A stretch of DNA of 52,820 bases, from positions 1 through 52,820 of the forward strand of contig NZ_JAMTDQ010000109.1 in NCBI RefSeq assembly GCF_023806635.1, given 5' to 3'. Under the pieces are notes generated by a model. The model saw only the letters and a program-made list of their open reading frames with translations, made no database searches and was not told the origin of the DNA. Position 1 is the stretch's first letter, and the number at the start of each line of letters is the position of its first letter. This document shows positions 1 through 52,820 of the stretch, one piece after another. This DNA is from Accumulibacter sp. GTDB lineage: Bacteria; Pseudomonadota; Gammaproteobacteria; Burkholderiales; Rhodocyclaceae. Position numbers and translations under genes: made by a program.

Positions 1-276
1 TTTTGGCTATGACAGAAACCTCATCCTGTTTGGTTCCGGCTTCGCCGGCTTAGGGTATACCAACCGGGCAGGCTCGACACGCGCCATCGCGACCTGCGGG
101 TGCCCCATCCGCGTGCGAGCACCGAATTTCCGACCGACCGCTCCCTGTGCCTCGAGGACGGTCGTCGGTCGCAGTGGACGTTGCTCTCCCGCGGTTGCCC
201 GAGCTCGATCCGGACGACGTCGAATCGCTCCCTGCCGTGCCAATCGGCGGCAAGCGCAAACACCGCGCCCGCCCGC
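1..276. other. Non-coding left edge, no supported gene
   Basis: No reading frame here has a convincing start, composition or recognisable motif. The first 40 bases are less G+C-rich than the rest. A short inverted repeat (CCGGC-TTC-GCCGG, about 37-49) has no T-run and is not called a terminator. This stretch lies downstream of the minus-strand gene ending at 277 and may hold the end of a transcript. Confidence 0.4.
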
Positions 277-768
277 CTAGCGCGTTCCGAGACGGCCGGC
301 GTTGTCCTCGACCTGACGCAGCACCGGCCGCATCCCCTGCTCGACGACTTCGGCAGCGCGGCCCCAGAGCTGGTACCAGCACAGCGCGCTGGCGAGCAGT
401 GCCTCGCCGAAAGCGGCCTGGCGGGCGCTGAAGTCTTCGCCGCTGCGGCTGCCGGCGAGCGCGGCAACGCTGCCGGCGAGGGCGATCGCCTTCTCGCCGG
501 CTTCGGCGACGAAGTCCTGCGCCTCGCTCTGCGCCGCCGACGCCATCGCCACCGCCGCTTCCAGCGGCACCGCCACCTTCTCGCGCGTCATGACGCCCAT
601 CTCCTGCCAGTCGTGCCGCTGCCGCAGCGTGGCGCCGCGCAGCAGTTGCTGGCTGCGCTCGCCGACGACTTCCATCGAGCCGACCAGCAGCCGGCTGCTC
701 TGACGGCCGACGCGGATCCACTGCAGGACCGGCGCCAGCAACTGATCACGAACTTCTTCCCGATTCAT
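277..768 (-). CDS. Small helical protein, phasin-like
   Basis: A 163-residue protein that I cannot assign to a named family with certainty. It has no signal peptide or membrane segment. It is predicted to be almost wholly helical, with alternating Ala/Glu/Gln/Val heptads, particularly residues 65-110. Size and composition resemble phasins, the amphipathic proteins that coat polyhydroxyalkanoate granules, so a granule-associated role is possible but is inference. The ATG is supported by an AAGGAG Shine-Dalgarno sequence about 8 bases upstream. It lies 73 bp downstream of another minus-strand gene of unknown function, so the two may be co-transcribed. Confidence 0.65.
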   Translation of the reverse strand: MNREEVRDQLLAPVLQWIRVGRQSSRLLVGSMEVVGERSQQLLRGATLRQRHDWQEMGVMTREKVAVPLEAAVAMASAAQSEAQDFVAEAGEKAIALAGSVAALAGSRSGEDFSARQAAFGEALLASALCWYQLWGRAAEVVEQGMRPVLRQVEDNAGRLGTR

Positions 769-841
769 CGCTGTTTTCTCCTTCGTTGGTGGTGCTGCAT
801 GGTCGACACCCGCGGCCCGCCTTCACGCCGGGACCGGTGTC

Positions 842-1873
842 TCACAGGTAACGGGCGGCATCGGCGAGTTTCATCGTCGGCGCCGGCGCCATCTGCTGGC
901 GCCCGACGCGGCCGACGACGACGGCGCGACAGGCCTCGGTCGCGCCGCTGAGGCGGGCGAGATGGACGTCGAGCTCGACGACCGGTTCGCCGTTCTCACG
1001 TTCGACGACGATGTTCATCGGGTTCAGGCGCAGGTGCCGCCGTTCGACGCGCAGATAGCGCTGTGGATTCTCCAGCACTTCGACCAGGCTGTCGAGTTCC
1101 ATTTCCAGGGCCGACTCGTTGCCGCCGATCGCCGCCAGCTGCCTTTCGTTCTCCAGCAGTTCGGCCTCGAGCTGCGCCTGCTCGCCGCGGGCAGCCGGCG
1201 CCGAGCTGCCGAAGAGCGAGCCGAGTCCCGGCCCCTGCTGCCGCAACAGGCGCAGGCGGGCGCGCAGCAGCGAGCGGTTCGATTCGAGCTCCTGCCGCTC
1301 GACACGCTCCTCGCCGATCTCGGCCAGCGCCTGCGCCAGCAGGAACTCGAAGGCCTGCGCGCCGACGACGCGGCGCAGGCGCGCCTCGTCGCGACCGCAG
1401 AGGTGGGCGCGGTGATCGGAAAAGCTGACGCTGGTCTGCGCGACATCGCGCTGCACCATGTCGCCCTGCAGCGCCATGCCGAAGACGCGCTGCTCGTTGA
1501 AGCTCATGCCGAGGACGACGTACGCCTCGTCGAGGTCGATGTACTTGTCGAAGAGCGTGCGCAGGTTGTCCGATCGCGCGAGGACGGCGGTGATGTCGGT
1601 CGGGGCGACGAAATAGGCGCGCAGATCCGGCTCGGCAGACCAGCCTTCGACCGACAGCGGCCGCGCCGCCGGCATCTCGCCGAGCAGCGCACGCAGGAAC
1701 TCGATCGCCTTCCCTGCCGCCGGCGCCAGCCGCTTGTGGCAACCGGGAAGGACGACCAGTCGGGGATTGGTGAGGGTGATCGCCTTGTCGACGGCGCTGC
1801 GGATCAGTTCCTCGGAAACGCGATCGGCGTCGAACTGCGCCGGCCGGTTCTTGAACCAGTCGAGAATTCCCAT
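842..1873 (-). CDS. Conserved-looking coiled-coil protein, function unknown
   Basis: A 343-residue soluble protein starting MGILDWFKNRPAQFD, with a strong GGAGGAGG ribosome binding site just upstream. Residues 1-170 look like a compact alpha/beta domain. Residues about 185-255 are rich in Glu, Arg, Leu and Gln with heptad spacing and probably form a long coiled coil, broken by a Gly/Pro/Ser patch near 215-225. The C-terminal part returns to beta-rich sequence. There is no signal peptide, membrane span or known catalytic motif. I do not recognise the family. The coding frame is convincing by codon use and ribosome binding site; no function is proposed. Confidence 0.7.
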   Translation of the reverse strand: MGILDWFKNRPAQFDADRVSEELIRSAVDKAITLTNPRLVVLPGCHKRLAPAAGKAIEFLRALLGEMPAARPLSVEGWSAEPDLRAYFVAPTDITAVLARSDNLRTLFDKYIDLDEAYVVLGMSFNEQRVFGMALQGDMVQRDVAQTSVSFSDHRAHLCGRDEARLRRVVGAQAFEFLLAQALAEIGEERVERQELESNRSLLRARLRLLRQQGPGLGSLFGSSAPAARGEQAQLEAELLENERQLAAIGGNESALEMELDSLVEVLENPQRYLRVERRHLRLNPMNIVVERENGEPVVELDVHLARLSGATEACRAVVVGRVGRQQMAPAPTMKLADAARYL

Positions 1874-1949
1874 CTTCGGCCCTCCTCCGTCAGCAGCTTG
1901 TGGCGGCGCATCTTAACAGTGCCCCGGCCTGCGGCCAAGCCGTTGCGGC

Positions 1950-2095
1950 GGGGGCGGCGACGCGCTGGCCGAACAGGCGGGCGGTATCGAGGTCGCCCGG
2001 CAGAATTTTCGTCCGGGCTGCTGTCGGACGGCGAATGCGCCATGGCGCCGCTGGGCGAGCCGACGAAATTGACCTCGTTGCGGCGGCGACCGCCG
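1950..2095 (-). pseudogene. Frameshifted C-terminal remnant of a flavodoxin/WrbA-like gene
   Basis: The minus strand encodes RRNEVNFVGSPSGAMAHSPS followed by DSSPDE, which matches QRNDLNYVGSFCGAMATSPA then DGGADE in the intact flavodoxin at 43655-44209. One extra A then shifts the frame, and the next frame reads ILPGDLDTARLFGQRVAA against MLPGDLETARLFGQRVAD in the intact copy. Nothing upstream matches the N-terminal two thirds, so this is a truncated, frameshifted relic rather than a gene. The similarity to the copy 41 kb away was found by direct comparison. Whether the relic arose by duplication or from an ancestral paralogue is not decided. Confidence 0.8.
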
Positions 2096-2250
2096 GCGGC
2101 TGAGGAACCAGGATCGGCTCTGCGACCCGGTTTCCCGCGCCGGACAGCCCGTTGCGCGCACGCTACGCCGACCACACGGTCGGCAGCCGGGCCGACCGAT
2201 CCGGCTGCCCGGCAGCCAGACGGTGGCCAGGGAAGGCAGCACCAGCCGCC

Positions 2251-3198
2251 TCACAGCTGGTACTCCTCGTCGGGCCGCGCGCCGGCGAGCGCCATGTCGA
2301 CCGCCCGGCGTGTCAGTTGCGGGGCGAACAGCTCGATGAAGTCGTAGGCGTAGCGCCGCACGTGGGTGCCGCGGCGCAGTCCGATGCGGGTCGTGTTCGA
2401 TCCGAACAGGTGCTCCGCCGGCAGCGCCTGCAAGCCACCGTCGCGCAGCGGGTCGTAGGCCATGCGGGCGATGATGCCGAGGCCAAGACCGAGGCTGACG
2501 TAGGTCTTGATGACGTCGGCGTCGATCGCCGTGAGCACGACGTTCGGCTCGATCTGCGCCAGTTCGAAGGCCTTGTTGATCCGCGAGCGACCGGCGAAGG
2601 CCGAGTCGTAGGTGATCAACGGCCAGCGCGCGAGCGCCGCGAGCGAGAGCGTCCCCTCGCCGAGGATCGGATGGCCATCGGGCGCGATGACGCAATGAAC
2701 CCACTGGTAACAGGGCAGCATCACCAGTTGTGGATACTGGTCGAGGGCTTCGGTGGCGATGGCGATGTCGGCCTCTCCCTGCAGCGCCCATTCGGCGATC
2801 TGCGCCGGGTGCCCCTGGTGCAGTGACAGCCGCACCTGCGGATGGCGGTCGACGAACCTCTTGACCACCGCCGGCAGGGCATAGCGCGCCTGCGTATGGG
2901 TTGTGGCGATGACCAGGCTGCCCGAATCGCCGCCGGCATGCTCTTCGCTGACGCGCCGGATGTTCTCGGCGTCGCGCAGCATGCGCCGGGCGATGTCGAG
3001 GATTGCCCGGCCCGGCTCGGTGATCGCCGTCAGCCGCTTGCCGCCGCGTTCGAAGATGCTCACCCCGAGTTCGTCCTCGAGCAGCCGGATTTGTTTCGAG
3101 ATCCCCGGCTGCGAGGTGTAGAGCGCCTCGGCGGCTTCGGATACGTTGAGGCCGCGACGCTCGACTTCGACGATGTAACGCAGTTGCTGCAGTTTCAT
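2251..3198 (-). CDS. cysB: LysR-family transcriptional regulator CysB
   Basis: A 315-residue LysR-type regulator, close to the usual CysB length of about 324. The N-terminus begins MKLQQLRYIVEVERRGLNVS, with the winged helix-turn-helix in residues 15-45 (SEAAEALYTSQPGISKQIR), a very typical CysB/Cbl sequence. The remainder is the periplasmic-binding-protein-like effector domain that in CysB senses O-/N-acetylserine and sulfide/thiosulfate. It is transcribed away from the sulfate assimilation operon starting at 3304, the expected arrangement for its activator. Cbl-type paralogues look similar, but the position beside cysI-cysH-cysDN favours CysB. Confidence 0.93.
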   Translation of the reverse strand: MKLQQLRYIVEVERRGLNVSEAAEALYTSQPGISKQIRLLEDELGVSIFERGGKRLTAITEPGRAILDIARRMLRDAENIRRVSEEHAGGDSGSLVIATTHTQARYALPAVVKRFVDRHPQVRLSLHQGHPAQIAEWALQGEADIAIATEALDQYPQLVMLPCYQWVHCVIAPDGHPILGEGTLSLAALARWPLITYDSAFAGRSRINKAFELAQIEPNVVLTAIDADVIKTYVSLGLGLGIIARMAYDPLRDGGLQALPAEHLFGSNTTRIGLRRGTHVRRYAYDFIELFAPQLTRRAVDMALAGARPDEEYQL

Positions 3199-3303
3199 GG
3201 CTCGACTGAATCCGTTTGGTTATAACAATCTAACTGAACATTCCTTTCCGATCAAACGCAAGGCTGCTACGATGCGCGCTCCTTGAACCTGCTGCGGCGC
3301 ACC
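3199..3303. promoter_or_regulatory. Divergent cysB / tauE control region
   Basis: The 105 bp between the divergent cysB and tauE genes include a locally A+T-rich core around 3215-3245 (GGTTATAACAATCTAACTG), unusual for this window. CysB sites are A+T-rich and degenerate, so this is the natural place for CysB binding and for both promoters. No clear -35/-10 pair is assigned; a TACGAT near 3268 could be a -10 for the rightward operon. Confidence 0.35.
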
Positions 3304-4080
3304 ATGGAGTGGATGTACACCTTGTCGGGCTTTGTCGTCGGCGCCATCGTCGGGCTGACCGGCGTTGGCGGCGGCTCGCTGATGACGCCACTGCTGGTGC
3401 TGCTGTTCGGCGTGCACCCGGCCACGGCGGTCGGCACCGACCTGCTCTACGCCGCCGTCACCAAGGCCGGGGGTACTGTCGTCCATGCCCGCAAGGGGCA
3501 TGTCGACTGGCAGGTCACCCGCCTGCTGGCGATTGGCAGCCTCCCGGCGGCCGCGCTGACGATCTGGGCTCTGTCGTACCTGCCGCGGCAGAGTGCGGCG
3601 ACATCGCAGCTGATCTCGGTATCGCTCGGGGTCGCCCTGCTGCTGACGGCAGCGGCGATCATCTTCCGCCAGCAACTGCAGCACCAGGCGCTGGCGCACG
3701 CCGACGATGCCGCGCACACGCAGTTCCGGGCGCCGGTGACGATCGCCTGCGGTGTGCTGCTGGGCGTCCTGGTGACGGTCTCTTCGGTCGGCGCCGGCGC
3801 CCTCGGCGCCGCCATCCTGTTCTACCTCTACCCGCGGCTGCCGGCGATCCGCATCGTCGGCAGCGACGTCGCGCACGCCGTACCGCTGACGCTGGTCGCC
3901 GGCCTCGGTCACTGGCTGATCGGTAGCGTCGACTGGTCACTCCTCGGCAGCCTGCTGCTTGGATCGCTGCCGGGGATCTGGCTCGGCAGCCATGCGTCGG
4001 CGCGGGTTCCGGACCGCATCCTGCGGCCGATCCTCGCCGGCATGCTGCTGCTGATCGGCGGCAAGTTGATCGCCCATTAG
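3304..4080 (+). CDS. TauE/SafE-family sulfite/sulfate-related permease
   Basis: An integral membrane protein of 258 residues from the ATG at 3304; an in-frame TTG at 3283 would add seven residues. Family hallmarks are the early glycine-rich segment VGLTGVGGGSLMTPLLVLLF and the second-repeat counterpart TVSSVGAGALGAAILFYLY, reflecting the internal duplication of TauE/SafE transporters. About eight hydrophobic segments are visible. The family exports sulfite or sulfonates, or imports related anions. As first gene of the sulfate assimilation operon it probably moves sulfate or sulfite across the inner membrane, perhaps removing toxic excess sulfite made by CysH; the direction cannot be told from sequence. 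The ATG is preferred because it puts the first hydrophobic segment close to the N-terminus. Confidence 0.85.
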   Translation: MEWMYTLSGFVVGAIVGLTGVGGGSLMTPLLVLLFGVHPATAVGTDLLYAAVTKAGGTVVHARKGHVDWQVTRLLAIGSLPAAALTIWALSYLPRQSAATSQLISVSLGVALLLTAAAIIFRQQLQHQALAHADDAAHTQFRAPVTIACGVLLGVLVTVSSVGAGALGAAILFYLYPRLPAIRIVGSDVAHAVPLTLVAGLGHWLIGSVDWSLLGSLLLGSLPGIWLGSHASARVPDRILRPILAGMLLLIGGKLIAH

Positions 4081-4138
4081 GCGCGGCCGGACGAGCACCC
4101 CCACCAGCTTCCACAGACACAGACGCGAGGAACGCGCG

Positions 4139-5842
4139 ATGTATCGCTACGACCGGATTGACCAACAGATCATCGACGAGCGCGTGGCGCAGTATCGAGA
4201 CCAGATCGGGCGTCACCTCGCCGGCGACCTGTCGACCGACGAGCTGCGCCCGCTGCGCCTGCAGAACGGCCTCTACATCCAGCGGCATGGGCCGATGCTG
4301 CGCATTGCCATCCCGTACGGCATGCTCTCGGCGACGCAGCTGCGCAAGCTGGCCGAGATCTCGCAGCGTTACGACCGCGGCGTCGGCCACTTCACGACGC
4401 GCCAGAACATGCAGCTCAACTGGCCGCAACTCGAGCAGACGCCAGCGATCCTCGGCGAACTGGCGAGTGTCGAGATGCACGCCGTGCAGACCTCGGGCAA
4501 CTGCATCCGCAACATCACGACCGACCAGTTTGCCGGCGTCGCGCCGGACGAACTGACCGATCCGCGCCCCTACTGCGAACTGCTGCGACAGTGGTCGACC
4601 TTCCACCCCGAGTTCGCCTTCCTGCCGCGCAAGTTCAAGATCGCCGTCAACGCGGCGGCGACCGACCGGGCGGTCATCCGCGCGCACGACATCGGCCTGG
4701 AACTGTTGCGCGACGAGCGCGGCGAGATCGGCGTGCGCGTCTTCGTCGGCGGCGGCCTCGGCCGGACGCCGATCCTCGGGCAGGTGATCCGCGAGTTCCT
4801 GCCGCGGCGGCACCTGCTCTCCTACCTCGAGGCGATCCTGCGTGTGTACAATCGCTACGGGCGTCGCGACAACATGTACAAGGCGCGCATCAAGATTCTC
4901 GTCCAGGCCCTCGGCATCGACGGGTTCCGGCGCCAGGTCGAGGCCGAGTGGGCGCATCTGCAGGACGGACCGACGACGGTGCCGGACGAGGAGTTCGCGC
5001 GCATCGCGGCGCATTTCCCGCCGCCGGCCTGGGAGACGCTGCCGGCCGTGGACGAGTTGCATGCCGCGCGCGTCGCCGGTGACCTCGCCTTCGCCAACTG
5101 GGTGCGGCGCTGCGTGCATCCGCACCGGACTCCCGGATACGCCGCCGTCACCCTGTCGCTGAAGGCGCCGGGGGCTGCTCCGGGTGACATCAGCGACACG
5201 CAGATGCTGGTCGTCGCCGACCTCGCCGAGCGCTTCAGCTTCGGTGAGCTGCGCGTGACGCACGAGCAGAACGTCGTCCTGGCCGACGTACGGCAGCGCG
5301 ACCTGCACGAAGTCTGGCAGATCGCCCGCCGCCACCGCCTGGCGACCGCCAACATCGGCCTGCTGACCGACATCATCTGCTGCCCCGGCGGTGACCTCTG
5401 CGCGCTCGCCAACGCGCGCTCGGTGCCGATCGCCGATGCGGTCAACGAGAAGTTTGACGATCTCGACTACCTCTACGACATCGGTGACATCTCACTGAAC
5501 ATCTCCGGCTGCATGAACTCCTGCGGCCACCATCACGTCGCCAACATCGGCATCCTGGGCGTCGACAAGAACGACGAGGAGTGGTACCAGATCACCATCG
5601 GCGGCCAGCAGGGCAATTCGGCGACGATCGGCAAGGTGATCGGCCCGTCGTTCCATGCGCACGAGGTGCCGCTGGTGATCGAGGCGCTGATCACCGTCCA
5701 TCTCGAACAGCGGCTGCCGGGCGAGCGTTTCATCGACACGCTGCAGCGGATCGGCGTCGAGCCGTTCAAGGCCCGCGCCTACGCCGGCCGCGACCGGCGG
5801 CGCGGCGCCAGGCAGGAAAACCGGGAGATGGTCAATGCCTAG
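4139..5842 (+). CDS. cysI: Sulfite/nitrite reductase hemoprotein (CysI type)
   Basis: A 567-residue siroheme/[4Fe-4S] reductase that reduces sulfite to sulfide with six electrons. It has the two ferredoxin-like half-domain repeats of the family. The cluster/siroheme cysteines are present as CCPGGDLC (C-x5-C) and SGCMNSC (C-x3-C), and the siroheme-contacting segments GHFTTRQNMQLNW and SGNCIRNITTDQF are intact. The start has a GAGGAA ribosome binding site 7 bases upstream. No cysJ flavoprotein gene is nearby, so electrons probably come from ferredoxin or another donor rather than an NADPH flavoprotein subunit. It overlaps the next gene by 8 bp. A nitrite reductase role cannot be excluded from sequence, but the APS reductase and sulfurylase genes downstream make sulfite the likely substrate. 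Confidence 0.9.
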   Translation: MYRYDRIDQQIIDERVAQYRDQIGRHLAGDLSTDELRPLRLQNGLYIQRHGPMLRIAIPYGMLSATQLRKLAEISQRYDRGVGHFTTRQNMQLNWPQLEQTPAILGELASVEMHAVQTSGNCIRNITTDQFAGVAPDELTDPRPYCELLRQWSTFHPEFAFLPRKFKIAVNAAATDRAVIRAHDIGLELLRDERGEIGVRVFVGGGLGRTPILGQVIREFLPRRHLLSYLEAILRVYNRYGRRDNMYKARIKILVQALGIDGFRRQVEAEWAHLQDGPTTVPDEEFARIAAHFPPPAWETLPAVDELHAARVAGDLAFANWVRRCVHPHRTPGYAAVTLSLKAPGAAPGDISDTQMLVVADLAERFSFGELRVTHEQNVVLADVRQRDLHEVWQIARRHRLATANIGLLTDIICCPGGDLCALANARSVPIADAVNEKFDDLDYLYDIGDISLNISGCMNSCGHHHVANIGILGVDKNDEEWYQITIGGQQGNSATIGKVIGPSFHAHEVPLVIEALITVHLEQRLPGERFIDTLQRIGVEPFKARAYAGRDRRRGARQENREMVNA

Positions 5843-6356
5843 AATCATCAGGAAGCGGGAGATCGTCGACGACCCCTGGCAGGTCCTCAGCCTCGCGGCC
5901 GGCGAGAGCGCCGCGACGGTTCCGCTGCCCGCGGGACCGGTGCTGCTGCCGCTGGCCGTCTGGCTGGCGCGGCGCGATGAAGTGCTGCGCCGCGACGGGC
6001 CGCCCGGCGTCTGGCTCGACAGCGACGAGGGACCCGAGGCGCTGGCCGAGGATTGCGCGCGCTTCGCCGTCATCGGCATCAACTTTCCCAAGTTCACCGA
6101 TGGCCGCGGCTACTCGAGCGCCCGCCTGCTGCGCGAGCGCTACCACTACACGGGAGAGATCAGGGCGATCGGCGACGTGCTGCACGATCAGCTCTTCCTC
6201 ATGCGGCGATGCGGCATCGACGCCTACGCGGTGCGCGCCGACAAGGACATCGAGCAGGCGCTCGCCGGGCTGCGGGCATTCAGCGAAAGCTACCAGGCGG
6301 CGACCGACCAGCCGCTGCCGCTGTTTCGCCGCCGTCGCGCGGAGCACTCGGCATGA
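5835..6356 (+). CDS. DUF934 family protein of the sulfate assimilation operon
   Basis: A 173-residue soluble protein of the DUF934 family, recognised by the conserved block INFPKFTDGRGYSSARLLRE (residues about 78-97) and the later GDVLHDQLFLMRRCGIDAY. The family is almost always found directly after this kind of sulfite reductase in proteobacteria, which lack a CysJ partner there. A role as accessory or electron-transfer partner of CysI has been suggested, but the sequence shows no cofactor motif. It overlaps cysI by 8 bp and cysH by 4 bp (ATGA), so the three are probably translationally coupled. Confidence 0.88.
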   Translation: MPRIIRKREIVDDPWQVLSLAAGESAATVPLPAGPVLLPLAVWLARRDEVLRRDGPPGVWLDSDEGPEALAEDCARFAVIGINFPKFTDGRGYSSARLLRERYHYTGEIRAIGDVLHDQLFLMRRCGIDAYAVRADKDIEQALAGLRAFSESYQAATDQPLPLFRRRRAEHSA

Positions 6357-7078
6357 GCGGCGAACGGGCCGTGGATGAGGCGGCGCTGCACGAGTCCGTC
6401 ACCCGGCGCAGCGCCGCTGCGCGGGAACTGCTGCGGGCGATCGCCGCCGACTTTTCGCCGGCGGTGTTCGCCAGCAGCCTCGGTGCCGAGGACATGGTGC
6501 TCACCGACCTGATCGTCCGCGAGAGCCTGCCGATCGGCATCTTCTCGCTCGATACCGGCCGCCTGCCGGCGGAAACCCATGCGCTGATGGCGACGGTTCG
6601 CCACCATTACGGCCTGACGTTGCGCCTCTACTACCCGCGGCACGATCTGCTCGAGGCATGGACGAGCGAGCACGGCATCAACGCCTTCTACGAATCGGTC
6701 GAACTGCGCAAGGCTTGCTGCCAGTTGCGCAAGGTCGAGCCTCTCCAGCGTGCGCTCGCCGGACAGCGGGCCTGGATCACCGGCATGCGGGCGCAGCAGG
6801 CGAGCACGCGCGACGGCCTGCCGCTGCGCAGCGTCGACACCGCAAACGGCGGGCTGGAGAAGTTCAATCCTCTCGCCGAATGGAGCGAACGGGAAGTCTG
6901 GGCGTACCTCAGGCAGCACGGCGTGCCGTACAACGCGCTGCACGACCGCTTCTACCCGAGCATCGGCTGCGCGCCGTGCACGCGCGCGGTTGCCGCCGGC
7001 GAGGACGTCCGCGCCGGCCGCTGGTGGTGGGAGAATCCGGAGTCGAAGGAGTGCGGCCTGCACCCCGGGCGCCCGTGA
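6353..7078 (+). CDS. cysH: Adenylyl-sulfate (APS) reductase, iron-sulfur type
   Basis: A 241-residue thioredoxin-dependent reductase that converts APS to sulfite and AMP in the cytoplasm. Cys pairs at 122-123 (KACCQLRK) and at 206/209 (GCAPC) are the CC...CxxC ligands of a [4Fe-4S] cluster, which marks the enzyme as an APS reductase rather than the cluster-free PAPS reductase of E. coli. The catalytic cysteine lies in the C-terminal ECGLH motif (Cys234). The nucleotide-binding elements SSLGAEDM and SLDTGRLP are present. The start at the ATGA overlapping the DUF934 stop gives the usual family length. Use of APS fits the absence of an APS kinase (cysC) here. Confidence 0.93.
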   Translation: MSGERAVDEAALHESVTRRSAAARELLRAIAADFSPAVFASSLGAEDMVLTDLIVRESLPIGIFSLDTGRLPAETHALMATVRHHYGLTLRLYYPRHDLLEAWTSEHGINAFYESVELRKACCQLRKVEPLQRALAGQRAWITGMRAQQASTRDGLPLRSVDTANGGLEKFNPLAEWSEREVWAYLRQHGVPYNALHDRFYPSIGCAPCTRAVAAGEDVRAGRWWWENPESKECGLHPGRP

Positions 7079-7105
7079 AACAGCAACGAACGGATCACGA
7101 ATGAG

Positions 7106-8026
7106 ATGAGTACTGCAAAGCTCGCCAGGGTCACCCTCTCGCATCTCGACTGGCTCGAGTCGGAGGCCATCCACATCATGCGCGAGGTTGCCGGCCAGTG
7201 CAGCAACCCGGTGCTGCTCTTCTCCGGCGGCAAGGATTCGATCTGCATGCTGCGCGTCGCCGAGAAGGCCTTTCGCCCGGGTCGTTTTCCCTTTCCGCTG
7301 CTGCACATCGATACCGGCCACAACTATCGCGAGGTCACCGACTTCCGCGATCGACGCGCGGCGGAACTCGGCGAACGACTGATCGTTCGTTCGGTCGAGG
7401 ATTCGATGGCGCGCGGCACCGTCGTCCTCAAGTCGGCCGACGAACCGCGCAACAAGCACCAGTCGGTCACCCTGCTCGAGGCGATCGAGGAGTTCGGCTT
7501 CGACGCCTGCATCGGCGGCGCCCGCCGCGACGAGGAGAAAGCACGGGCGAAGGAACGCATCTTCTCTTTCCGCGACGAGTTCGGCCAGTGGGATCCGAAG
7601 AACCAGCGTCCGGAACTCTGGGATCTGTACAACGCGCGCAGCTTCAAGGGAGAGAACATCCGCGTCTTCCCGATCTCGAACTGGACCGAGATCGACGTCT
7701 GGCAGTACATCGAGCGCGAGAAGCTGGCGTTGCCGGCGATCTACTTCGCCCACCGGCGACCGCTCGTTCGTCGCGGCGGCGGCCTCCTGCCGGTGACCGA
7801 AGTGACGCCGGCACGCCCCGGCGAGGCGGTCGAGACGCTGCAGGTCCGCTTTCGCACCGTCGGCGACATCACCTGTACGGCGCCGGTCGAATCCGCCGCC
7901 ACGGACGTCGCCAGCATCATCGCCGAAACGGCGGTGACGACGATCACCGAGCGCGGCGCGACGCGACTCGACGATCAGACCTCGGAAGCGTCGATGGAGC
8001 AACGCAAGAAGGAAGGTTATTTCTGA
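7106..8026 (+). CDS. cysD: Sulfate adenylyltransferase subunit 2
   Basis: A 306-residue catalytic subunit of ATP sulfurylase, which makes APS from ATP and sulfate together with the CysN GTPase. The PP-loop motif LLFSGGKDSICML lies at residues 38-50. Typical downstream blocks include HIDTGHNYREV, GGARRDEEKARAKERIFSFRD and the C-terminal tail ending ERQKKEGYF-like (MEQRKKEGYF). Length matches the family. It starts 27 bp after cysH, and its stop codon overlaps the cysN start (TGATG), so CysD and CysN are translationally coupled in the expected 1:1 ratio. Confidence 0.96.
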   Translation: MSTAKLARVTLSHLDWLESEAIHIMREVAGQCSNPVLLFSGGKDSICMLRVAEKAFRPGRFPFPLLHIDTGHNYREVTDFRDRRAAELGERLIVRSVEDSMARGTVVLKSADEPRNKHQSVTLLEAIEEFGFDACIGGARRDEEKARAKERIFSFRDEFGQWDPKNQRPELWDLYNARSFKGENIRVFPISNWTEIDVWQYIEREKLALPAIYFAHRRPLVRRGGGLLPVTEVTPARPGEAVETLQVRFRTVGDITCTAPVESAATDVASIIAETAVTTITERGATRLDDQTSEASMEQRKKEGYF

Positions 8027-9339
8027 TGTCAGCGATCGAGAGACTCCCCGCCGAAGACATTCCCGACAACGGCCTGTTGCGCTTCCTGACCTGCGGCAGC
8101 GTCGACGACGGCAAGAGCACGCTGATCGGCCGCCTGCTCTACGACAGCAAGACGATCCTCGCCGATACCCTGCACGCCATCCAGCGCAGTTCAGCCCGGC
8201 GTGGGCTCGACATCGTCGACCTGTCGCTGCTGACCGACGGCCTGCAGGCGGAGCGCGAACAGGGAATCACCATCGACGTCGCCTACCGCTACTTCACCAC
8301 CGGCACGCGCAAATACATCATCGCCGACGCGCCGGGCCACGAGCAGTACACGCGCAACATGGTGACCGCGGCCTCCACCGCTGACCTGGCGATCATCCTC
8401 ATCGACGCACGCAAGGGCGTGCTGACGCAGACCCGCCGCCACTCCTACGTCGCCCATCTGCTCGGCATCCCGCACATCGTCGTCGCGGTGAACAAGATGG
8501 ATCTGGTCGATTATGCGCAGGAGACCTTCGACCGCATCCACGACGGGTATCTCGAGTTCGCCAGCCGGCTCGGCATCACCGACGTGCGCTTCATCCCGCT
8601 GTCGGCGCTGCACGGCGACATGATCGTCGAGCGCGGCGATCGCCTGCGATGGTACGAAGGCCCGACGCTGTTCGAGATGCTCGAGGCTGCGCCGGCGATC
8701 CACAGCGAGCACGTCGAGAAGTTCCGCTTTCCGGTGCAGTACGTCTGTCGCCCGCAGGACTCGGCGAACCCCGAGCTGCACGACTATCGCGGCTTCATGG
8801 GCCGCGTCGAGTCCGGCGAACTGCACATCGGCGATCGCGTGACGGTCCTGCCCTCGCGTCTCGAGAGCCGCGTCCGTGACATCCAGGTGCTCGGCGAGTC
8901 GCTGCCGCGCGCGGTTGCCGAACAGTCGGTCAGCATCCTGCTCGACGACGAGATCGACATCTCGCGCGGCGACATGATCGTCCGCAGCGACGAACTGCCT
9001 CAGGTGAGCCGGAACATCGACGCGATGCTCTGCTGGCTGTCGGAGTCGCCGCTCGACCCCCGCCGCAAGTACCTGCTGCGCCATACGACGCGCGACAGCA
9101 AGGCGATGCTCGCCGCCATCGCCTTCCGCGTCGACATCAACGGCATGCAGCAGCAGCCCGCCGAGCGACTCGTGATGAACGACATCGCCCGCGTCAGCTT
9201 CCGGCTGGCGCAGCCGATCTTCGCCGACCCGTACGCCGAAAGCCGCGGCACCGGCGCCTTCATCATCATCGACGAGTCGACGAACAACACCGTCGCCGCC
9301 GGCATGATCCTGGGCATCGCGAGCGGCGACAGCGGATGA
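8026..9339 (+). CDS. cysN: Sulfate adenylyltransferase subunit 1 (GTPase)
   Basis: A 437-residue translation-factor-like GTPase that powers the CysD reaction. The G1 P-loop GSVDDGKST is at residues 24-32, G3 is DAPGH and G4 is NKMD, followed by beta-barrel domains. The ATG at 8026 sits on the cysD stop. There is no C-terminal APS kinase (CysC) domain, unlike the fused CysNC forms. This agrees with an APS-reducing pathway in which PAPS is not needed. It is the last clear member of the cys operon; a carbonic anhydrase-like gene follows after 125 bp with its own strong ribosome binding site. Confidence 0.95.
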   Translation: MSAIERLPAEDIPDNGLLRFLTCGSVDDGKSTLIGRLLYDSKTILADTLHAIQRSSARRGLDIVDLSLLTDGLQAEREQGITIDVAYRYFTTGTRKYIIADAPGHEQYTRNMVTAASTADLAIILIDARKGVLTQTRRHSYVAHLLGIPHIVVAVNKMDLVDYAQETFDRIHDGYLEFASRLGITDVRFIPLSALHGDMIVERGDRLRWYEGPTLFEMLEAAPAIHSEHVEKFRFPVQYVCRPQDSANPELHDYRGFMGRVESGELHIGDRVTVLPSRLESRVRDIQVLGESLPRAVAEQSVSILLDDEIDISRGDMIVRSDELPQVSRNIDAMLCWLSESPLDPRRKYLLRHTTRDSKAMLAAIAFRVDINGMQQQPAERLVMNDIARVSFRLAQPIFADPYAESRGTGAFIIIDESTNNTVAAGMILGIASGDSG

Positions 9340-9464
9340 CCCGGCCGCGCGTTTGACCGCGAGGCCGGCCGCGTGGATACTGTCGCCGAGGCCACCCGCA
9401 TCCGGCGGCAGCCAGCGGCCGGCCGCTGACGGGCCAGGCCTTCAGGCAGGAGGATCCGTTTGCC

Positions 9465-10541
9465 ATGGACATTCACGGCAAGCCCATCGAGGAACGCATC
9501 GAGTGGCTGTTCGGTCTCGCCGACCGCCACAGCGCGATCTTTCGCAGTCCGGAAGCGTGGCTGGCGCGTGAGCGTTACCTCGCCGAGCATCCGACAGCGA
9601 TCGCCGTCCTCAAGTGCATGGACGGGCGGATCAACATCCCCGTCGCGACCAATACGCCGGTCGGCCTGCTGATGCCCTTCCGCAACCTCGGCGGCATCTT
9701 CGACCTCGGCTGGCCGCACCTCGGCGAGGTCCTGGCGCACCATGTCCAGCGCGTCGTCAGCGCCGGCCGCAACGTCGTCTTCCTCGTCACCTACCATTAC
9801 TCGCAGGGCGATCCACGCCGCGGCTGCGCCGGCTTCCAGTACGACACCGAGGCAGCGATCGCCCATACCTACGAAATCAGGCGCCAGGTCGAGCACATCT
9901 TCGGCACCGATCACAGCACCGTCTATCCGCTCGTCTGCGGCTTCGAGACCGACGAGGATGCGCTGGTGATCCACGGCACGGCAGGCGACCGGCTCGATCT
10001 CGCGACGCTGACCTCGACCGACCGGGCGACGCTCGAACTCCGCCTCGCCGCGCTGTTGCCCGACATGCCGGCGCGCATGCGCGCCGACCTGCTGCCGCTG
10101 CTGCACGGCAATCTCGAACACATCGAGAACGTGCGCGCCCAGATCCGCCGCAACGAACGACTGCTCGACATCGAGCACCGCGAGTGGATGATCTGCCTCG
10201 GGCGCGGCTTCGACTTCCTGCACACCCCGAACGTCGCACTGATCATCGGCCCCTACAGTCCGAATCTCGACGTGCCGATCCGCAAGGCGGCCGGGATCAT
10301 CGAGGCCAACATGCAGGCCGGCCGCATTCCCGACGACGGTTTCCTGCTCCTTGCCTCGGTGCCCTACGACGAACTCGGCGTCGATCGCGCACGCGCCGAG
10401 CTGAAATCACGCTTCCTGTCGAACTTTGCCGCGCATGTCATCCGCGCCGAGTTTCCGCGCCTCGGCGAGCAGATGAGCATCCGCACGGCCGTTCTCGACT
10501 GGCGCTCGCGGGCTCTCGAAAGGGTCGGAAGCGGTGACTGA
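9465..10541 (+). CDS. Stand-alone CsoSCA-like beta-type carbonic anhydrase
   Basis: A 358-residue soluble protein carrying the zinc-site pattern of beta-class carbonic anhydrases: Cys51-x-Asp53-x-Arg55 (CMDGR) and His111 with Cys121 (HYSQGDPRRGC). The long His-x9-Cys spacing resembles the carboxysomal shell enzyme CsoSCA (Cys173/Asp175/Arg177, His242, Cys253) rather than the common His-x2-Cys of ordinary beta-enzymes. It would interconvert CO2 and bicarbonate. No carboxysome shell or RuBisCO gene is present in the window, so this would be a free homologue. An AGGAGG ribosome binding site precedes the ATG. It may share the cys transcript, though a separate promoter in the 125-bp gap is possible. 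Catalytic activity is inferred from motifs only. Confidence 0.7.
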   Translation: MDIHGKPIEERIEWLFGLADRHSAIFRSPEAWLARERYLAEHPTAIAVLKCMDGRINIPVATNTPVGLLMPFRNLGGIFDLGWPHLGEVLAHHVQRVVSAGRNVVFLVTYHYSQGDPRRGCAGFQYDTEAAIAHTYEIRRQVEHIFGTDHSTVYPLVCGFETDEDALVIHGTAGDRLDLATLTSTDRATLELRLAALLPDMPARMRADLLPLLHGNLEHIENVRAQIRRNERLLDIEHREWMICLGRGFDFLHTPNVALIIGPYSPNLDVPIRKAAGIIEANMQAGRIPDDGFLLLASVPYDELGVDRARAELKSRFLSNFAAHVIRAEFPRLGEQMSIRTAVLDWRSRALERVGSGD

Positions 10542-10612
10542 ACGCGGGCGGCCACCAGCTTTCCCTCGCGGACGAATCGCCCGCCACGCCCCTCCTCCTG
10601 CAGACCACGCCC

Positions 10613-11377
10613 ATGCCCTCCGCCACACGCCTGATCTTCGGTTTCCATTCGGTCCTCGCCAAACTGCGCCATGACGCGGGCGCAGTCCGCGAGATCCATG
10701 TCGACGCGGCGCGCCATGATGCCCGCTTGCGCGATCTGCGGACGCACGCCGAGTTCGCCGGGATTCGCCTGCTGCCGGTGGCCACAGCGCGGATCGAGGC
10801 GATGGCGCCCGGCGCCCGCCATCAGGGAGTCATCGCCATCGTCGATGCGACGCAGCGCCGTCTGACCCTCGACGATGTCCTCGACACCCTCGACGAACCC
10901 GCTTTCCTCCTCGTCCTCGACGGCGTCCAGGATCCGCACAATCTCGGCGCGTGCCTGCGCGTTGCCGATGCCGCCGGTGCGCACGCGGTGATCGCGCCGA
11001 AGGACCGTGCCGTCGGGCTGACACAGACGGCGGTGAAAGTCGCCAGTGGCGCGGCCGAAACGGTACCCTACATCACCGTCACCAACCTCGCCCGCAGCCT
11101 GCGCGAAATCAGGGAACGCGGCATCTGGGTCGTCGGCACCGATGCCGAGGCGCCGCAGGACCTGTACGGCGCCATCTGGCCGATCGCCTGCGCCTGGGTG
11201 CTCGGTGCCGAGGGGGAAGGCTTGCGCCGCCTCACCCGAGCGACCTGTGATCAACTGGTGAGCATCCCGATGCTCGGCTCGGTCGCCAGCCTGAACGTCT
11301 CGGTCGCCACAGGCGTCTGCCTTTTCGAGGCGAGGCGACGCATCGGCGGTCCGAAAACGGCGGATCGCAGCGGCTAG
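10613..11377 (+). CDS. rlmB: 23S rRNA (guanosine-2'-O)-methyltransferase RlmB
   Basis: A 254-residue SPOUT-class methyltransferase that uses S-adenosylmethionine to methylate G2251 of 23S rRNA in the peptidyl-transferase region. The N-terminal L30e-like substrate-binding domain starts IFGFHSVLAKL. The three SPOUT motifs follow: LDGVQDPHNLGACLRVADA (residues about 101-119), WVLGAEGEGLRRL, and IPMLGSVASLNVSVATGVCLFE, which form the trefoil knot. Length matches the family. It is usually encoded next to rnr (RNase R), which is not seen here. It ends convergent with the EPS cluster, 45 bp away. Confidence 0.93.
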   Translation: MPSATRLIFGFHSVLAKLRHDAGAVREIHVDAARHDARLRDLRTHAEFAGIRLLPVATARIEAMAPGARHQGVIAIVDATQRRLTLDDVLDTLDEPAFLLVLDGVQDPHNLGACLRVADAAGAHAVIAPKDRAVGLTQTAVKVASGAAETVPYITVTNLARSLREIRERGIWVVGTDAEAPQDLYGAIWPIACAWVLGAEGEGLRRLTRATCDQLVSIPMLGSVASLNVSVATGVCLFEARRRIGGPKTADRSG

Positions 11378-11422
11378 CGCGGCGGCTGCCGGGGTTCTCC
11401 CGTCACGGCAGCGGGACGGACT

Positions 11423-13690
11423 CTACGTCCTGTAGGAGTAGCGGTAGACGTAGCCCTTGTAGCCATAGCGATAGCTCTGGCGGCTGACGTTCAGGTCGTT
11501 GAAGACGAACCCCTTCACCTGCACGCCGGCCTGGTTGAGCCTCTTGACCGCTTGCTCGAGCTCGCGGATCGGGTGCTTGCCGGCACGCGCGATCATCAGC
11601 GTCGCACCGACGTGGCGGCCGATGATCGCCGCGTCGGAGACGGCGAGGACCGGGGGCGCATCGACGATTACCGTGTCGAACCTCGCCGCCAGTTCGCCGA
11701 GCAGCACTTCGAAGCGCGGGTGCATCAGCAGCTCGGACGGGTTCGGCGGGATCTGTCCGGTGGTGACGACGGTCAGCCCACTGACGGCGGTGCTCTTGAG
11801 GACGTCGTCGAGCGCAGCCTGACCAGCGACGTACTCGGAGATGCCGACTGCGCGCTCGATACCGAACTCCTTGTGCAGGTGCCCGCGACGCAGGTCGGCA
11901 TCGACGATCACGACGCGTTTGTCCACCTGCGCCAGGACAGCGCCGAGGTTCTTCGATATGAAGCTCTTGCCGAGTCCCGGGCTGGGGCCGGTAATCAACA
12001 GCGAGTTGCCCTGCGCATCGAGCAAGGCAAAATGCAGAGTCGTCCGCAACCCGCGCAGGCTCTCGACCGCGTCTTCCTGCGGATGGGCCACCGCCAGCAG
12101 CTCACCGCCACCGCCCGCCTGTGCCCTGCGATGCAGGTCGACCTCGAGCTTGCTGTGCGGCACCGTGGCGTAGACCGGCAGACCGAGTTGCGACTCGATC
12201 ACCTCCGGATCCTCGACCACCACGCGCAGCGAGCGCAGCACCCAGATGACGACGAGGCTCGCCAGAACCCCCAGCAACAGGGCGATGCCGAGGATGGCGA
12301 CGGGCTTGGCGCCGACCGGCTCACGCCCCACCGCCGCCGTGTCGATGACGCGCACGTCGCCAACCGTGCCGGCCTTCGACACGCGCAACTGTTGTGCGGT
12401 GTTCAGCAACTCGGTATACAACCGGTTCGAAACCTCGACATCGCGTGCCAGGCGCAGCACGGTCTGTTGCGTGTCGGGGAGGCGCGAGACGTCCGCGTCG
12501 AACTGCTTGCGGCGCTCGTTGAGGCGCGCCAGCTTGCTGTCGACGGCCTGGATGCGCGGATGCTCCGGCGTGAAGTGCTGCCGCAGTTCGTCCCGCTCCT
12601 GCTTCAGCAGCACGGCGGCGTTCTCGACCTCGACCAGAGATTTCAGGATGCCCTGCGTCTCGAGGCTCAGGTCGAGCGAGCCGCGACTCTGGCGATAGCT
12701 GTTGTACGCACCTTCAGCGCTGTCGACCTGGGTCTTCAGCGCCGGCAACTGCGTGTCGAGGAACTTCAGCGTCTTCTCAGCCTCCGCCGACCGCCGTTCG
12801 ACGTTCTGGCGGACATAGGTGTTCATGATGTCGTCGAGGATGAGAACGATCTCGTCGGCCTGCTTGCCGACCAGGCTCAGTTCCAGCACGCCGGTCTTCT
12901 TGCCGCGCTCCTTGACCGAATAGAACTTGCGCAGGTTCTCGATGGCCGTCTCCGGCGAGAGCCGCGCGAGGCTGAAGCGCGTTCCCGGCCGTGCCTCGAG
13001 CTGGGCAATGAAGATCGAGTAGCCCTTGTCGGTGGCGCGCGTTCCGGCCTTGCCCGCGAGCACCAGCCGATCGTCCTTGTCGAAGATCTCGAAGGTGCCG
13101 CCGGCGCCGGCAATCAGTTCGTGCTCTTCGTCGAGCGCGTGCAGCGGAACTTCGAGCGAGTCCACCTGGATGCGCTCGCCGCCCCAGGCATAGCTCGACA
13201 GGCCGAGCCAAGGCGAATTCGGCTGCTCGCCCTCATAGCGACGGGCGATCGCCCTGCCGATCAGAGGAAAGGTCCGCGGTCTGGAAATGATGTCCAGCCG
13301 CAGTTTCGATACGACGCGGCCGAGAACCATCCGCGAACTAAGGATCTCCACCTCTGCCGGCGCGGTCGTGGTGTCACCGAGAAGGGGCTCGAGCGCCTTG
13401 AGGACGCCGCCGGCTCCCTTCTTCTCCTCGATCTGCAGCAGGCCATCGGCACGATAGGTCGGACTGGCGACCAGCACCCAGGCCAGGCCGATGATCAGCG
13501 CGAACAGGCAGGTCGCCGCAATCAGCCAGCGATAGTCCATCAGGGCGGCAATGATCTCGCCGAGTGCCAGACCTTCCTCGTCCTCGCTCACCGGCGACTG
13601 CTGCGTGACGTACTGCTGCTGCGGCACGCTGGCGCTCGTTCCGGCAAATGGGCCGGCACTGTGGGAGGGTTTCAGTTGATCGTTATCCAT
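11423..13690 (-). CDS. Wzc-like polysaccharide co-polymerase with BY-kinase domain
   Basis: A 755-residue inner-membrane protein that controls EPS chain length and export. After a disordered N-terminus, TM1 is near residues 55-75 and opens a periplasmic Wzz/GNVR region with coiled coils around 290-440. TM2 is near 463-483. The cytosolic bacterial tyrosine kinase domain has Walker A at 568-576 (GPSPGLGKS), Walker A' at 593-601 (VVIVDADLR) and Walker B at 674-680. The last 16 residues contain seven tyrosines (from Tyr740 to Tyr753), the autophosphorylation cluster cycled by a Wzb phosphatase, which is encoded upstream. Domain order matches full-length proteobacterial Wzc/EpsB. It is the last gene of the minus-strand EPS module. 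Confidence 0.93.
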   Translation of the reverse strand: MDNDQLKPSHSAGPFAGTSASVPQQQYVTQQSPVSEDEEGLALGEIIAALMDYRWLIAATCLFALIIGLAWVLVASPTYRADGLLQIEEKKGAGGVLKALEPLLGDTTTAPAEVEILSSRMVLGRVVSKLRLDIISRPRTFPLIGRAIARRYEGEQPNSPWLGLSSYAWGGERIQVDSLEVPLHALDEEHELIAGAGGTFEIFDKDDRLVLAGKAGTRATDKGYSIFIAQLEARPGTRFSLARLSPETAIENLRKFYSVKERGKKTGVLELSLVGKQADEIVLILDDIMNTYVRQNVERRSAEAEKTLKFLDTQLPALKTQVDSAEGAYNSYRQSRGSLDLSLETQGILKSLVEVENAAVLLKQERDELRQHFTPEHPRIQAVDSKLARLNERRKQFDADVSRLPDTQQTVLRLARDVEVSNRLYTELLNTAQQLRVSKAGTVGDVRVIDTAAVGREPVGAKPVAILGIALLLGVLASLVVIWVLRSLRVVVEDPEVIESQLGLPVYATVPHSKLEVDLHRRAQAGGGGELLAVAHPQEDAVESLRGLRTTLHFALLDAQGNSLLITGPSPGLGKSFISKNLGAVLAQVDKRVVIVDADLRRGHLHKEFGIERAVGISEYVAGQAALDDVLKSTAVSGLTVVTTGQIPPNPSELLMHPRFEVLLGELAARFDTVIVDAPPVLAVSDAAIIGRHVGATLMIARAGKHPIRELEQAVKRLNQAGVQVKGFVFNDLNVSRQSYRYGYKGYVYRYSYRT

Positions 13691-13818
13691 GTGTTGTCCG
13701 AGTGGTCTCTAGCCTGTTTCCAGACCGGCTGGCATCAGGCAGCGAGCAGCCGCTGCGCGTGCAAGCGAAGCGCCTGCGACGACGCTCCCGGCCAGCCATT
13801 TTCCGCCGCTGCGCCAGC

Positions 13819-15024
13819 TCAATTGTTGGGCGACTGCCTTGACCCGAAGAGGGGCCATTGCGTCTGGCTTGTCAGGTTGAGCATCGTCGCCGTCGGCAGG
13901 ATGTTGGCGATCACGCGCTGCCAGCGGACGACCGGAGCTGCGTCGACGTAGATGATGTCACGCGGTCGCAACGGGAAACGGTCGGCCAGCAGCATCGCGT
14001 CGGGCAGTCGCGCGTCGAGGTGGAACAGCTCCGGGGAATCCTTGCTGTTGCCGCGCATGACGTAGATCCAGCGCGGATCGGCCGTGTTCTGGTTGATGTA
14101 GCCGGCATCGCCGAGCGCCTCCGCCAGCGTCGAGCGCTTCTTGTTCATGACCCACGAACCGGGCTTGGCGATCTCGCCGAGAACGAAGATCTTGTTGTAG
14201 CTGCGGTCAGAGACGTTGACGATGTCGCCGTGTTCGAGCAGCGGGTTGCTCTCGGTACGTCCATAGTCGTACATCGCCTGGACATCGACCAGGTAGGTCA
14301 TCCCGCGCCGGGTGAGCAGCACGCGGCTGAAGTCGGCCTCCGGCGTGAAGCCGCCGGCACGGTTGACCGCATCGAGAACGGTCATCGGCACGTCGTTGAC
14401 CGGCTGGATTCCCGGCTTCGCCACCTCGCCGACGACATAGACCTGCTGGCTGCGGAACGCCACCATCCGCACGTCGAGTTGCACGCGCTCGATGAACTTG
14501 GCGAGCCGCGTCGACAGGATTTCGCGCAGTTCGCTGGTCGTCCGGCCGGCCGCCTTGACCACACCGATATACGGATAGAAGATCGTGCCATCCTCGGCGA
14601 TCACCGTGCCGGCCTGTTCTGCCGTCCGGAAGCTGCCGGCGGGGATCGTCAGCTCGGGATGATCCCAGACGATGATCGAGATGATGTCTCCCGGCCCCAG
14701 GCGATAGTTGGGGACTGGTGAAGGGTCCTGGCCACGGGAGCGCGGATTGGTTGCCGTTGCCGCCTGCGCCGAACTGGTTCCGTCACCGACTGGCGGCAAC
14801 GCCGACTTGAAGAGATCGATGATCAACTCGGCCGTGATCGGCCGGATGCGCACGTTCGCCGGCTGCAGCTGGTCCCCCTGCTGCACCGGCAGCCTGACGT
14901 CGGACTCCTCGCGGTTGGCGTAACTCTGGTTGCCAGGAATGATGGTGCACCCTGCCAGCGTGCCCAACGCGAGGCACAGCACTACGCTTCTCCCCGCTGG
15001 CAGCCGATGTCGCAAAAGATTCAT
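13819..15024 (-). CDS. Wza-like outer-membrane polysaccharide export lipoprotein
   Basis: A 401-residue secreted lipoprotein of the polysaccharide biosynthesis/export family, which forms the outer-membrane channel for EPS. The signal peptide ends in the lipobox LAGC, with Cys26 as the lipidated residue. The export domain begins near YRLGPGDIISIIVWDHPELT and is followed by SLBB-type repeats (VYVVGEVAKPG, FVLGEIAKPGSW). The ATG at 15024 is chosen because it directly precedes the signal peptide and has GATGAGGAT at a suitable distance; longer in-frame starts up to 15207 add non-signal sequence. It lies 128 bp upstream of the wzc-like gene. Confidence 0.92.
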   Translation of the reverse strand: MNLLRHRLPAGRSVVLCLALGTLAGCTIIPGNQSYANREESDVRLPVQQGDQLQPANVRIRPITAELIIDLFKSALPPVGDGTSSAQAATATNPRSRGQDPSPVPNYRLGPGDIISIIVWDHPELTIPAGSFRTAEQAGTVIAEDGTIFYPYIGVVKAAGRTTSELREILSTRLAKFIERVQLDVRMVAFRSQQVYVVGEVAKPGIQPVNDVPMTVLDAVNRAGGFTPEADFSRVLLTRRGMTYLVDVQAMYDYGRTESNPLLEHGDIVNVSDRSYNKIFVLGEIAKPGSWVMNKKRSTLAEALGDAGYINQNTADPRWIYVMRGNSKDSPELFHLDARLPDAMLLADRFPLRPRDIIYVDAAPVVRWQRVIANILPTATMLNLTSQTQWPLFGSRQSPNN

Positions 15025-15319
15025 GCCAAAATCCTCATCTCGTAGCCTCTTCATCCGGTCGGTACGTCCCGGCCAGGGCGAGCCGTGCAGTGTAACTTCC
15101 AGTGGCGCGTCGCGCAAAGCCAGTGCTGGAGCTTGCCGGCAGGTGAATTGCCACGCAGCATCTTCCGGTCGATCGCCGTGTCTCTCCGAAACGCGGCCAG
15201 TGTCCACTGGTCTTCTCTGGCCAGGGACCGGCGACGGGGAGAGACTAACGCCTGGAATGGCACCGTCCGGTGCTAAATCTCACGCCACGGCGAGAAAAAC
15301 CGGCAGATCGGTCAGTTCT

Positions 15320-15760
15320 TCAGCCCAGCTTGCTGACCCAGGGATCCAGTGCCTCGTCGATCAGTTGCAGCGCCTCGGCATGCGCCTCTTCGCCGCGCCT
15401 GTAAGGGTCGGGGATTTCCCTGCTCGTCCAGTGCCCGATGAGGAAGGTCTTGCCACGAGCCGTCGGGTCCATGGCCACCACCGCGTCCCGGTGGTGCTTC
15501 TCCATGACCAGCACCAATTCCGCCCAGCGCAGGCGCTCACGAGTCAGCTGACTGGCACGGTGACCGCTGAGGTCGACTCCACGCGCGCTCATCAGCTCGC
15601 GTGTGGCCTCCTCCGCCGGATGATTGACGAGCGCGCCGATACCGGCCGAGCGTGCCTCGATGCGGCGCCCGGAGCTGGCCGCCCGCTGCCGCAGCAGGTA
15701 CTCTGCCGCCGGGCTGCGGCAGATGTTGCCGGTACACACGGTGAGGATACGGCTGAACAT
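15320..15760 (-). CDS. Low-molecular-weight protein tyrosine phosphatase (Wzb-like)
   Basis: A 146-residue cytoplasmic phosphatase. The P-loop CTGNICRS (C-x5-R, Cys9 and Arg15) sits at the extreme N-terminus and the general-acid loop is IPDPY (Asp118), so all catalytic residues are present. Its likely substrate is the tyrosine cluster of the Wzc-like kinase encoded two genes downstream. It begins 5 bp after the wecA-like gene ends, so those two are co-transcribed. A 295-bp stretch without a gene separates it from the wza-like gene. Confidence 0.92.
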   Translation of the reverse strand: MFSRILTVCTGNICRSPAAEYLLRQRAASSGRRIEARSAGIGALVNHPAEEATRELMSARGVDLSGHRASQLTRERLRWAELVLVMEKHHRDAVVAMDPTARGKTFLIGHWTSREIPDPYRRGEEAHAEALQLIDEALDPWVSKLG

Positions 15761-15765
15761 GAGGA

Positions 15766-17307
15766 CTACCTGCAGGGGGGTGGCAGGCTGATTTCGAAGC
15801 CACCGTGGTCACTGCGCACGCTGTGCCGTCCGCGCTCGATCGAATAGATCAACGTGCTCTGCGGCTGGCGACGCTCGCGCTCGCCGATCCGCCGACCGCC
15901 TGCCGCCGCGGTGTCGGATGCCGACTGCAACCCGCTCTGCTCCGCACGCGCGAGGAGCAGGCGGATGTCGAGTCCATGCCCCCTGGCCAGGCGCCTGCGC
16001 AGCCGCAGCACGTCTCGCCGGACAGCGCCAATCAGGTGTTCGTCCCCGATATTCGGAACATGGACCATGCAATACACCTTGCGCTCCTGCGCGCTCTTCC
16101 TGTCGGTCTCGAAGACGCTCAACTGGTAGTCGTAGCGGCCACTGAGCCCCTGCGCAATCAGGTCAAGCAGCTGCGGGCACGTTTCGCGGCGCACGTATCC
16201 GACGAAGATGCCGCGCACCTGCGCCGATGGCAGACCGAGGCGTCGGTTCAGCCACTGCAACCAGGGCACCAGCCGCCACGGCCGCGCGACGAGCACGAAA
16301 TACACGGCAAAAATACCCAGAAAAAGCCCGAAAGCCAAGTACTCCGGAACCCGGAGCAACAGGCAGGTGACACCGATCAGCGCAAAGACGAACTGCATCA
16401 GTACCGCCACGGCGACGACATCGCAGACACGAAAACCCGCCCGGACCAGGAGGTGATGCAGATGGTGGCGGTCGGCCCGGAAAGGCGACTTGCCAAGCCA
16501 GATCCGCCGCAGCATGACGCCAACCGTATCCATCAGCGGCAACGCGAACAACCACAGGGCAGTGACCGGAGTCATTGCCGCCGCATCGCCACCCTGCGAC
16601 AGCGCGATCAGCAGCCAGGCAAAGACGAAACCGAGCAGCATGCTGCCGTTGTCGCCAAGGAACACCCGCGCGCGGACATTCCCGGGATAGCGGAGGTTGA
16701 AGAACAGGAAGCCCACGATACCACCCATCAACGCCACCGCCAGCAGCAGGTAGGCCGGGTTGTCGGCGCCGTGCGCGACGACGGCAATGAACGCCAAGCT
16801 GACCAGACTCACCGAACCCGAGAGCCCGTCGATGCCATCGATCATGTTGACCGCGTTGATCAGGCCGATCGTCGCGAAGACGGTGATCGGCACGGCAAGC
16901 CAACCGAGATCCACGGCAACGCCCGGCAGGAGTTCCCCGAGCGAAGCCAGCTCCACCCCGCCGACGAAGACCATCGCCAGAGCAACGGCCGCCTGCACGA
17001 CGAACCTCGGCTTGAAGCCCAGGTGCCAGATGTCATCGGCCAGCCCGGTCACGAACATGGATGCGGATCCCGCCAGCAAGGCGACCGAGGTGGATCCGCC
17101 GGGAAGACGATCGCCGAGGGTGAAAGCCACCACGACCACGCTGATGAGGCCGAAGCCGCCGACGAACGGCGTGCTCACCGCATGCTGCTTGTGCCCGCCG
17201 GGGCGGTCCATCGCCCCGAGGCGGCCGGCCAGCACGATGCTGAAACGAATGACCACCCCCGAGAAGAGGGCACAGAGGCCAAAAAGTGCAGCGTATTCCA
17301 AGGCCAC
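15766..17307 (-). CDS. WecA/MraY-family undecaprenyl-phosphate glycosyl-1-phosphate transferase with cytosolic extension
   Basis: A polytopic membrane enzyme of 513 residues that would start EPS repeat-unit synthesis by moving a (GlcNAc-type) sugar-1-phosphate onto undecaprenyl phosphate. Family motifs are DDIWHLGFKPR (Asp91-Asp92), NAVNMIDGIDGLSG (151-164), FLGDNGSMLLGF (217-228) and the HHLHH cluster (281-285). Ordinary WecA is about 350-370 residues; here residues about 355-513 form an extra hydrophilic tail containing VRGIFVGYVRRE and RKVYCMVHVPN. GTG at 17307 overlaps the GGAGG Shine-Dalgarno (17307-17311), so TTG at 17301, 5 bases beyond it, may be the true start. Confidence 0.88.
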   Translation of the reverse strand: MALEYAALFGLCALFSGVVIRFSIVLAGRLGAMDRPGGHKQHAVSTPFVGGFGLISVVVVAFTLGDRLPGGSTSVALLAGSASMFVTGLADDIWHLGFKPRFVVQAAVALAMVFVGGVELASLGELLPGVAVDLGWLAVPITVFATIGLINAVNMIDGIDGLSGSVSLVSLAFIAVVAHGADNPAYLLLAVALMGGIVGFLFFNLRYPGNVRARVFLGDNGSMLLGFVFAWLLIALSQGGDAAAMTPVTALWLFALPLMDTVGVMLRRIWLGKSPFRADRHHLHHLLVRAGFRVCDVVAVAVLMQFVFALIGVTCLLLRVPEYLAFGLFLGIFAVYFVLVARPWRLVPWLQWLNRRLGLPSAQVRGIFVGYVRRETCPQLLDLIAQGLSGRYDYQLSVFETDRKSAQERKVYCMVHVPNIGDEHLIGAVRRDVLRLRRRLARGHGLDIRLLLARAEQSGLQSASDTAAAGGRRIGERERRQPQSTLIYSIERGRHSVRSDHGGFEISLPPPCR

Positions 17308-17380
17308 CTCCGCGGTGAGCAGTTCCAGGCTTCAGTCCTTGCCCCTTGGCCGACGGTCCCACTCCCGAGTCCCATCGCGC

Positions 17381-17402
17381 GCAGAGCCCTTACGGGCTCT
17401 GC
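17381..17402 (-). terminator. Perfect 9-bp hairpin between PEP-CTERM gene and wecA-like gene
   Basis: GCAGAGCCC (17381-17389) and GGGCTCTGC (17394-17402) are exact inverted repeats separated by TTAC. The hairpin lies in the 144-bp gap after the PEP-CTERM stop codon. There is no T-run on the downstream side, so it may be a partial terminator, an mRNA-stabilising 3' structure or an attenuator that sets a high ratio of PEP-CTERM to wecA transcript. Confidence 0.45.
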
Positions 17403-17451
17403 AGGCACCCCCCACAGGCGCTTGCGCGCCGAGAAGCTCTCGCGAAGCGCC

Positions 17452-18291
17452 TCAGGCGCGGCGACGGCGGCCGATGAACAGGCCGACCAAGCCAAGGCCC
17501 AGCAGCGCCAGCGACTCCGGCTCGGGTATTTTCACCTCATAGGTGCCCGAATAGGACAGAGTCTCCTGGACCGCCTGATTCGGCGGCGTCGGCCCTGCAT
17601 AGACACCGGACCTCTCCGCATAGAAGCCGAACAGGTAGTCCTGCACACCGGCGAGATTCACATGGACCACCTCGCTCACCTGCAGCCCGCTCGGCAGCTG
17701 AGTCCCCGGTGGCAGTTGGGAACCGAAAACGGCCTGGAGGAACGGCGTCGCGTTGTAGATTCCGGCCAGACCGATGTACACGCCATGGCCGTCGCGCATC
17801 TCGACATAATCGATGTTGGGATCGCTGACGTACATCCACGGTGCCAGACCACCGAGGCCGGCATTGGGCGAAAGGAAGGCGTTTACCGCGTCAGTCAGAT
17901 CCGTGGGCGACAGGTTGATTCCAGCCTCCTTCGCAGCGCCCTGAATATAGCGCTCGGTCAGCGCGGTCGGCTGCAGCTGCCCGGTCGTCCAGTCAGCGGC
18001 GACGAGGCTCCGCAGGGTCACGGGCTTTCCGGCGAAGTCGCCAGACAGTGTGGTTACACCGCCTCTGCCGTACTTGCCCAGTTCGACGTTGCCGCCCCCG
18101 ACCTGCAGGGCGTCAGCAATGTTCGCATCCGAACAACTGCCGGCAGAGAGCTGCGGCGAACCCAGCCACGTCTGGCATAGCCCGTTGTTCAAACTCACAT
18201 TGCCCAACGACAGCGCCGCCGACGCGCCGGTCGACGCTGCCAGAGCCATGACGGCCAAGGCTATTTTGGTCCTGCTACAAGTTACACTCAT
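17452..18291 (-). CDS. PEP-CTERM sorting domain protein heading the EPS cluster
   Basis: A 279-residue exported protein. Residues 1-25 form a signal peptide ending ASTGASA. The C-terminus has the tripartite PEP-CTERM sorting signal: IPEPES, a hydrophobic stretch (LALLGLGLVGLFIG) and a basic RRRRA tail, about residues 255-279. Such proteins are cleaved and anchored by an exosortase, whose gene is not in this window. The body shows no enzymatic motif I recognise; it includes two Cys near residues 39 and 53 that could form a disulfide. A sigma-54 promoter lies about 130 bp upstream, and EPS export genes follow on the same strand. It probably contributes to extracellular matrix or floc. Confidence 0.9.
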   Translation of the reverse strand: MSVTCSRTKIALAVMALAASTGASAALSLGNVSLNNGLCQTWLGSPQLSAGSCSDANIADALQVGGGNVELGKYGRGGVTTLSGDFAGKPVTLRSLVAADWTTGQLQPTALTERYIQGAAKEAGINLSPTDLTDAVNAFLSPNAGLGGLAPWMYVSDPNIDYVEMRDGHGVYIGLAGIYNATPFLQAVFGSQLPPGTQLPSGLQVSEVVHVNLAGVQDYLFGFYAERSGVYAGPTPPNQAVQETLSYSGTYEVKIPEPESLALLGLGLVGLFIGRRRRA

Positions 18292-18430
18292 CGTTTCACT
18301 CCTTCACTGCGGTCACCAGCCCCCTGCTCGGAAAACCGGTGGATGAGGGTTTAATTGGGCTTCACAAGTCTTGGCTTCAAGGGGCTGTACCGTTCCACCC
18401 CCGCCCCTCAGCAAAACCTGGTTTTGATGT

Positions 18431-18447
18431 AGCAATATTCGTGCCCA
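18431..18447 (-). promoter_or_regulatory. Consensus sigma-54 (-24/-12) promoter of the PEP-CTERM/EPS module
   Basis: On the minus strand the sequence TGGGCACGAATATTGCT contains GGCAC-N5-TTGC, the full RpoN consensus with correct GG-N10-GC spacing. It points at the PEP-CTERM gene, with the start of transcription expected near 18420 and an untranslated leader of about 130 bases. An eight-A tract lies just upstream of the -24 element. From memory, PEP-CTERM genes in related floc-formers are controlled by the PrsK/PrsR system with RpoN, which fits. Confidence 0.75.
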
Positions 18448-18908
18448 AAAAAAACTTCTTTTTGCAGCAGAGTGTTACAAATGTCACGCTGCTTTCGGAC
18501 CGATCGGCTGTAAGAAATTCCGACAGTTCGCCCCCCCCCCAGCAACCCGATGCTTGCCTCCGGTCCGGCAACGAGTCGACGTCGGCGCCCCACCGAATGG
18601 ACGTCTTCACTATAGCAGGGGCCGCTGTCGACCGCTGTTCCGGGAGACCGGGCTCGCCACGAACACTGGCCCTGACGGAGCCTGCCGGCAGACGCATGGG
18701 AGCACCAATGGGCCCATCGGTTTCGGTCCGCCCATGCCGCAGACCAACCGCCGCACGAATTGACGACCATCTGCCGGCTCGCTATCCTGCCACCATGGGC
18801 TCTGATGACATCCAGCGACCGCGATCCCGCCGCAGCCGGTCGAACCCGACCACAGACCCGGTCGGCGCGCCACCACCAGGTTGCAGGTGATGCTGCCGTA
18901 CGACCGCC
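18448..18908. other. Regulatory/intergenic stretch with a 10-C tract, no gene
   Basis: About 460 bp upstream of the sigma-54 promoter and before the TonB-like gene, with no supported reading frame. It contains a run of ten C (18531-18540) about 85 bp upstream of the -24 element and an imperfect CTGT...ACAG pair (about 18509-18527). Enhancer-binding-protein sites for the sigma-54 promoter are expected here but cannot be named. Confidence 0.4.
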
Positions 18909-19853
18909 TTGGCGCGTGTGCCCTCCGCTTGCCACCGGCCCAGCCGCCCAGGAGATGCCGCGCGGCCAGCGGGCAGCCTGTCGCGCGAAGCGGTTCCGGC
19001 AGATGACGAGGTTGGCGTAGAACAGACTCCGATCTCGCGCTCGCTGTCTGCTGCCCTGGCGGTGTCGCTGCTCCTGCACGCCATCGTTCTCTTCTTTCCG
19101 GAGCGGGAGGCAGTACCCCGGCCGATCGCCTCGACGCGCTTCGATGCCCGGCTGTCGCCGGCGCCGCAGGCGGCAACGCGGGCATCCCTGCCGCCCCCAC
19201 CGGTGACCGCCAAAGCGCCGCCACGGGCCGCCGCCCGACCGACAGGCAAGCCACCACGCCCGCGCAGCCCGAACACGCCGACCCCCGCCGATGCCGCGGT
19301 TCGCCAAGAAACGCCGCGCTGGACCCCGAGTGAAAGGCAGGAAATGAAGCGTTTCCTCGACGAGCTCGAAGAGCAGGCGAAGGCGGCTCCCAAGCCGTCG
19401 CTGGCACAACGCTCCCTGGCGCAGGCGGCGGAGCTCGGGCGGCAGCAGGCGCGGCGCGACGAACAGGGACTGCTCATGCTCGAACGCCGGCCCGACACGC
19501 CGCCGCCCGACCCGTTCAGCCTCGACCTCTACCTCGATGGCATCGTCCGGCGACTGAACCGCAGTGCCGCCTTCGTCCGCAACGACCCGCGCAGCAGGGG
19601 AGTGAAGCCGGCCGCAGTCCAGTTCCGGATCAACCCCAACGGCAGCCTCAAGTCCTTCGCCGTCCTCAACGCCGGCGATCAGCAGGAGGAGATTGCGTTC
19701 ATCCGTTCGGTGGTCGAGCGATCGATCCCCTTCGCTGCCTTTCCGCCGGACATCGACCGCGCCGCGCGCTCGCTCGGCGTGACGATCTGCATCCAGCCAA
19801 GCCACGCCGGCGGCTTCGGCTTCAGCCGCCTGCCCGATGGCCGCGCCTGCTGA
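18909..19853 (+). CDS. TonB/TolA-type C-terminal domain protein, orphan
   Basis: A single-span inner-membrane protein with TonB layout. A hydrophobic anchor (SLSAALAVSLLLHAIVLFF) near residues 45-63 is followed by a Pro/Ala/Arg-rich linker with PPPP runs, a short helical segment (ERQEMKRFLDELEEQAK), and a C-terminal TonB-like domain containing VQFRINPNGSLKSFAVLNAG and ending near 314. It may transmit energy or tether to an outer-membrane partner. No exbB/exbD or receptor gene is nearby. The start is uncertain: TTG at 18909 or GTG at 18918 are the only nearby options in frame, there is no clear ribosome binding site, and the first 35 residues look non-native. The protein body itself is convincing. 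Confidence 0.7.
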   Translation: MARVPSACHRPSRPGDAARPAGSLSREAVPADDEVGVEQTPISRSLSAALAVSLLLHAIVLFFPEREAVPRPIASTRFDARLSPAPQAATRASLPPPPVTAKAPPRAAARPTGKPPRPRSPNTPTPADAAVRQETPRWTPSERQEMKRFLDELEEQAKAAPKPSLAQRSLAQAAELGRQQARRDEQGLLMLERRPDTPPPDPFSLDLYLDGIVRRLNRSAAFVRNDPRSRGVKPAAVQFRINPNGSLKSFAVLNAGDQQEEIAFIRSVVERSIPFAAFPPDIDRAARSLGVTICIQPSHAGGFGFSRLPDGRAC

Positions 19854-19944
19854 CCCCACATTTCGGTGACAGTATTGTCAACTCGACGACCATCCCGCGC
19901 GCGCCGGAAACATTACGCCGATCCGCTGGCGGGTCGGCGCCCGT

Positions 19945-20577
19945 TCAGTGGAACAGACCGCGCTCCTCGATGAAGGTGATGATCTCCGCCAGCCCCTCGC
20001 CGGTCTTCATGTTGCTGAAGACGAAGGGACGCTCGCCGCGCATCCTGCGGCTGTCGCGCGCCATGACTTCGAGTGATGCGCCGACCAGCGGCGCGAGATC
20101 GGTCTTGTTGATCACCAGCAGGTCGGAGCGGGTGATCCCCGGACCACCCTTGCGCGGGATCTTGTCGCCGGCGGCGACGTCGATGACGTAGAGCGTCAGG
20201 TCGGATAGCTCGGGGCTGAAGGTCGCGGCAAGATTGTCCCCTCCCGACTCGACCAGGACGATCTCGATGTCCGGGAACGTAGCGGTCAGCCGCGCGACGG
20301 CTTCGAGGTTGATCGAGGCGTCTTCGCGGATCGCGGTGTGCGGGCAGCCACCCGTCTCGACGCCGAGAATGCGTTCCTGTGGCAGGGCAGCGTGCTGCAC
20401 GAGGAAGTTCGCGTCCTCGGCGGTATAGATGTCGTTGGTCACCACGCCAAGGCTGTACCTGTCGCGCAATGCAAGGCACAGCGCCAGGGTGAGTGCGGTC
20501 TTGCCTGAGCCGACCGGACCTCCGATGCCGATGCGCAGGGCGGTTGGGGCGTTCATCCTTGGCTCGCTTTCCGTCAT
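19945..20577 (-). CDS. ureG: Urease accessory GTPase UreG
   Basis: A SIMIBI-class GTPase of 210 residues from the ATG at 20577, which drives nickel delivery to apo-urease with UreD, UreF and UreE. The P-loop GGPVGSGKT is at residues 19-27, the metal-binding CPH motif is in [14 protein letters not shown], and NKTD is the G4 motif. The start at 20577 overlaps the ureF stop as ATGA, indicating translational coupling; an ATG at 20556 is an alternative. It is the last gene of the urease operon and is convergent with the TonB-like gene. Confidence 0.95.
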
Positions 20578-21245
20578 GATCGAAACAGTCTCGAGTACTG
20601 CGTTTCGTGCTGGCTCGACGCCAGCGCGAAGCCAGGGGCGAAGTTGCTCCATGCCGCCTCGGGGAGGACCAGCGCCCGTTGCACGACCGCCGGAATGCGG
20701 CCACCGAGCTGCAGCAGGGCCCGCTGTCCGGCGGTCTGGCCAAGCGGCACGGCCTTCAGCGCCGCCAGCACCTGATTCTCGCACCAGGACCACAGATAGG
20801 CCACAAGCGAATCGGCCAGCGGGATCCGCCAGGACGCAGCGGCGAGCGCCCAGACCGTCGGAAAAGCCGTCTCCGGCAGTTCATCGAGGACCTCCGGCAA
20901 GGGGAAATCGTCGAGGTCATGCAGCAGGCGGCGCAGCGAGTATCCCATCTGCAGGGTCTCGGCACGCAGCTCGGACGACTCGCGGCTGGCCAGGAACTCG
21001 CCGTTCAGACGCGCCACCTCGCCGATATCGGCGGCGCGCCAGGCGCGCTGCAGGCAGGCCGCGAGCGGCGCCTCGAAGCGACCGATGCCTTCCTCGAGCA
21101 CACCGCCGATCCACTGCCCGGCGCTCCGCTCGTCGCGCACCAGCCCGGCCTCGACGGCCCATTCGAGCCCCTGCGAATAGGTGTAGGCCCCCACCGGCAA
21201 CGCCGGGCTGGCGAGCTGCAGCAGGCGTGTCAGCACTAGGCTCAC
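20574..21245 (-). CDS. ureF: Urease accessory protein UreF
   Basis: A 223-residue all-helical chaperone of the urease activation complex that bridges UreD and UreG. It begins [20 protein letters not shown] followed by [12 protein letters not shown], the most conserved UreF segment. The C-terminal tail [15 protein letters not shown]...[17 protein letters not shown] matches the part of UreF that contacts UreG. It overlaps ureE by 4 bp and ureG by 4 bp. Confidence 0.94.
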
Positions 21246-21793
21246 TTGAACTCGTGGATCTTCGCCGGCGAGCGATGCGGACCGTGGCCAGGGTCGTGTG
21301 CTTCGACCACCCGCCGGCCCTTCGTCGGCCGGTAGTCGTGCCCATGCGCAGGCGCCTCGCCATGGCCGTGCGCCGCGCCGTAGGCGCCCCCCTCCGGGTC
21401 GAACGGCGCCACCACCTCGCTGACGGAACAGGCCAGACGCCGCAGCATGTCGCCCAGCACGTGGTCCGGCTGCAGGCGCAGGAACCCGTCGCCGAGCTGC
21501 ACCGGCACGTGCCGGTTGCCCAGGTGATAGGCGGCACGGGTCAACTGCAAGCTGTCACGGGCGCGAACTTCGAGCAGCTCTTCGGGCGCCGCGGCGACCT
21601 CGACTACCCGTCCATCGCCGGCCAGCAGCCGGTCGCCATGCCGCAGCACGGTGCCCGCCGGAAGGACATAGCCCATCTCCTCGCCGCCGACCAGCCTGAC
21701 GCGCTGCCGGCTCCGGCAACGGGCGTCGTAGGGCAGCACCAGATGATCGCTGACCGGCGCATCGGCGGCAGCAAAGGATTCGGCAAGAAGCAT
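21242..21793 (-). CDS. ureE: Urease nickel metallochaperone UreE
   Basis: A 183-residue nickel-binding metallochaperone. The N-terminal peptide-binding domain contains RQRVRLVGGEEMGYVLP, and the metal-binding domain has AYHLGNRHVPVQLGDGFLRL with the conserved His. The C-terminal tail carries a modest His-rich stretch (AHGHGEAPAHGHDYRP) that would bind additional nickel. It is 7 bp downstream of ureC and overlaps ureF by 4 bp. Confidence 0.94.
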   Translation of the reverse strand: MLLAESFAAADAPVSDHLVLPYDARCRSRQRVRLVGGEEMGYVLPAGTVLRHGDRLLAGDGRVVEVAAAPEELLEVRARDSLQLTRAAYHLGNRHVPVQLGDGFLRLQPDHVLGDMLRRLACSVSEVVAPFDPEGGAYGAAHGHGEAPAHGHDYRPTKGRRVVEAHDPGHGPHRSPAKIHEFK

Positions 21794-21800
21794 GTGCCGC

Positions 21801-23513
21801 TCAGAACAGGAAGTAGCGCTGCGCCAGCGGCAGCACGCTCGCCGGCTCGCACACCAGCAGCTCGCCGTCGGCGCGGACGGCGTAGGTCTCCGGATCGACC
21901 TCGATCTTCGGCGTCGCGCCGTTGTGCACCATGTCCGCCTTGCCGATCCCCCTGGTCTGGCGAACGGCGACCAGCGGCTTGCGCAGCTGCAGTGCGGCGA
22001 TCGCCGGGCTGGCCAGCGCCGCCTGCGAGACGAAGATCACCGAAGTCTGCAGGGCACTGCCGAAGGAGCCGAACATCGGCCGGTAGTGCACCGGTTGCGG
22101 TGTCGGAATCGAAGCGTTCGCGTCGCCCATGGCGGCGGCGGCGATCATCCCGCCCTTGAGGATCAGCGACGGCTTGACGCCGAAGAAGGCCGGCTTCCAG
22201 AGCACCAGGTCGGCGAGCTTGCCGACTTCGATCGAGCCGACGAGATGACTGATGCCGTGCGTGATCGCCGGATTGATCGTGTACTTGGCGAGGTAGCGCT
22301 GGACGCGGAAGTTGTCGTGCCGCTGCGCGCCAGCGCCGGGAGACGGCAGCGGACCGCGCTGCAGCTTCATCTTGTGCGCCGTCTGCCAGGTGCGGATGAT
22401 CACCTCGCCCACCCGCCCCATCGCCTGCGAGTCGGACGACATCATCGACAGCGCCCCGAGGTCGTGCAGGATGTCCTCGGCAGCGATCGTCTCGCGCCGG
22501 ATGCGGCTCTCGGCAAAGGCGACATCCTCGGCGATCGCCGGGTCCAGGTGGTGACAGACCATCAACATGTCGAGGTGCTCGTCGACGGTATTCACCGTGT
22601 ACGGCCGCGTCGGGTTGGTCGACGACGGCAGGACGTTGGCTTCGCCGACGGCGCGCAGGATGTCCGGTGCGTGCCCGCCGCCGGCCCCTTCGGTATGGAA
22701 GGTGTGGATCGTCCGCCCCCTGAAGGCAGCCAGGGTCGTTTCGACGAAACCCGATTCGTTGAGCGTGTCGGTGTGGATCGCCACCTGCACGTCCATCTCG
22801 TCGGCGACCGACAGGCAGTTGTCGATCGCCGCCGGCGTCGTTCCCCAGTCCTCGTGCAGCTTGAGGCCGATCGCGCCGGCGCGCACCTGCTCGCGCAGCG
22901 GCTCGGGCAGCGAGACGTTGCCCTTGCCGAAGAAGCCGAGGTTCATCGGGAACGCCTCGGCGGCCTGCAGCATGCGCTGGATGTGCCACGGGCCCGGCGT
23001 GCAGGTCGTCGCGTAGGTGCCGGTGGCAGGCCCGGTGCCGCCGCCGAGCATCGTCGTCACGCCCGACATCAGCGCTTCCTCGATCTGCTGCGGGCAGATG
23101 AAGTGGATGTGGCTGTCGATGCCGCCGGCGGTGACGATCATCCCCTCGCCGGCGATGATCTCGGTGCCGCCACCGATGTTGATCGTTACACCGGGCTGGA
23201 TGTCCGGGTTGCCGGCCTTGCCGATGGCGGCGATGCGGCCGTCCTTGAGGGCGATGTCGGCCTTGACGATTCCCCAGTGGTCGACGATCAGAGCGTTGGT
23301 GATCACCGTGTCGGCAACTTCCGCCGCCGGCTTCTGGCCCTGGCCCATGCCGTCGCGAATCACCTTGCCACCGCCGAACTTGACCTCGTCGCCATGGACG
23401 GTGAAATCCTGCTCGACCTCGATCCACAGATCGGTGTCGGCGAGGCGGACGCGGTCGCCGACCGTCGGCCCGAACATTTCGGCATAGGCCTGGCGCGAGA
23501 TGCGGACGCTCAT
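21801..23513 (-). CDS. ureC: Urease alpha (catalytic) subunit
   Basis: A 570-residue catalytic subunit that hydrolyses urea to ammonia and carbamate at a di-nickel centre. All expected ligands are visible: His135/His137 (GGIDSHIHF), the carbamylated Lys218 ([11 protein letters not shown]), His247, His273 and Asp361 (SSDSQAMG). The flap cysteine and histidines are in MVCHHLDP (Cys320, His321). Full length and uninterrupted, with the typical ending YFLF. It overlaps ureB by 4 bp, as expected for subunits made together. Confidence 0.97.
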
Positions 23514-23818
23514 TCGAGTGCTCCCATGATGCTGGCGGTGAAGCCGTAGACCCGGCGCTCGCCGGCGAGCGCGACGAGCTGCACGCTGCGCGTCTGCCCC
23601 GGCTCGAAACGCACCGCCGTACCGGCGGCGATGTCGAGCCGGAAGCCGCGCGCGGCGACGCGATCGAATTGCAGCGCCGCGTTGGTCTCGGCGAAGTGGT
23701 AGTGCGAACCGACCTGGATCGGTCGGTCACCGGTGTTGGCAACAGCCAGCCGGATCGTCTCGCGACCGGCGTTGAGCTCGATCTCGCCGGGCTCGATGTG
23801 CATCTCTCCGGGAATCAT
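23510..23818 (-). CDS. ureB: Urease beta subunit
   Basis: A 102-residue structural subunit of the bacterial (UreA-UreB-UreC)3 enzyme. It begins [20 protein letters not shown], a highly conserved start, and contains [17 protein letters not shown] and [16 protein letters not shown]. Length is standard. It sits 11 bp after ureA and overlaps ureC by 4 bp. Confidence 0.96.
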
Positions 23819-23829
23819 GCCGGACCTCC

Positions 23830-24132
23830 TCAGACGATCGGGTGATGGACGGTGACCAGCTTGGTGCCGTCGGGAAAGGTGGCCTCGACCTGGATATCGT
23901 GGATCATCTCGGGAACACCCTCCATGACCTCGTCGCGCGAAAGAAGGGTCGTGCCGTGGTGCATCAGTTCGGCCACCGTCCGTCCGTCACGCGCCCCCTC
24001 GATGATCGCCGCGCTGATCAGCGCCACCGCTTCCGGATAATTGAGCCGCAGGCCGCGTGCGCGGCGCCGCTCGGCAAGCAGCGCGGCGGTGAACAGCAGC
24101 AGCTTGTCCTTCTCTCTTGGCGTCAGTTCCAT
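23830..24132 (-). CDS. ureA: Urease gamma subunit
   Basis: A 100-residue structural subunit of urease, starting [20 protein letters not shown] and ending [19 protein letters not shown], both diagnostic. Conserved [21 protein letters not shown] is in the middle. GAGAGGAAG precedes the ATG. The 18-bp gap to ureD and close packing downstream place it within one operon. It is not fused to UreB, unlike the two-subunit urease of Helicobacter. Confidence 0.96.
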
Positions 24133-24150
24133 TGCTTCCTCTCAACAGGA

Positions 24151-25032
24151 TCAGGTACTCCAGATGCGCGGCGGCACCGCCTCCCTGGCCAGCGCCAGCG
24201 GCCGCAAGCGCCGCCAGACCCCCGTCAGCCACGCCTTTGCCGGCTCGCTGGCCGGCCCCAGACAGCGCGCCACGAGCACGCCGGGCAGCGCCGTCACACC
24301 GACGCGCAGGCCGCGGGGTGACGGCACGGCGCGGCAGGCTGCCAGCCATTCCGCTGCGACCGGCCGGCCGGCGAGCAGCAGCGTGCCGCTCACCGGCAGC
24401 CCGCCGAGGCCGGCGGCGGCAGCGAGCCACGGCGAACCGCCGCGCAGGCAGCCGCGTTCGATCCACAACGGCCGCCCGCCTTGCTCGATGCGCGTCGACA
24501 ATTCGAGCCGGCCCTGGCTGAAAGTCTCGCCGGCGGCCGTTCGCCCGAGGCAGAGGATTTCCCAGCCACAGTAAACGGCGCCAGCGGCCAGATCGACCCG
24601 CGTCAGCATCTCCGCCTCGACGCCGTCGAAAACGATCGTTTCCTGCGGCAGCCACTCGACGATGGCCTGCTCGTCCGCACGCAGACCGACGGTCTGCCGC
24701 GCGCGCCGCCCGTCCGAACGATACCACTTGCCGGCGCCCGGTGTCGTCAACTGCGCGTGCGCAGCCGCCGCCGCGACGACGACGATGTCGAGGCTGTCGC
24801 CGCCGGCGACGCCGCCCGGCGGATGCAGGACGATCGCCTGGCAGACCGCCGGCCCCTCCGGGTAGAGCGCCTTCTGAACCCGCAGCGGCCCCAGGTGGGC
24901 GCAGTGGGCCAGCACCGTCCGCTCGCCACGCCGTTCGAAACCGAGTGACAGGCGAGCCTGCCAGCCCGGCCGGGGGACATTGCCGACCGCCGGCGCGACG
25001 CTGGACGACGCGAACCGGGTGCGCTCGCTCAA
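24151..25032 (-). CDS. ureD: Urease accessory protein UreD
   Basis: A scaffold protein of about 293 residues that binds apo-urease and channels nickel from UreG through UreF. Family features include ARLSLGFERRGERTVLAHCA followed by HLGPLRVQKALYPEG, and HPPGGVAGGDSLDI. The start is taken as TTG at 25032 (LSERTRFASSS), because it overlaps the upstream gene's TGA stop as TTGA and nothing further upstream looks like UreD. A non-ATG start coupled to an unrelated-looking gene is unusual. Confidence 0.92.
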   Translation of the reverse strand: MSERTRFASSSVAPAVGNVPRPGWQARLSLGFERRGERTVLAHCAHLGPLRVQKALYPEGPAVCQAIVLHPPGGVAGGDSLDIVVVAAAAAHAQLTTPGAGKWYRSDGRRARQTVGLRADEQAIVEWLPQETIVFDGVEAEMLTRVDLAAGAVYCGWEILCLGRTAAGETFSQGRLELSTRIEQGGRPLWIERGCLRGGSPWLAAAAGLGGLPVSGTLLLAGRPVAAEWLAACRAVPSPRGLRVGVTALPGVLVARCLGPASEPAKAWLTGVWRRLRPLALAREAVPPRIWST

Positions 25033-25589
25033 TCCGCCCACAGCCCCGCGAGCGCGAAGCTGATGACGGCGAACGGCGGCTGCGCAACGGCCGCCTCGTC
25101 CTCGAGAACGGCAAGCAACAGCCACTGGCCGCCGCGGTTCTCGAGGACATCCAGGATGCGCAGATCGGGATCGACGAGCCACGCGTGTTGCACGCCGTGC
25201 GCGGCGTAGATCGGCAACTTTTCCGCCCGGTCGACGCGTGCCGTCGCCGGCGACAGGATCTCGCAGACCCAGTCGGGGGCGAGATCGAACCCGGCGGTCT
25301 CGGGCAATCGCGGCAGGCGTTCGCGCCGCCAGCCGGCGACGTCGGGGACGAGAACGTGTTGCTCGAGATGGATCTCGGGTTCGTCGAGGATCCACCAGCC
25401 GCCCGGACCATTTCGCGCCAGATCGAACGGACCGCCCAGCTCGAAGCCGAGCGAAGAACTCGCCCGGGCATGCCGTGGGGCCGGCCGCGGATGGGTGACC
25501 AGACGGCCGTCGATGATCTCGCCGACGACGTATTCCGGCAGAGCGAAAAGATCTTCGTAGACAGAGGGTTTCTCTTGCGGCAGACGCAT
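25029..25589 (-). CDS. Uma2-family (DUF820) putative endonuclease
   Basis: A 186-residue protein of the Uma2/DUF820 family, which has a PD-(D/E)xK nuclease-like fold. Visible are EIIDGRLVTHPRPAPRHA, the Asp of VPDVAGWR, the Glu of DWVCEILSP and the lysine of EKLPIYAAHGVQHAWLVDP, which together form the nuclease-like active site. The family is common in cyanobacteria and scattered elsewhere; its function is not established. ATG at 25589 is preferred over TTG at 25616. Its stop overlaps the ureD start, so it appears to be the first gene of the urease transcript although it is not a known urease accessory factor. Confidence 0.82.
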   Translation of the reverse strand: MRLPQEKPSVYEDLFALPEYVVGEIIDGRLVTHPRPAPRHARASSSLGFELGGPFDLARNGPGGWWILDEPEIHLEQHVLVPDVAGWRRERLPRLPETAGFDLAPDWVCEILSPATARVDRAEKLPIYAAHGVQHAWLVDPDLRILDVLENRGGQWLLLAVLEDEAAVAQPPFAVISFALAGLWAD

Positions 25590-25921
25590 GGCGGTTTCCG
25601 ATGATCGACCGAGCAAAGTCTAGCGCGGATCGCCTGCCCCGACAAACAGCAGCGAGCCGGATCGGCGCGCCGCCGCGCGAGCGCGTGGCTGGCGGATCGC
25701 TGTCCGCGACGAGCGACGAGTCCGGCAAGCAATCCGGCATCACAGGCGCGGGAAGGCTTCCCGCACTCCCTGCCAGTGGTCTTGTCGCTGCTCGTCAAAA
25801 CGTCGATGATGTGTGCCACTCACCGCAAGGACACTTCAATGATCAGCCGCGACCGACCGGACCCTGGCTCATCGACCAGCGCCGGGGTGCTGCCGCTCTC
25901 GCCTGCCCCGCTCGTCATCGC
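25590..25921. other. Upstream region of the Uma2/urease operon, no gene
   Basis: About 330 bp with no supported reading frame. The promoter for the Uma2-ureDABCEFG transcript should lie here, but no consensus sigma-54 pattern facing that operon was found on inspection, and no sigma-70 pair stands out. Confidence 0.35.
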
Positions 25922-26050
25922 ATGAGCGCGAACATTCACCATCGCTGGCAGCGCTACTGGCTGCCGATGGGCGCCACCTTGAACCTCGACGCGGATGGCT
26001 TCCTGCCCGATCCCGAGTGCCGGTTCGGCCGCCACTACAACCCGGGTGCG
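25922..26050 (+). pseudogene. Possible 5' fragment of an unrecognised gene
   Basis: From ATG 25922 the plus strand reads MSANIHHRWQRYWLPMGATL then NLDADGFLPDPECRFGRHYNPG. This is rich in Trp, Tyr, Asp and Asn and unlike the Arg/Ala/Pro-rich shadow frames seen elsewhere. The native-looking sequence stops near 26050, and the frame then runs antisense into the end of the gene at 26071. This looks like the N-terminal stub of a larger gene truncated by deletion. I do not recognise the family. Confidence 0.35.
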
Positions 26051-26070
26051 CGGCAGCGCCGCGGGGCGCC

Positions 26071-26412
26071 TCAGTCGCCGGCGGTGGGCCAGGCGACGAG
26101 TTCGGCGAGATGATCCCGCTCGATCATCGCCGCGACTTCGGCGCCATCGCGCAACACCTGTATCGCCGGCACCTTGAAGCGCGTCTTCCGCCAGCGCTCC
26201 GGCTGCTCGAAATCGATGCGAAGGCGCTCACCGGTGGTGTCGTCGTCGACGATGAAGATCGGTCGCCCCGCCCACTTGATGCCGGGAAAGAGCTCGTGCT
26301 CCTGCAGCGGGTGGTCGGACGGCAGGGCATCCTTGATCTCGGCGATGAGGCCGTCCATGGCGTCCATCGGGACCATCGACCAGGGTGATTTGATCTCGAG
26401 TCGTTCTTCCAT
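26071..26412 (-). CDS. Small soluble protein of unknown function
   Basis: A 113-residue acidic protein starting MEERLEIKSPWSMVPMDAMD, without signal peptide or membrane span. It contains KWAGRPIFIVDDDTTGERLR and a Trp-containing segment (PERWRKTRFKVPAIQVL). The ATG at 26412 has TGGAG six bases upstream and is preferred over the GTG at 26424. I do not recognise the family. It is separated by 132 bp from the GGDEF-EAL gene upstream on the same strand. Coding is supported by composition and the ribosome binding site only. Confidence 0.6.
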   Translation of the reverse strand: MEERLEIKSPWSMVPMDAMDGLIAEIKDALPSDHPLQEHELFPGIKWAGRPIFIVDDDTTGERLRIDFEQPERWRKTRFKVPAIQVLRDGAEVAAMIERDHLAELVAWPTAGD

Positions 26413-26544
26413 GCAGCGCTCCACAAGAGATGCCGCCTGGCGGGCGCCAGGCAGAGTTCGCAGGACTGGGCAGCGAGCCCGCCCCGGTCGGGATGAGCAG
26501 CCTCGTTCCCGTCCGGGAACGGAAGCGCCACCAACGATACATCA

Positions 26545-29500
26545 TCAGCCCATCCCGCCCGCGAAGGACTCGCGCCAGCGGCCGAAGTCATCCGCCGGCA
26601 TCGGCTTGCCGAACAGGTAACCCTGCAGTTCGTCACAGCCGGCTGCAGCAAGCACGCGCATTTCCTCGGTCTGTTCGACGCCTTCGGCGACGACGCGCAG
26701 TCCCAGCGTGTGACCGAGGCCGATCACCGCCTTGGTGATCGCCAGGTCGTTGGGATCGTCGAGCATGTTCCTGACGAAGGACTGATCGATCTTCAGCTTG
26801 TCGATCGGGAATCGGTGCAGGTAGTTCAGGCTCGAGTAGCCGGTGCCGAAGTCATCGACCGCGAGCGAGATGCCCAGCGCCTTGATCGCCTGCAGCAGGT
26901 CGATGGTCAGAGTGACGTCTTCCATCAGCAGCGACTCGGTCAGTTCCAGCTCGATCATCGCCGGGTTGACGCCATGCTCGGCGATCGCCTGCCGTAGCGT
27001 CACCAGCAGATCGGGATCGTGCAGCTGTGCCGCCGAGAGGTTGACCGAGATTGCCAGTTCCTGGCTGGTCGCGCGCCAGGTCGCCAGCTGACGACACGCT
27101 TCGGCGAGCACCCAGGCGCCGATCGGGACGATCAAACCGCTGTCTTCGGCCACCGGAATGAATCGTGCCGGTGTGATCAGCCCGTGTTGCGGGTGCCGCC
27201 AGCGCACCAGCGCTTCGGCGCCGAGCAGCCTGCCGCTGCAGCATTCGACTCTTGGCTGATAGAAGACACACAGTTGCCGACGCTCGATCGCCACACGCAG
27301 GTCGTTCTCGATCTGCATCCGCTCGCGCGCGCGCCGGTCCATCTCCAGGGTGAAGAACTGGGCATTGTTGCGGCCCTGCTGCTTCGCCTGGTACATCGCC
27401 GCATCGGCGTTGCGCATCAGGGTTTCGATCTCGAGTCCATCCTCGGGGTAGACGGCGATGCCGATGCTGCACGAGACGTGCAGCTCGGCGCCACCGACGT
27501 TGTGTGGCTGGCGGATCAGCCGGATCAGACGACACTCGACGATCTGACGGATCTCCTCGACGTCGGTGACGCCATTGAGAACGACGACGAATTCGTCACC
27601 GCCCATGCGGCTCACCGTGTCGCCGCTGCGCACCCCACGCTGGAGCTGGCTCGAGACCGAGCGCAGGACTGCGTCGCCGATATGATGACCGAGCGAATCG
27701 TTGATGTTCTTGAACCGGTCGAGGTCGATGAACAGCACTGCCAGCCGCCGCTTGTGCCGGTCTGCCTGCTGGAGCGCCAGGCGCAAGCGTTCGACGCAAA
27801 GCGCCCGGTTGGGCAGATCGGTGAGGACGTCATGCTGTGCGAGGTGGCTGATGCGCTGCTCGTCGGCCTTGCGCGCGCTGATGTCGAACCAGGTGGCGAT
27901 GTAGTGGGTGATCCGGGCGGATCCGTCGCGTACCGCGTTCAGCGCCGCCCATACCGGCAGGGCCTCCCCGCTCTTGCGCCGGATCCACATCTCGCCCTGC
28001 CAGTGGCCACGAGCGACTGCCATCTGCCAGACTTCCTCGTAGAAGCCATCCGGATGGCGATCGGAACGCAGGAATTCGGGCGTGTCGTCGACCACCTCGA
28101 GGCACTCGTACCCCGTGCTGCGGCTGAAGGCCCGGTTGGCGGTCAGAATGATGCGCCTGGCGTCGGTGATCAGGATGCTTTCCGAGGACGCTTCGAACAC
28201 CCTGGCCCACAGTTCCAGGCGTGACTCCATCTGCTTGGTCCGGCCGATCGGCGTGAAGGCGGTGAGCACGGCATCACGATCCTGATAGCGCAGGCGTCGT
28301 GCCGAGATCAAGGCCCACTCGCGCCGGTTGGCACCGTGCCAGAGGATCTCGAACTCGTCCACCGCGCCGCGGTCAGCCAGCATCTGGAAGAACTGCACCC
28401 GCGCCTCGGCTGGCAGACCGCCCGCCCAGGGGTCACTGCGGCGGTTGTCGAGCCAGGCGTTCGCCTGCGCGTTGGTGTGCAGCACCTCATGCTGTGGCGT
28501 CGCCGTCACCAGCAGCGGGATCGGGACGGCATCCAGCAGCTGCCGCTGCGCTTCGGCGGCGCGCGCCTGGGCAGCGAGTTCCTGTTCGAGGCGGCGGCTG
28601 CGGTCGAGCTGCTCCAGCATGTCGTTGAAGGCGTTGATCAGGCGGCCGATCTCGTCGGAGGAAGGCCACTTCGCCCGCAGCGTGTAATCGCCCGAGCGGC
28701 GCACATCATCGGCAACGTCGGCGAGACGCCGAATCGGCAGCGCGATCTGGCGCGCCACGAAATAGACGACGCTGAGCAGGAGCAGCAACAGGGCAGCAGC
28801 GGTACCCAGGTGCAGCCACATGCGCTGGAACAGGTCATCGATCCGCTGCTGCAGCAGGCCGCCGAGGGCACTGCCGGCCGCCATCCACGCGGCGTCGAGC
28901 TGCCGCCAGGTGGCGAGCGCCAGCCGATCGTGGTCGGCACCGCGTCGGCTGCCATCCTGGTCGATGGCCAGTCGTCGGGCGCTGGCGCGCAACGCTTCCA
29001 CCGCCGCCAGCAGTCTCTGCCGTGTCGGCTGCAGCGCGACCCCGAGTTCCGCGCTGCCGGCCGCGAAGGCTTCAGCGTAGTCGCTCTCGATGCCGCTGAC
29101 GACGGCATCGAGACGGCCTTCGAGGATGAGGTAGGAGCTCTGTTCATGCGCCCGCCGGGCTGGCGCCGCCGCCGCGGCCGTCTGCGCCTGGTCGCGAATG
29201 CGACCGATCAGGTCGAGGAGTTCCGGGAAACGCAGGACCACCAGCGACATCGTGTAGTAACTGTCCAGATCGGGATCGAGGATCAGATTCGACTGATTGC
29301 CGATACGGGTGATCAGCGCCTGCAATGCCGACGCGACCGCGTGTTCGTCGCTGGCTGACCGGGAGTCGGCATCCTCCAGCCGGCGCAATTTGCCGGCCAG
29401 GGCCTGCGCCAGTTCGCTGCTGCCCAGATCACCGCGCGCCGAACCATGACGTCCTTCGGCTGCGAGCACGGCGTCCGCCGAGCCACGTGGCCCGCCGCCC

Positions 29501-29706
29501 GTCAGCGCGCCGAGCGTGGCTGTGCGCAGCGCGCCGATGTAGTCGTTACCGACGATCTCCTTGCGCGCGAAGTCGATGGCGATGAACTTCTCGTTGATCA
29601 GGATCGTCGAGACGAAGATCACCGCCGACAGGTCGAGCGCGTAGATCAGGATCAGCTTGCGCGCAACGCTGAGGCGAGCAATGAAGTTCAGCAGGAGATG
29701 GCGCAT
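26545..29706 (-). CDS. Membrane HAMP-PAS-GGDEF-EAL cyclic-di-GMP protein
   Basis: A 1053-residue inner-membrane sensor that makes and/or breaks cyclic di-GMP. TM1 is at about 17-37, a periplasmic helical sensor region spans about 40-297, TM2 is 299-318, and HAMP is about 320-372. Two PAS-like domains follow (about 385-490 and 500-612, the second ending in the PAC-type ITHYIATWFDISARK). The GGDEF domain has an intact RMGGDEF motif (702-706), and the EAL domain has EALVRW (831-833) plus ELTES, DDFGTGYSSL, KIDQSF and AEGVE, so both active sites look competent. The RxxD product-inhibition site is not obvious. It is a single gene with no cognate partner nearby; it may control EPS or attachment. 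Confidence 0.93.
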   Translation of the reverse strand: MRHLLLNFIARLSVARKLILIYALDLSAVIFVSTILINEKFIAIDFARKEIVGNDYIGALRTATLGALTGGGPRGSADAVLAAEGRHGSARGDLGSSELAQALAGKLRRLEDADSRSASDEHAVASALQALITRIGNQSNLILDPDLDSYYTMSLVVLRFPELLDLIGRIRDQAQTAAAAAPARRAHEQSSYLILEGRLDAVVSGIESDYAEAFAAGSAELGVALQPTRQRLLAAVEALRASARRLAIDQDGSRRGADHDRLALATWRQLDAAWMAAGSALGGLLQQRIDDLFQRMWLHLGTAAALLLLLLSVVYFVARQIALPIRRLADVADDVRRSGDYTLRAKWPSSDEIGRLINAFNDMLEQLDRSRRLEQELAAQARAAEAQRQLLDAVPIPLLVTATPQHEVLHTNAQANAWLDNRRSDPWAGGLPAEARVQFFQMLADRGAVDEFEILWHGANRREWALISARRLRYQDRDAVLTAFTPIGRTKQMESRLELWARVFEASSESILITDARRIILTANRAFSRSTGYECLEVVDDTPEFLRSDRHPDGFYEEVWQMAVARGHWQGEMWIRRKSGEALPVWAALNAVRDGSARITHYIATWFDISARKADEQRISHLAQHDVLTDLPNRALCVERLRLALQQADRHKRRLAVLFIDLDRFKNINDSLGHHIGDAVLRSVSSQLQRGVRSGDTVSRMGGDEFVVVLNGVTDVEEIRQIVECRLIRLIRQPHNVGGAELHVSCSIGIAVYPEDGLEIETLMRNADAAMYQAKQQGRNNAQFFTLEMDRRARERMQIENDLRVAIERRQLCVFYQPRVECCSGRLLGAEALVRWRHPQHGLITPARFIPVAEDSGLIVPIGAWVLAEACRQLATWRATSQELAISVNLSAAQLHDPDLLVTLRQAIAEHGVNPAMIELELTESLLMEDVTLTIDLLQAIKALGISLAVDDFGTGYSSLNYLHRFPIDKLKIDQSFVRNMLDDPNDLAITKAVIGLGHTLGLRVVAEGVEQTEEMRVLAAAGCDELQGYLFGKPMPADDFGRWRESFAGGMG

Positions 29707-29795
29707 GCCGAATCACCGTGGGCGCGGCCGCAAGGGACTCCTGCCACCGAACGGCTCATTTGCGGCCTGCCTCGCACTCGATGATCTCTTGTCGG

Positions 29796-30488
29796 TTACA
29801 CGGCCAGCGCCGCCAGCACCCCGTCCTTCTCCATCTCGTCTCCCCGCCCGCGCATGATGATCTCGCCGCGCTCCATGACCAGGTACTGGTCGGCGAGCGA
29901 ACGCGCGAAGTCGTAGTACTGCTCGACGAGCAGGATGGCCATTTCGCCACTCGCCGCGAGAGAGCGGATCGCGCGCTCTATGTCCTTGATGATCGACGGC
30001 TGGATGCCCTCGGTCGGCTCATCGAGGATCAGCAGCTTCGGCCCCATCGCCAGCGCGCGGCCGATCGCCAGTTGCTGCTGCTGGCCACCGGAGAGGTCGC
30101 CACCACGCCGGCGCAGCATCTGCCGCAGCACCGGGAACATCTCGAAGATGCGCTCGGGAACACGCGTGCCGCCGGGGCAGGTCGCCAGCCCCATGAGCAG
30201 GTTCTCCTGTACCGTCAGGCGGGGGAAGATTTCCCGCCCCTGCGGCACGTAGCCGATTCCCGCCCGCACGCGCTGGTGCGACGGCGCACGCGTCAGGTCG
30301 CGGCCGGCGAACTCGATCGTCCCGCCTTTCGTCGGCAGCAGGCCCATCAGCGACTTCAGCAGGGTCGACTTGCCGACGCCGTTGCGCCCGAGGATCGCCG
30401 TCACCTTGCCCGCCTCGGCGCTGAAGCTGAGGTTGCGCAGGATGTGGCTGCCGCCGTAGTACTGGTTCAGATTGCTGATCTGCAACAT
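29796..30488 (-). CDS. urtE: Urea ABC transporter ATP-binding protein UrtE
   Basis: A 230-residue LivF-like ATPase of the branched-chain amino acid/urea ABC family. Walker A is GRNGVGKST, the signature is LSGGQQQQLAIGRAL and Walker B is LLILDEPTEG, followed by IQPSIIKDIE, a stretch typical of UrtE. It lies 7 bp after urtD and is the last gene of urtABCDE. Confidence 0.94.
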   Translation of the reverse strand: MLQISNLNQYYGGSHILRNLSFSAEAGKVTAILGRNGVGKSTLLKSLMGLLPTKGGTIEFAGRDLTRAPSHQRVRAGIGYVPQGREIFPRLTVQENLLMGLATCPGGTRVPERIFEMFPVLRQMLRRRGGDLSGGQQQQLAIGRALAMGPKLLILDEPTEGIQPSIIKDIERAIRSLAASGEMAILLVEQYYDFARSLADQYLVMERGEIIMRGRGDEMEKDGVLAALAV

Positions 30489-30495
30489 CGTCGCG

Positions 30496-31338
30496 TCAAC
30501 GTCCCAGGTAGACTTCGATCACCCGCTGGTCGGCCTGGACTTCCTCCAGGCTGCCTTCGGCCAGCACACTGCCTTCGTGCAGCACCGTCACCTTGCCGCC
30601 AAGCTGCTTGACGAAAGCCATGTCGTGCTCGACGACGACCAGCGAATGCCTGCCGGCCAGCGACAGGAACAACTCGCCGGTCCGTTCGGTCTCCTCGTCG
30701 GTCATGCCGGCGACCGGCTCGTCGAGCAGCAGCAGCTTCGGCTCCTGCATCAGCAGCATGCCGATCTCCAGCCACTGCTTCTGGCCGTGCGAGAGCAGGC
30801 CGGCCAGCCGGTCGGCGTCGGTTGTCAGGCGGATCAACTGCAGCGTCTCGGCGATGCGGTCGCCAGCCGCCGAATCGAGGGTGGCGAAGAGGCTGCGCCA
30901 GACCCGCTTGTCGGTCTTCATCGCCAGTTCGAGATTCTCGAACACCGTGTGGTTCTCGAAGATCGTCGGCTTCTGGAACTTGCGGCCGATCCCCATGTGG
31001 GCGATTTCGGGTTCGGAAAGCCGTGTCAGGTCGATCGTCTGGCCGAAGAACACCGTCCCCTCGTCGGGTCGCGTCTTGCCGGTGATGACGTCCATCATCG
31101 TCGTCTTGCCGGCGCCGTTCGGGCCGATGATGCAGCGCAGCTCGCCGGCGTCGATCGTCAGCGACAGCTTGTTGAGCGCCCGAAAGCCGTCGAAGCTGAC
31201 CGTGATGTCATCGAGATAGAGGATGACCTTGTGCGAGAGGTCGAGTTGTCCCGGCTTCAGGATGTGGCCGAGCTCGGCGGTGCCGCTGTCCCAGTCCGGG
31301 TTGTCGCCGTTCGTCGGCGGCAGGTCGGCGGCGTTCAT
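30496..31338 (-). CDS. urtD: Urea ABC transporter ATP-binding protein UrtD
   Basis: A 280-residue LivG-like ATPase, starting at the ATG at 31338 that overlaps the end of urtC by 4 bp. An N-terminal extension of about 45 residues precedes the ABC domain. Walker A is GPNGAGKTT, the signature region is LLSHGQKQWLEIGMLL and Walker B is LLLLDEPVAGM. The LSHGQ variant (His for the second Gly of LSGGQ) is characteristic of UrtD. It forms the ATPase pair with UrtE. Confidence 0.94.
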   Translation of the reverse strand: MNAADLPPTNGDNPDWDSGTAELGHILKPGQLDLSHKVILYLDDITVSFDGFRALNKLSLTIDAGELRCIIGPNGAGKTTMMDVITGKTRPDEGTVFFGQTIDLTRLSEPEIAHMGIGRKFQKPTIFENHTVFENLELAMKTDKRVWRSLFATLDSAAGDRIAETLQLIRLTTDADRLAGLLSHGQKQWLEIGMLLMQEPKLLLLDEPVAGMTDEETERTGELFLSLAGRHSLVVVEHDMAFVKQLGGKVTVLHEGSVLAEGSLEEVQADQRVIEVYLGR

Positions 31339-32510
31339 GCCCCCACTCCCTTCGCCACCGCCGCCGGTGGCTCGCCGGCCGCGGCGCCCTTGCCCCGCCG
31401 GCGGGCGCGCAGCCGCAGCCAGAGGCCGACCACACCCTGCGGCAGGTAGAGCGTGGCGACGATGAACAGTGTGCCGAGGAAGAACAGCCAGTACTCGGGA
31501 AAGCTGACGGTGAACCAGCTCTTCGCCAGATTGACCAGGAAGGCGCCGATCACCGGCCCGATCAGCGTACCGCGGCCACCGACGGCAACCCAGATGGCGA
31601 TCTCGATCGAATTGCCGACCGACATTTCCGAGGGATTGATGATCCCCACCTGCGGCACGTAGAGCGCGCCGGCGACGGCACAGAGCATCGCCGACAGCGT
31701 CCACACGAAGAGCTTGTACCACAGCGGGTTGTAGCCGATGAACATGACGCGCGACTCGGCATCGCGAATCGCCGTCAGCACGCGGCCGAACTTCGAGCGC
31801 ACGAGGTAGCGCGCCAGCAGCAGGGTGCCGATCAGCGCCAGCGCCGACAGCGCGAAGAGGACGACACGCGTTTCCGGCGCGGTGATCGGATGGCCGAGGA
31901 TGCGCTTGAAGTCGGTGAAGCCGTTGTTGCCGCCAAAGCCGGTTTCGTTGCGGAAGAAGAGCAGCATCGCCGCATAGGTCAGCGCCTGCGTGATGATCGA
32001 GAAATAGACCCCCTTGATGCGCGAGCGGAAGGCGAAGTAGCCGAAGACGAAGGCGATCAGCGCCGGCACGACGAGGACCAGCAGTACCGCCCAGAGGAAG
32101 CTGTCGCTGCCGACCCAGAACCACGGCAGCTCCTTCCAGTCGAGAAAGACCATGAAATCGGGCAGGTCGGATTGATAACTGCCGTCGCGGCCGATCTGCC
32201 GCATCAGGTACATGCCGAAGCCGTAGCCACCGAGGGCGAAGAAGAGCCCGTGCCCGAGCGAGAGAATCCCGCCATAACCCCAGATCAGGTCCATGGCGAC
32301 GGCGACGATCGCGTAGCAGAGGATCTTGCCGACCAGCGTGATGAACCAGGTCGACAGGTGCAGCGGATGGTCGGCGGGCAGCGCCAGGTGCATGACCGGC
32401 ACGGCGATCAGCGCGAAGGCGGCGAACAGGCCGCTCAACCGCCAGCCACGGGCGTCGAAACTGGCCCCGAGGCGGACGATGAACGGGGTGCGTGCAGGCG
32501 AAGGGCGCAT
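31335..32510 (-). CDS. urtC: Urea ABC transporter permease UrtC
   Basis: A 391-residue LivM-like permease with about ten hydrophobic segments. It contains the typical DLIWGYGGILSLGHGLFFALGG followed by YGFGMYLMRQIG, and the family-typical RFTDFKRILG-like segment (NNGFTDFKRILG). The ATG at 32510 lies 20 bp downstream of the urtB stop; the C-terminus overlaps urtD by 4 bp. It pairs with UrtB to form the channel for urea in the inner membrane. Confidence 0.94.
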   Translation of the reverse strand: MRPSPARTPFIVRLGASFDARGWRLSGLFAAFALIAVPVMHLALPADHPLHLSTWFITLVGKILCYAIVAVAMDLIWGYGGILSLGHGLFFALGGYGFGMYLMRQIGRDGSYQSDLPDFMVFLDWKELPWFWVGSDSFLWAVLLVLVVPALIAFVFGYFAFRSRIKGVYFSIITQALTYAAMLLFFRNETGFGGNNGFTDFKRILGHPITAPETRVVLFALSALALIGTLLLARYLVRSKFGRVLTAIRDAESRVMFIGYNPLWYKLFVWTLSAMLCAVAGALYVPQVGIINPSEMSVGNSIEIAIWVAVGGRGTLIGPVIGAFLVNLAKSWFTVSFPEYWLFFLGTLFIVATLYLPQGVVGLWLRLRARRRGKGAAAGEPPAAVAKGVGA

Positions 32511-32530
32511 GATCCTTGCTTCCCCCACGG

Positions 32531-34132
32531 TCAGGATTCGACGAAACGGCCCTTGAGGGCGAACAGGCCCTGCGGACGCTTCTGGATGAAGACGATGATG
32601 AGGACGAGGACGACGATCTTGGCGACGACGGCACCCGTCCAGCCTTCGAGGAACTTGGTGAACACGCCGAGGCCGAGCGCTGCCCAGACGGCACCGGCAA
32701 GCTGGCCGACGCCACCGAGGACGACGACCATGAACGAGTCGACGATGTAGCCCTGTCCCATGTCGGGTCCGACGTTGGCGATCTGCGACAGCGCGACGCC
32801 ACCAAGGCCGGCGATACCGGCGCCGAGGCCGAAGGCCAGGGTATCGATGCGGCCGGTGGGGACGCCGACGCAGCCGGCCATCGGCCGGTTCTGCGTCACC
32901 GCGCGGACGAACATGCCGAGTCGCGAGAGGTTGAGGATCGCCCACATGGCGACCAGCACGGCGATCGAGAAGGCGACGATGATGATCCGGTTCCACGGCA
33001 GCAGCAGGTTCGGCAGCAGCTCGACGCCACCGGCCATCCAGCCCGGATTGGCAACCTCGACGTTCTGCGCGCCGAACAGCGTGCGCGCCACCTGCATCAG
33101 GAAGAGCGAGATGCCCCAGGTGGCGAGCAGCGTCTCCAGCGGCCGGCCGTAGAGGTGGCGGATGACGATCCGCTCCATCAGCACGCCGACCAGCGCCGCG
33201 CTGAGGAAACCCACCGGAATCGCCGCCAGCAGATACCAGTCGAGCGCGCCCGGCAGGTGGGCGCGAAAGACGCTCTGCATCGCCCACGCCGAATAGGCGC
33301 CGACCATCAGCAGTTCGCCGTGCGCCATGTTGATCACCCCCATGACGCCGTAGGTGATCGCCAGGCCGAGCGCCGCGAGCAGCAGGATCGAACCGAGCGA
33401 GAGACCGGTGAAGGCGCGGCCGAGGTTGTCGGCCCAGGCCAGCCGCTGCTCGATCGAACGGATCGAGGTGCCGGCGGCGGCGCGCACGGCGCTGTCTGGT
33501 TCGAGCCAGTCGTCGCCCTGCTTCTGGGTCAACGGCAGGAGAAGCTGGCGGACGCGTGGATCGCTGCTCTCGCCGAGCGTGCGCACCGCATCGAGGCGGA
33601 CGTCGGCGTCGCTCGAGCCGAGGCTCGCCTGCGCCCGCGCGAGCTGCAGCCGGGCGCGGATCGCGGCATCCTGTTCCGCCGCGAGCGCGCGCTCGAGCAG
33701 CGGCAACATCTTGGCGTCAGCATTCTGGTTGACTTCCTGCGCCGCCTGCCAGCGCACCGCTCGCTCGGCCGAGAAGAGGCGCAACGCCGCCAGGGCCGAA
33801 GCCAGCTCGCGCCGCACGCGGTTGTTGATGCCGATCGTCTCGACGCCAGCCGGCGGTGGCGTCAGCTCGCGCTTGCTGGCCGCGTCGAAGACGCGTCCAC
33901 CCTCGCCCAATATCACCACGCGCTCGCCGGCGAGCGCCAGCGAGTCCTCGGCCATCGCCTTGAGCACCGGCTGCGCCTCTTCCGGCGCCGCCTCGACCAG
34001 CGCCAGGATGGCGGCAATGCGTCGATCCGAATCGTCGTCGGCGAGCGGCTTGAGCAACTCCGGATCGATCGCCGCCTGCGCGCAGGAGATGCCGAGCAGG
34101 CAGATGGCCAGCAGTAATCGCAACTTGTGCAT
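32531..34132 (-). CDS. urtB: Urea ABC transporter permease UrtB
   Basis: A 533-residue LivH-like permease. It has a signal peptide (MHKLRLLLAICLLGISCAQA) and a long N-terminal helical, HEAT-like extracytoplasmic region (about 22-245), as in many proteobacterial UrtB proteins. The polytopic permease domain then begins near GRAFTGLSLGSILLLAALGL and contains GVMGVINMAHGELLMVGAY. AGGGAGA precedes the ATG. It starts 92 bp downstream of urtA. Confidence 0.94.
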   Translation of the reverse strand: MHKLRLLLAICLLGISCAQAAIDPELLKPLADDDSDRRIAAILALVEAAPEEAQPVLKAMAEDSLALAGERVVILGEGGRVFDAASKRELTPPPAGVETIGINNRVRRELASALAALRLFSAERAVRWQAAQEVNQNADAKMLPLLERALAAEQDAAIRARLQLARAQASLGSSDADVRLDAVRTLGESSDPRVRQLLLPLTQKQGDDWLEPDSAVRAAAGTSIRSIEQRLAWADNLGRAFTGLSLGSILLLAALGLAITYGVMGVINMAHGELLMVGAYSAWAMQSVFRAHLPGALDWYLLAAIPVGFLSAALVGVLMERIVIRHLYGRPLETLLATWGISLFLMQVARTLFGAQNVEVANPGWMAGGVELLPNLLLPWNRIIIVAFSIAVLVAMWAILNLSRLGMFVRAVTQNRPMAGCVGVPTGRIDTLAFGLGAGIAGLGGVALSQIANVGPDMGQGYIVDSFMVVVLGGVGQLAGAVWAALGLGVFTKFLEGWTGAVVAKIVVLVLIIVFIQKRPQGLFALKGRFVES

Positions 34133-34224
34133 TAATTCTCCCTCGCGCCGAACCCCGCCCGCAATGCCCGCGGCAGGGCGGCCGGCGCGCCCGCAACAGC
34201 GGCGCGCGCCATGCCGCTGCCGAC

Positions 34225-35493
34225 CTACCTGCCTTCCGGCCGATCCTTCCGCTGCTCGTTACCCGGGATGAACGGACTCCACGGCTGCGCCCGCACCGGT
34301 CCCGGCGTCTTCCAGACGACGGTGAACTGCCCGTCGGCCTTGATCTCGCCGATGAACACCGGCTTGTGCAGGTGGTGGTTCGTCTCGTCCATCTTGATCG
34401 TGAATCCCGACGGTGCCTTGAAGGTCTGCCCCGCCATCGCCGCGATCACCTTGTCGACGTCGGTCGACTTCGCCTTCTCGACGGCCTGCTTCCACATGTT
34501 GACGCCAATGTAGGTCGCTTCCATCGGATCGTTGGTCACCGCCCTGTCGGCATTCGGCAGCTTCTGCTTGACTGCCCAGGCGCGGTACATCTTCGTGAAC
34601 TGTTCGTTCTGCGGATTCTTCAGCGACATGAAGTAGTTCCACGAAGCCAGGTGGCCGACCAGCGGCTTCGTGTCGACACCGCGCAGCTCTTCCTCACCGA
34701 CCGAGAAGGCAACCACCGGCACCTCGGTCGCCTTGATGCCGGCGTTGCCGAGTTCCTTGTAGAACGGTACGTTCGAATCGCCGTTGATGGTCGACACCAC
34801 CGCCGTCTTCTTGCCTTCGCTGGAGAACTTCTTGATCTTGGCGATGATCGTCTGGTAGTCACTGTGACCGAAGGGCGTGTATTCCTCCATGATGTCGGCG
34901 TCGGCGACCCCCTTCGACTTCAGGAAGGCTCGCAGGATCTTGTTCGTCGTCCGCGGATACACGTAGTCGGTGCCGAGCAGCACGAAGCGCTTGGCTTCGC
35001 CGCCGTCCTTGCTCATCAGGTACTCGACTGCCGGAATCGCCTGCTGGTTTGGCGCCGCGCCGGTGTAGAAGACGTTGTATTCGAGTTCCTCGCCCTCGTA
35101 CTGCACCGGATAGAAGAGCAGGCCGTTGAGCTCCTTGAACACGGGCAGGACCGACTTGCGCGACACCGAGGTCCAGCAGCCGAAGACCACCGCCACCTTG
35201 TCCTTGCTCAGCAACTGGCGCGCCTTCTCGGCGAACAGCGGCCAGTTCGACGCCGGATCGACGACCACCGGCTCGAGCTTCTTGCCGAGAACGCCGCCCT
35301 TGCTGTTGATCTCGGCGATCGCCATCAGGACGGTCTCCTTGAGCGCCGTCTCCGAGATGGCCATCGTGCCCGACAGCGAATGCAGGACTCCGACCTTGAT
35401 CGTCTCGGCGGCCATTGCGGCGAACGAGTTGAGGCCGAAGGCAGCGGTCACCGCGACCGCCGAGATCGTCTTCATGAAATTGCGACGTACCAT
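34225..35493 (-). CDS. urtA: Urea ABC transporter substrate-binding protein UrtA
   Basis: A 422-residue periplasmic binding protein that captures urea for the UrtBCDE transporter. The twin-arginine-like start MVRRNFMKTISAVAVTAAF leads a signal peptide ending AMAA. The mature protein begins ETIKVGVLHSLSGTMAISE, diagnostic of UrtA, with FGCWTSVSRKSVLPVFKE and YPVQYEGEE further on. GAGGAG lies 8 bases before the ATG. A consensus sigma-54 promoter begins about 60 bp upstream, with an NtrC-like site beyond it, so expression should rise under nitrogen limitation. The urease genes lie downstream on the same strand. Confidence 0.96.
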   Translation of the reverse strand: MVRRNFMKTISAVAVTAAFGLNSFAAMAAETIKVGVLHSLSGTMAISETALKETVLMAIAEINSKGGVLGKKLEPVVVDPASNWPLFAEKARQLLSKDKVAVVFGCWTSVSRKSVLPVFKELNGLLFYPVQYEGEELEYNVFYTGAAPNQQAIPAVEYLMSKDGGEAKRFVLLGTDYVYPRTTNKILRAFLKSKGVADADIMEEYTPFGHSDYQTIIAKIKKFSSEGKKTAVVSTINGDSNVPFYKELGNAGIKATEVPVVAFSVGEEELRGVDTKPLVGHLASWNYFMSLKNPQNEQFTKMYRAWAVKQKLPNADRAVTNDPMEATYIGVNMWKQAVEKAKSTDVDKVIAAMAGQTFKAPSGFTIKMDETNHHLHKPVFIGEIKADGQFTVVWKTPGPVRAQPWSPFIPGNEQRKDRPEGR

Positions 35494-35550
35494 CTGTCAG
35501 CTCCTCGAGTGTTGTGGGATCGGGAAGAAATCTTCCACGAGGAGGGACAG

Positions 35551-35566
35551 AGCAAGGAGCGTGCCA
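35551..35566 (-). promoter_or_regulatory. Consensus sigma-54 promoter of urtABCDE
   Basis: The minus strand reads TGGCACGCTCCTTGCT, an exact TGGCAC-N5-TTGC RpoN promoter. Transcription would begin near 35540, leaving a leader of about 47 bases before the urtA ATG at 35493. It stands alone in non-coding DNA in the right orientation. Confidence 0.85.
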
Positions 35567-35650
35567 CTTTCGCAAAGACCCGCTGGAGCAGCCTGGAAGC
35601 CACGTTCCGACGTCTTCTGGCGATGCACTCGGCAAGCCTCGTGTGTACCG

Positions 35651-35665
35651 TCGCACCAGATTGGG
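35651..35665. promoter_or_regulatory. Probable NtrC enhancer site upstream of urtA
   Basis: GCACCAGATTGGGGC matches the core of the NtrC consensus (GCACCA-N3-TGGTGC) with one mismatch. It lies about 110-125 bp upstream of the predicted sigma-54 start, a normal enhancer distance. A weaker relative (GCACCAGCATGGGTG, 35681-35695) lies 30 bp further upstream, about three helical turns, so the two may bind cooperatively. Confidence 0.6.
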
Positions 35666-35812
35666 GCGGCTGCCGATCGCGAGCACCAGCATGGGTGAGC
35701 GGCCACGACGACTCATCCCCAGGCAGACACGGTGCGCGGCAGCCTGCAGGAGCGGGCCCATACGGGAGGGAAGTCGGGAGCGCCGCCAGTCACTGCCGCG
35801 CGACCCGCCACC

Positions 35813-35838
35813 AAAAAAAATGCCGGCGATGCCGGCAT
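35813..35838 (-). terminator. Rho-independent terminator for minus-strand transcript
   Basis: An exact 8-bp inverted repeat, ATGCCGGC (35820-35827) and GCCGGCAT (35831-35838), with a 3-base loop. On the minus strand it is followed by eight T (35820-35813, sharing one base with the stem). It lies about 80 bp downstream of the stop codon of the PEP-CTERM remnant at 35921, as if it once ended that gene's transcript, and it shields the urt promoter. Confidence 0.8.
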
Positions 35839-35920
35839 GATTTTCTTCGTGACACAGCCTGGCGAACCGGGCCGTGTCACGGGCGGCAGCCCGAAGCGGA
35901 CCGCCGCCCGATCGTCAGGT

Positions 35921-36110
35921 TCAGACTGCCCGGCGACGCAGGCCGAGTCCAGCCAGACCGAGACCGACGAGCGCCAGCGTGCCCGGCAGCGGCACCGCCG
36001 ACTCGACCTCGACATAGGCGCCGCCGCCGCCGAAGGGCGACTGGTTGGCTTTGTTCCGTCTTGTCGGCGTACGGTGGCGACTCGGTGTAAAGCATGTCGA
36101 CAGTTCTGCA
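35921..36110 (-). pseudogene. Remnant of a PEP-CTERM (VPLPGT variant) protein gene
   Basis: The minus strand ends in a perfect sorting signal, AVPLPGTLALVGLGLAGLGL followed by RRRAV and a TGA at 35921-35923, preceded by NQSPFGGGGAYVEVES. Upstream, the same frame becomes Arg-rich nonsense without a signal peptide, while the adjacent frame reads TVDMLYTESPPYADKT, which would continue into NKANQSP if one base (G) were removed. No N-terminal signal peptide could be found in any frame before the divergent SPFH gene. This is interpreted as a frameshifted, truncated PEP-CTERM gene that still keeps its terminator. Confidence 0.6.
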
Positions 36111-36378
36111 GGCGCGATCGAGCCACGGCGTCGCGAGCCGCAAACCCAGCGTCGGGACGAAGCGGGGCGCTGTGCCAGGCGAGCTCGGTCGGCAGGTTGG
36201 GTGCTCGCTCGGCGTTCGGCGACCGAAGCCTCCCTGCCCCGCCGCAAGTCGGGCCCTCCGGCACACCGCGCGCAGGCCTTTGTGGCCGGCAGCCGCGGCG
36301 ACGCGATGTGACGGCGCCCAGCCTGGCCGGAAGCATCTACAATGAGAAAACCAATGCAACGCTGACGAGGAGTATCCG

Positions 36379-37275
36379 GTGCGCGAGATCGCTGAAGAAA
36401 GGCCGGCTGCGAGCATCTCCGGCTGGCTGGCCCTGCCCCTGTGGTTCGCCTTTCTGGTGTGGGCCCTCTGGCCGTTCATCGGTCTCGTGGCGTGGAACCT
36501 CATCGGCCTGGCACTGCCTTTTCCGACGCCGGTTTCGCTGCCCCGGATCCTGGCGATTCCACTGCTTGCCCTTGTCGGCAAGGGCTTCGGCATCCTGCAG
36601 CCGAACATCGCCGGCATCTTCACCTTCTTCGGCCGCTATGCCGGCACCCTGCGCCGGGACGGCTTCTACTGGGTGAACCCCTTCTACCAGCGGCAGAAGA
36701 TGTCGCTGCGCGCGAACAACCTCAACACGCCAACGCTGAAGGTCAACGACCGGGCGGGCAACCCGGTGGAAGTGGCGGCGGTCGTCGTCTGGCGTGTCGC
36801 CGACACGGCGCGCGCCGCCTTCGACGTCGAGGACTACGCCAACTACATCGTCATCCAGAGCGAGTCGGCCGTGCGCTCGGTGGTCAGCGCGCGCTGGTAC
36901 GACGGCGACGCCGACGGCAGGAACTCGCTGCGCGGCGACATGGACGCCGTCGCCGAACTGCTGGCGACGCGAATCCAGGAGCACGTCGCGCTCGCCGGCC
37001 TCGAGGTCGTCGAGGCGCGCATCTCCCACCTCGCCTATGCGCCGGAGATCGCCAGCGCCATGCTGCGCCGACAGCAGGCGGAAGCGGTCGTCGCCGCACG
37101 CGCCCGGATCGTCGACGGAGCGGTCGGCATGGTCAGGCTCGGCATCGAGCAACTGGAAGCCGAAGGAGTCGTCAGGCTGTCTGCCGAAGACCGCATCAGG
37201 CTGGTCACCAATCTGATGACCGTCCTCGTCTCGGAGAGCGAAACCCATCCGGTGCTCTCGGTCGGCAGGGAATAG
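36379..37275 (+). CDS. SPFH-domain (stomatin/prohibitin-like) membrane protein
   Basis: A 298-residue protein with two N-terminal hydrophobic segments (about 16-45 and 53-70) and a conserved SPFH core. The core begins FGRYAGTLRRDGFYWVNPFY and includes LKVNDRAGNPVEVAAVVVWRV and ESAVRSVVSARWYD. The C-terminal helix (YAPEIASAMLRRQQAEAVVAARARIVDGAV) is the typical oligomerisation region. Such proteins form membrane microdomain scaffolds or control membrane proteases. GTG at 36379 is the start, with GAGGAG six bases upstream. No partner protease (NfeD or HflC) is adjacent. Confidence 0.9.
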   Translation: MREIAEERPAASISGWLALPLWFAFLVWALWPFIGLVAWNLIGLALPFPTPVSLPRILAIPLLALVGKGFGILQPNIAGIFTFFGRYAGTLRRDGFYWVNPFYQRQKMSLRANNLNTPTLKVNDRAGNPVEVAAVVVWRVADTARAAFDVEDYANYIVIQSESAVRSVVSARWYDGDADGRNSLRGDMDAVAELLATRIQEHVALAGLEVVEARISHLAYAPEIASAMLRRQQAEAVVAARARIVDGAVGMVRLGIEQLEAEGVVRLSAEDRIRLVTNLMTVLVSESETHPVLSVGRE

Positions 37276-37317
37276 CGCCCGGCGCCCGGGCGTGCGGCGA
37301 CGGCCGGGCAGCGGCGA

Positions 37318-38196
37318 TCACGCTTCGTCGCCGGCGGCGGCACGCGTGCGCTCGGCGATGCCGGCCTCCCAGCCGAGCAGCGCCAGCTTGCGGCTGCTTC
37401 CCCAGCGATAGCTGCCGATCTCTCCCGACTCGCGGATCACCCGGTGACAGGGAATCAGGTAGGCGATGCGGTTGGCCGCCAGCGCACTGCCGACCGCCCG
37501 CTGGGCGTTGGGCGCGGCCGCCCGCCGCGCCAGTTCGCCATAGGAGATCAGCGTACCGGGCTCGACGCGGATCAGCGCCTCCCAGACCTTGATCTGGAAG
37601 TTCGTTCCACGCAGCAGCAGGTGCAGGGTGCCGCGCGCCGGCGTGGCGGGAAAGATGCGGGCCAGCAGCCGCCGCGCCTGCTCGTCATCGCGCACGGTCG
37701 TCGCCGCTGGCCAGCGTGCCAGCAGCTCGGCGAGCATCGCCGGCTCGGCCATCGAGCAGAAGGCGAGATGGCAGACGCCGCGCGCCGTCCACGCGATCAG
37801 TGCGTCGCCGAAGGGGGATGGCGCGAAACCACAGGAGATCTCGATGCCGAGGCCGCCCGAGCGGATCTCGCCAGGCGACAGCGCCTCGCAATGGACCATC
37901 AGATCATGCAGGCGGCTGCCGCTGCTGAGACCGCTGTCGGCCGCCACGGACAGGACGTCGCGTGCCTTCGCCAGTTCGCGCCGGGCGTGTTCCTTGGTCA
38001 GGTACTGCAGGAAGCGCTTCGGCGAGATGCCGGCCCAGCTGGAGAACAGCCGCTGCAGGTGGAAGGGACTCAGGTGCACGGCGGCGGCGACCTCCTCGAG
38101 CGTCGGCTGGGCGCGTGCATTCGCCCGGATGTATTCGATGGCGCGCGCGACGGCGGCGAAGTTGCGCGACTGCTCGTCGAGTTCAGGAGTGGGCAT
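37318..38196 (-). CDS. Ada-like AraC / O6-methylguanine-DNA methyltransferase
   Basis: A 292-residue protein joining an AraC-type DNA-binding domain (residues about 15-105, with VAAAVHLSPFHLQRLFSSWA and GISPKRFLQYL) to an O6-alkylguanine-DNA alkyltransferase domain. The suicide cysteine is in IPCHRV, preceded by VGSALAANRIAYL. The N-terminal zinc-binding phosphotriester-repair domain of E. coli Ada, with its Cys4 site, is absent. This matches the shorter 'bifunctional regulator/methyltransferase' type (E. coli Ada minus about 80 residues). It repairs alkylated guanine and may regulate genes. Its start overlaps the 3' end of a transporter remnant. Confidence 0.92.
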   Translation of the reverse strand: MPTPELDEQSRNFAAVARAIEYIRANARAQPTLEEVAAAVHLSPFHLQRLFSSWAGISPKRFLQYLTKEHARRELAKARDVLSVAADSGLSSGSRLHDLMVHCEALSPGEIRSGGLGIEISCGFAPSPFGDALIAWTARGVCHLAFCSMAEPAMLAELLARWPAATTVRDDEQARRLLARIFPATPARGTLHLLLRGTNFQIKVWEALIRVEPGTLISYGELARRAAAPNAQRAVGSALAANRIAYLIPCHRVIRESGEIGSYRWGSSRKLALLGWEAGIAERTRAAAGDEA

Positions 38197-38365
38197 GCCT
38201 TGCCTTCCACAAAGCCAGCAGCGATGCCGGCGAGAATCCCGTTGTCAGCCCGGTGGCCGCCAGCACCAGTTTGGCGCCAGGCAGCGTATGCCAGCCGACC
38301 GCCTCGCCGAGGAAGAGGTGGCCCCACAGCACGCCGAAGGCCGGATGGCGGACAGGATGAGAAGG
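38183..38365 (-). pseudogene. C-terminal remnant of an EamA/DMT-family transporter
   Basis: The minus strand encodes HPAFGVLWGHLFLGEAVGWH followed by TLPGAKLVLAATGLTT. This matches the last two membrane segments of EamA drug/metabolite transporters (pattern PxFGxLWGxLFLGE...G.xLVLxGtxLVT). There is no N-terminal portion upstream; the preceding sequence is unrelated. The stop at 38183-38185 lies inside the 5' end of the Ada-like gene, so an intact transporter gene was probably once translationally coupled ahead of it and has been lost by deletion. Confidence 0.7.
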
Positions 38366-38717
38366 CGAATCAGGCTGCAATCGTTCATGGCGCCATCACC
38401 ACCACGGAAGTGAAAGGATGCCTGAGTCTGCGGCAGGTGCTACCGGAGGCGCAATCCGATTCTTGCTGAGTTTCCCTGCACCATCGGTGCCGGATGGAAC
38501 TCCTGCCGCGTGGCGAGGCCCGATGGTCGCAAATCCCCCCGCCGTCAGTCTGTCCGGAGCCTGGCGGCAGGGCGCCCGCCGGCCGGAGCAGGATCCGGAG
38601 CAAGCCCGTCGACGGCGGCAGGCGGCCGGGCGGTCGCCGCCAACGGGACGACATCGCTTGCCTTCATCAGCTGATCGGCCGACGATGGCGCATTGTCTGA
38701 AGCGAACCGGGGACCTC
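38366..38717. other. Intergenic region, no gene
   Basis: About 350 bp between the transporter remnant and the next plus-strand gene. No frame has native-looking sequence. It probably contains the scar of the deletion that removed most of the transporter gene and the promoter of the gene at 38718; no promoter motif stands out. Confidence 0.35.
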
Positions 38718-39269
38718 ATGCAACTCGCACGCGCGCTGTTTCTTGTCGCCACCCTGCTGGCCAGCGGCCCGAGTGCAGGTGCCGGCCTTTTCGAAAGGGA
38801 AGTCGTCTTCTCGCAGGCGGACGTCGACGCGGCCCTGGCCAGGGCGAAGCCGCTGCAACTGTCCTACGGCGGGCTGATTTCGGTCGCCCTGAACGAGCCG
38901 CCGACGATCCGGCTCGACGGCGACGATGGCCGTGCCGGCATCGCCAGCGCCGTGGACGTGCAGATGCCGGGCAACCGGCCGCTGCGCGTCGCTGTCGCCG
39001 GCCGCGCCGGTCTTCGCTACGATGACCAGCAGAAGGCCTTCTTCATCGACGATCCGGTCATCGACTCGGTGAAGATACCGTCGCAGCGGAAGGAGGCCAA
39101 CCCGCTCGTTCGTCAGGCGGCCTCGCAACTGCTCGCATCGTACTTCCGGTCGAAGCCGGTCTACGTCCTGCGCGAGAACGGCAACCTGCAGGAAAAGACC
39201 GCGCGCTGGCTGCTGAAGTCGGTGCGCATCGAAACGGGCCGCGTGGTCGCCGTGCTGTCGCCGTTCTGA
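38718..39269 (+). CDS. DUF1439-like periplasmic protein (YceB-like)
   Basis: A 183-residue exported protein with the signal peptide MQLARALFLVATLLASGPSA ending near AGAG. The mature part has the alternating polar/hydrophobic pattern of the DUF1439/YceB-type fold (FSQADVDAALARAKPLQL, DDPVIDSVKIP, KPVYVLRENGNLQEKTARWL). No lipobox is evident, so it is probably soluble in the periplasm rather than a lipoprotein. The ATG at 38718 is chosen because it begins the signal peptide; ATG at 38685 would add 11 residues. The family function is unknown; a lipid-binding role is sometimes supposed. Confidence 0.75.
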   Translation: MQLARALFLVATLLASGPSAGAGLFEREVVFSQADVDAALARAKPLQLSYGGLISVALNEPPTIRLDGDDGRAGIASAVDVQMPGNRPLRVAVAGRAGLRYDDQQKAFFIDDPVIDSVKIPSQRKEANPLVRQAASQLLASYFRSKPVYVLRENGNLQEKTARWLLKSVRIETGRVVAVLSPF

Positions 39270-39300
39270 TCGGCAGGCGACGACTGCTCGCGCCAAGCGC

Positions 39301-39675
39301 CTAGACCATCGAGTGCAGGCCGAACATGTTGCCCTCGGTGTCGATGGCCAGCGCACAGAAACCGTACTGGCCGATCGAGAACTTGTCCTTGCAGACCTGA
39401 CCACCAGCCTTGACGACACGTCCGACCTCGACGGCGCAGTCCTCGCAGCCGAAGTAGACGAGCGTGCTGTTGCCACCCGACGGCATGCCCTCCATCTTCA
39501 CCAGCGATCCCGACGCGCCGCCGGCGTCCATCTGCATCGGAAAGGCCCACATCTCGATCCCCGGACTATCGAGCTGCGTGAACTCGACGCCGAGGACGGT
39601 GGCGTAGAATGACTTGGCGCGCTGCATGTCCTGCACGTAAATCTCGAACCAGCGGACGGGGTTTTCATTGTTCAT
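39301..39675 (-). CDS. VOC-family (glyoxalase/bleomycin-resistance fold) protein
   Basis: A 124-residue single-domain VOC protein. It starts MNNENPVRWFEIYVQDMQRA followed by KSFYATVLG, the family's first beta-alpha-beta unit. The second half has GCEDCAVEVGRVVKAGGQV and ends DTEGNMFGLHSMV, with the usual metal-ligand-like positions. The substrate cannot be predicted. AAGGAAA lies before the ATG. It is convergent with the DUF1439-like gene, 31 bp away. Confidence 0.88.
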   Translation of the reverse strand: MNNENPVRWFEIYVQDMQRAKSFYATVLGVEFTQLDSPGIEMWAFPMQMDAGGASGSLVKMEGMPSGGNSTLVYFGCEDCAVEVGRVVKAGGQVCKDKFSIGQYGFCALAIDTEGNMFGLHSMV

Positions 39676-40003
39676 GCCGATTTCCTTTCAGGGGTGTTTG
39701 GTCGATCCGTCGTCGACAACGCGATGCACCGCAGGCCGCATCCATGGACCCGCCGCCACAGCGGCAACCCCGGCAGCCAGCCCAGCGACGGCAGGAATCC
39801 CACTGCGCGCCGCTGCCCGACGGCCGGGCACGGTGGCCGGCCGCAGCGGCCTGCGCCGGATGATCGGTCCTGCACCGGCTTTCGTCAAGCACGGTGCCCC
39901 GGCAGCACGAATCAACCCTGGGCGACGCGACTCCGGGTTATGATCGGCGCCAGACTCCCGCGGATCGATGCCACGATGGCATGCTGCGGGACCGGGGCAG
40001 TCG
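39676..40003. other. Intergenic region, no gene
   Basis: About 330 bp between the divergent VOC gene and the membrane protein at 40004. All frames here are Arg/Pro/Ala-rich without motifs. It probably holds the two divergent promoters, not identifiable by eye. Confidence 0.35.
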
Positions 40004-40615
40004 ATGAACGATCTCCGCGACCGAGGGCGACGCAGTCTGCGCGCCGGCGCCCAGACGCTGCCGGCGCCAACCGCCGGCAGCGAGTCCGCTCGCCGCAGCG
40101 AGGCTCCGTGCCGCTGGACGCAGATTCTGCTCGTCACCGGCGGCTACGCTGCGGCGCTGGTCGTCGCTGCGGCAGCGGTGGCTGCCCGCTGGCTTCTGCA
40201 GGCGGATGCAGACAGCGGTGGCGCTGCTGGCATGGCCGCTTTCGGCGACGCACTGTGGTTCCTGATCGTGTTCGCCGGCGCAGCGATGCCGGCAACCGGC
40301 GCCGCACTGTTCTTCCTGCGGACGCGGCCGGTCTTCTGGCGAATCGCATCGCTGATCGCGCTCGCCACCGGGGCAACCGGCATCGCCGCACTGGTCGCCC
40401 TGCCGGCCGCGCACTCCGCCACGCTCCCGCCCGCAGCGTGCTCACTCCTGGCGCCACTGCGTCTGCTGCTGGCACCGGGGCTCGCCCTCGCCCTGTCGCT
40501 CGCAGCCTTCTTCTCGCCACTGCGGGGCTGCCGCCGCATCCTGCTCGGCTGTGCGGCCTGCGAAGTCATCGTTCTGGTGGGGGCGCTGCTGATCTGGCTC
40601 AGGCCTTCGGCATAG
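40004..40615 (+). CDS. Small integral membrane protein of unknown function
   Basis: A 203-residue protein with a basic N-terminus of about 45 residues and about four hydrophobic segments (near 50-72, 84-105, 113-140 and 150-200). Pairs of Cys occur near the end (RGCRRILLGCAACE). I recognise no family. The ATG at 40004 gives a cytosolic basic N-terminus; another start exists at 39968. It is convergent with the DoxX gene 97 bp downstream. Confidence 0.65.
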   Translation: MNDLRDRGRRSLRAGAQTLPAPTAGSESARRSEAPCRWTQILLVTGGYAAALVVAAAAVAARWLLQADADSGGAAGMAAFGDALWFLIVFAGAAMPATGAALFFLRTRPVFWRIASLIALATGATGIAALVALPAAHSATLPPAACSLLAPLRLLLAPGLALALSLAAFFSPLRGCRRILLGCAACEVIVLVGALLIWLRPSA

Positions 40616-40711
40616 CACGGCGACGACGCGGCGGGTCGCAGGCCGGCTGCGCGGCGCGTCCGGCCGGCATCGAGCACGTGGCGCGGCTCAGGCTGCTGCC
40701 CGCAGCGCCGG

Positions 40712-41206
40712 TCAGGCGCCGCCACAGCGGCGGACAAGCAGCGCATCGGCCGACAAGGCGCCACCTCCCCGGGCAACCAGGAAAAGCAGGCCCGCCGCCC
40801 AGGTGCCGTGCAGCGCGTACGCATCCGGATAGACGAAGATCTGGATGACCGCCGTCATGCCGAGCAGCGCCAACGCGGAAAATCGCGTCGCCAGTCCGAT
40901 CAGCAGCAGCAGCGGGAAGAGATGTTCGGCGACTGCCGCCATCGGTGCCGCGACTTCGGGCGCAATGAGCGGCAAGCGGTATTCGTCGCGGAAAAGGTCG
41001 AGCAGCGAATCGGCAAGCCGTGGCCAGCCGAACTCGAACTCGCCGCCGACGATGTCGATGCGCAAGCCCTGCACCTTGGTCTGGCCGGACGACCAGAAGG
41101 TGGCAGCCAGCGCGAAGCGGGCGAGGAAGGCGATCAGCGAGTCGGGGATGCGGCTGAGCAGCTCGACGGACTTGCGCACGAGACAGCGGTCGGCATGGTC
41201 GGTCAT
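40712..41206 (-). CDS. DoxX-family membrane protein of the bufferin cluster
   Basis: A 164-residue membrane protein of the DoxX family with about four hydrophobic segments. It contains LIAFLARFALAATFWSSGQT, an N-terminal DoxX hallmark, and VAEHLFPLLLLIGLATRFSA. DoxX proteins are often found with DUF692/DUF2063/DUF2282 genes. It overlaps the upstream DUF2063 gene by 4 bp (ATGA), so it is the last gene of this four-gene unit. A role in redox chemistry or membrane handling of the metal complex is inference. Confidence 0.9.
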   Translation of the reverse strand: MTDHADRCLVRKSVELLSRIPDSLIAFLARFALAATFWSSGQTKVQGLRIDIVGGEFEFGWPRLADSLLDLFRDEYRLPLIAPEVAAPMAAVAEHLFPLLLLIGLATRFSALALLGMTAVIQIFVYPDAYALHGTWAAGLLFLVARGGGALSADALLVRRCGGA

Positions 41207-41997
41207 GGTTGTTCTCCTTGCTCTCGAGGGGCCTGCCCGATGCCGAGCAGGAGATCGTTGCCGATCAGGAGGCCGAGGGCGGGCGCGGGGTCGAAGGGAG
41301 CCTCTTTCGTCGAGGCTTCCTGCACGGCATCGCCGAGCGCCGCGCCGCGCTGCAGCGCGGCGATGAAGCGGGCGGTTGCCGGCGACACCGCGATCACGGC
41401 AACCGATAGCCCTTGGCGCAGCACCAGTGCGCATTCGGGTTGCAGCGGGTCGACGGCGGCGAGGTCGCCGATGCCCTGGTGCGCGCCCCAAAGGGAAGCG
41501 ATGGCAAACGGCGAGCCGACCAGCAGCAGCGAGGAGTGCAGTTGCAGCCGCAGCCTCGGCAGCATCGCGGGGTCGGCGAGACAGGCGGCGACGGCGGCCA
41601 CCGGCAGCGGCGCGGCATCGGCGGCGTGGAAGGCGAGCAGCCGGGCGTACTCCAGCCGCGCCATGTCGGCAAGGTAGGGCACGCCGGCCGCCGGCGGGAA
41701 AGCGGCGACGAAATCGGCAAAACCATCGCCATACCAGGCCAGAACCGGCGACCGCGGCGGCGACCGGCGCGCGAATTCGTGCGCCATGGCGCGGAAGAAG
41801 GCTTCGCCGACCAGTTGCTGCACCACCGGAAAGCTGTCCGCCAGTGCGTCGATCAGCGAAACGATCACGTTGTTGCGATGGACTCCGAAGCGTTGCGCGG
41901 GGTCGGAGCCGTTCCAGCTGACGAGGCCGGGCGGCGCCGGCTGCGCCGGATCGAGCAGCGCGGCGGCGAAGGCGGCATCGCCGCCGAAGCGGCTCAT
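41203..41997 (-). CDS. DUF2063 protein (BufC-like partner of DUF692 enzyme)
   Basis: A 264-residue protein with an N-terminal DUF2063 domain ([20 protein letters not shown] then [20 protein letters not shown]). This domain acts as a substrate-recognition partner for DUF692-type peptide-modifying enzymes, comparable to MbnC in methanobactin synthesis. The C-terminal half is less conserved and lacks motifs. It overlaps the DUF692 gene and the DoxX gene by 4 bp each. Assignment as BufC rests on family and context. Confidence 0.88.
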
Positions 41998-42908
41998 GCG
42001 GCCACCACGCGCATCGCAGCAGGCGCGCGCAACGCATCCAGGCGCCGGCCGGCCTGCAATGCCTCGGCCAGCAGCACCGGGAAAGGCGGCAGATCGTTGT
42101 CACGTTCGAGCAGCGTCGCCACCGCACCGGTGAAGCGCAGAGCCTCGTCATACAGCGCCCATACCGCTTCGGCCACCGGCGCAGCGTGGCTGTCGATGAG
42201 CAGCGGCGCACCCAGGCTGTCCACATCCCGCGCGAAGCCGGCGAGGTGGATTTCGCCGACTGCCGCCAGCGGCAACGCGCGCAGGTAGGCCTGCAGGTCG
42301 CGCCCGTGGTTGGTGCAGGAGACGTAGGCGTTGCTCAGGTCGAGCAAGAGACCGCAACCGGTGCGCGCGACCACTTCGCCGATGAATGCGGCTTCGTCGC
42401 GATCGGAAGCGGCAAACTCGACGTAGGTGGACGGGTTCTCGAGCAGCATGCGGCGCCCGAGTCGGTGCTGCACGCGGTCGATGTGCTCGCAGACGCGCTG
42501 CAGTGTCACCGAGTTGAACGCCACCGGCAGCAGGTCGTTGTAGTGGTTGCCGCCGTGCGACGACCAGGCCAGGTGCTCGGAAAACGATTCTGGCTGGTAA
42601 CGGTCGAGCAGCGCGGCCAGCCGGTCGAGGTGGGCTTCGTCGAGCGGCGCCTCGCCGCCGATCGACAGGCCGACGCCGTGGATCGACAGCGCATGGTCGG
42701 CGCGGATGCGGCCGAGGTAATGGTGGAAGGGGCCGCCCGGCACCATGTAGTTCTCGGCGTGGATTTCGAAGAAGCCGAGCGCCGGCTTCGTTTCGAGCAC
42801 CTCGAGGAAGTGCTCGGGCTTGAGCCCGACGCCCGCGGCGGCGGGCAGCGACGCCCCGCCGCCGCGCGCGGCGACAACCGCCGCCCGTGGCTTGCCGATG
42901 TCAGACAT
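41994..42908 (-). CDS. DUF692 multinuclear iron oxygenase (BufB-like)
   Basis: A 304-residue TIM-barrel enzyme of the DUF692/MNIO family related to MbnB. Metal-ligand segments are all present: [79 protein letters not shown] and IDSHAAPV. In this family, di- or tri-iron sites oxidise cysteines of a precursor peptide to thiazole/oxazole-like groups. The likely substrate is the Cys-containing precursor encoded 29 bp upstream. The start at 42908 gives the normal family length; longer in-frame starts exist but overlap the precursor gene. Confidence 0.92.
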
Positions 42909-42937
42909 GACGAGGCGCCGGATCCCGGATCCGCCGC

Positions 42938-43249
42938 TCAGGCCTTCTTCTCCTTGAATTCCTTGAGCTGCCCCATGCCGGTCGGCGAGGTCGGCGACGC
43001 CGTCTTCTCGCACGTGCCAGCAGGGACATAGGTCCAGGCATTGCCCTGGTGGTCCTTCGTCGAGCTGCCCGCGCACGAGGTACCGGGACCGGCCTTGCAG
43101 TCATTCTTGCCCTTCATGGCGATGCCGTAGCACTTCTCCTTGGCCGCGTCGGCGGCGATGGCCGGCGCGGCGGCCATGCTCAGGGCAGCCCCCAGGGCAA
43201 GGGCAAGGGCGGCAGCGGAGGCATGGCGGGTGGTGTCGTTCTGATGCAT
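42938..43249 (-). CDS. DUF2282 bufferin-type precursor peptide (BufA1-like)
   Basis: A 103-residue secreted precursor of the DUF2282 family. A signal peptide (residues 1-33, ending PAIAA) precedes a mature region with four cysteines: Cys40 (EKCYG), Cys51 (NDCKAG), Cys59 (TSCAG) and Cys80 (GTCEK), the standard bufferin pattern, and a Lys/Glu-rich tail ([10 protein letters not shown]). In described bufferins the two central Cys are modified by the DUF692 enzyme and the product binds copper in the periplasm. AAGGAG lies before the ATG. It heads the four-gene unit bufA-bufB-bufC-doxX. Confidence 0.9.
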
Positions 43250-43314
43250 GGTGAGACTCCTTCTCGATCGGTCAAGTGGGTCGGTGGACCATTCGCGGCA
43301 GCGTGGTCCGCTCA

Positions 43315-43343
43315 TTGGACGAACTGATCGACGAATCCTTACA
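43315..43343 (-). promoter_or_regulatory. Candidate ECF-sigma-type promoter of the bufferin cluster
   Basis: On the minus strand TGTAAGG (43343-43337) and CGTC (43321-43318) are separated by 15 bases, resembling the -35/-10 pattern of ECF sigma factors, many of which use a TAA-containing -35 and a CGTC -10. The predicted start would be about 60 bp before the precursor ATG. No ECF sigma gene lies in the window, so the assignment is tentative. Confidence 0.3.
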
Positions 43344-43654
43344 GATGCCGACGGGCATTGGCTGCGGGCCCCGGCGCGGCTTGGGTCGCGGTGTAAAGTG
43401 ATCCGACAGCTGCCACGGGACAGACCGTGACCTATTTCTCGTCACCCGTTCGCGTCGCCACGGCGACCACCACCACCTCGCCTGGCGCGCCCGGCGCTGC
43501 CGCGCTGCGGACAGATGGCCCAAGCACTCGGGTGCTCGCCCAGGGCAATCCCTGTCGGTCGTCAGCCGCGTGTCGTTGCGCACCCGGCGCAACAGGTTGC
43601 GTCCGCAAGGGAACCGTGGTCGGCCCCGACGGCTCCGGCAGCCGTCACGGCCGC

Positions 43655-44209
43655 TCAGCGCCGGAAGCGGACGGTCAGATCCGCCACGCGCTGCCCGAAC
43701 AGGCGCGCGGTCTCGAGATCTCCCGGCAGCATCTCGTCCGCGCCACCGTCGGCGGGCGAGGTGGCCATGGCACCGCAGAACGAGCCGACGTAGTTGAGGT
43801 CGTTGCGCTGCGCGGCACTGGTGTTGGCGGGCATCATGCCGGTGCCGACCCAGACGCCGCCGTGCTGCATGGCGAGCGTGAACAGGTAGTGCAGGGTGGA
43901 CAGCTTGTCGCCGTTCATCGTCGCGCTGTTGGTAAAGCCGGCAAACAGCTTGTCCTTCCACACCTGGGCGAACCAGGGCTTGCTCGACGCATCGGCAAAC
44001 TTCTTGAACTGCCAGCTGACGCTGCCCATGTACGTCGGGCTGCCCATGATGATGGCGTCGGCGGCGGCGAGGCATTCCCAGCCGCCGGCGGGCAGGTTGC
44101 CCTTGGCGTCGATGGCAACCAGTTCGGCGCCGGCACCTTCGGCCACGGCCTGCGCCATGCGCAGGGTGTGGCCGTAACCGGAATGGAAGACAACGGCGAT
44201 CTTGCTCAT
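43655..44209 (-). CDS. Flavodoxin-family NAD(P)H:quinone/FMN oxidoreductase (WrbA-like)
   Basis: A 184-residue flavodoxin-fold protein. It begins MSKIAVVFHSGYGHTLRMAQ, with the FMN-phosphate loop SGYGHT, and has IIMGSPTYMGSVSWQFKKFA, the FMN ring-binding loop of the WrbA/NQO type. Later TSAAQRNDLNYVGSFCGAMA is shared with a frameshifted remnant at 1950-2095. The protein probably reduces quinones by two electrons and protects against redox cycling. AAGGAG precedes the ATG. It lies 28 bp downstream of the pirin gene on the same strand. Confidence 0.9.
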   Translation of the reverse strand: MSKIAVVFHSGYGHTLRMAQAVAEGAGAELVAIDAKGNLPAGGWECLAAADAIIMGSPTYMGSVSWQFKKFADASSKPWFAQVWKDKLFAGFTNSATMNGDKLSTLHYLFTLAMQHGGVWVGTGMMPANTSAAQRNDLNYVGSFCGAMATSPADGGADEMLPGDLETARLFGQRVADLTVRFRR

Positions 44210-44237
44210 GGTGAATCTCCTTGTGCGGGTTGGCAGA

Positions 44238-44939
44238 TCAGGGGGCGAGATCGAAAACGAGGACTTCGGCGTCGTCCCCGTCGCCGAGTTCGAGGTGCTC
44301 TTCAGCGGCCACCGATGCGCCATCGCCGGCACGCAGGAGGTGGCCATTGACGATCAGGCGGCCGCGGACGAGATGCACGTAGGCCTTGCGCGCCGGGTCA
44401 AGCGGCAGGCTCGCCGATTCCGCGCCGTCGAACAGCCCGGCGTGGATCGCGGCATCGGCATGGATGGTCAGCGAACCGGCGGCGCCGTCGGGCGAAGCGA
44501 TCAGTCGCAGGCGGCCGCGCTTTTCGAGGGCGGCGAAGTGCCGCTGTTCGTAGCCCGGTTCGATTCCCTTGCAGCGTGGCTCGATCCAGATCTGCAGCAG
44601 ATGGGTAGGCTGGTCGGGCGCGTGGTTGAACTCGCTGTGGCGGACCCCGCGTCCGGCGCTCATCCGCTGCACGTCACCGGGCGGGATGTCGGTGCCGTTG
44701 CCGAGGCTGTCCCGGTGCCCGAGCAATCCGGCGGTGACATAGGTGACGATCTCCATGTCGCGATGGCCGTGCGTGGCAAAGCCGCCAGCGACCGCGATCA
44801 GGTCGTCGTTTAGGACCCGCAGGTTGCCCCAGCGCATGTACGCCGGGTCGTGATGGTCGGCAAACGAGAACGAGTGATGGCTTTTCAGCCAGCCGTGGTT
44901 CGCGTGGCCGCGGTCTTCTGCTTTCCTGATCTGCAGCAT
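44238..44939 (-). CDS. Pirin-family bicupin protein (YhhW-like)
   Basis: A 233-residue double-cupin protein of the pirin family. The metal-binding histidines and glutamate of the N-terminal cupin are visible in FATHGHRDMEIVTYV and in VRHSEFNHAPDQPTHLLQIW. Several bacterial pirins (YhhW) have quercetin 2,3-dioxygenase activity. AGGAGA precedes the ATG at 44939. It is probably co-transcribed with the flavodoxin gene downstream; the pair suggests quinone/flavonoid-type redox stress handling. Confidence 0.92.
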   Translation of the reverse strand: MLQIRKAEDRGHANHGWLKSHHSFSFADHHDPAYMRWGNLRVLNDDLIAVAGGFATHGHRDMEIVTYVTAGLLGHRDSLGNGTDIPPGDVQRMSAGRGVRHSEFNHAPDQPTHLLQIWIEPRCKGIEPGYEQRHFAALEKRGRLRLIASPDGAAGSLTIHADAAIHAGLFDGAESASLPLDPARKAYVHLVRGRLIVNGHLLRAGDGASVAAEEHLELGDGDDAEVLVFDLAP

Positions 44940-44998
44940 GGGCTTCTCCTGTGATGGCAGCGGCAAAGCGCTGCTCATCGATCGATGGTCGTGCTGAG

Positions 44999-45139
44999 AG
45001 GTTGTGAAGAAATCGTCGCGAGCAGGCCGAGATGCAAGGCGCGATGGAGCGAACGACGAGACATATCAAGTGGATAGGCGAGGAGTGAGCGACTGAGCAA
45101 CGCAGCAGATCGGTCGCGCAGTAGCTTTATTCACAACCT
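44999..45139. mobile_element. 141-bp MITE-like non-autonomous element
   Basis: The element is bounded by exact terminal inverted repeats AGGTTGTGAA (44999-45008) and TTCACAACCT (45130-45139), with weaker pairing further inside, and flanked by direct repeats CTGAG (44994-44998 and 45140-45144) consistent with a 5-bp target duplication. There is no transposase gene, and no convincing coding frame inside. It sits in the gap between the pirin gene and the dioxygenase gene, close to the pirin start, where it could carry or disrupt a promoter. A parent element is not in this window. Confidence 0.8.
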
Positions 45140-45279
45140 CTGAGTGCCATGGCGGCGTCGGCGCCCGGCACCCCGACCGCGGCCGACGCGTCGCTGCCGC
45201 CGCAGCCAGTGCGCACACCCCCCGTGATGGCGTGGGTGCCGATCGCATCCGTCGCGCCTGCCGCCCGTTGCACGCGCCG

Positions 45280-46086
45280 TCAGGCGCTGACGGGGGCAAA
45301 GGAATAGGCATCCATGGCGATGACGAAATCGTCAACACCGGCATGGATGCGCTTGACCCGGGGCAAGTCGCCGGCCGCCCCGAGCGCGACGAAGAGCGGC
45401 AGCAGGTGCTCCTCGCTCGGATGCGCGGCGACTGCGCCCGGCGCCTGCCGGCGGTAGTCGAGCACGGCCGCCGTGTCGCCCGCCTGCAGGCGCTCCGCCA
45501 GCCAGGCCGGGAACTGGCGGACATAGGCGGGGATCGCGCCGCCGTCGCCTGCCGCCCGCTGGTAGTCACGCAGGTTGTGCGTGACGTTGCCGGAAGCGAT
45601 GACGAGAACGCCACGGCGCAACAGCGGTGCCAGCGCCCGGCCGAGCAGCCACGCCTGTTGCGGGCCGCCAAGGCTCTGCAGCGAAAGCGGAATGACCGGT
45701 ACGTCCGCCTGCGGAAACATCAACCGCAACGGTACCCAGACACCATGGTCGAGACCGCGCGCAGGCGCCCGTTCGGCCGCCATCCCGGCAGCGCGGATTG
45801 CCGCGAACACTTCTTCTGCCACCTCGCGGCAACCGGTTGCCGGATAGCTGATCGCGTACAGCGCCGAAGGAAAGCCGTGAAAATCGTGGATGGTCAGCGG
45901 CCGGTCGGCGAAACCGACCGTCGGCACGGCGGTATCCCAGTGCGCGCTGACGATGACGATCGCGCGCGCTGGCGGCAACGTGCGGGCGAGGTCGGCGATG
46001 GCTGCGCCGGCAGCGCCTGGTCGCAGCGCGAAGGTCGGTGCGCCGTGCGGTACGAACAGTGCGGGTTGCGTCTGGCTTGTTTTCAT
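45280..46086 (-). CDS. DODA-type extradiol dioxygenase (YgiD-like)
   Basis: A 268-residue class III extradiol ring-cleavage dioxygenase of the 4,5-DOPA dioxygenase family. Metal ligands appear in LFVPHGAPTFAL (His14), IVSAHWDT (His49), the ISYPATG/GLDHGVWVPL loop and IASGNVTHNL. The enzyme would cleave a catechol-type ring with non-haem iron or zinc. It is divergent from a LysR regulator whose start lies 96 bp away, so it is the likely target of that regulator. The substrate is not predicted. Confidence 0.9.
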   Translation of the reverse strand: MKTSQTQPALFVPHGAPTFALRPGAAGAAIADLARTLPPARAIVIVSAHWDTAVPTVGFADRPLTIHDFHGFPSALYAISYPATGCREVAEEVFAAIRAAGMAAERAPARGLDHGVWVPLRLMFPQADVPVIPLSLQSLGGPQQAWLLGRALAPLLRRGVLVIASGNVTHNLRDYQRAAGDGGAIPAYVRQFPAWLAERLQAGDTAAVLDYRRQAPGAVAAHPSEEHLLPLFVALGAAGDLPRVKRIHAGVDDFVIAMDAYSFAPVSA

Positions 46087-46164
46087 TTGGCAGGGTCCGG
46101 ATGCGATGGACGAACTGTAGACCTTCCTTCACGATCGAAACAGGCGACAATCTGCAAGTCATCA

Positions 46165-46179
46165 TTGCTCATGGAGCAA
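46165..46179. promoter_or_regulatory. Palindromic operator in the dioxygenase/LysR intergenic region
   Basis: TTGCTC-ATG-GAGCAA is a perfect 6-bp inverted repeat with a 3-bp centre and contains T-N11-A, the classic LysR-type binding pattern. It ends 2 bp before the LysR ATG at 46182, so binding there would repress the regulator itself while also lying about 80 bp from the dioxygenase start. Confidence 0.55.
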
Positions 46180-46181
46180 CA

Positions 46182-47072
46182 ATGGACCGACTCGAGGCCA
46201 TGAGACTCTTCCTGCGCGTCGCCGAGCTCGGCAGCTTTGCTGCCGTGGCGCAGCAGCTCGGCGTCGCACGCTCGGTCGTCACGCGGCAGGTGGCAGCGCT
46301 CGAGACCCATCTCGGCATCAGGCTGATGGAACGTAGCACGCGCCACCTCTCGCTGACCTCGGCCGGCGCCGCCTACCTGGAAAAGTGCCGGCTGATCCTG
46401 CATCTCGTCGATGCCGCGGAGACGGATGTCGCGGCGGAGCGCGCCACGCCGCGCGGCACCATCCGGCTGAGCCTGCCGCTGAGCTTCGGACTCAAACGGC
46501 TGGCACCGCTGTTGCTCGAGTTCTCGCGCCTCTATCCGGAAGTGGGGCTCGACATGGACTACAGCGACCGCCGGGTGCACCTGATCGAGGAAGGCTTCGA
46601 CGTGTCGATCCGCATCACGCGCCGGCTCGCTGGCGGTGACGTGGCACGACGGATCGGCTCGGGTCGCATGCTGGTGGTCGCGGCCCCCGCCTACCTCGCC
46701 CGCCACGGGCAGCCGCAACATCCATCGGAACTGATCCATCACGAGTGCCTGGGATATACCACGGGCGGCGCCGTGCCTGGCTGGCAGTTCCTCGTCGACG
46801 GGAAAGTGGCGAGCTTTGCCGTGCGCAGCCGCATCCAGGCAAACAATGGTGAGGTGCTGGGCGAAGCAGCGGCGCAGGGCCTCGGAATCAGCCTGCAGCC
46901 CGACTTCATCGTCGAGGACTTGCTCGCCGCCGGCCGCGTCGAGCCCATCCTGACCGCCTTTCCCGCTCCCGGACTCGGCATCTACGCGATCCTGCCGAGC
47001 AACCGCCATGTGCCGCACCGCGTCCGCGTGCTGATGGACTTCCTGGCAGCCGGCGTCGGCGCGAGCGGCTGA
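46182..47072 (+). CDS. LysR-family transcriptional regulator
   Basis: A 296-residue LysR regulator of the DsdC/GcvA/YafC-like subgroup common in proteobacteria. The winged HTH is at residues about 3-62 (MRLFLRVAELGSFAAVAQQL and GVARSVVTRQVAALE), and the effector domain begins near RGTIRLSLPLSFGLKRLAPLL. It is divergent from the DODA-type dioxygenase, which it probably controls together with its own gene through the palindrome overlapping its start. The pirin/flavodoxin pair beyond the MITE may also belong to its circuit; this is inference. Confidence 0.92.
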   Translation: MDRLEAMRLFLRVAELGSFAAVAQQLGVARSVVTRQVAALETHLGIRLMERSTRHLSLTSAGAAYLEKCRLILHLVDAAETDVAAERATPRGTIRLSLPLSFGLKRLAPLLLEFSRLYPEVGLDMDYSDRRVHLIEEGFDVSIRITRRLAGGDVARRIGSGRMLVVAAPAYLARHGQPQHPSELIHHECLGYTTGGAVPGWQFLVDGKVASFAVRSRIQANNGEVLGEAAAQGLGISLQPDFIVEDLLAAGRVEPILTAFPAPGLGIYAILPSNRHVPHRVRVLMDFLAAGVGASG

Positions 47073-47401
47073 CCGCGGCCATCACCGCAAATGCGCTCGG
47101 CCTGTGCGCTTTCGCACGGCGATCGAGCACGCGATGCGGGATGCTTCAACCATGGCCTCGGGCGGCAATTCCCGCGGGCCCTGATTGCCCCACCGCAACG
47201 TCGTGCTGCTCCGGTCCAGAGTGGAAGACGGCCCGGCGACACTGCCGCCGCGCGCTGCGTGCTTGCTACAGGCTCGTGCATGGCGCCCGGAGCGAAGCGA
47301 CAGGCGAACAGGGCAGCGAGCGTTGCTGCTGCCAAGTCCCCGGCATGCCGGGAGCGGCACGGGCCGCCAGTTCTCCATTTCACCACCCAGGAAAATTCAC
47401 G
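47073..47401. other. Leader region of a PEP-CTERM gene, no gene
   Basis: About 330 bp without a supported gene. A hairpin GTGCG-CTTT-CGCAC (about 47104-47117) follows the LysR stop but lacks a T-run. No sigma-54 promoter with correct spacing was found, in contrast to the PEP-CTERM gene at 18291. Confidence 0.35.
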
Positions 47402-48064
47402 ATGACCATAGGTACAACCGCCCGCCTGCTGACGTTCGTCGGCGCCCTTTCGGCCGCCGCTCTGGCGCATGCCACGCCCTTCCAGAACGGCAGTTTCGAG
47501 ACCGCCGCCGTCAACCCGGGCACCTTCACCACGCTTGGCCTCAACAACAGCCAGATCGCCGGCTGGACGATCAGCGGCGGCAACGTCGACTACATCGGGA
47601 GCTACTGGCAGGCAGCCCAGGGCAGCCGCAGCATCGACCTCGCCGGCAACACGCTGGGTACGATCAGCCAGACCTTCGACACCCAGATTGGCTGGCTGTA
47701 TACGGTCGAGTTCGCGGTGGCCGGCAACACCGACGGCGGCCCGGCAACGAAGCTGCTGCAGGTCGTCGCCGGCAACGAGCAGGCCCAGTTCTCGTTCGAC
47801 CAGAGCGGCAAGTCGCGATCGAACATGGGCTGGCTGGACTACAGCTTCCAGTTCACCGCCGACACGGCGCAGACGACGCTGAGCTTCTCGGCACTCAACG
47901 GCACCTGCTGCTACGGCGCCGCGCTCGACGACGTGCGTATCACGGCGCAACCCGGCGCCGTACCGGAACCCGCTTCGGCACTGCTCGTCGGCCTGTCGCT
48001 CGCCGGCCTCGGCTGGTCGCGGAGCAACCGCCAGCAGCGGCGGCCGCAGGGCGAGCACCGTTAG
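47402..48064 (+). CDS. Exported PEP-CTERM protein with DUF642-like domain
   Basis: A 220-residue secreted protein. Residues 1-25 are a signal peptide ending ALAHA. The body starts TPFQNGSFETAAVNPGTFTT, with GWTISGGNVDYIGSYWQAAQ and SFSALNGTCCYGAALDDVRI, typical of DUF642/choice-of-anchor C beta-sandwich domains that bind carbohydrate. The C-terminus AVPEPASALLVGLSLAGLGW followed by SRSNRQQRR is a PEP-CTERM sorting signal. AGGAAA lies before the ATG. It is probably anchored or released by an exosortase encoded elsewhere. Confidence 0.9.
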   Translation: MTIGTTARLLTFVGALSAAALAHATPFQNGSFETAAVNPGTFTTLGLNNSQIAGWTISGGNVDYIGSYWQAAQGSRSIDLAGNTLGTISQTFDTQIGWLYTVEFAVAGNTDGGPATKLLQVVAGNEQAQFSFDQSGKSRSNMGWLDYSFQFTADTAQTTLSFSALNGTCCYGAALDDVRITAQPGAVPEPASALLVGLSLAGLGWSRSNRQQRRPQGEHR

Positions 48065-48413
48065 GGCCTTGCCGGCCGCGGCGGATCGTCGCGGGCTTGC
48101 CCACGGCGCACGCGGCGAGCCTTCGAGAACGATGCTTCATCCGCCGCGCCGGCTTGGCGAACCTGCGTTGCAGAAGCGGTCCGCTGCGATCCAGGACACC
48201 TCGCACGGCATCCGCGGGGCGGTCGGCGCAGGCATCCGGCGGCTCCCGAGAGCCGCATTCCGCCACGACGCCAGCCGTTCCGACGACGACTGCCAGGGGA
48301 AAAGAGGTTCCGCTTGCCCTGTGACATCGCGTCGCGCGGCAATCCGTCGCCTTCCCCGGCAGCCTCCCGGTCGTTATGCTCGACACATCTTCGATGGCGG
48401 GGTCGTGCTGACG
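48065..48413. other. Intergenic region before the response regulator, no gene
   Basis: About 350 bp without native-looking frames. It probably contains the promoter of the response regulator; a TTATGCT near 48375 could be a -10 but lacks a partner -35 at the right distance. Confidence 0.3.
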
Positions 48414-49025
48414 ATGCAGGCAGGCGGGAAGTGTTTTCTGGTGGTCGAGGATGATCCGGCCTTCTCGCGCGTCCTGACGCGGGGCCTGCGTTCACGGGGC
48501 TTCGCTGTGACTCTGGTGACGACGGCGGCGCAGGCACTGCCTGTCGCACGGGAAGTGGCGCCCGACTGCGTCATCCTCGACCTCAAGCTGGGCAGCGACT
48601 CGGCTCTGCCATTGATCCGGCCACTGCGTGCGCTCTCCGCGGCAACGCGCATCTGCCTGTTGACAGGCTTCGCCAGCATCGCGACGGCGATCGAGGCGAT
48701 CAAGCTTGGTGCCCATCACTACCTGGCAAAGCCCGTCCACATCGACGAGATCCTGGCGACCCTCGGTTGTGCTGCCGCCGCAAACTCGCCCGTCGAGCAG
48801 CCTTCGCTTGCGCTGCGCGGCAGGCAGCACACCCTCGATGACGTCGAATGGCGCCATATCCTGAAGACCCTCCGCGACTGCGACGGCAACATCTCGCGCG
48901 CGGCGCTGGCACTCGACATGCATCGGCGGACGCTGCAACGCAAGCTGGCGGCACGCAACCGCGGCGACCGTGGCGCCGCGCTGTCGCGCGTGCTGCGGCC
49001 GCCGGCCAAGCGCTTGCCGCCGTGA
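48414..49025 (+). CDS. RegA/PrrA/ActR-family redox response regulator, orphan
   Basis: A 203-residue two-domain response regulator. The receiver domain has the acidic pair (VVEDDPAF), phospho-acceptor Asp56 (CVILDLKLGSDSA) and Lys106 (YLAKPVH). The stretch TGFASIATAIEAIKLGAHHY is a RegA/PrrA/ActR signature. The C-terminal Fis-type HTH reads GNISRAALALDMHRRTLQRK. In Alphaproteobacteria RegBA controls photosynthesis, respiration and denitrification in response to redox state. No RegB-like kinase gene is adjacent. The start at ATG 48414 is chosen; GTG codons just upstream are alternatives. It is convergent with the nor gene cluster. Confidence 0.9.
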   Translation: MQAGGKCFLVVEDDPAFSRVLTRGLRSRGFAVTLVTTAAQALPVAREVAPDCVILDLKLGSDSALPLIRPLRALSAATRICLLTGFASIATAIEAIKLGAHHYLAKPVHIDEILATLGCAAAANSPVEQPSLALRGRQHTLDDVEWRHILKTLRDCDGNISRAALALDMHRRTLQRKLAARNRGDRGAALSRVLRPPAKRLPP

Positions 49026-49216
49026 AGGCCGGCGGCGAAGCGTTCCACGCCCGATCCGCCGTTCGGCAGCCTGGGCCATCGCGCGCGCGGTCGGTCGTCG
49101 CGCCGATGGCGTCCGCCGAGAACTCGCCGCGCCTCGGCGCCCGTTGGACAGATTGCCTCGCTCGCTGACCGGCGCCAAGCATCCACGCCGACCGGCGACG
49201 ATCCCCGCGCAACCCC

Positions 49217-51052
49217 TCAACGCGTCAGCTGCGCATACAGCCGCGGCAGTCGCAGCGCCAGTTCCTCCGGCCGCCTGACGACCGTATGGCCGGCGGTCCC
49301 GAAGAGGTGCGGCAGGTAATCCTCGCCGGCATGGTCGATGGTGATGCAGAAGGGCTCGAGCCCCTGTCGACGTGCCTCGATGACCGCCATCCGCGTGTCC
49401 TCGATGCCGTAGCGCCCCTCGTAGTGGTCGATGTCGTGCGGTTTGCCGTCGGAAACGATGAGCAGTGGCCGCAACCTCGCCGGCTGTGCGGCGAGCAGGG
49501 TCGTTGCCCGCCGCACGGCCGCGCCGAGGCGCGTGTAGTAGCCCGGCCGGATCGCCAGGATGCGACCGCGCACGGCATTGTCGTAGCGCTCGTCGAAGGT
49601 CTTGATTTCGTGGAAGCGAACCAGGCTGCGCTTGAGCGACGAAAAGCCGTACATCGCGAAGCGGTCACCCGTGGCCGCGAGCGCCTCGCCGAAGAGCAGC
49701 ATGCCGTCACGGATGAGATCGATGACGCGGTGCGTGTCGCTGACCCAGGCGTCGGTGGACAGCGAAAGATCGGCAAGCACCAGGCAGGCGAGATCGCGCT
49801 CGTGGCGCTGCAGCGCGCGGAAGCTGGCCGGAAGCGAAGCGCCGATGCCGGCGACGCGATCGGCATGCCCGCGCACGCAGGCGTCGAGATCGATCTCCTC
49901 GCCGTCCGGCTGCGCCTTCAGCCAGCTGTGCGCCGGCGCGAGGCAGGCAAACTGCCGGCGGATGTGCGCTGCGGTACGGCGCAGCTGCAGCGGCAGCGGT
50001 ACCGCCGCCGCATCGCGCGCCCGCATCGTCTGCAGCCGGCAGTAGTCCAGGCGCAGCACCCGACGCCGCCAGTCCCATTCCGGCAACCGGATGCCGTCGG
50101 CGAGAATGAGCTCGTCCTCGGCGGCGGGCGGCAGGTCGAGGTCGAAACGGATGCGCGAGGCGGGATTGGCACCGGCGTCATCGGCGAGCGTCAGCTTGTC
50201 GAGGTCGTCGGCTGCGCGGGCGGCATCCGGATCCTCGTCATCGTCGATGTCGCGATTCACGCGCACGAATTGCGCCCATGAGAGCAGGCTTTCGGCGCGG
50301 AAAGGGAGCAGGAAGGGTGACTTGCGCTCGGGCATGCCGACGCGTTCTGCAGCACGCCGCTTGCCATCGCCCGGGCGCTGACGACTGCCGCCGGCACCGC
50401 CTGCCGCTGCTGCATGGGGTCGCTCGCCGGCGGCACCGGCCGGCGGTGGTGCGTGCAGCCAGAGCGGCACCGGTACGGGTGGCCGGCGACACGACGGCAG
50501 GCTGGCGACGCTGCCGGGCTCCTGCAGTGCGCTGCGGATCGCCGCCTCGCAGGCCGCCTCATCGCCAGGGAGCGTCGCCGGCGGCGGACGCGTCGCGAGT
50601 ACGGCTTCGACGAGACGCCGGTAGCGTGGCAGCAGCGCAGGCTGCCGCCGCAGCAAGGCGCTGCTCAGACGCTGATTGCGCACGAACCAGTCGTCGCCGC
50701 AGTCCGCTGCATCGCTCGCGGCGAGCAGGGCAAGCCAGACGTAGAGATCGCGGTTCAGTTCGCGCTCGGCGAAGAGGGCGATCATTTCGGGCAGGCGCAG
50801 TGTTTCCGCGTCGACCGATGCCTGCGCACGCTTCTCGCCGCTGCCGGCGATACGCTCGATCAGCCGTCGCCGGGCACCGTGACGCGCCTCGCTGGCGGCG
50901 ACGATGCGCACCCCGGCGCTGCCGCCGAAGGCGCGGTAGAGGACGCCGACGCTGCGCTCGACCTCGTGCAGCGACACCGCCGCCTCGGGGTGCTCGCGGC
51001 ATGCGACGCGAGTGATGAAACGGTCCCAGACACCGCCGATCCACTCTTCCAT
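49217..51052 (-). CDS. norD: Nitric oxide reductase activation protein NorD
   Basis: A 611-residue VWA-domain protein of the NorD/CbbO type, needed to activate nitric oxide reductase together with the MoxR-type ATPase NorQ. The VWA MIDAS motif is DLSLSTDAW, with DAWVSDTHRVIDLIRDGMLL, GFSSLKRSLVRFHEIK and ITIDHAGEDYLPHLFG further on. A disordered, Ala/Gly/Pro-rich insert lies near residues 190-250. The ATG at 51052 overlaps the stop of the upstream polyferredoxin gene (TGATG), indicating coupling; a TTG start at 51055 is less likely. Confidence 0.9.
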   Translation of the reverse strand: MEEWIGGVWDRFITRVACREHPEAAVSLHEVERSVGVLYRAFGGSAGVRIVAASEARHGARRRLIERIAGSGEKRAQASVDAETLRLPEMIALFAERELNRDLYVWLALLAASDAADCGDDWFVRNQRLSSALLRRQPALLPRYRRLVEAVLATRPPPATLPGDEAACEAAIRSALQEPGSVASLPSCRRPPVPVPLWLHAPPPAGAAGERPHAAAAGGAGGSRQRPGDGKRRAAERVGMPERKSPFLLPFRAESLLSWAQFVRVNRDIDDDEDPDAARAADDLDKLTLADDAGANPASRIRFDLDLPPAAEDELILADGIRLPEWDWRRRVLRLDYCRLQTMRARDAAAVPLPLQLRRTAAHIRRQFACLAPAHSWLKAQPDGEEIDLDACVRGHADRVAGIGASLPASFRALQRHERDLACLVLADLSLSTDAWVSDTHRVIDLIRDGMLLFGEALAATGDRFAMYGFSSLKRSLVRFHEIKTFDERYDNAVRGRILAIRPGYYTRLGAAVRRATTLLAAQPARLRPLLIVSDGKPHDIDHYEGRYGIEDTRMAVIEARRQGLEPFCITIDHAGEDYLPHLFGTAGHTVVRRPEELALRLPRLYAQLTR

Positions 51053-52056
51053 CAACCGTCTCCCCGCGCAACTGCCGGTGCCTTGCCGCGGCGGCCGATG
51101 AGGCTAACCGGCGCCTCGCTCTGCCGCGCGGCCTCGCCTTCGATCCAGCGCAGCAGCGGCTCGCGTCCGCGGCCCGCTTCGACGGTGGCGCATGCGCTCA
51201 GGCACTGGCCACACTGCGTGCAGGTAAACATCTTGCGTTTGGCGAGTCGCGGTCGCAGACGCATCGGGCAAACGCCTTCGCAGACGGCGTGGCCGGGGCC
51301 GTCGGCGGCGTAGCAATCGGCGCAGTGGGCGGCGCGGCCGCGCGCGAAGCCGACCACCATGGCACCCCGATTCGCCATCCAGAGCAGGCTCTGGAAGACA
51401 CCGACAGCGCAGCCGAACCGACAGAAGAGGTGGCGCGCGAGAAGGAATTCGGCGGTGAACACGACCGTGGCGATGCTGATGAACAGCGCCTGGTTGCGCG
51501 TCGGCGAGCGGGCGATCAGATTGCCATAGACCTCGGCCGGCGGCAGCAGGTAACTGAGCAGGACGACCGCCCAGACGAAGCCGACGGTGGCGGCAGTCGG
51601 CAGCAGCAGCAGCCACCACGCGCGATGGCGCGAGATCGGTGATCCGTCCGCATGGCGCGCCGGCAAGCTCTGGCGATCCCAGAGCGAGGGCTTGCCGGTG
51701 GCACAGCGCATCAGGTCGTTGATCGTCTCGACGACCGCGAAGTGGGGACACAGCCAGCCACAGTAGAGACGTCCCCAGCGCCAGGCGACGATGAGCAGGA
51801 GCCCGGCGGCAGCGCCGAGTGGCAGGAAAAGACGCAGGAACAGGTTGGCCGCCATCTCGCCGGCGCCGATGTGCCCGGCGAGAAAGGCGTCGATGCCGAG
51901 ACGCCATTCCATTCCCATGATCACCGCGTGAGCGGCGACGAGATCGATGCGGAAGATGTCGAACACCGGTGCCAGCGCAAAGAGAAGGAAGAAAGCGATC
52001 TGCGCGGCGCTGCGCTTCGCCTGCAGCCGGTCTGGCGTCTCGCCGAGATTGGGCAT
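51052..52056 (-). CDS. Membrane polyferredoxin (NosR/NapH-like 4Fe-4S protein) in the nor cluster
   Basis: A 334-residue membrane iron-sulfur protein resembling NapH, NosR C-terminal or CcoG-type domains. About five hydrophobic segments lie between residues 18 and 225. Two cytosolic 'CxxxC-P' motifs are RLYCGWLCPHF and LFCRFGCAVGVF. Two ferredoxin-like sites follow: CADCYAADGPGHAVCEGVCPMRL and CTQCGQCLSACATV. It is located between norQ and norD with a 13-bp gap on one side and a 1-bp overlap on the other. It may deliver electrons or help assemble the reductase; no characterised role is known to me in this position. Confidence 0.85.
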   Translation of the reverse strand: MPNLGETPDRLQAKRSAAQIAFFLLFALAPVFDIFRIDLVAAHAVIMGMEWRLGIDAFLAGHIGAGEMAANLFLRLFLPLGAAAGLLLIVAWRWGRLYCGWLCPHFAVVETINDLMRCATGKPSLWDRQSLPARHADGSPISRHRAWWLLLLPTAATVGFVWAVVLLSYLLPPAEVYGNLIARSPTRNQALFISIATVVFTAEFLLARHLFCRFGCAVGVFQSLLWMANRGAMVVGFARGRAAHCADCYAADGPGHAVCEGVCPMRLRPRLAKRKMFTCTQCGQCLSACATVEAGRGREPLLRWIEGEAARQSEAPVSLIGRRGKAPAVARGDG

Positions 52057-52069
52057 GCGTCGCTCGCGT

Positions 52070-52820
52070 TCAGCCGCCGAAGCTGATGGCGACGACCTCC
52101 ATCAGCGCCGCAGCGGTCTCCTCGTCGTCGGTCAGCGGCTCGACGAGCGCGGCGCGACAGGCATCCGTCGCGCACATCCCGGACTGCATCAGCTTGCCGG
52201 CATAGACCAGCAGGCGGGTACTGGCGACTTCCTCGATGTCGATGTCCTGCAGCGCGCGCAGGCGGTTGCCGAGGTCGACCAGCTGGCGGGCGACGAAGAT
52301 CGCGCAACCGCTCTCGCGGGCGACGATCGCCACCTCGCGCAGCGCCGCCGGGAAGTCGAAGCGCAGGCTGACGAAGCGCTGGCGGGTCGAGGGCTTCATG
52401 CCCTTCAATAGGTTCTGGTAGCCGGGATTGTAGGAAACGACGAGCATGAAGGACGGCGGCGCCGGCAGAACCTCGCCGGTGCGATCGATCGGCAACTCGC
52501 GCCGATGGTCGGCGAGCGGATGGATGACGACGGTGGTGTCCTTGCGCGCCTCGACCACCTCGTCGAGATAGCAGATGCCGCCGGCGCGAACGGCGCGCGT
52601 CAGCGGGCCGTCGCACCAGCGCGTCTCGCCCGCCTCGATCAGGTGACGGCCGATCAGATCGGCGGCAGCGAGGTCGTCGTGACAGGAAACGGTGAACAGC
52701 GGCAGACCCAGCCGCGCGGCCATGTATTCGACGAAACGCGTCTTGCCGACGCCGGTCGGCCCCTTGAGTGTTACGTCTTCCTCTCCCAGAGGGCTGAGGC
52801 GCTCGCTCATCCCGCGAACG
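52070..52820 (-). CDS. norQ: Nitric oxide reductase activation ATPase NorQ (partial, cut by window edge)
   Basis: A MoxR-class AAA+ ATPase that, with NorD, activates nitric oxide reductase. Walker A is GPTGVGKT, Walker B is GGICYLDEVVEAR, sensor 1 is VVSYNPGYQNL and the following LKGMKPSTRQRFVSLRFDFP is typical of NorQ/CbbQ. An ATG at 52808-52810 is in frame, but the codons before it (V-R-G) remain open to the edge. NorQ proteins have about 20 further residues before LKGPTG, so the true start is probably outside. norC/norB are expected beyond the right edge. Confidence 0.88.
   Translation of the reverse strand, partial: VRGMSERLSPLGEEDVTLKGPTGVGKTRFVEYMAARLGLPLFTVSCHDDLAAADLIGRHLIEAGETRWCDGPLTRAVRAGGICYLDEVVEARKDTTVVIHPLADHRRELPIDRTGEVLPAPPSFMLVVSYNPGYQNLLKGMKPSTRQRFVSLRFDFPAALREVAIVARESGCAIFVARQLVDLGNRLRALQDIDIEEVASTRLLVYAGKLMQSGMCATDACRAALVEPLTDDEETAAALMEVVAISFGG

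Follow-up and report, generated by a model that had tools for sequence, protein, structure and literature searches.

A Buf1-type bufferin cluster in Accumulibacter, and a predicted ECF sigma promoter that resembles codons of related sigma genes

The DNA considered here (the window: 52,820 nucleotides of one contig from Accumulibacter sp., a polyphosphate-accumulating wastewater lineage) carries four closely packed genes on its minus strand. A first-pass annotation had placed them at 40712..43249, and these coordinates are exact: the ATG of bufA is at 43249 and the stop codon of doxX at 40712. The genes are bufA1 (42938..43249), encoding a bufferin-1 (DUF2282) precursor of 103 aa with a conserved C-terminal tail; bufB1 (41994..42908), for a multinuclear non-haem iron oxidative enzyme (MNIO, formerly DUF692) of 304 aa; bufC1 (41203..41997), for a DUF2063 partner protein (PME-type 1) of 264 aa; and doxX (40712..41206), for a DoxX-family membrane protein of 164 aa. 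The tight packing claimed for them holds: bufB/bufC and bufC/doxX overlap by 4 bases (ATGA), and the gap between bufA and bufB is 29 bases. So does the count of four cysteines in the precursor, at residues 40, 51, 59 and 80; judged by eye, its N-terminus has a Sec-like signal, with a charged start, a hydrophobic run and an AIA-AD site.

The identities first proposed for the genes were borne out, as all four proteins exceed the curated Pfam cut-offs: BufA for DUF2282 (PF10048; 87 bits, cut-off 22.4), BufB for MbnB_TglH_ChrH (PF05114; 331.8 bits, cut-off 25), BufC for DUF2063 (PF09836; 94.7 bits, cut-off 27.2) and the DoxX protein for DoxX (PF07681; 57 bits, cut-off 23.6). The bufferin-type reading stands as well. 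BufB passes the NCBIfam threshold for MNIO_BufB (NF050167; 362.7 bits, cut-off 310), this MNIO maturase adjoins a precursor gene, and the set of DUF2282 precursor, MNIO, DUF2063 partner and DoxX is given as the core of bufferin clusters in PMC12452194 (published work is cited here from excerpts). Matches of BufC to HvfC (NF050145) and of the DoxX protein to HvfX (NF050144) in NCBIfam were weak and below cut-off. The length of BufC is near the 250-260 aa usual for DUF2063-RRE partners (PME-type 1), and its PF09836 match is over the cut-off; the PDB, searched by sequence and by profile, returned no match for it that would confirm the RRE half. A PDB search with BufA gave chance-level matches only. 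For BufB, the sequence search put 3BWW first; 8HCI, whose label is DUF692 family protein, and chains of MbnB came next. Across 19 aligned sequences, the window's included, BufB residues H77, H112, E157, N158, D190, N193, H201, H221, D239, H241 and E268 are invariant; these are candidate metal ligands.

The precursor was also considered as a Buf2 type, and this was rejected: it has four cysteines as against six or twelve, and scores 26.3 bits with BufA2 (NF050166), where the cut-off is 60. No BufA1 equivalog in NCBIfam matched it. The window cluster is a standard Buf1 bufferin cluster, a fresh instance of an already known system. DUF2282 is found in 45 of 121 genomes of the same family, and in single copy in the window's own genome. 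The order precursor-MNIO-partner-DoxX recurs in 40 of 51 fetched relative loci (rows counted by hand), which excludes a chance arrangement; in the other 11, of which two lie on short contigs, DoxX is missing or the precursor and DoxX stand away from an enzyme gene. All but one of the 57 family BufA sequences have four cysteines past residue 20, the odd one (L083) being a partial frame whose match in its genome has an internal stop. Four loci (L069:1888-2499, L073:5980-7074, L078:4506-4826 and L079:10032-11228) also encode, a few kilobases from an ordinary Buf1 precursor, DUF2282 proteins in which an apparent membrane anchor replaces the cleavable signal.

About 20 residues beyond Cys80 form a tail (window 42941-43009) that is present in all 26 close family precursors and in none of the 31 others. 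The Pfam DUF2282 match stops at residue 85, ahead of most of this segment; its pattern fits 76 of 80 named loci, and the other four are near variants by eye. The tail might serve for recognition or as a follower segment. Among named relatives the closest precursor segments are those of L154 and L155, 95% and 94% identical to the window's BufA; the named relatives put the window within or beside Candidatus Accumulibacter. Contig C6 of the window's own genome holds another MNIO locus (L001:1152-3086, plus strand), with a BufA2-type precursor, an MNIO and a DUF2063 partner. Its precursor passes the BufA2 cut-off (NF050166; 89 bits, cut-off 60); therefore, both bufferin types are carried by one genome. 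The two clusters have the MNIO, the DUF2063 partner and a similar type of upstream site in common; they differ in the precursor, and no DoxX match was found in the 17 kb fetched around the second.

The first-pass annotation mentions neither the tail nor the Buf2 cluster, which lies outside the DNA that it covered, nor this upstream site, which is the next element of the locus. A predicted ECF sigma promoter, TGTAAG-N16-CGTCCA, occupies 43316..43343 (minus strand), with its first base 94 bases ahead of the bufA start codon; the sequence is TGTAAGGATTCGTCGATCAGTTCGTCCAAT. The prediction draws on recurrence: among the 56 family loci, 22 have TGTAAG-N15-17-CGWCYA no more than 300-320 bases ahead of bufA, and the 80 named loci include 32 that do, whereas sequences shuffled by base pairs gave averages of 0 and 0.025 (one of the 57 family sequences was left out, its upstream part being too short, and the two sets share some genomes). 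The strict motif is absent from 34 of the 56 and 48 of the 80, and was found at none of 17 Pseudomonas loci. The 4.47 Mb of the window's own genome hold three occurrences of TGTAAG-N15-18-CGTCNA, as against one for a reversed control, and two of these are the sites of the window's Buf1 operon and of the Buf2 precursor (TGTAAG-N17-CGTCTA); as the pattern was chosen with both sites already known, the count describes rarity and is not a blind prediction. The third, TGTAAG-N18-CGTCGA (contig C7:26120-26149, minus strand), stands upstream of a different, secreted-looking protein and is probably there by chance. The window site resembles ECF sigma promoters and is predicted to act as one; a comparable ECF promoter is described at a Sinorhizobium DUF692 operon (PMC6180224).

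Family-wide matches to the motif were tried as a count of the regulon and set aside: in many genomes they do not exceed the reversed control, and many of them sit inside ECF sigma genes. A Cys-Lys pair occurs at one spot of region 4.2 in 21 of 60 sigma genes compared, and 18 of these 21 contain TGTAAG-N16-CGWC, where codon usage in the same genes predicts 0.68. The embedded motif is made of codons of what is presumed to be the promoter-reading helix of the sigma factor. The cysteine is TGT in 19 of 21 genes in which lysine follows versus 7 of 38 in which another residue does, and 23% is the figure for the rest of the genes. In the 16 genes with the narrowest consensus, the three codons that depart most from background, out of 65 columns, all belong to this stretch: TGT, the TCN within CGTC and a serine of the spacer; columns elsewhere come close behind. 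In the sigma tree, rows with the narrower CGTC form are spread over three separate groups, each with support. A downstream MNIO on the same strand accompanies 13 of 18 motif-bearing sigma genes versus 1 of 42 without the motif (family set; Fisher 2e-8, kinship uncorrected). Where a sigma gene directly precedes the Buf1 precursor, the site lies within the sigma gene in seven of eight family loci: there only in L064, L066, L072 and L082, and both there and near bufA in L049 (in a wider form), L053 and L080; in L036 it is near bufA only.

The window has no sigma gene beside bufA, and yet what precedes the gene resembles such an arrangement. A leader with a ribosome-binding site (43250..43300, minus strand) can be aligned to the spacer between anti-sigma gene and bufA in relatives that have the pair in cis; a block at 43314..43346 (minus strand) is like their sigma region 4.2 codons, and is probably a relic of a lost sigma gene. 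In L064, L066 and L082, genes for an ECF sigma and a small anti-sigma (zf-HC2 in L066) lie directly upstream of bufA. Against the sigma codons of L064, 27 of 33 bases match (score 42, where 100 shuffles reached at most 40); against the anti-sigma/bufA spacer of L066 there is a 52-column block (score 52, where 100 shuffles reached at most 47); a third alignment scores 36, with 34 for the best of 100 shuffles. Three of the 80 named loci (L156, L174 and L183; L174 and L064 are probably one genome) have a sigma gene directly upstream on the same strand, with the motif inside it in all three and a proximal motif in none.

Comparison with the closest relatives locates an edge at this place. The window is near-identical to L154 and L155 from TGTAAG to bufA; the few hundred bases upstream do not align, and the genes beyond that divergent stretch match again. 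By BLAST, the leader shared with L154 begins exactly at the site, and that shared with L155 begins 8 bases before it; both run through bufA. In L154 a 95-base piece like the 3' end of a pirin gene (L154:3806-3900) lies directly before the predicted promoter, a hint that this edge was rearranged, and in L155 138 bases of the window's spacer recur farther upstream. The simplest reading of the window's leader would be a loss of the sigma and anti-sigma genes that spared the promoter; we rate this a little better than an even bet.

A movement of the operon as a whole, giving it different places in the three Accumulibacter genomes, was considered and dropped, since the window's pirin/LigB-type sequence lies upstream in all three. 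The window genes concerned (43655-46086, minus strand) are a flavodoxin/WrbA-like gene, a pirin and a LigB-type dioxygenase gene; the pirin and LigB-type identities come from Pfam and were assigned for the window genes only. Both relatives match the window over its pirin and LigB genes, and L154 alone over most of the flavodoxin gene; L155 has a frame for a PEP-CTERM-like protein at that place. Elsewhere in the window, an AraC-type DNA-binding domain is fused to an O6-methylguanine methyltransferase, an Ada-like arrangement (37318-38196, minus strand).

Another way to understand the likeness is that the TGTAAG/CGTC site before bufA arose independently, and resembles the sigma codons because the same sigma reads both. 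We take this as a real contender, with a chance somewhat short of even. In its favour, the spacers of many bufA promoters in relatives are unrelated, and the relic alignments rise only narrowly above shuffles. Against it, the sigma codons of L066 share the preceding ATC and 9 of 14 spacer bases with the window site (hand count). The three cis-sigma loci were the only ones of eight aligned to beat the best of 100 shuffles; the other five did not. Finally, the sigma is in cis in the two best family BufA matches (L066 and L064) and in the high-identity named loci L156, L183 and L174, and the window's leader can be aligned with those of L066, L156, L174 and L183.

A different objection supposes that the embedded motif is no promoter, its codons being kept for reasons of translation, RNA structure or protein. 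Gaps in the association with bufferin genes offer this some encouragement. Of the five motif-bearing exceptions in the family set, one has only 273 bases of contig after it, while about 2 kb in L098, L100 and L137 show no BufB or MNIO. In an order-wide sample (26 sigma genes, from 29 new loci less 3 in genomes already counted; rows are best matches to one motif-bearing query), the motif is present in 19 of 26, and a BufA or BufB match within flanks of at most 1.5 kb accompanies 3 of these 19 vs 2 of the 7 without it, so the link between embedded motif and neighbouring bufferin genes was not confirmed in that sample. Even so, we think it unlikely that codon choice is explained without a promoter. 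In both halves and in spacing the embedded motif agrees with the bufA promoters; the cysteine before lysine in the neighbouring anti-sigma is TGC in 7 of 7, and the next cysteine of the sigma is TGC in 14 of 16 genes with the narrowest consensus; and L064, L066, L072 and L082, with sigma in cis, have no proximal bufA site better than shuffles. The cysteine of the Cys-Lys pair is TGT in 21 of 23 cases in the order-wide sample. Among the matches listed in searches of literature on bufferins, MNIO clusters, their sigma control and promoters within sigma genes, none describes a bufferin operon driven from within an ECF sigma gene; the closest, in excerpt, concerns a sigV promoter within a different upstream gene (PMC13171946).

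A candidate reader of the site before bufA lies in trans. One close homologue of the cis sigma factors is encoded in the window's own genome, on contig C4 (L089): it is 59% identical to a cis sigma (the next best match has E 1.3e-9) and matches TIGR02943 with 255.9 bits (cut-off 162.2). A zf-HC2 anti-sigma gene adjoins it (NF052368; 70.8 bits, cut-off 50). No bufferin match was found in the 3.5 kb around it. Counting against it as the reader, that stretch showed no matching site either, and the recognition helix of the C4 sigma differs from the other form, CAELSMSSNN versus CKELQISSSN. The C4 sigma is predicted to be the one that reads the bufA site: it would act in trans on the promoter 94 bases before the gene, restrained by its zf-HC2 anti-sigma, and the Buf2 operon would be under the same type of site. 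Sigma genes of this kind are present in 33 of 45 genomes with DUF2282 vs 28 of 76 without (Fisher p 1.5e-4, kinship uncorrected), and missing, at E 1e-25, from 12 of the 45. More tentatively, and with slightly more doubt than belief, one may suppose that a family of ECF sigma genes in Burkholderiales holds the promoter of the operon downstream of each within the helix codons, and that Accumulibacter, on losing the sigma and anti-sigma genes ahead of bufA, kept this fragment, which a cousin sigma acting in trans now reads as the promoter of the bufferin genes.

Control of the sigma-F type (ECF16) was rejected, as the genome has no PF06532 match. PF06532 is the NrsF-type anti-sigma family, which we take to be the former DUF1109; a Caulobacter positive control matched in the same search. 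The Caulobacter operon CC3254-CC3257 (Buf1) otherwise has the same four kinds of gene, DUF2282 precursor, MNIO, DUF2063 partner and DoxX, in the same order. The DUF2282/DUF692 operons of Caulobacter are described in an excerpt of PMC3511200 as under an ECF sigma, with promoter GTAACC-N16-CGAA; the window differs in its -35 (TGTAAG) and -10 (CGTC) and in having its sigma and zf-HC2 anti-sigma elsewhere. The gigPABT-rpoQ-rsqA region of Cupriavidus metallidurans contains the same four gene types. It is copper-induced and an ECF sigma pair is suspected; in the excerpt of PMC10304878 no gig promoter is identified, and control by RpoQ is assumed without proof. There rpoQ is divergent from gig, unlike the window cluster with its predicted promoter and no adjacent sigma. 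Deletion of rpoQ raised gig expression rather than stopping it (excerpts of PMC10304878 and PMC13192273), which counts against a sigma-driven explanation for the window. Captophorin/oxazolin (EGKCG) clusters share the enzyme pair and the expected 5-thiooxazole chemistry (PMC13097082, in excerpt) and differ in their repeat-rich precursors. In six relative loci (L105, L110, L138, L139, L141 and L142), operons with Cys-repeat precursors (EGKCG-like, by eye) come after sigma genes with an embedded CGTC motif; as they follow such genes, the control may span precursor families.

The peptide chemistry can be proposed by homology. BufA would be made with a Sec signal sequence; BufC would recognise it and present it to BufB, an iron enzyme, which would oxidise the central Cys51 and Cys59 to 5-thiooxazoles; a Cys40-Cys80 disulphide would form after this step; and the mature peptide would be exported, to bind excess copper in the periplasm. 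The DoxX protein would be an accessory membrane protein of unsettled role. By the excerpt of PMC12452194, modification in Buf1 falls on the inner pair of cysteines and the outer pair is joined by a disulphide; this rule agrees with the earlier guess of Cys51 and Cys59 for the window's BufA. MNIOs with DUF2063 partners have been suggested to yield 5-thiooxazole broadly (PMC13097082). Heterocycles at residues 51 and 59, copper binding and export are thus homology-based expectations for the window system, and no copper gene was found among 20 other window proteins scanned (47 frames were called). That the peptide serves mainly against another metal or redox stress (gold, chromate, mercury, or sulphur stress via DoxX), copper being incidental, seems improbable: the Legionella GIG promoter answers gold as well as copper (PMC5413113), the Caulobacter sigma-F operons were found under chromium stress (PMC3511200) and MerC-Buf1 fusions exist (PMC12452194), but Caulobacter Buf1 is reported to chelate copper, as Cu(I) and Cu(II), through its thiooxazoles and to aid growth in excess copper (PMC12452194). 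As the best explanation of the whole, a Buf1 operon for a modified copper peptide, with an ECF sigma promoter read in trans, is one that we hold with good confidence.

The cluster adds one bufferin system in a polyphosphate-accumulating wastewater lineage. The control region weighs more than the peptide cluster, and the likely control is the new part: the predicted site offers a precise, testable candidate promoter for beta-proteobacterial bufferin operons. If the embedded site is active, the same DNA would encode a DNA-reading helix and carry the sequence that is read, which would constrain the evolution of such regulators.
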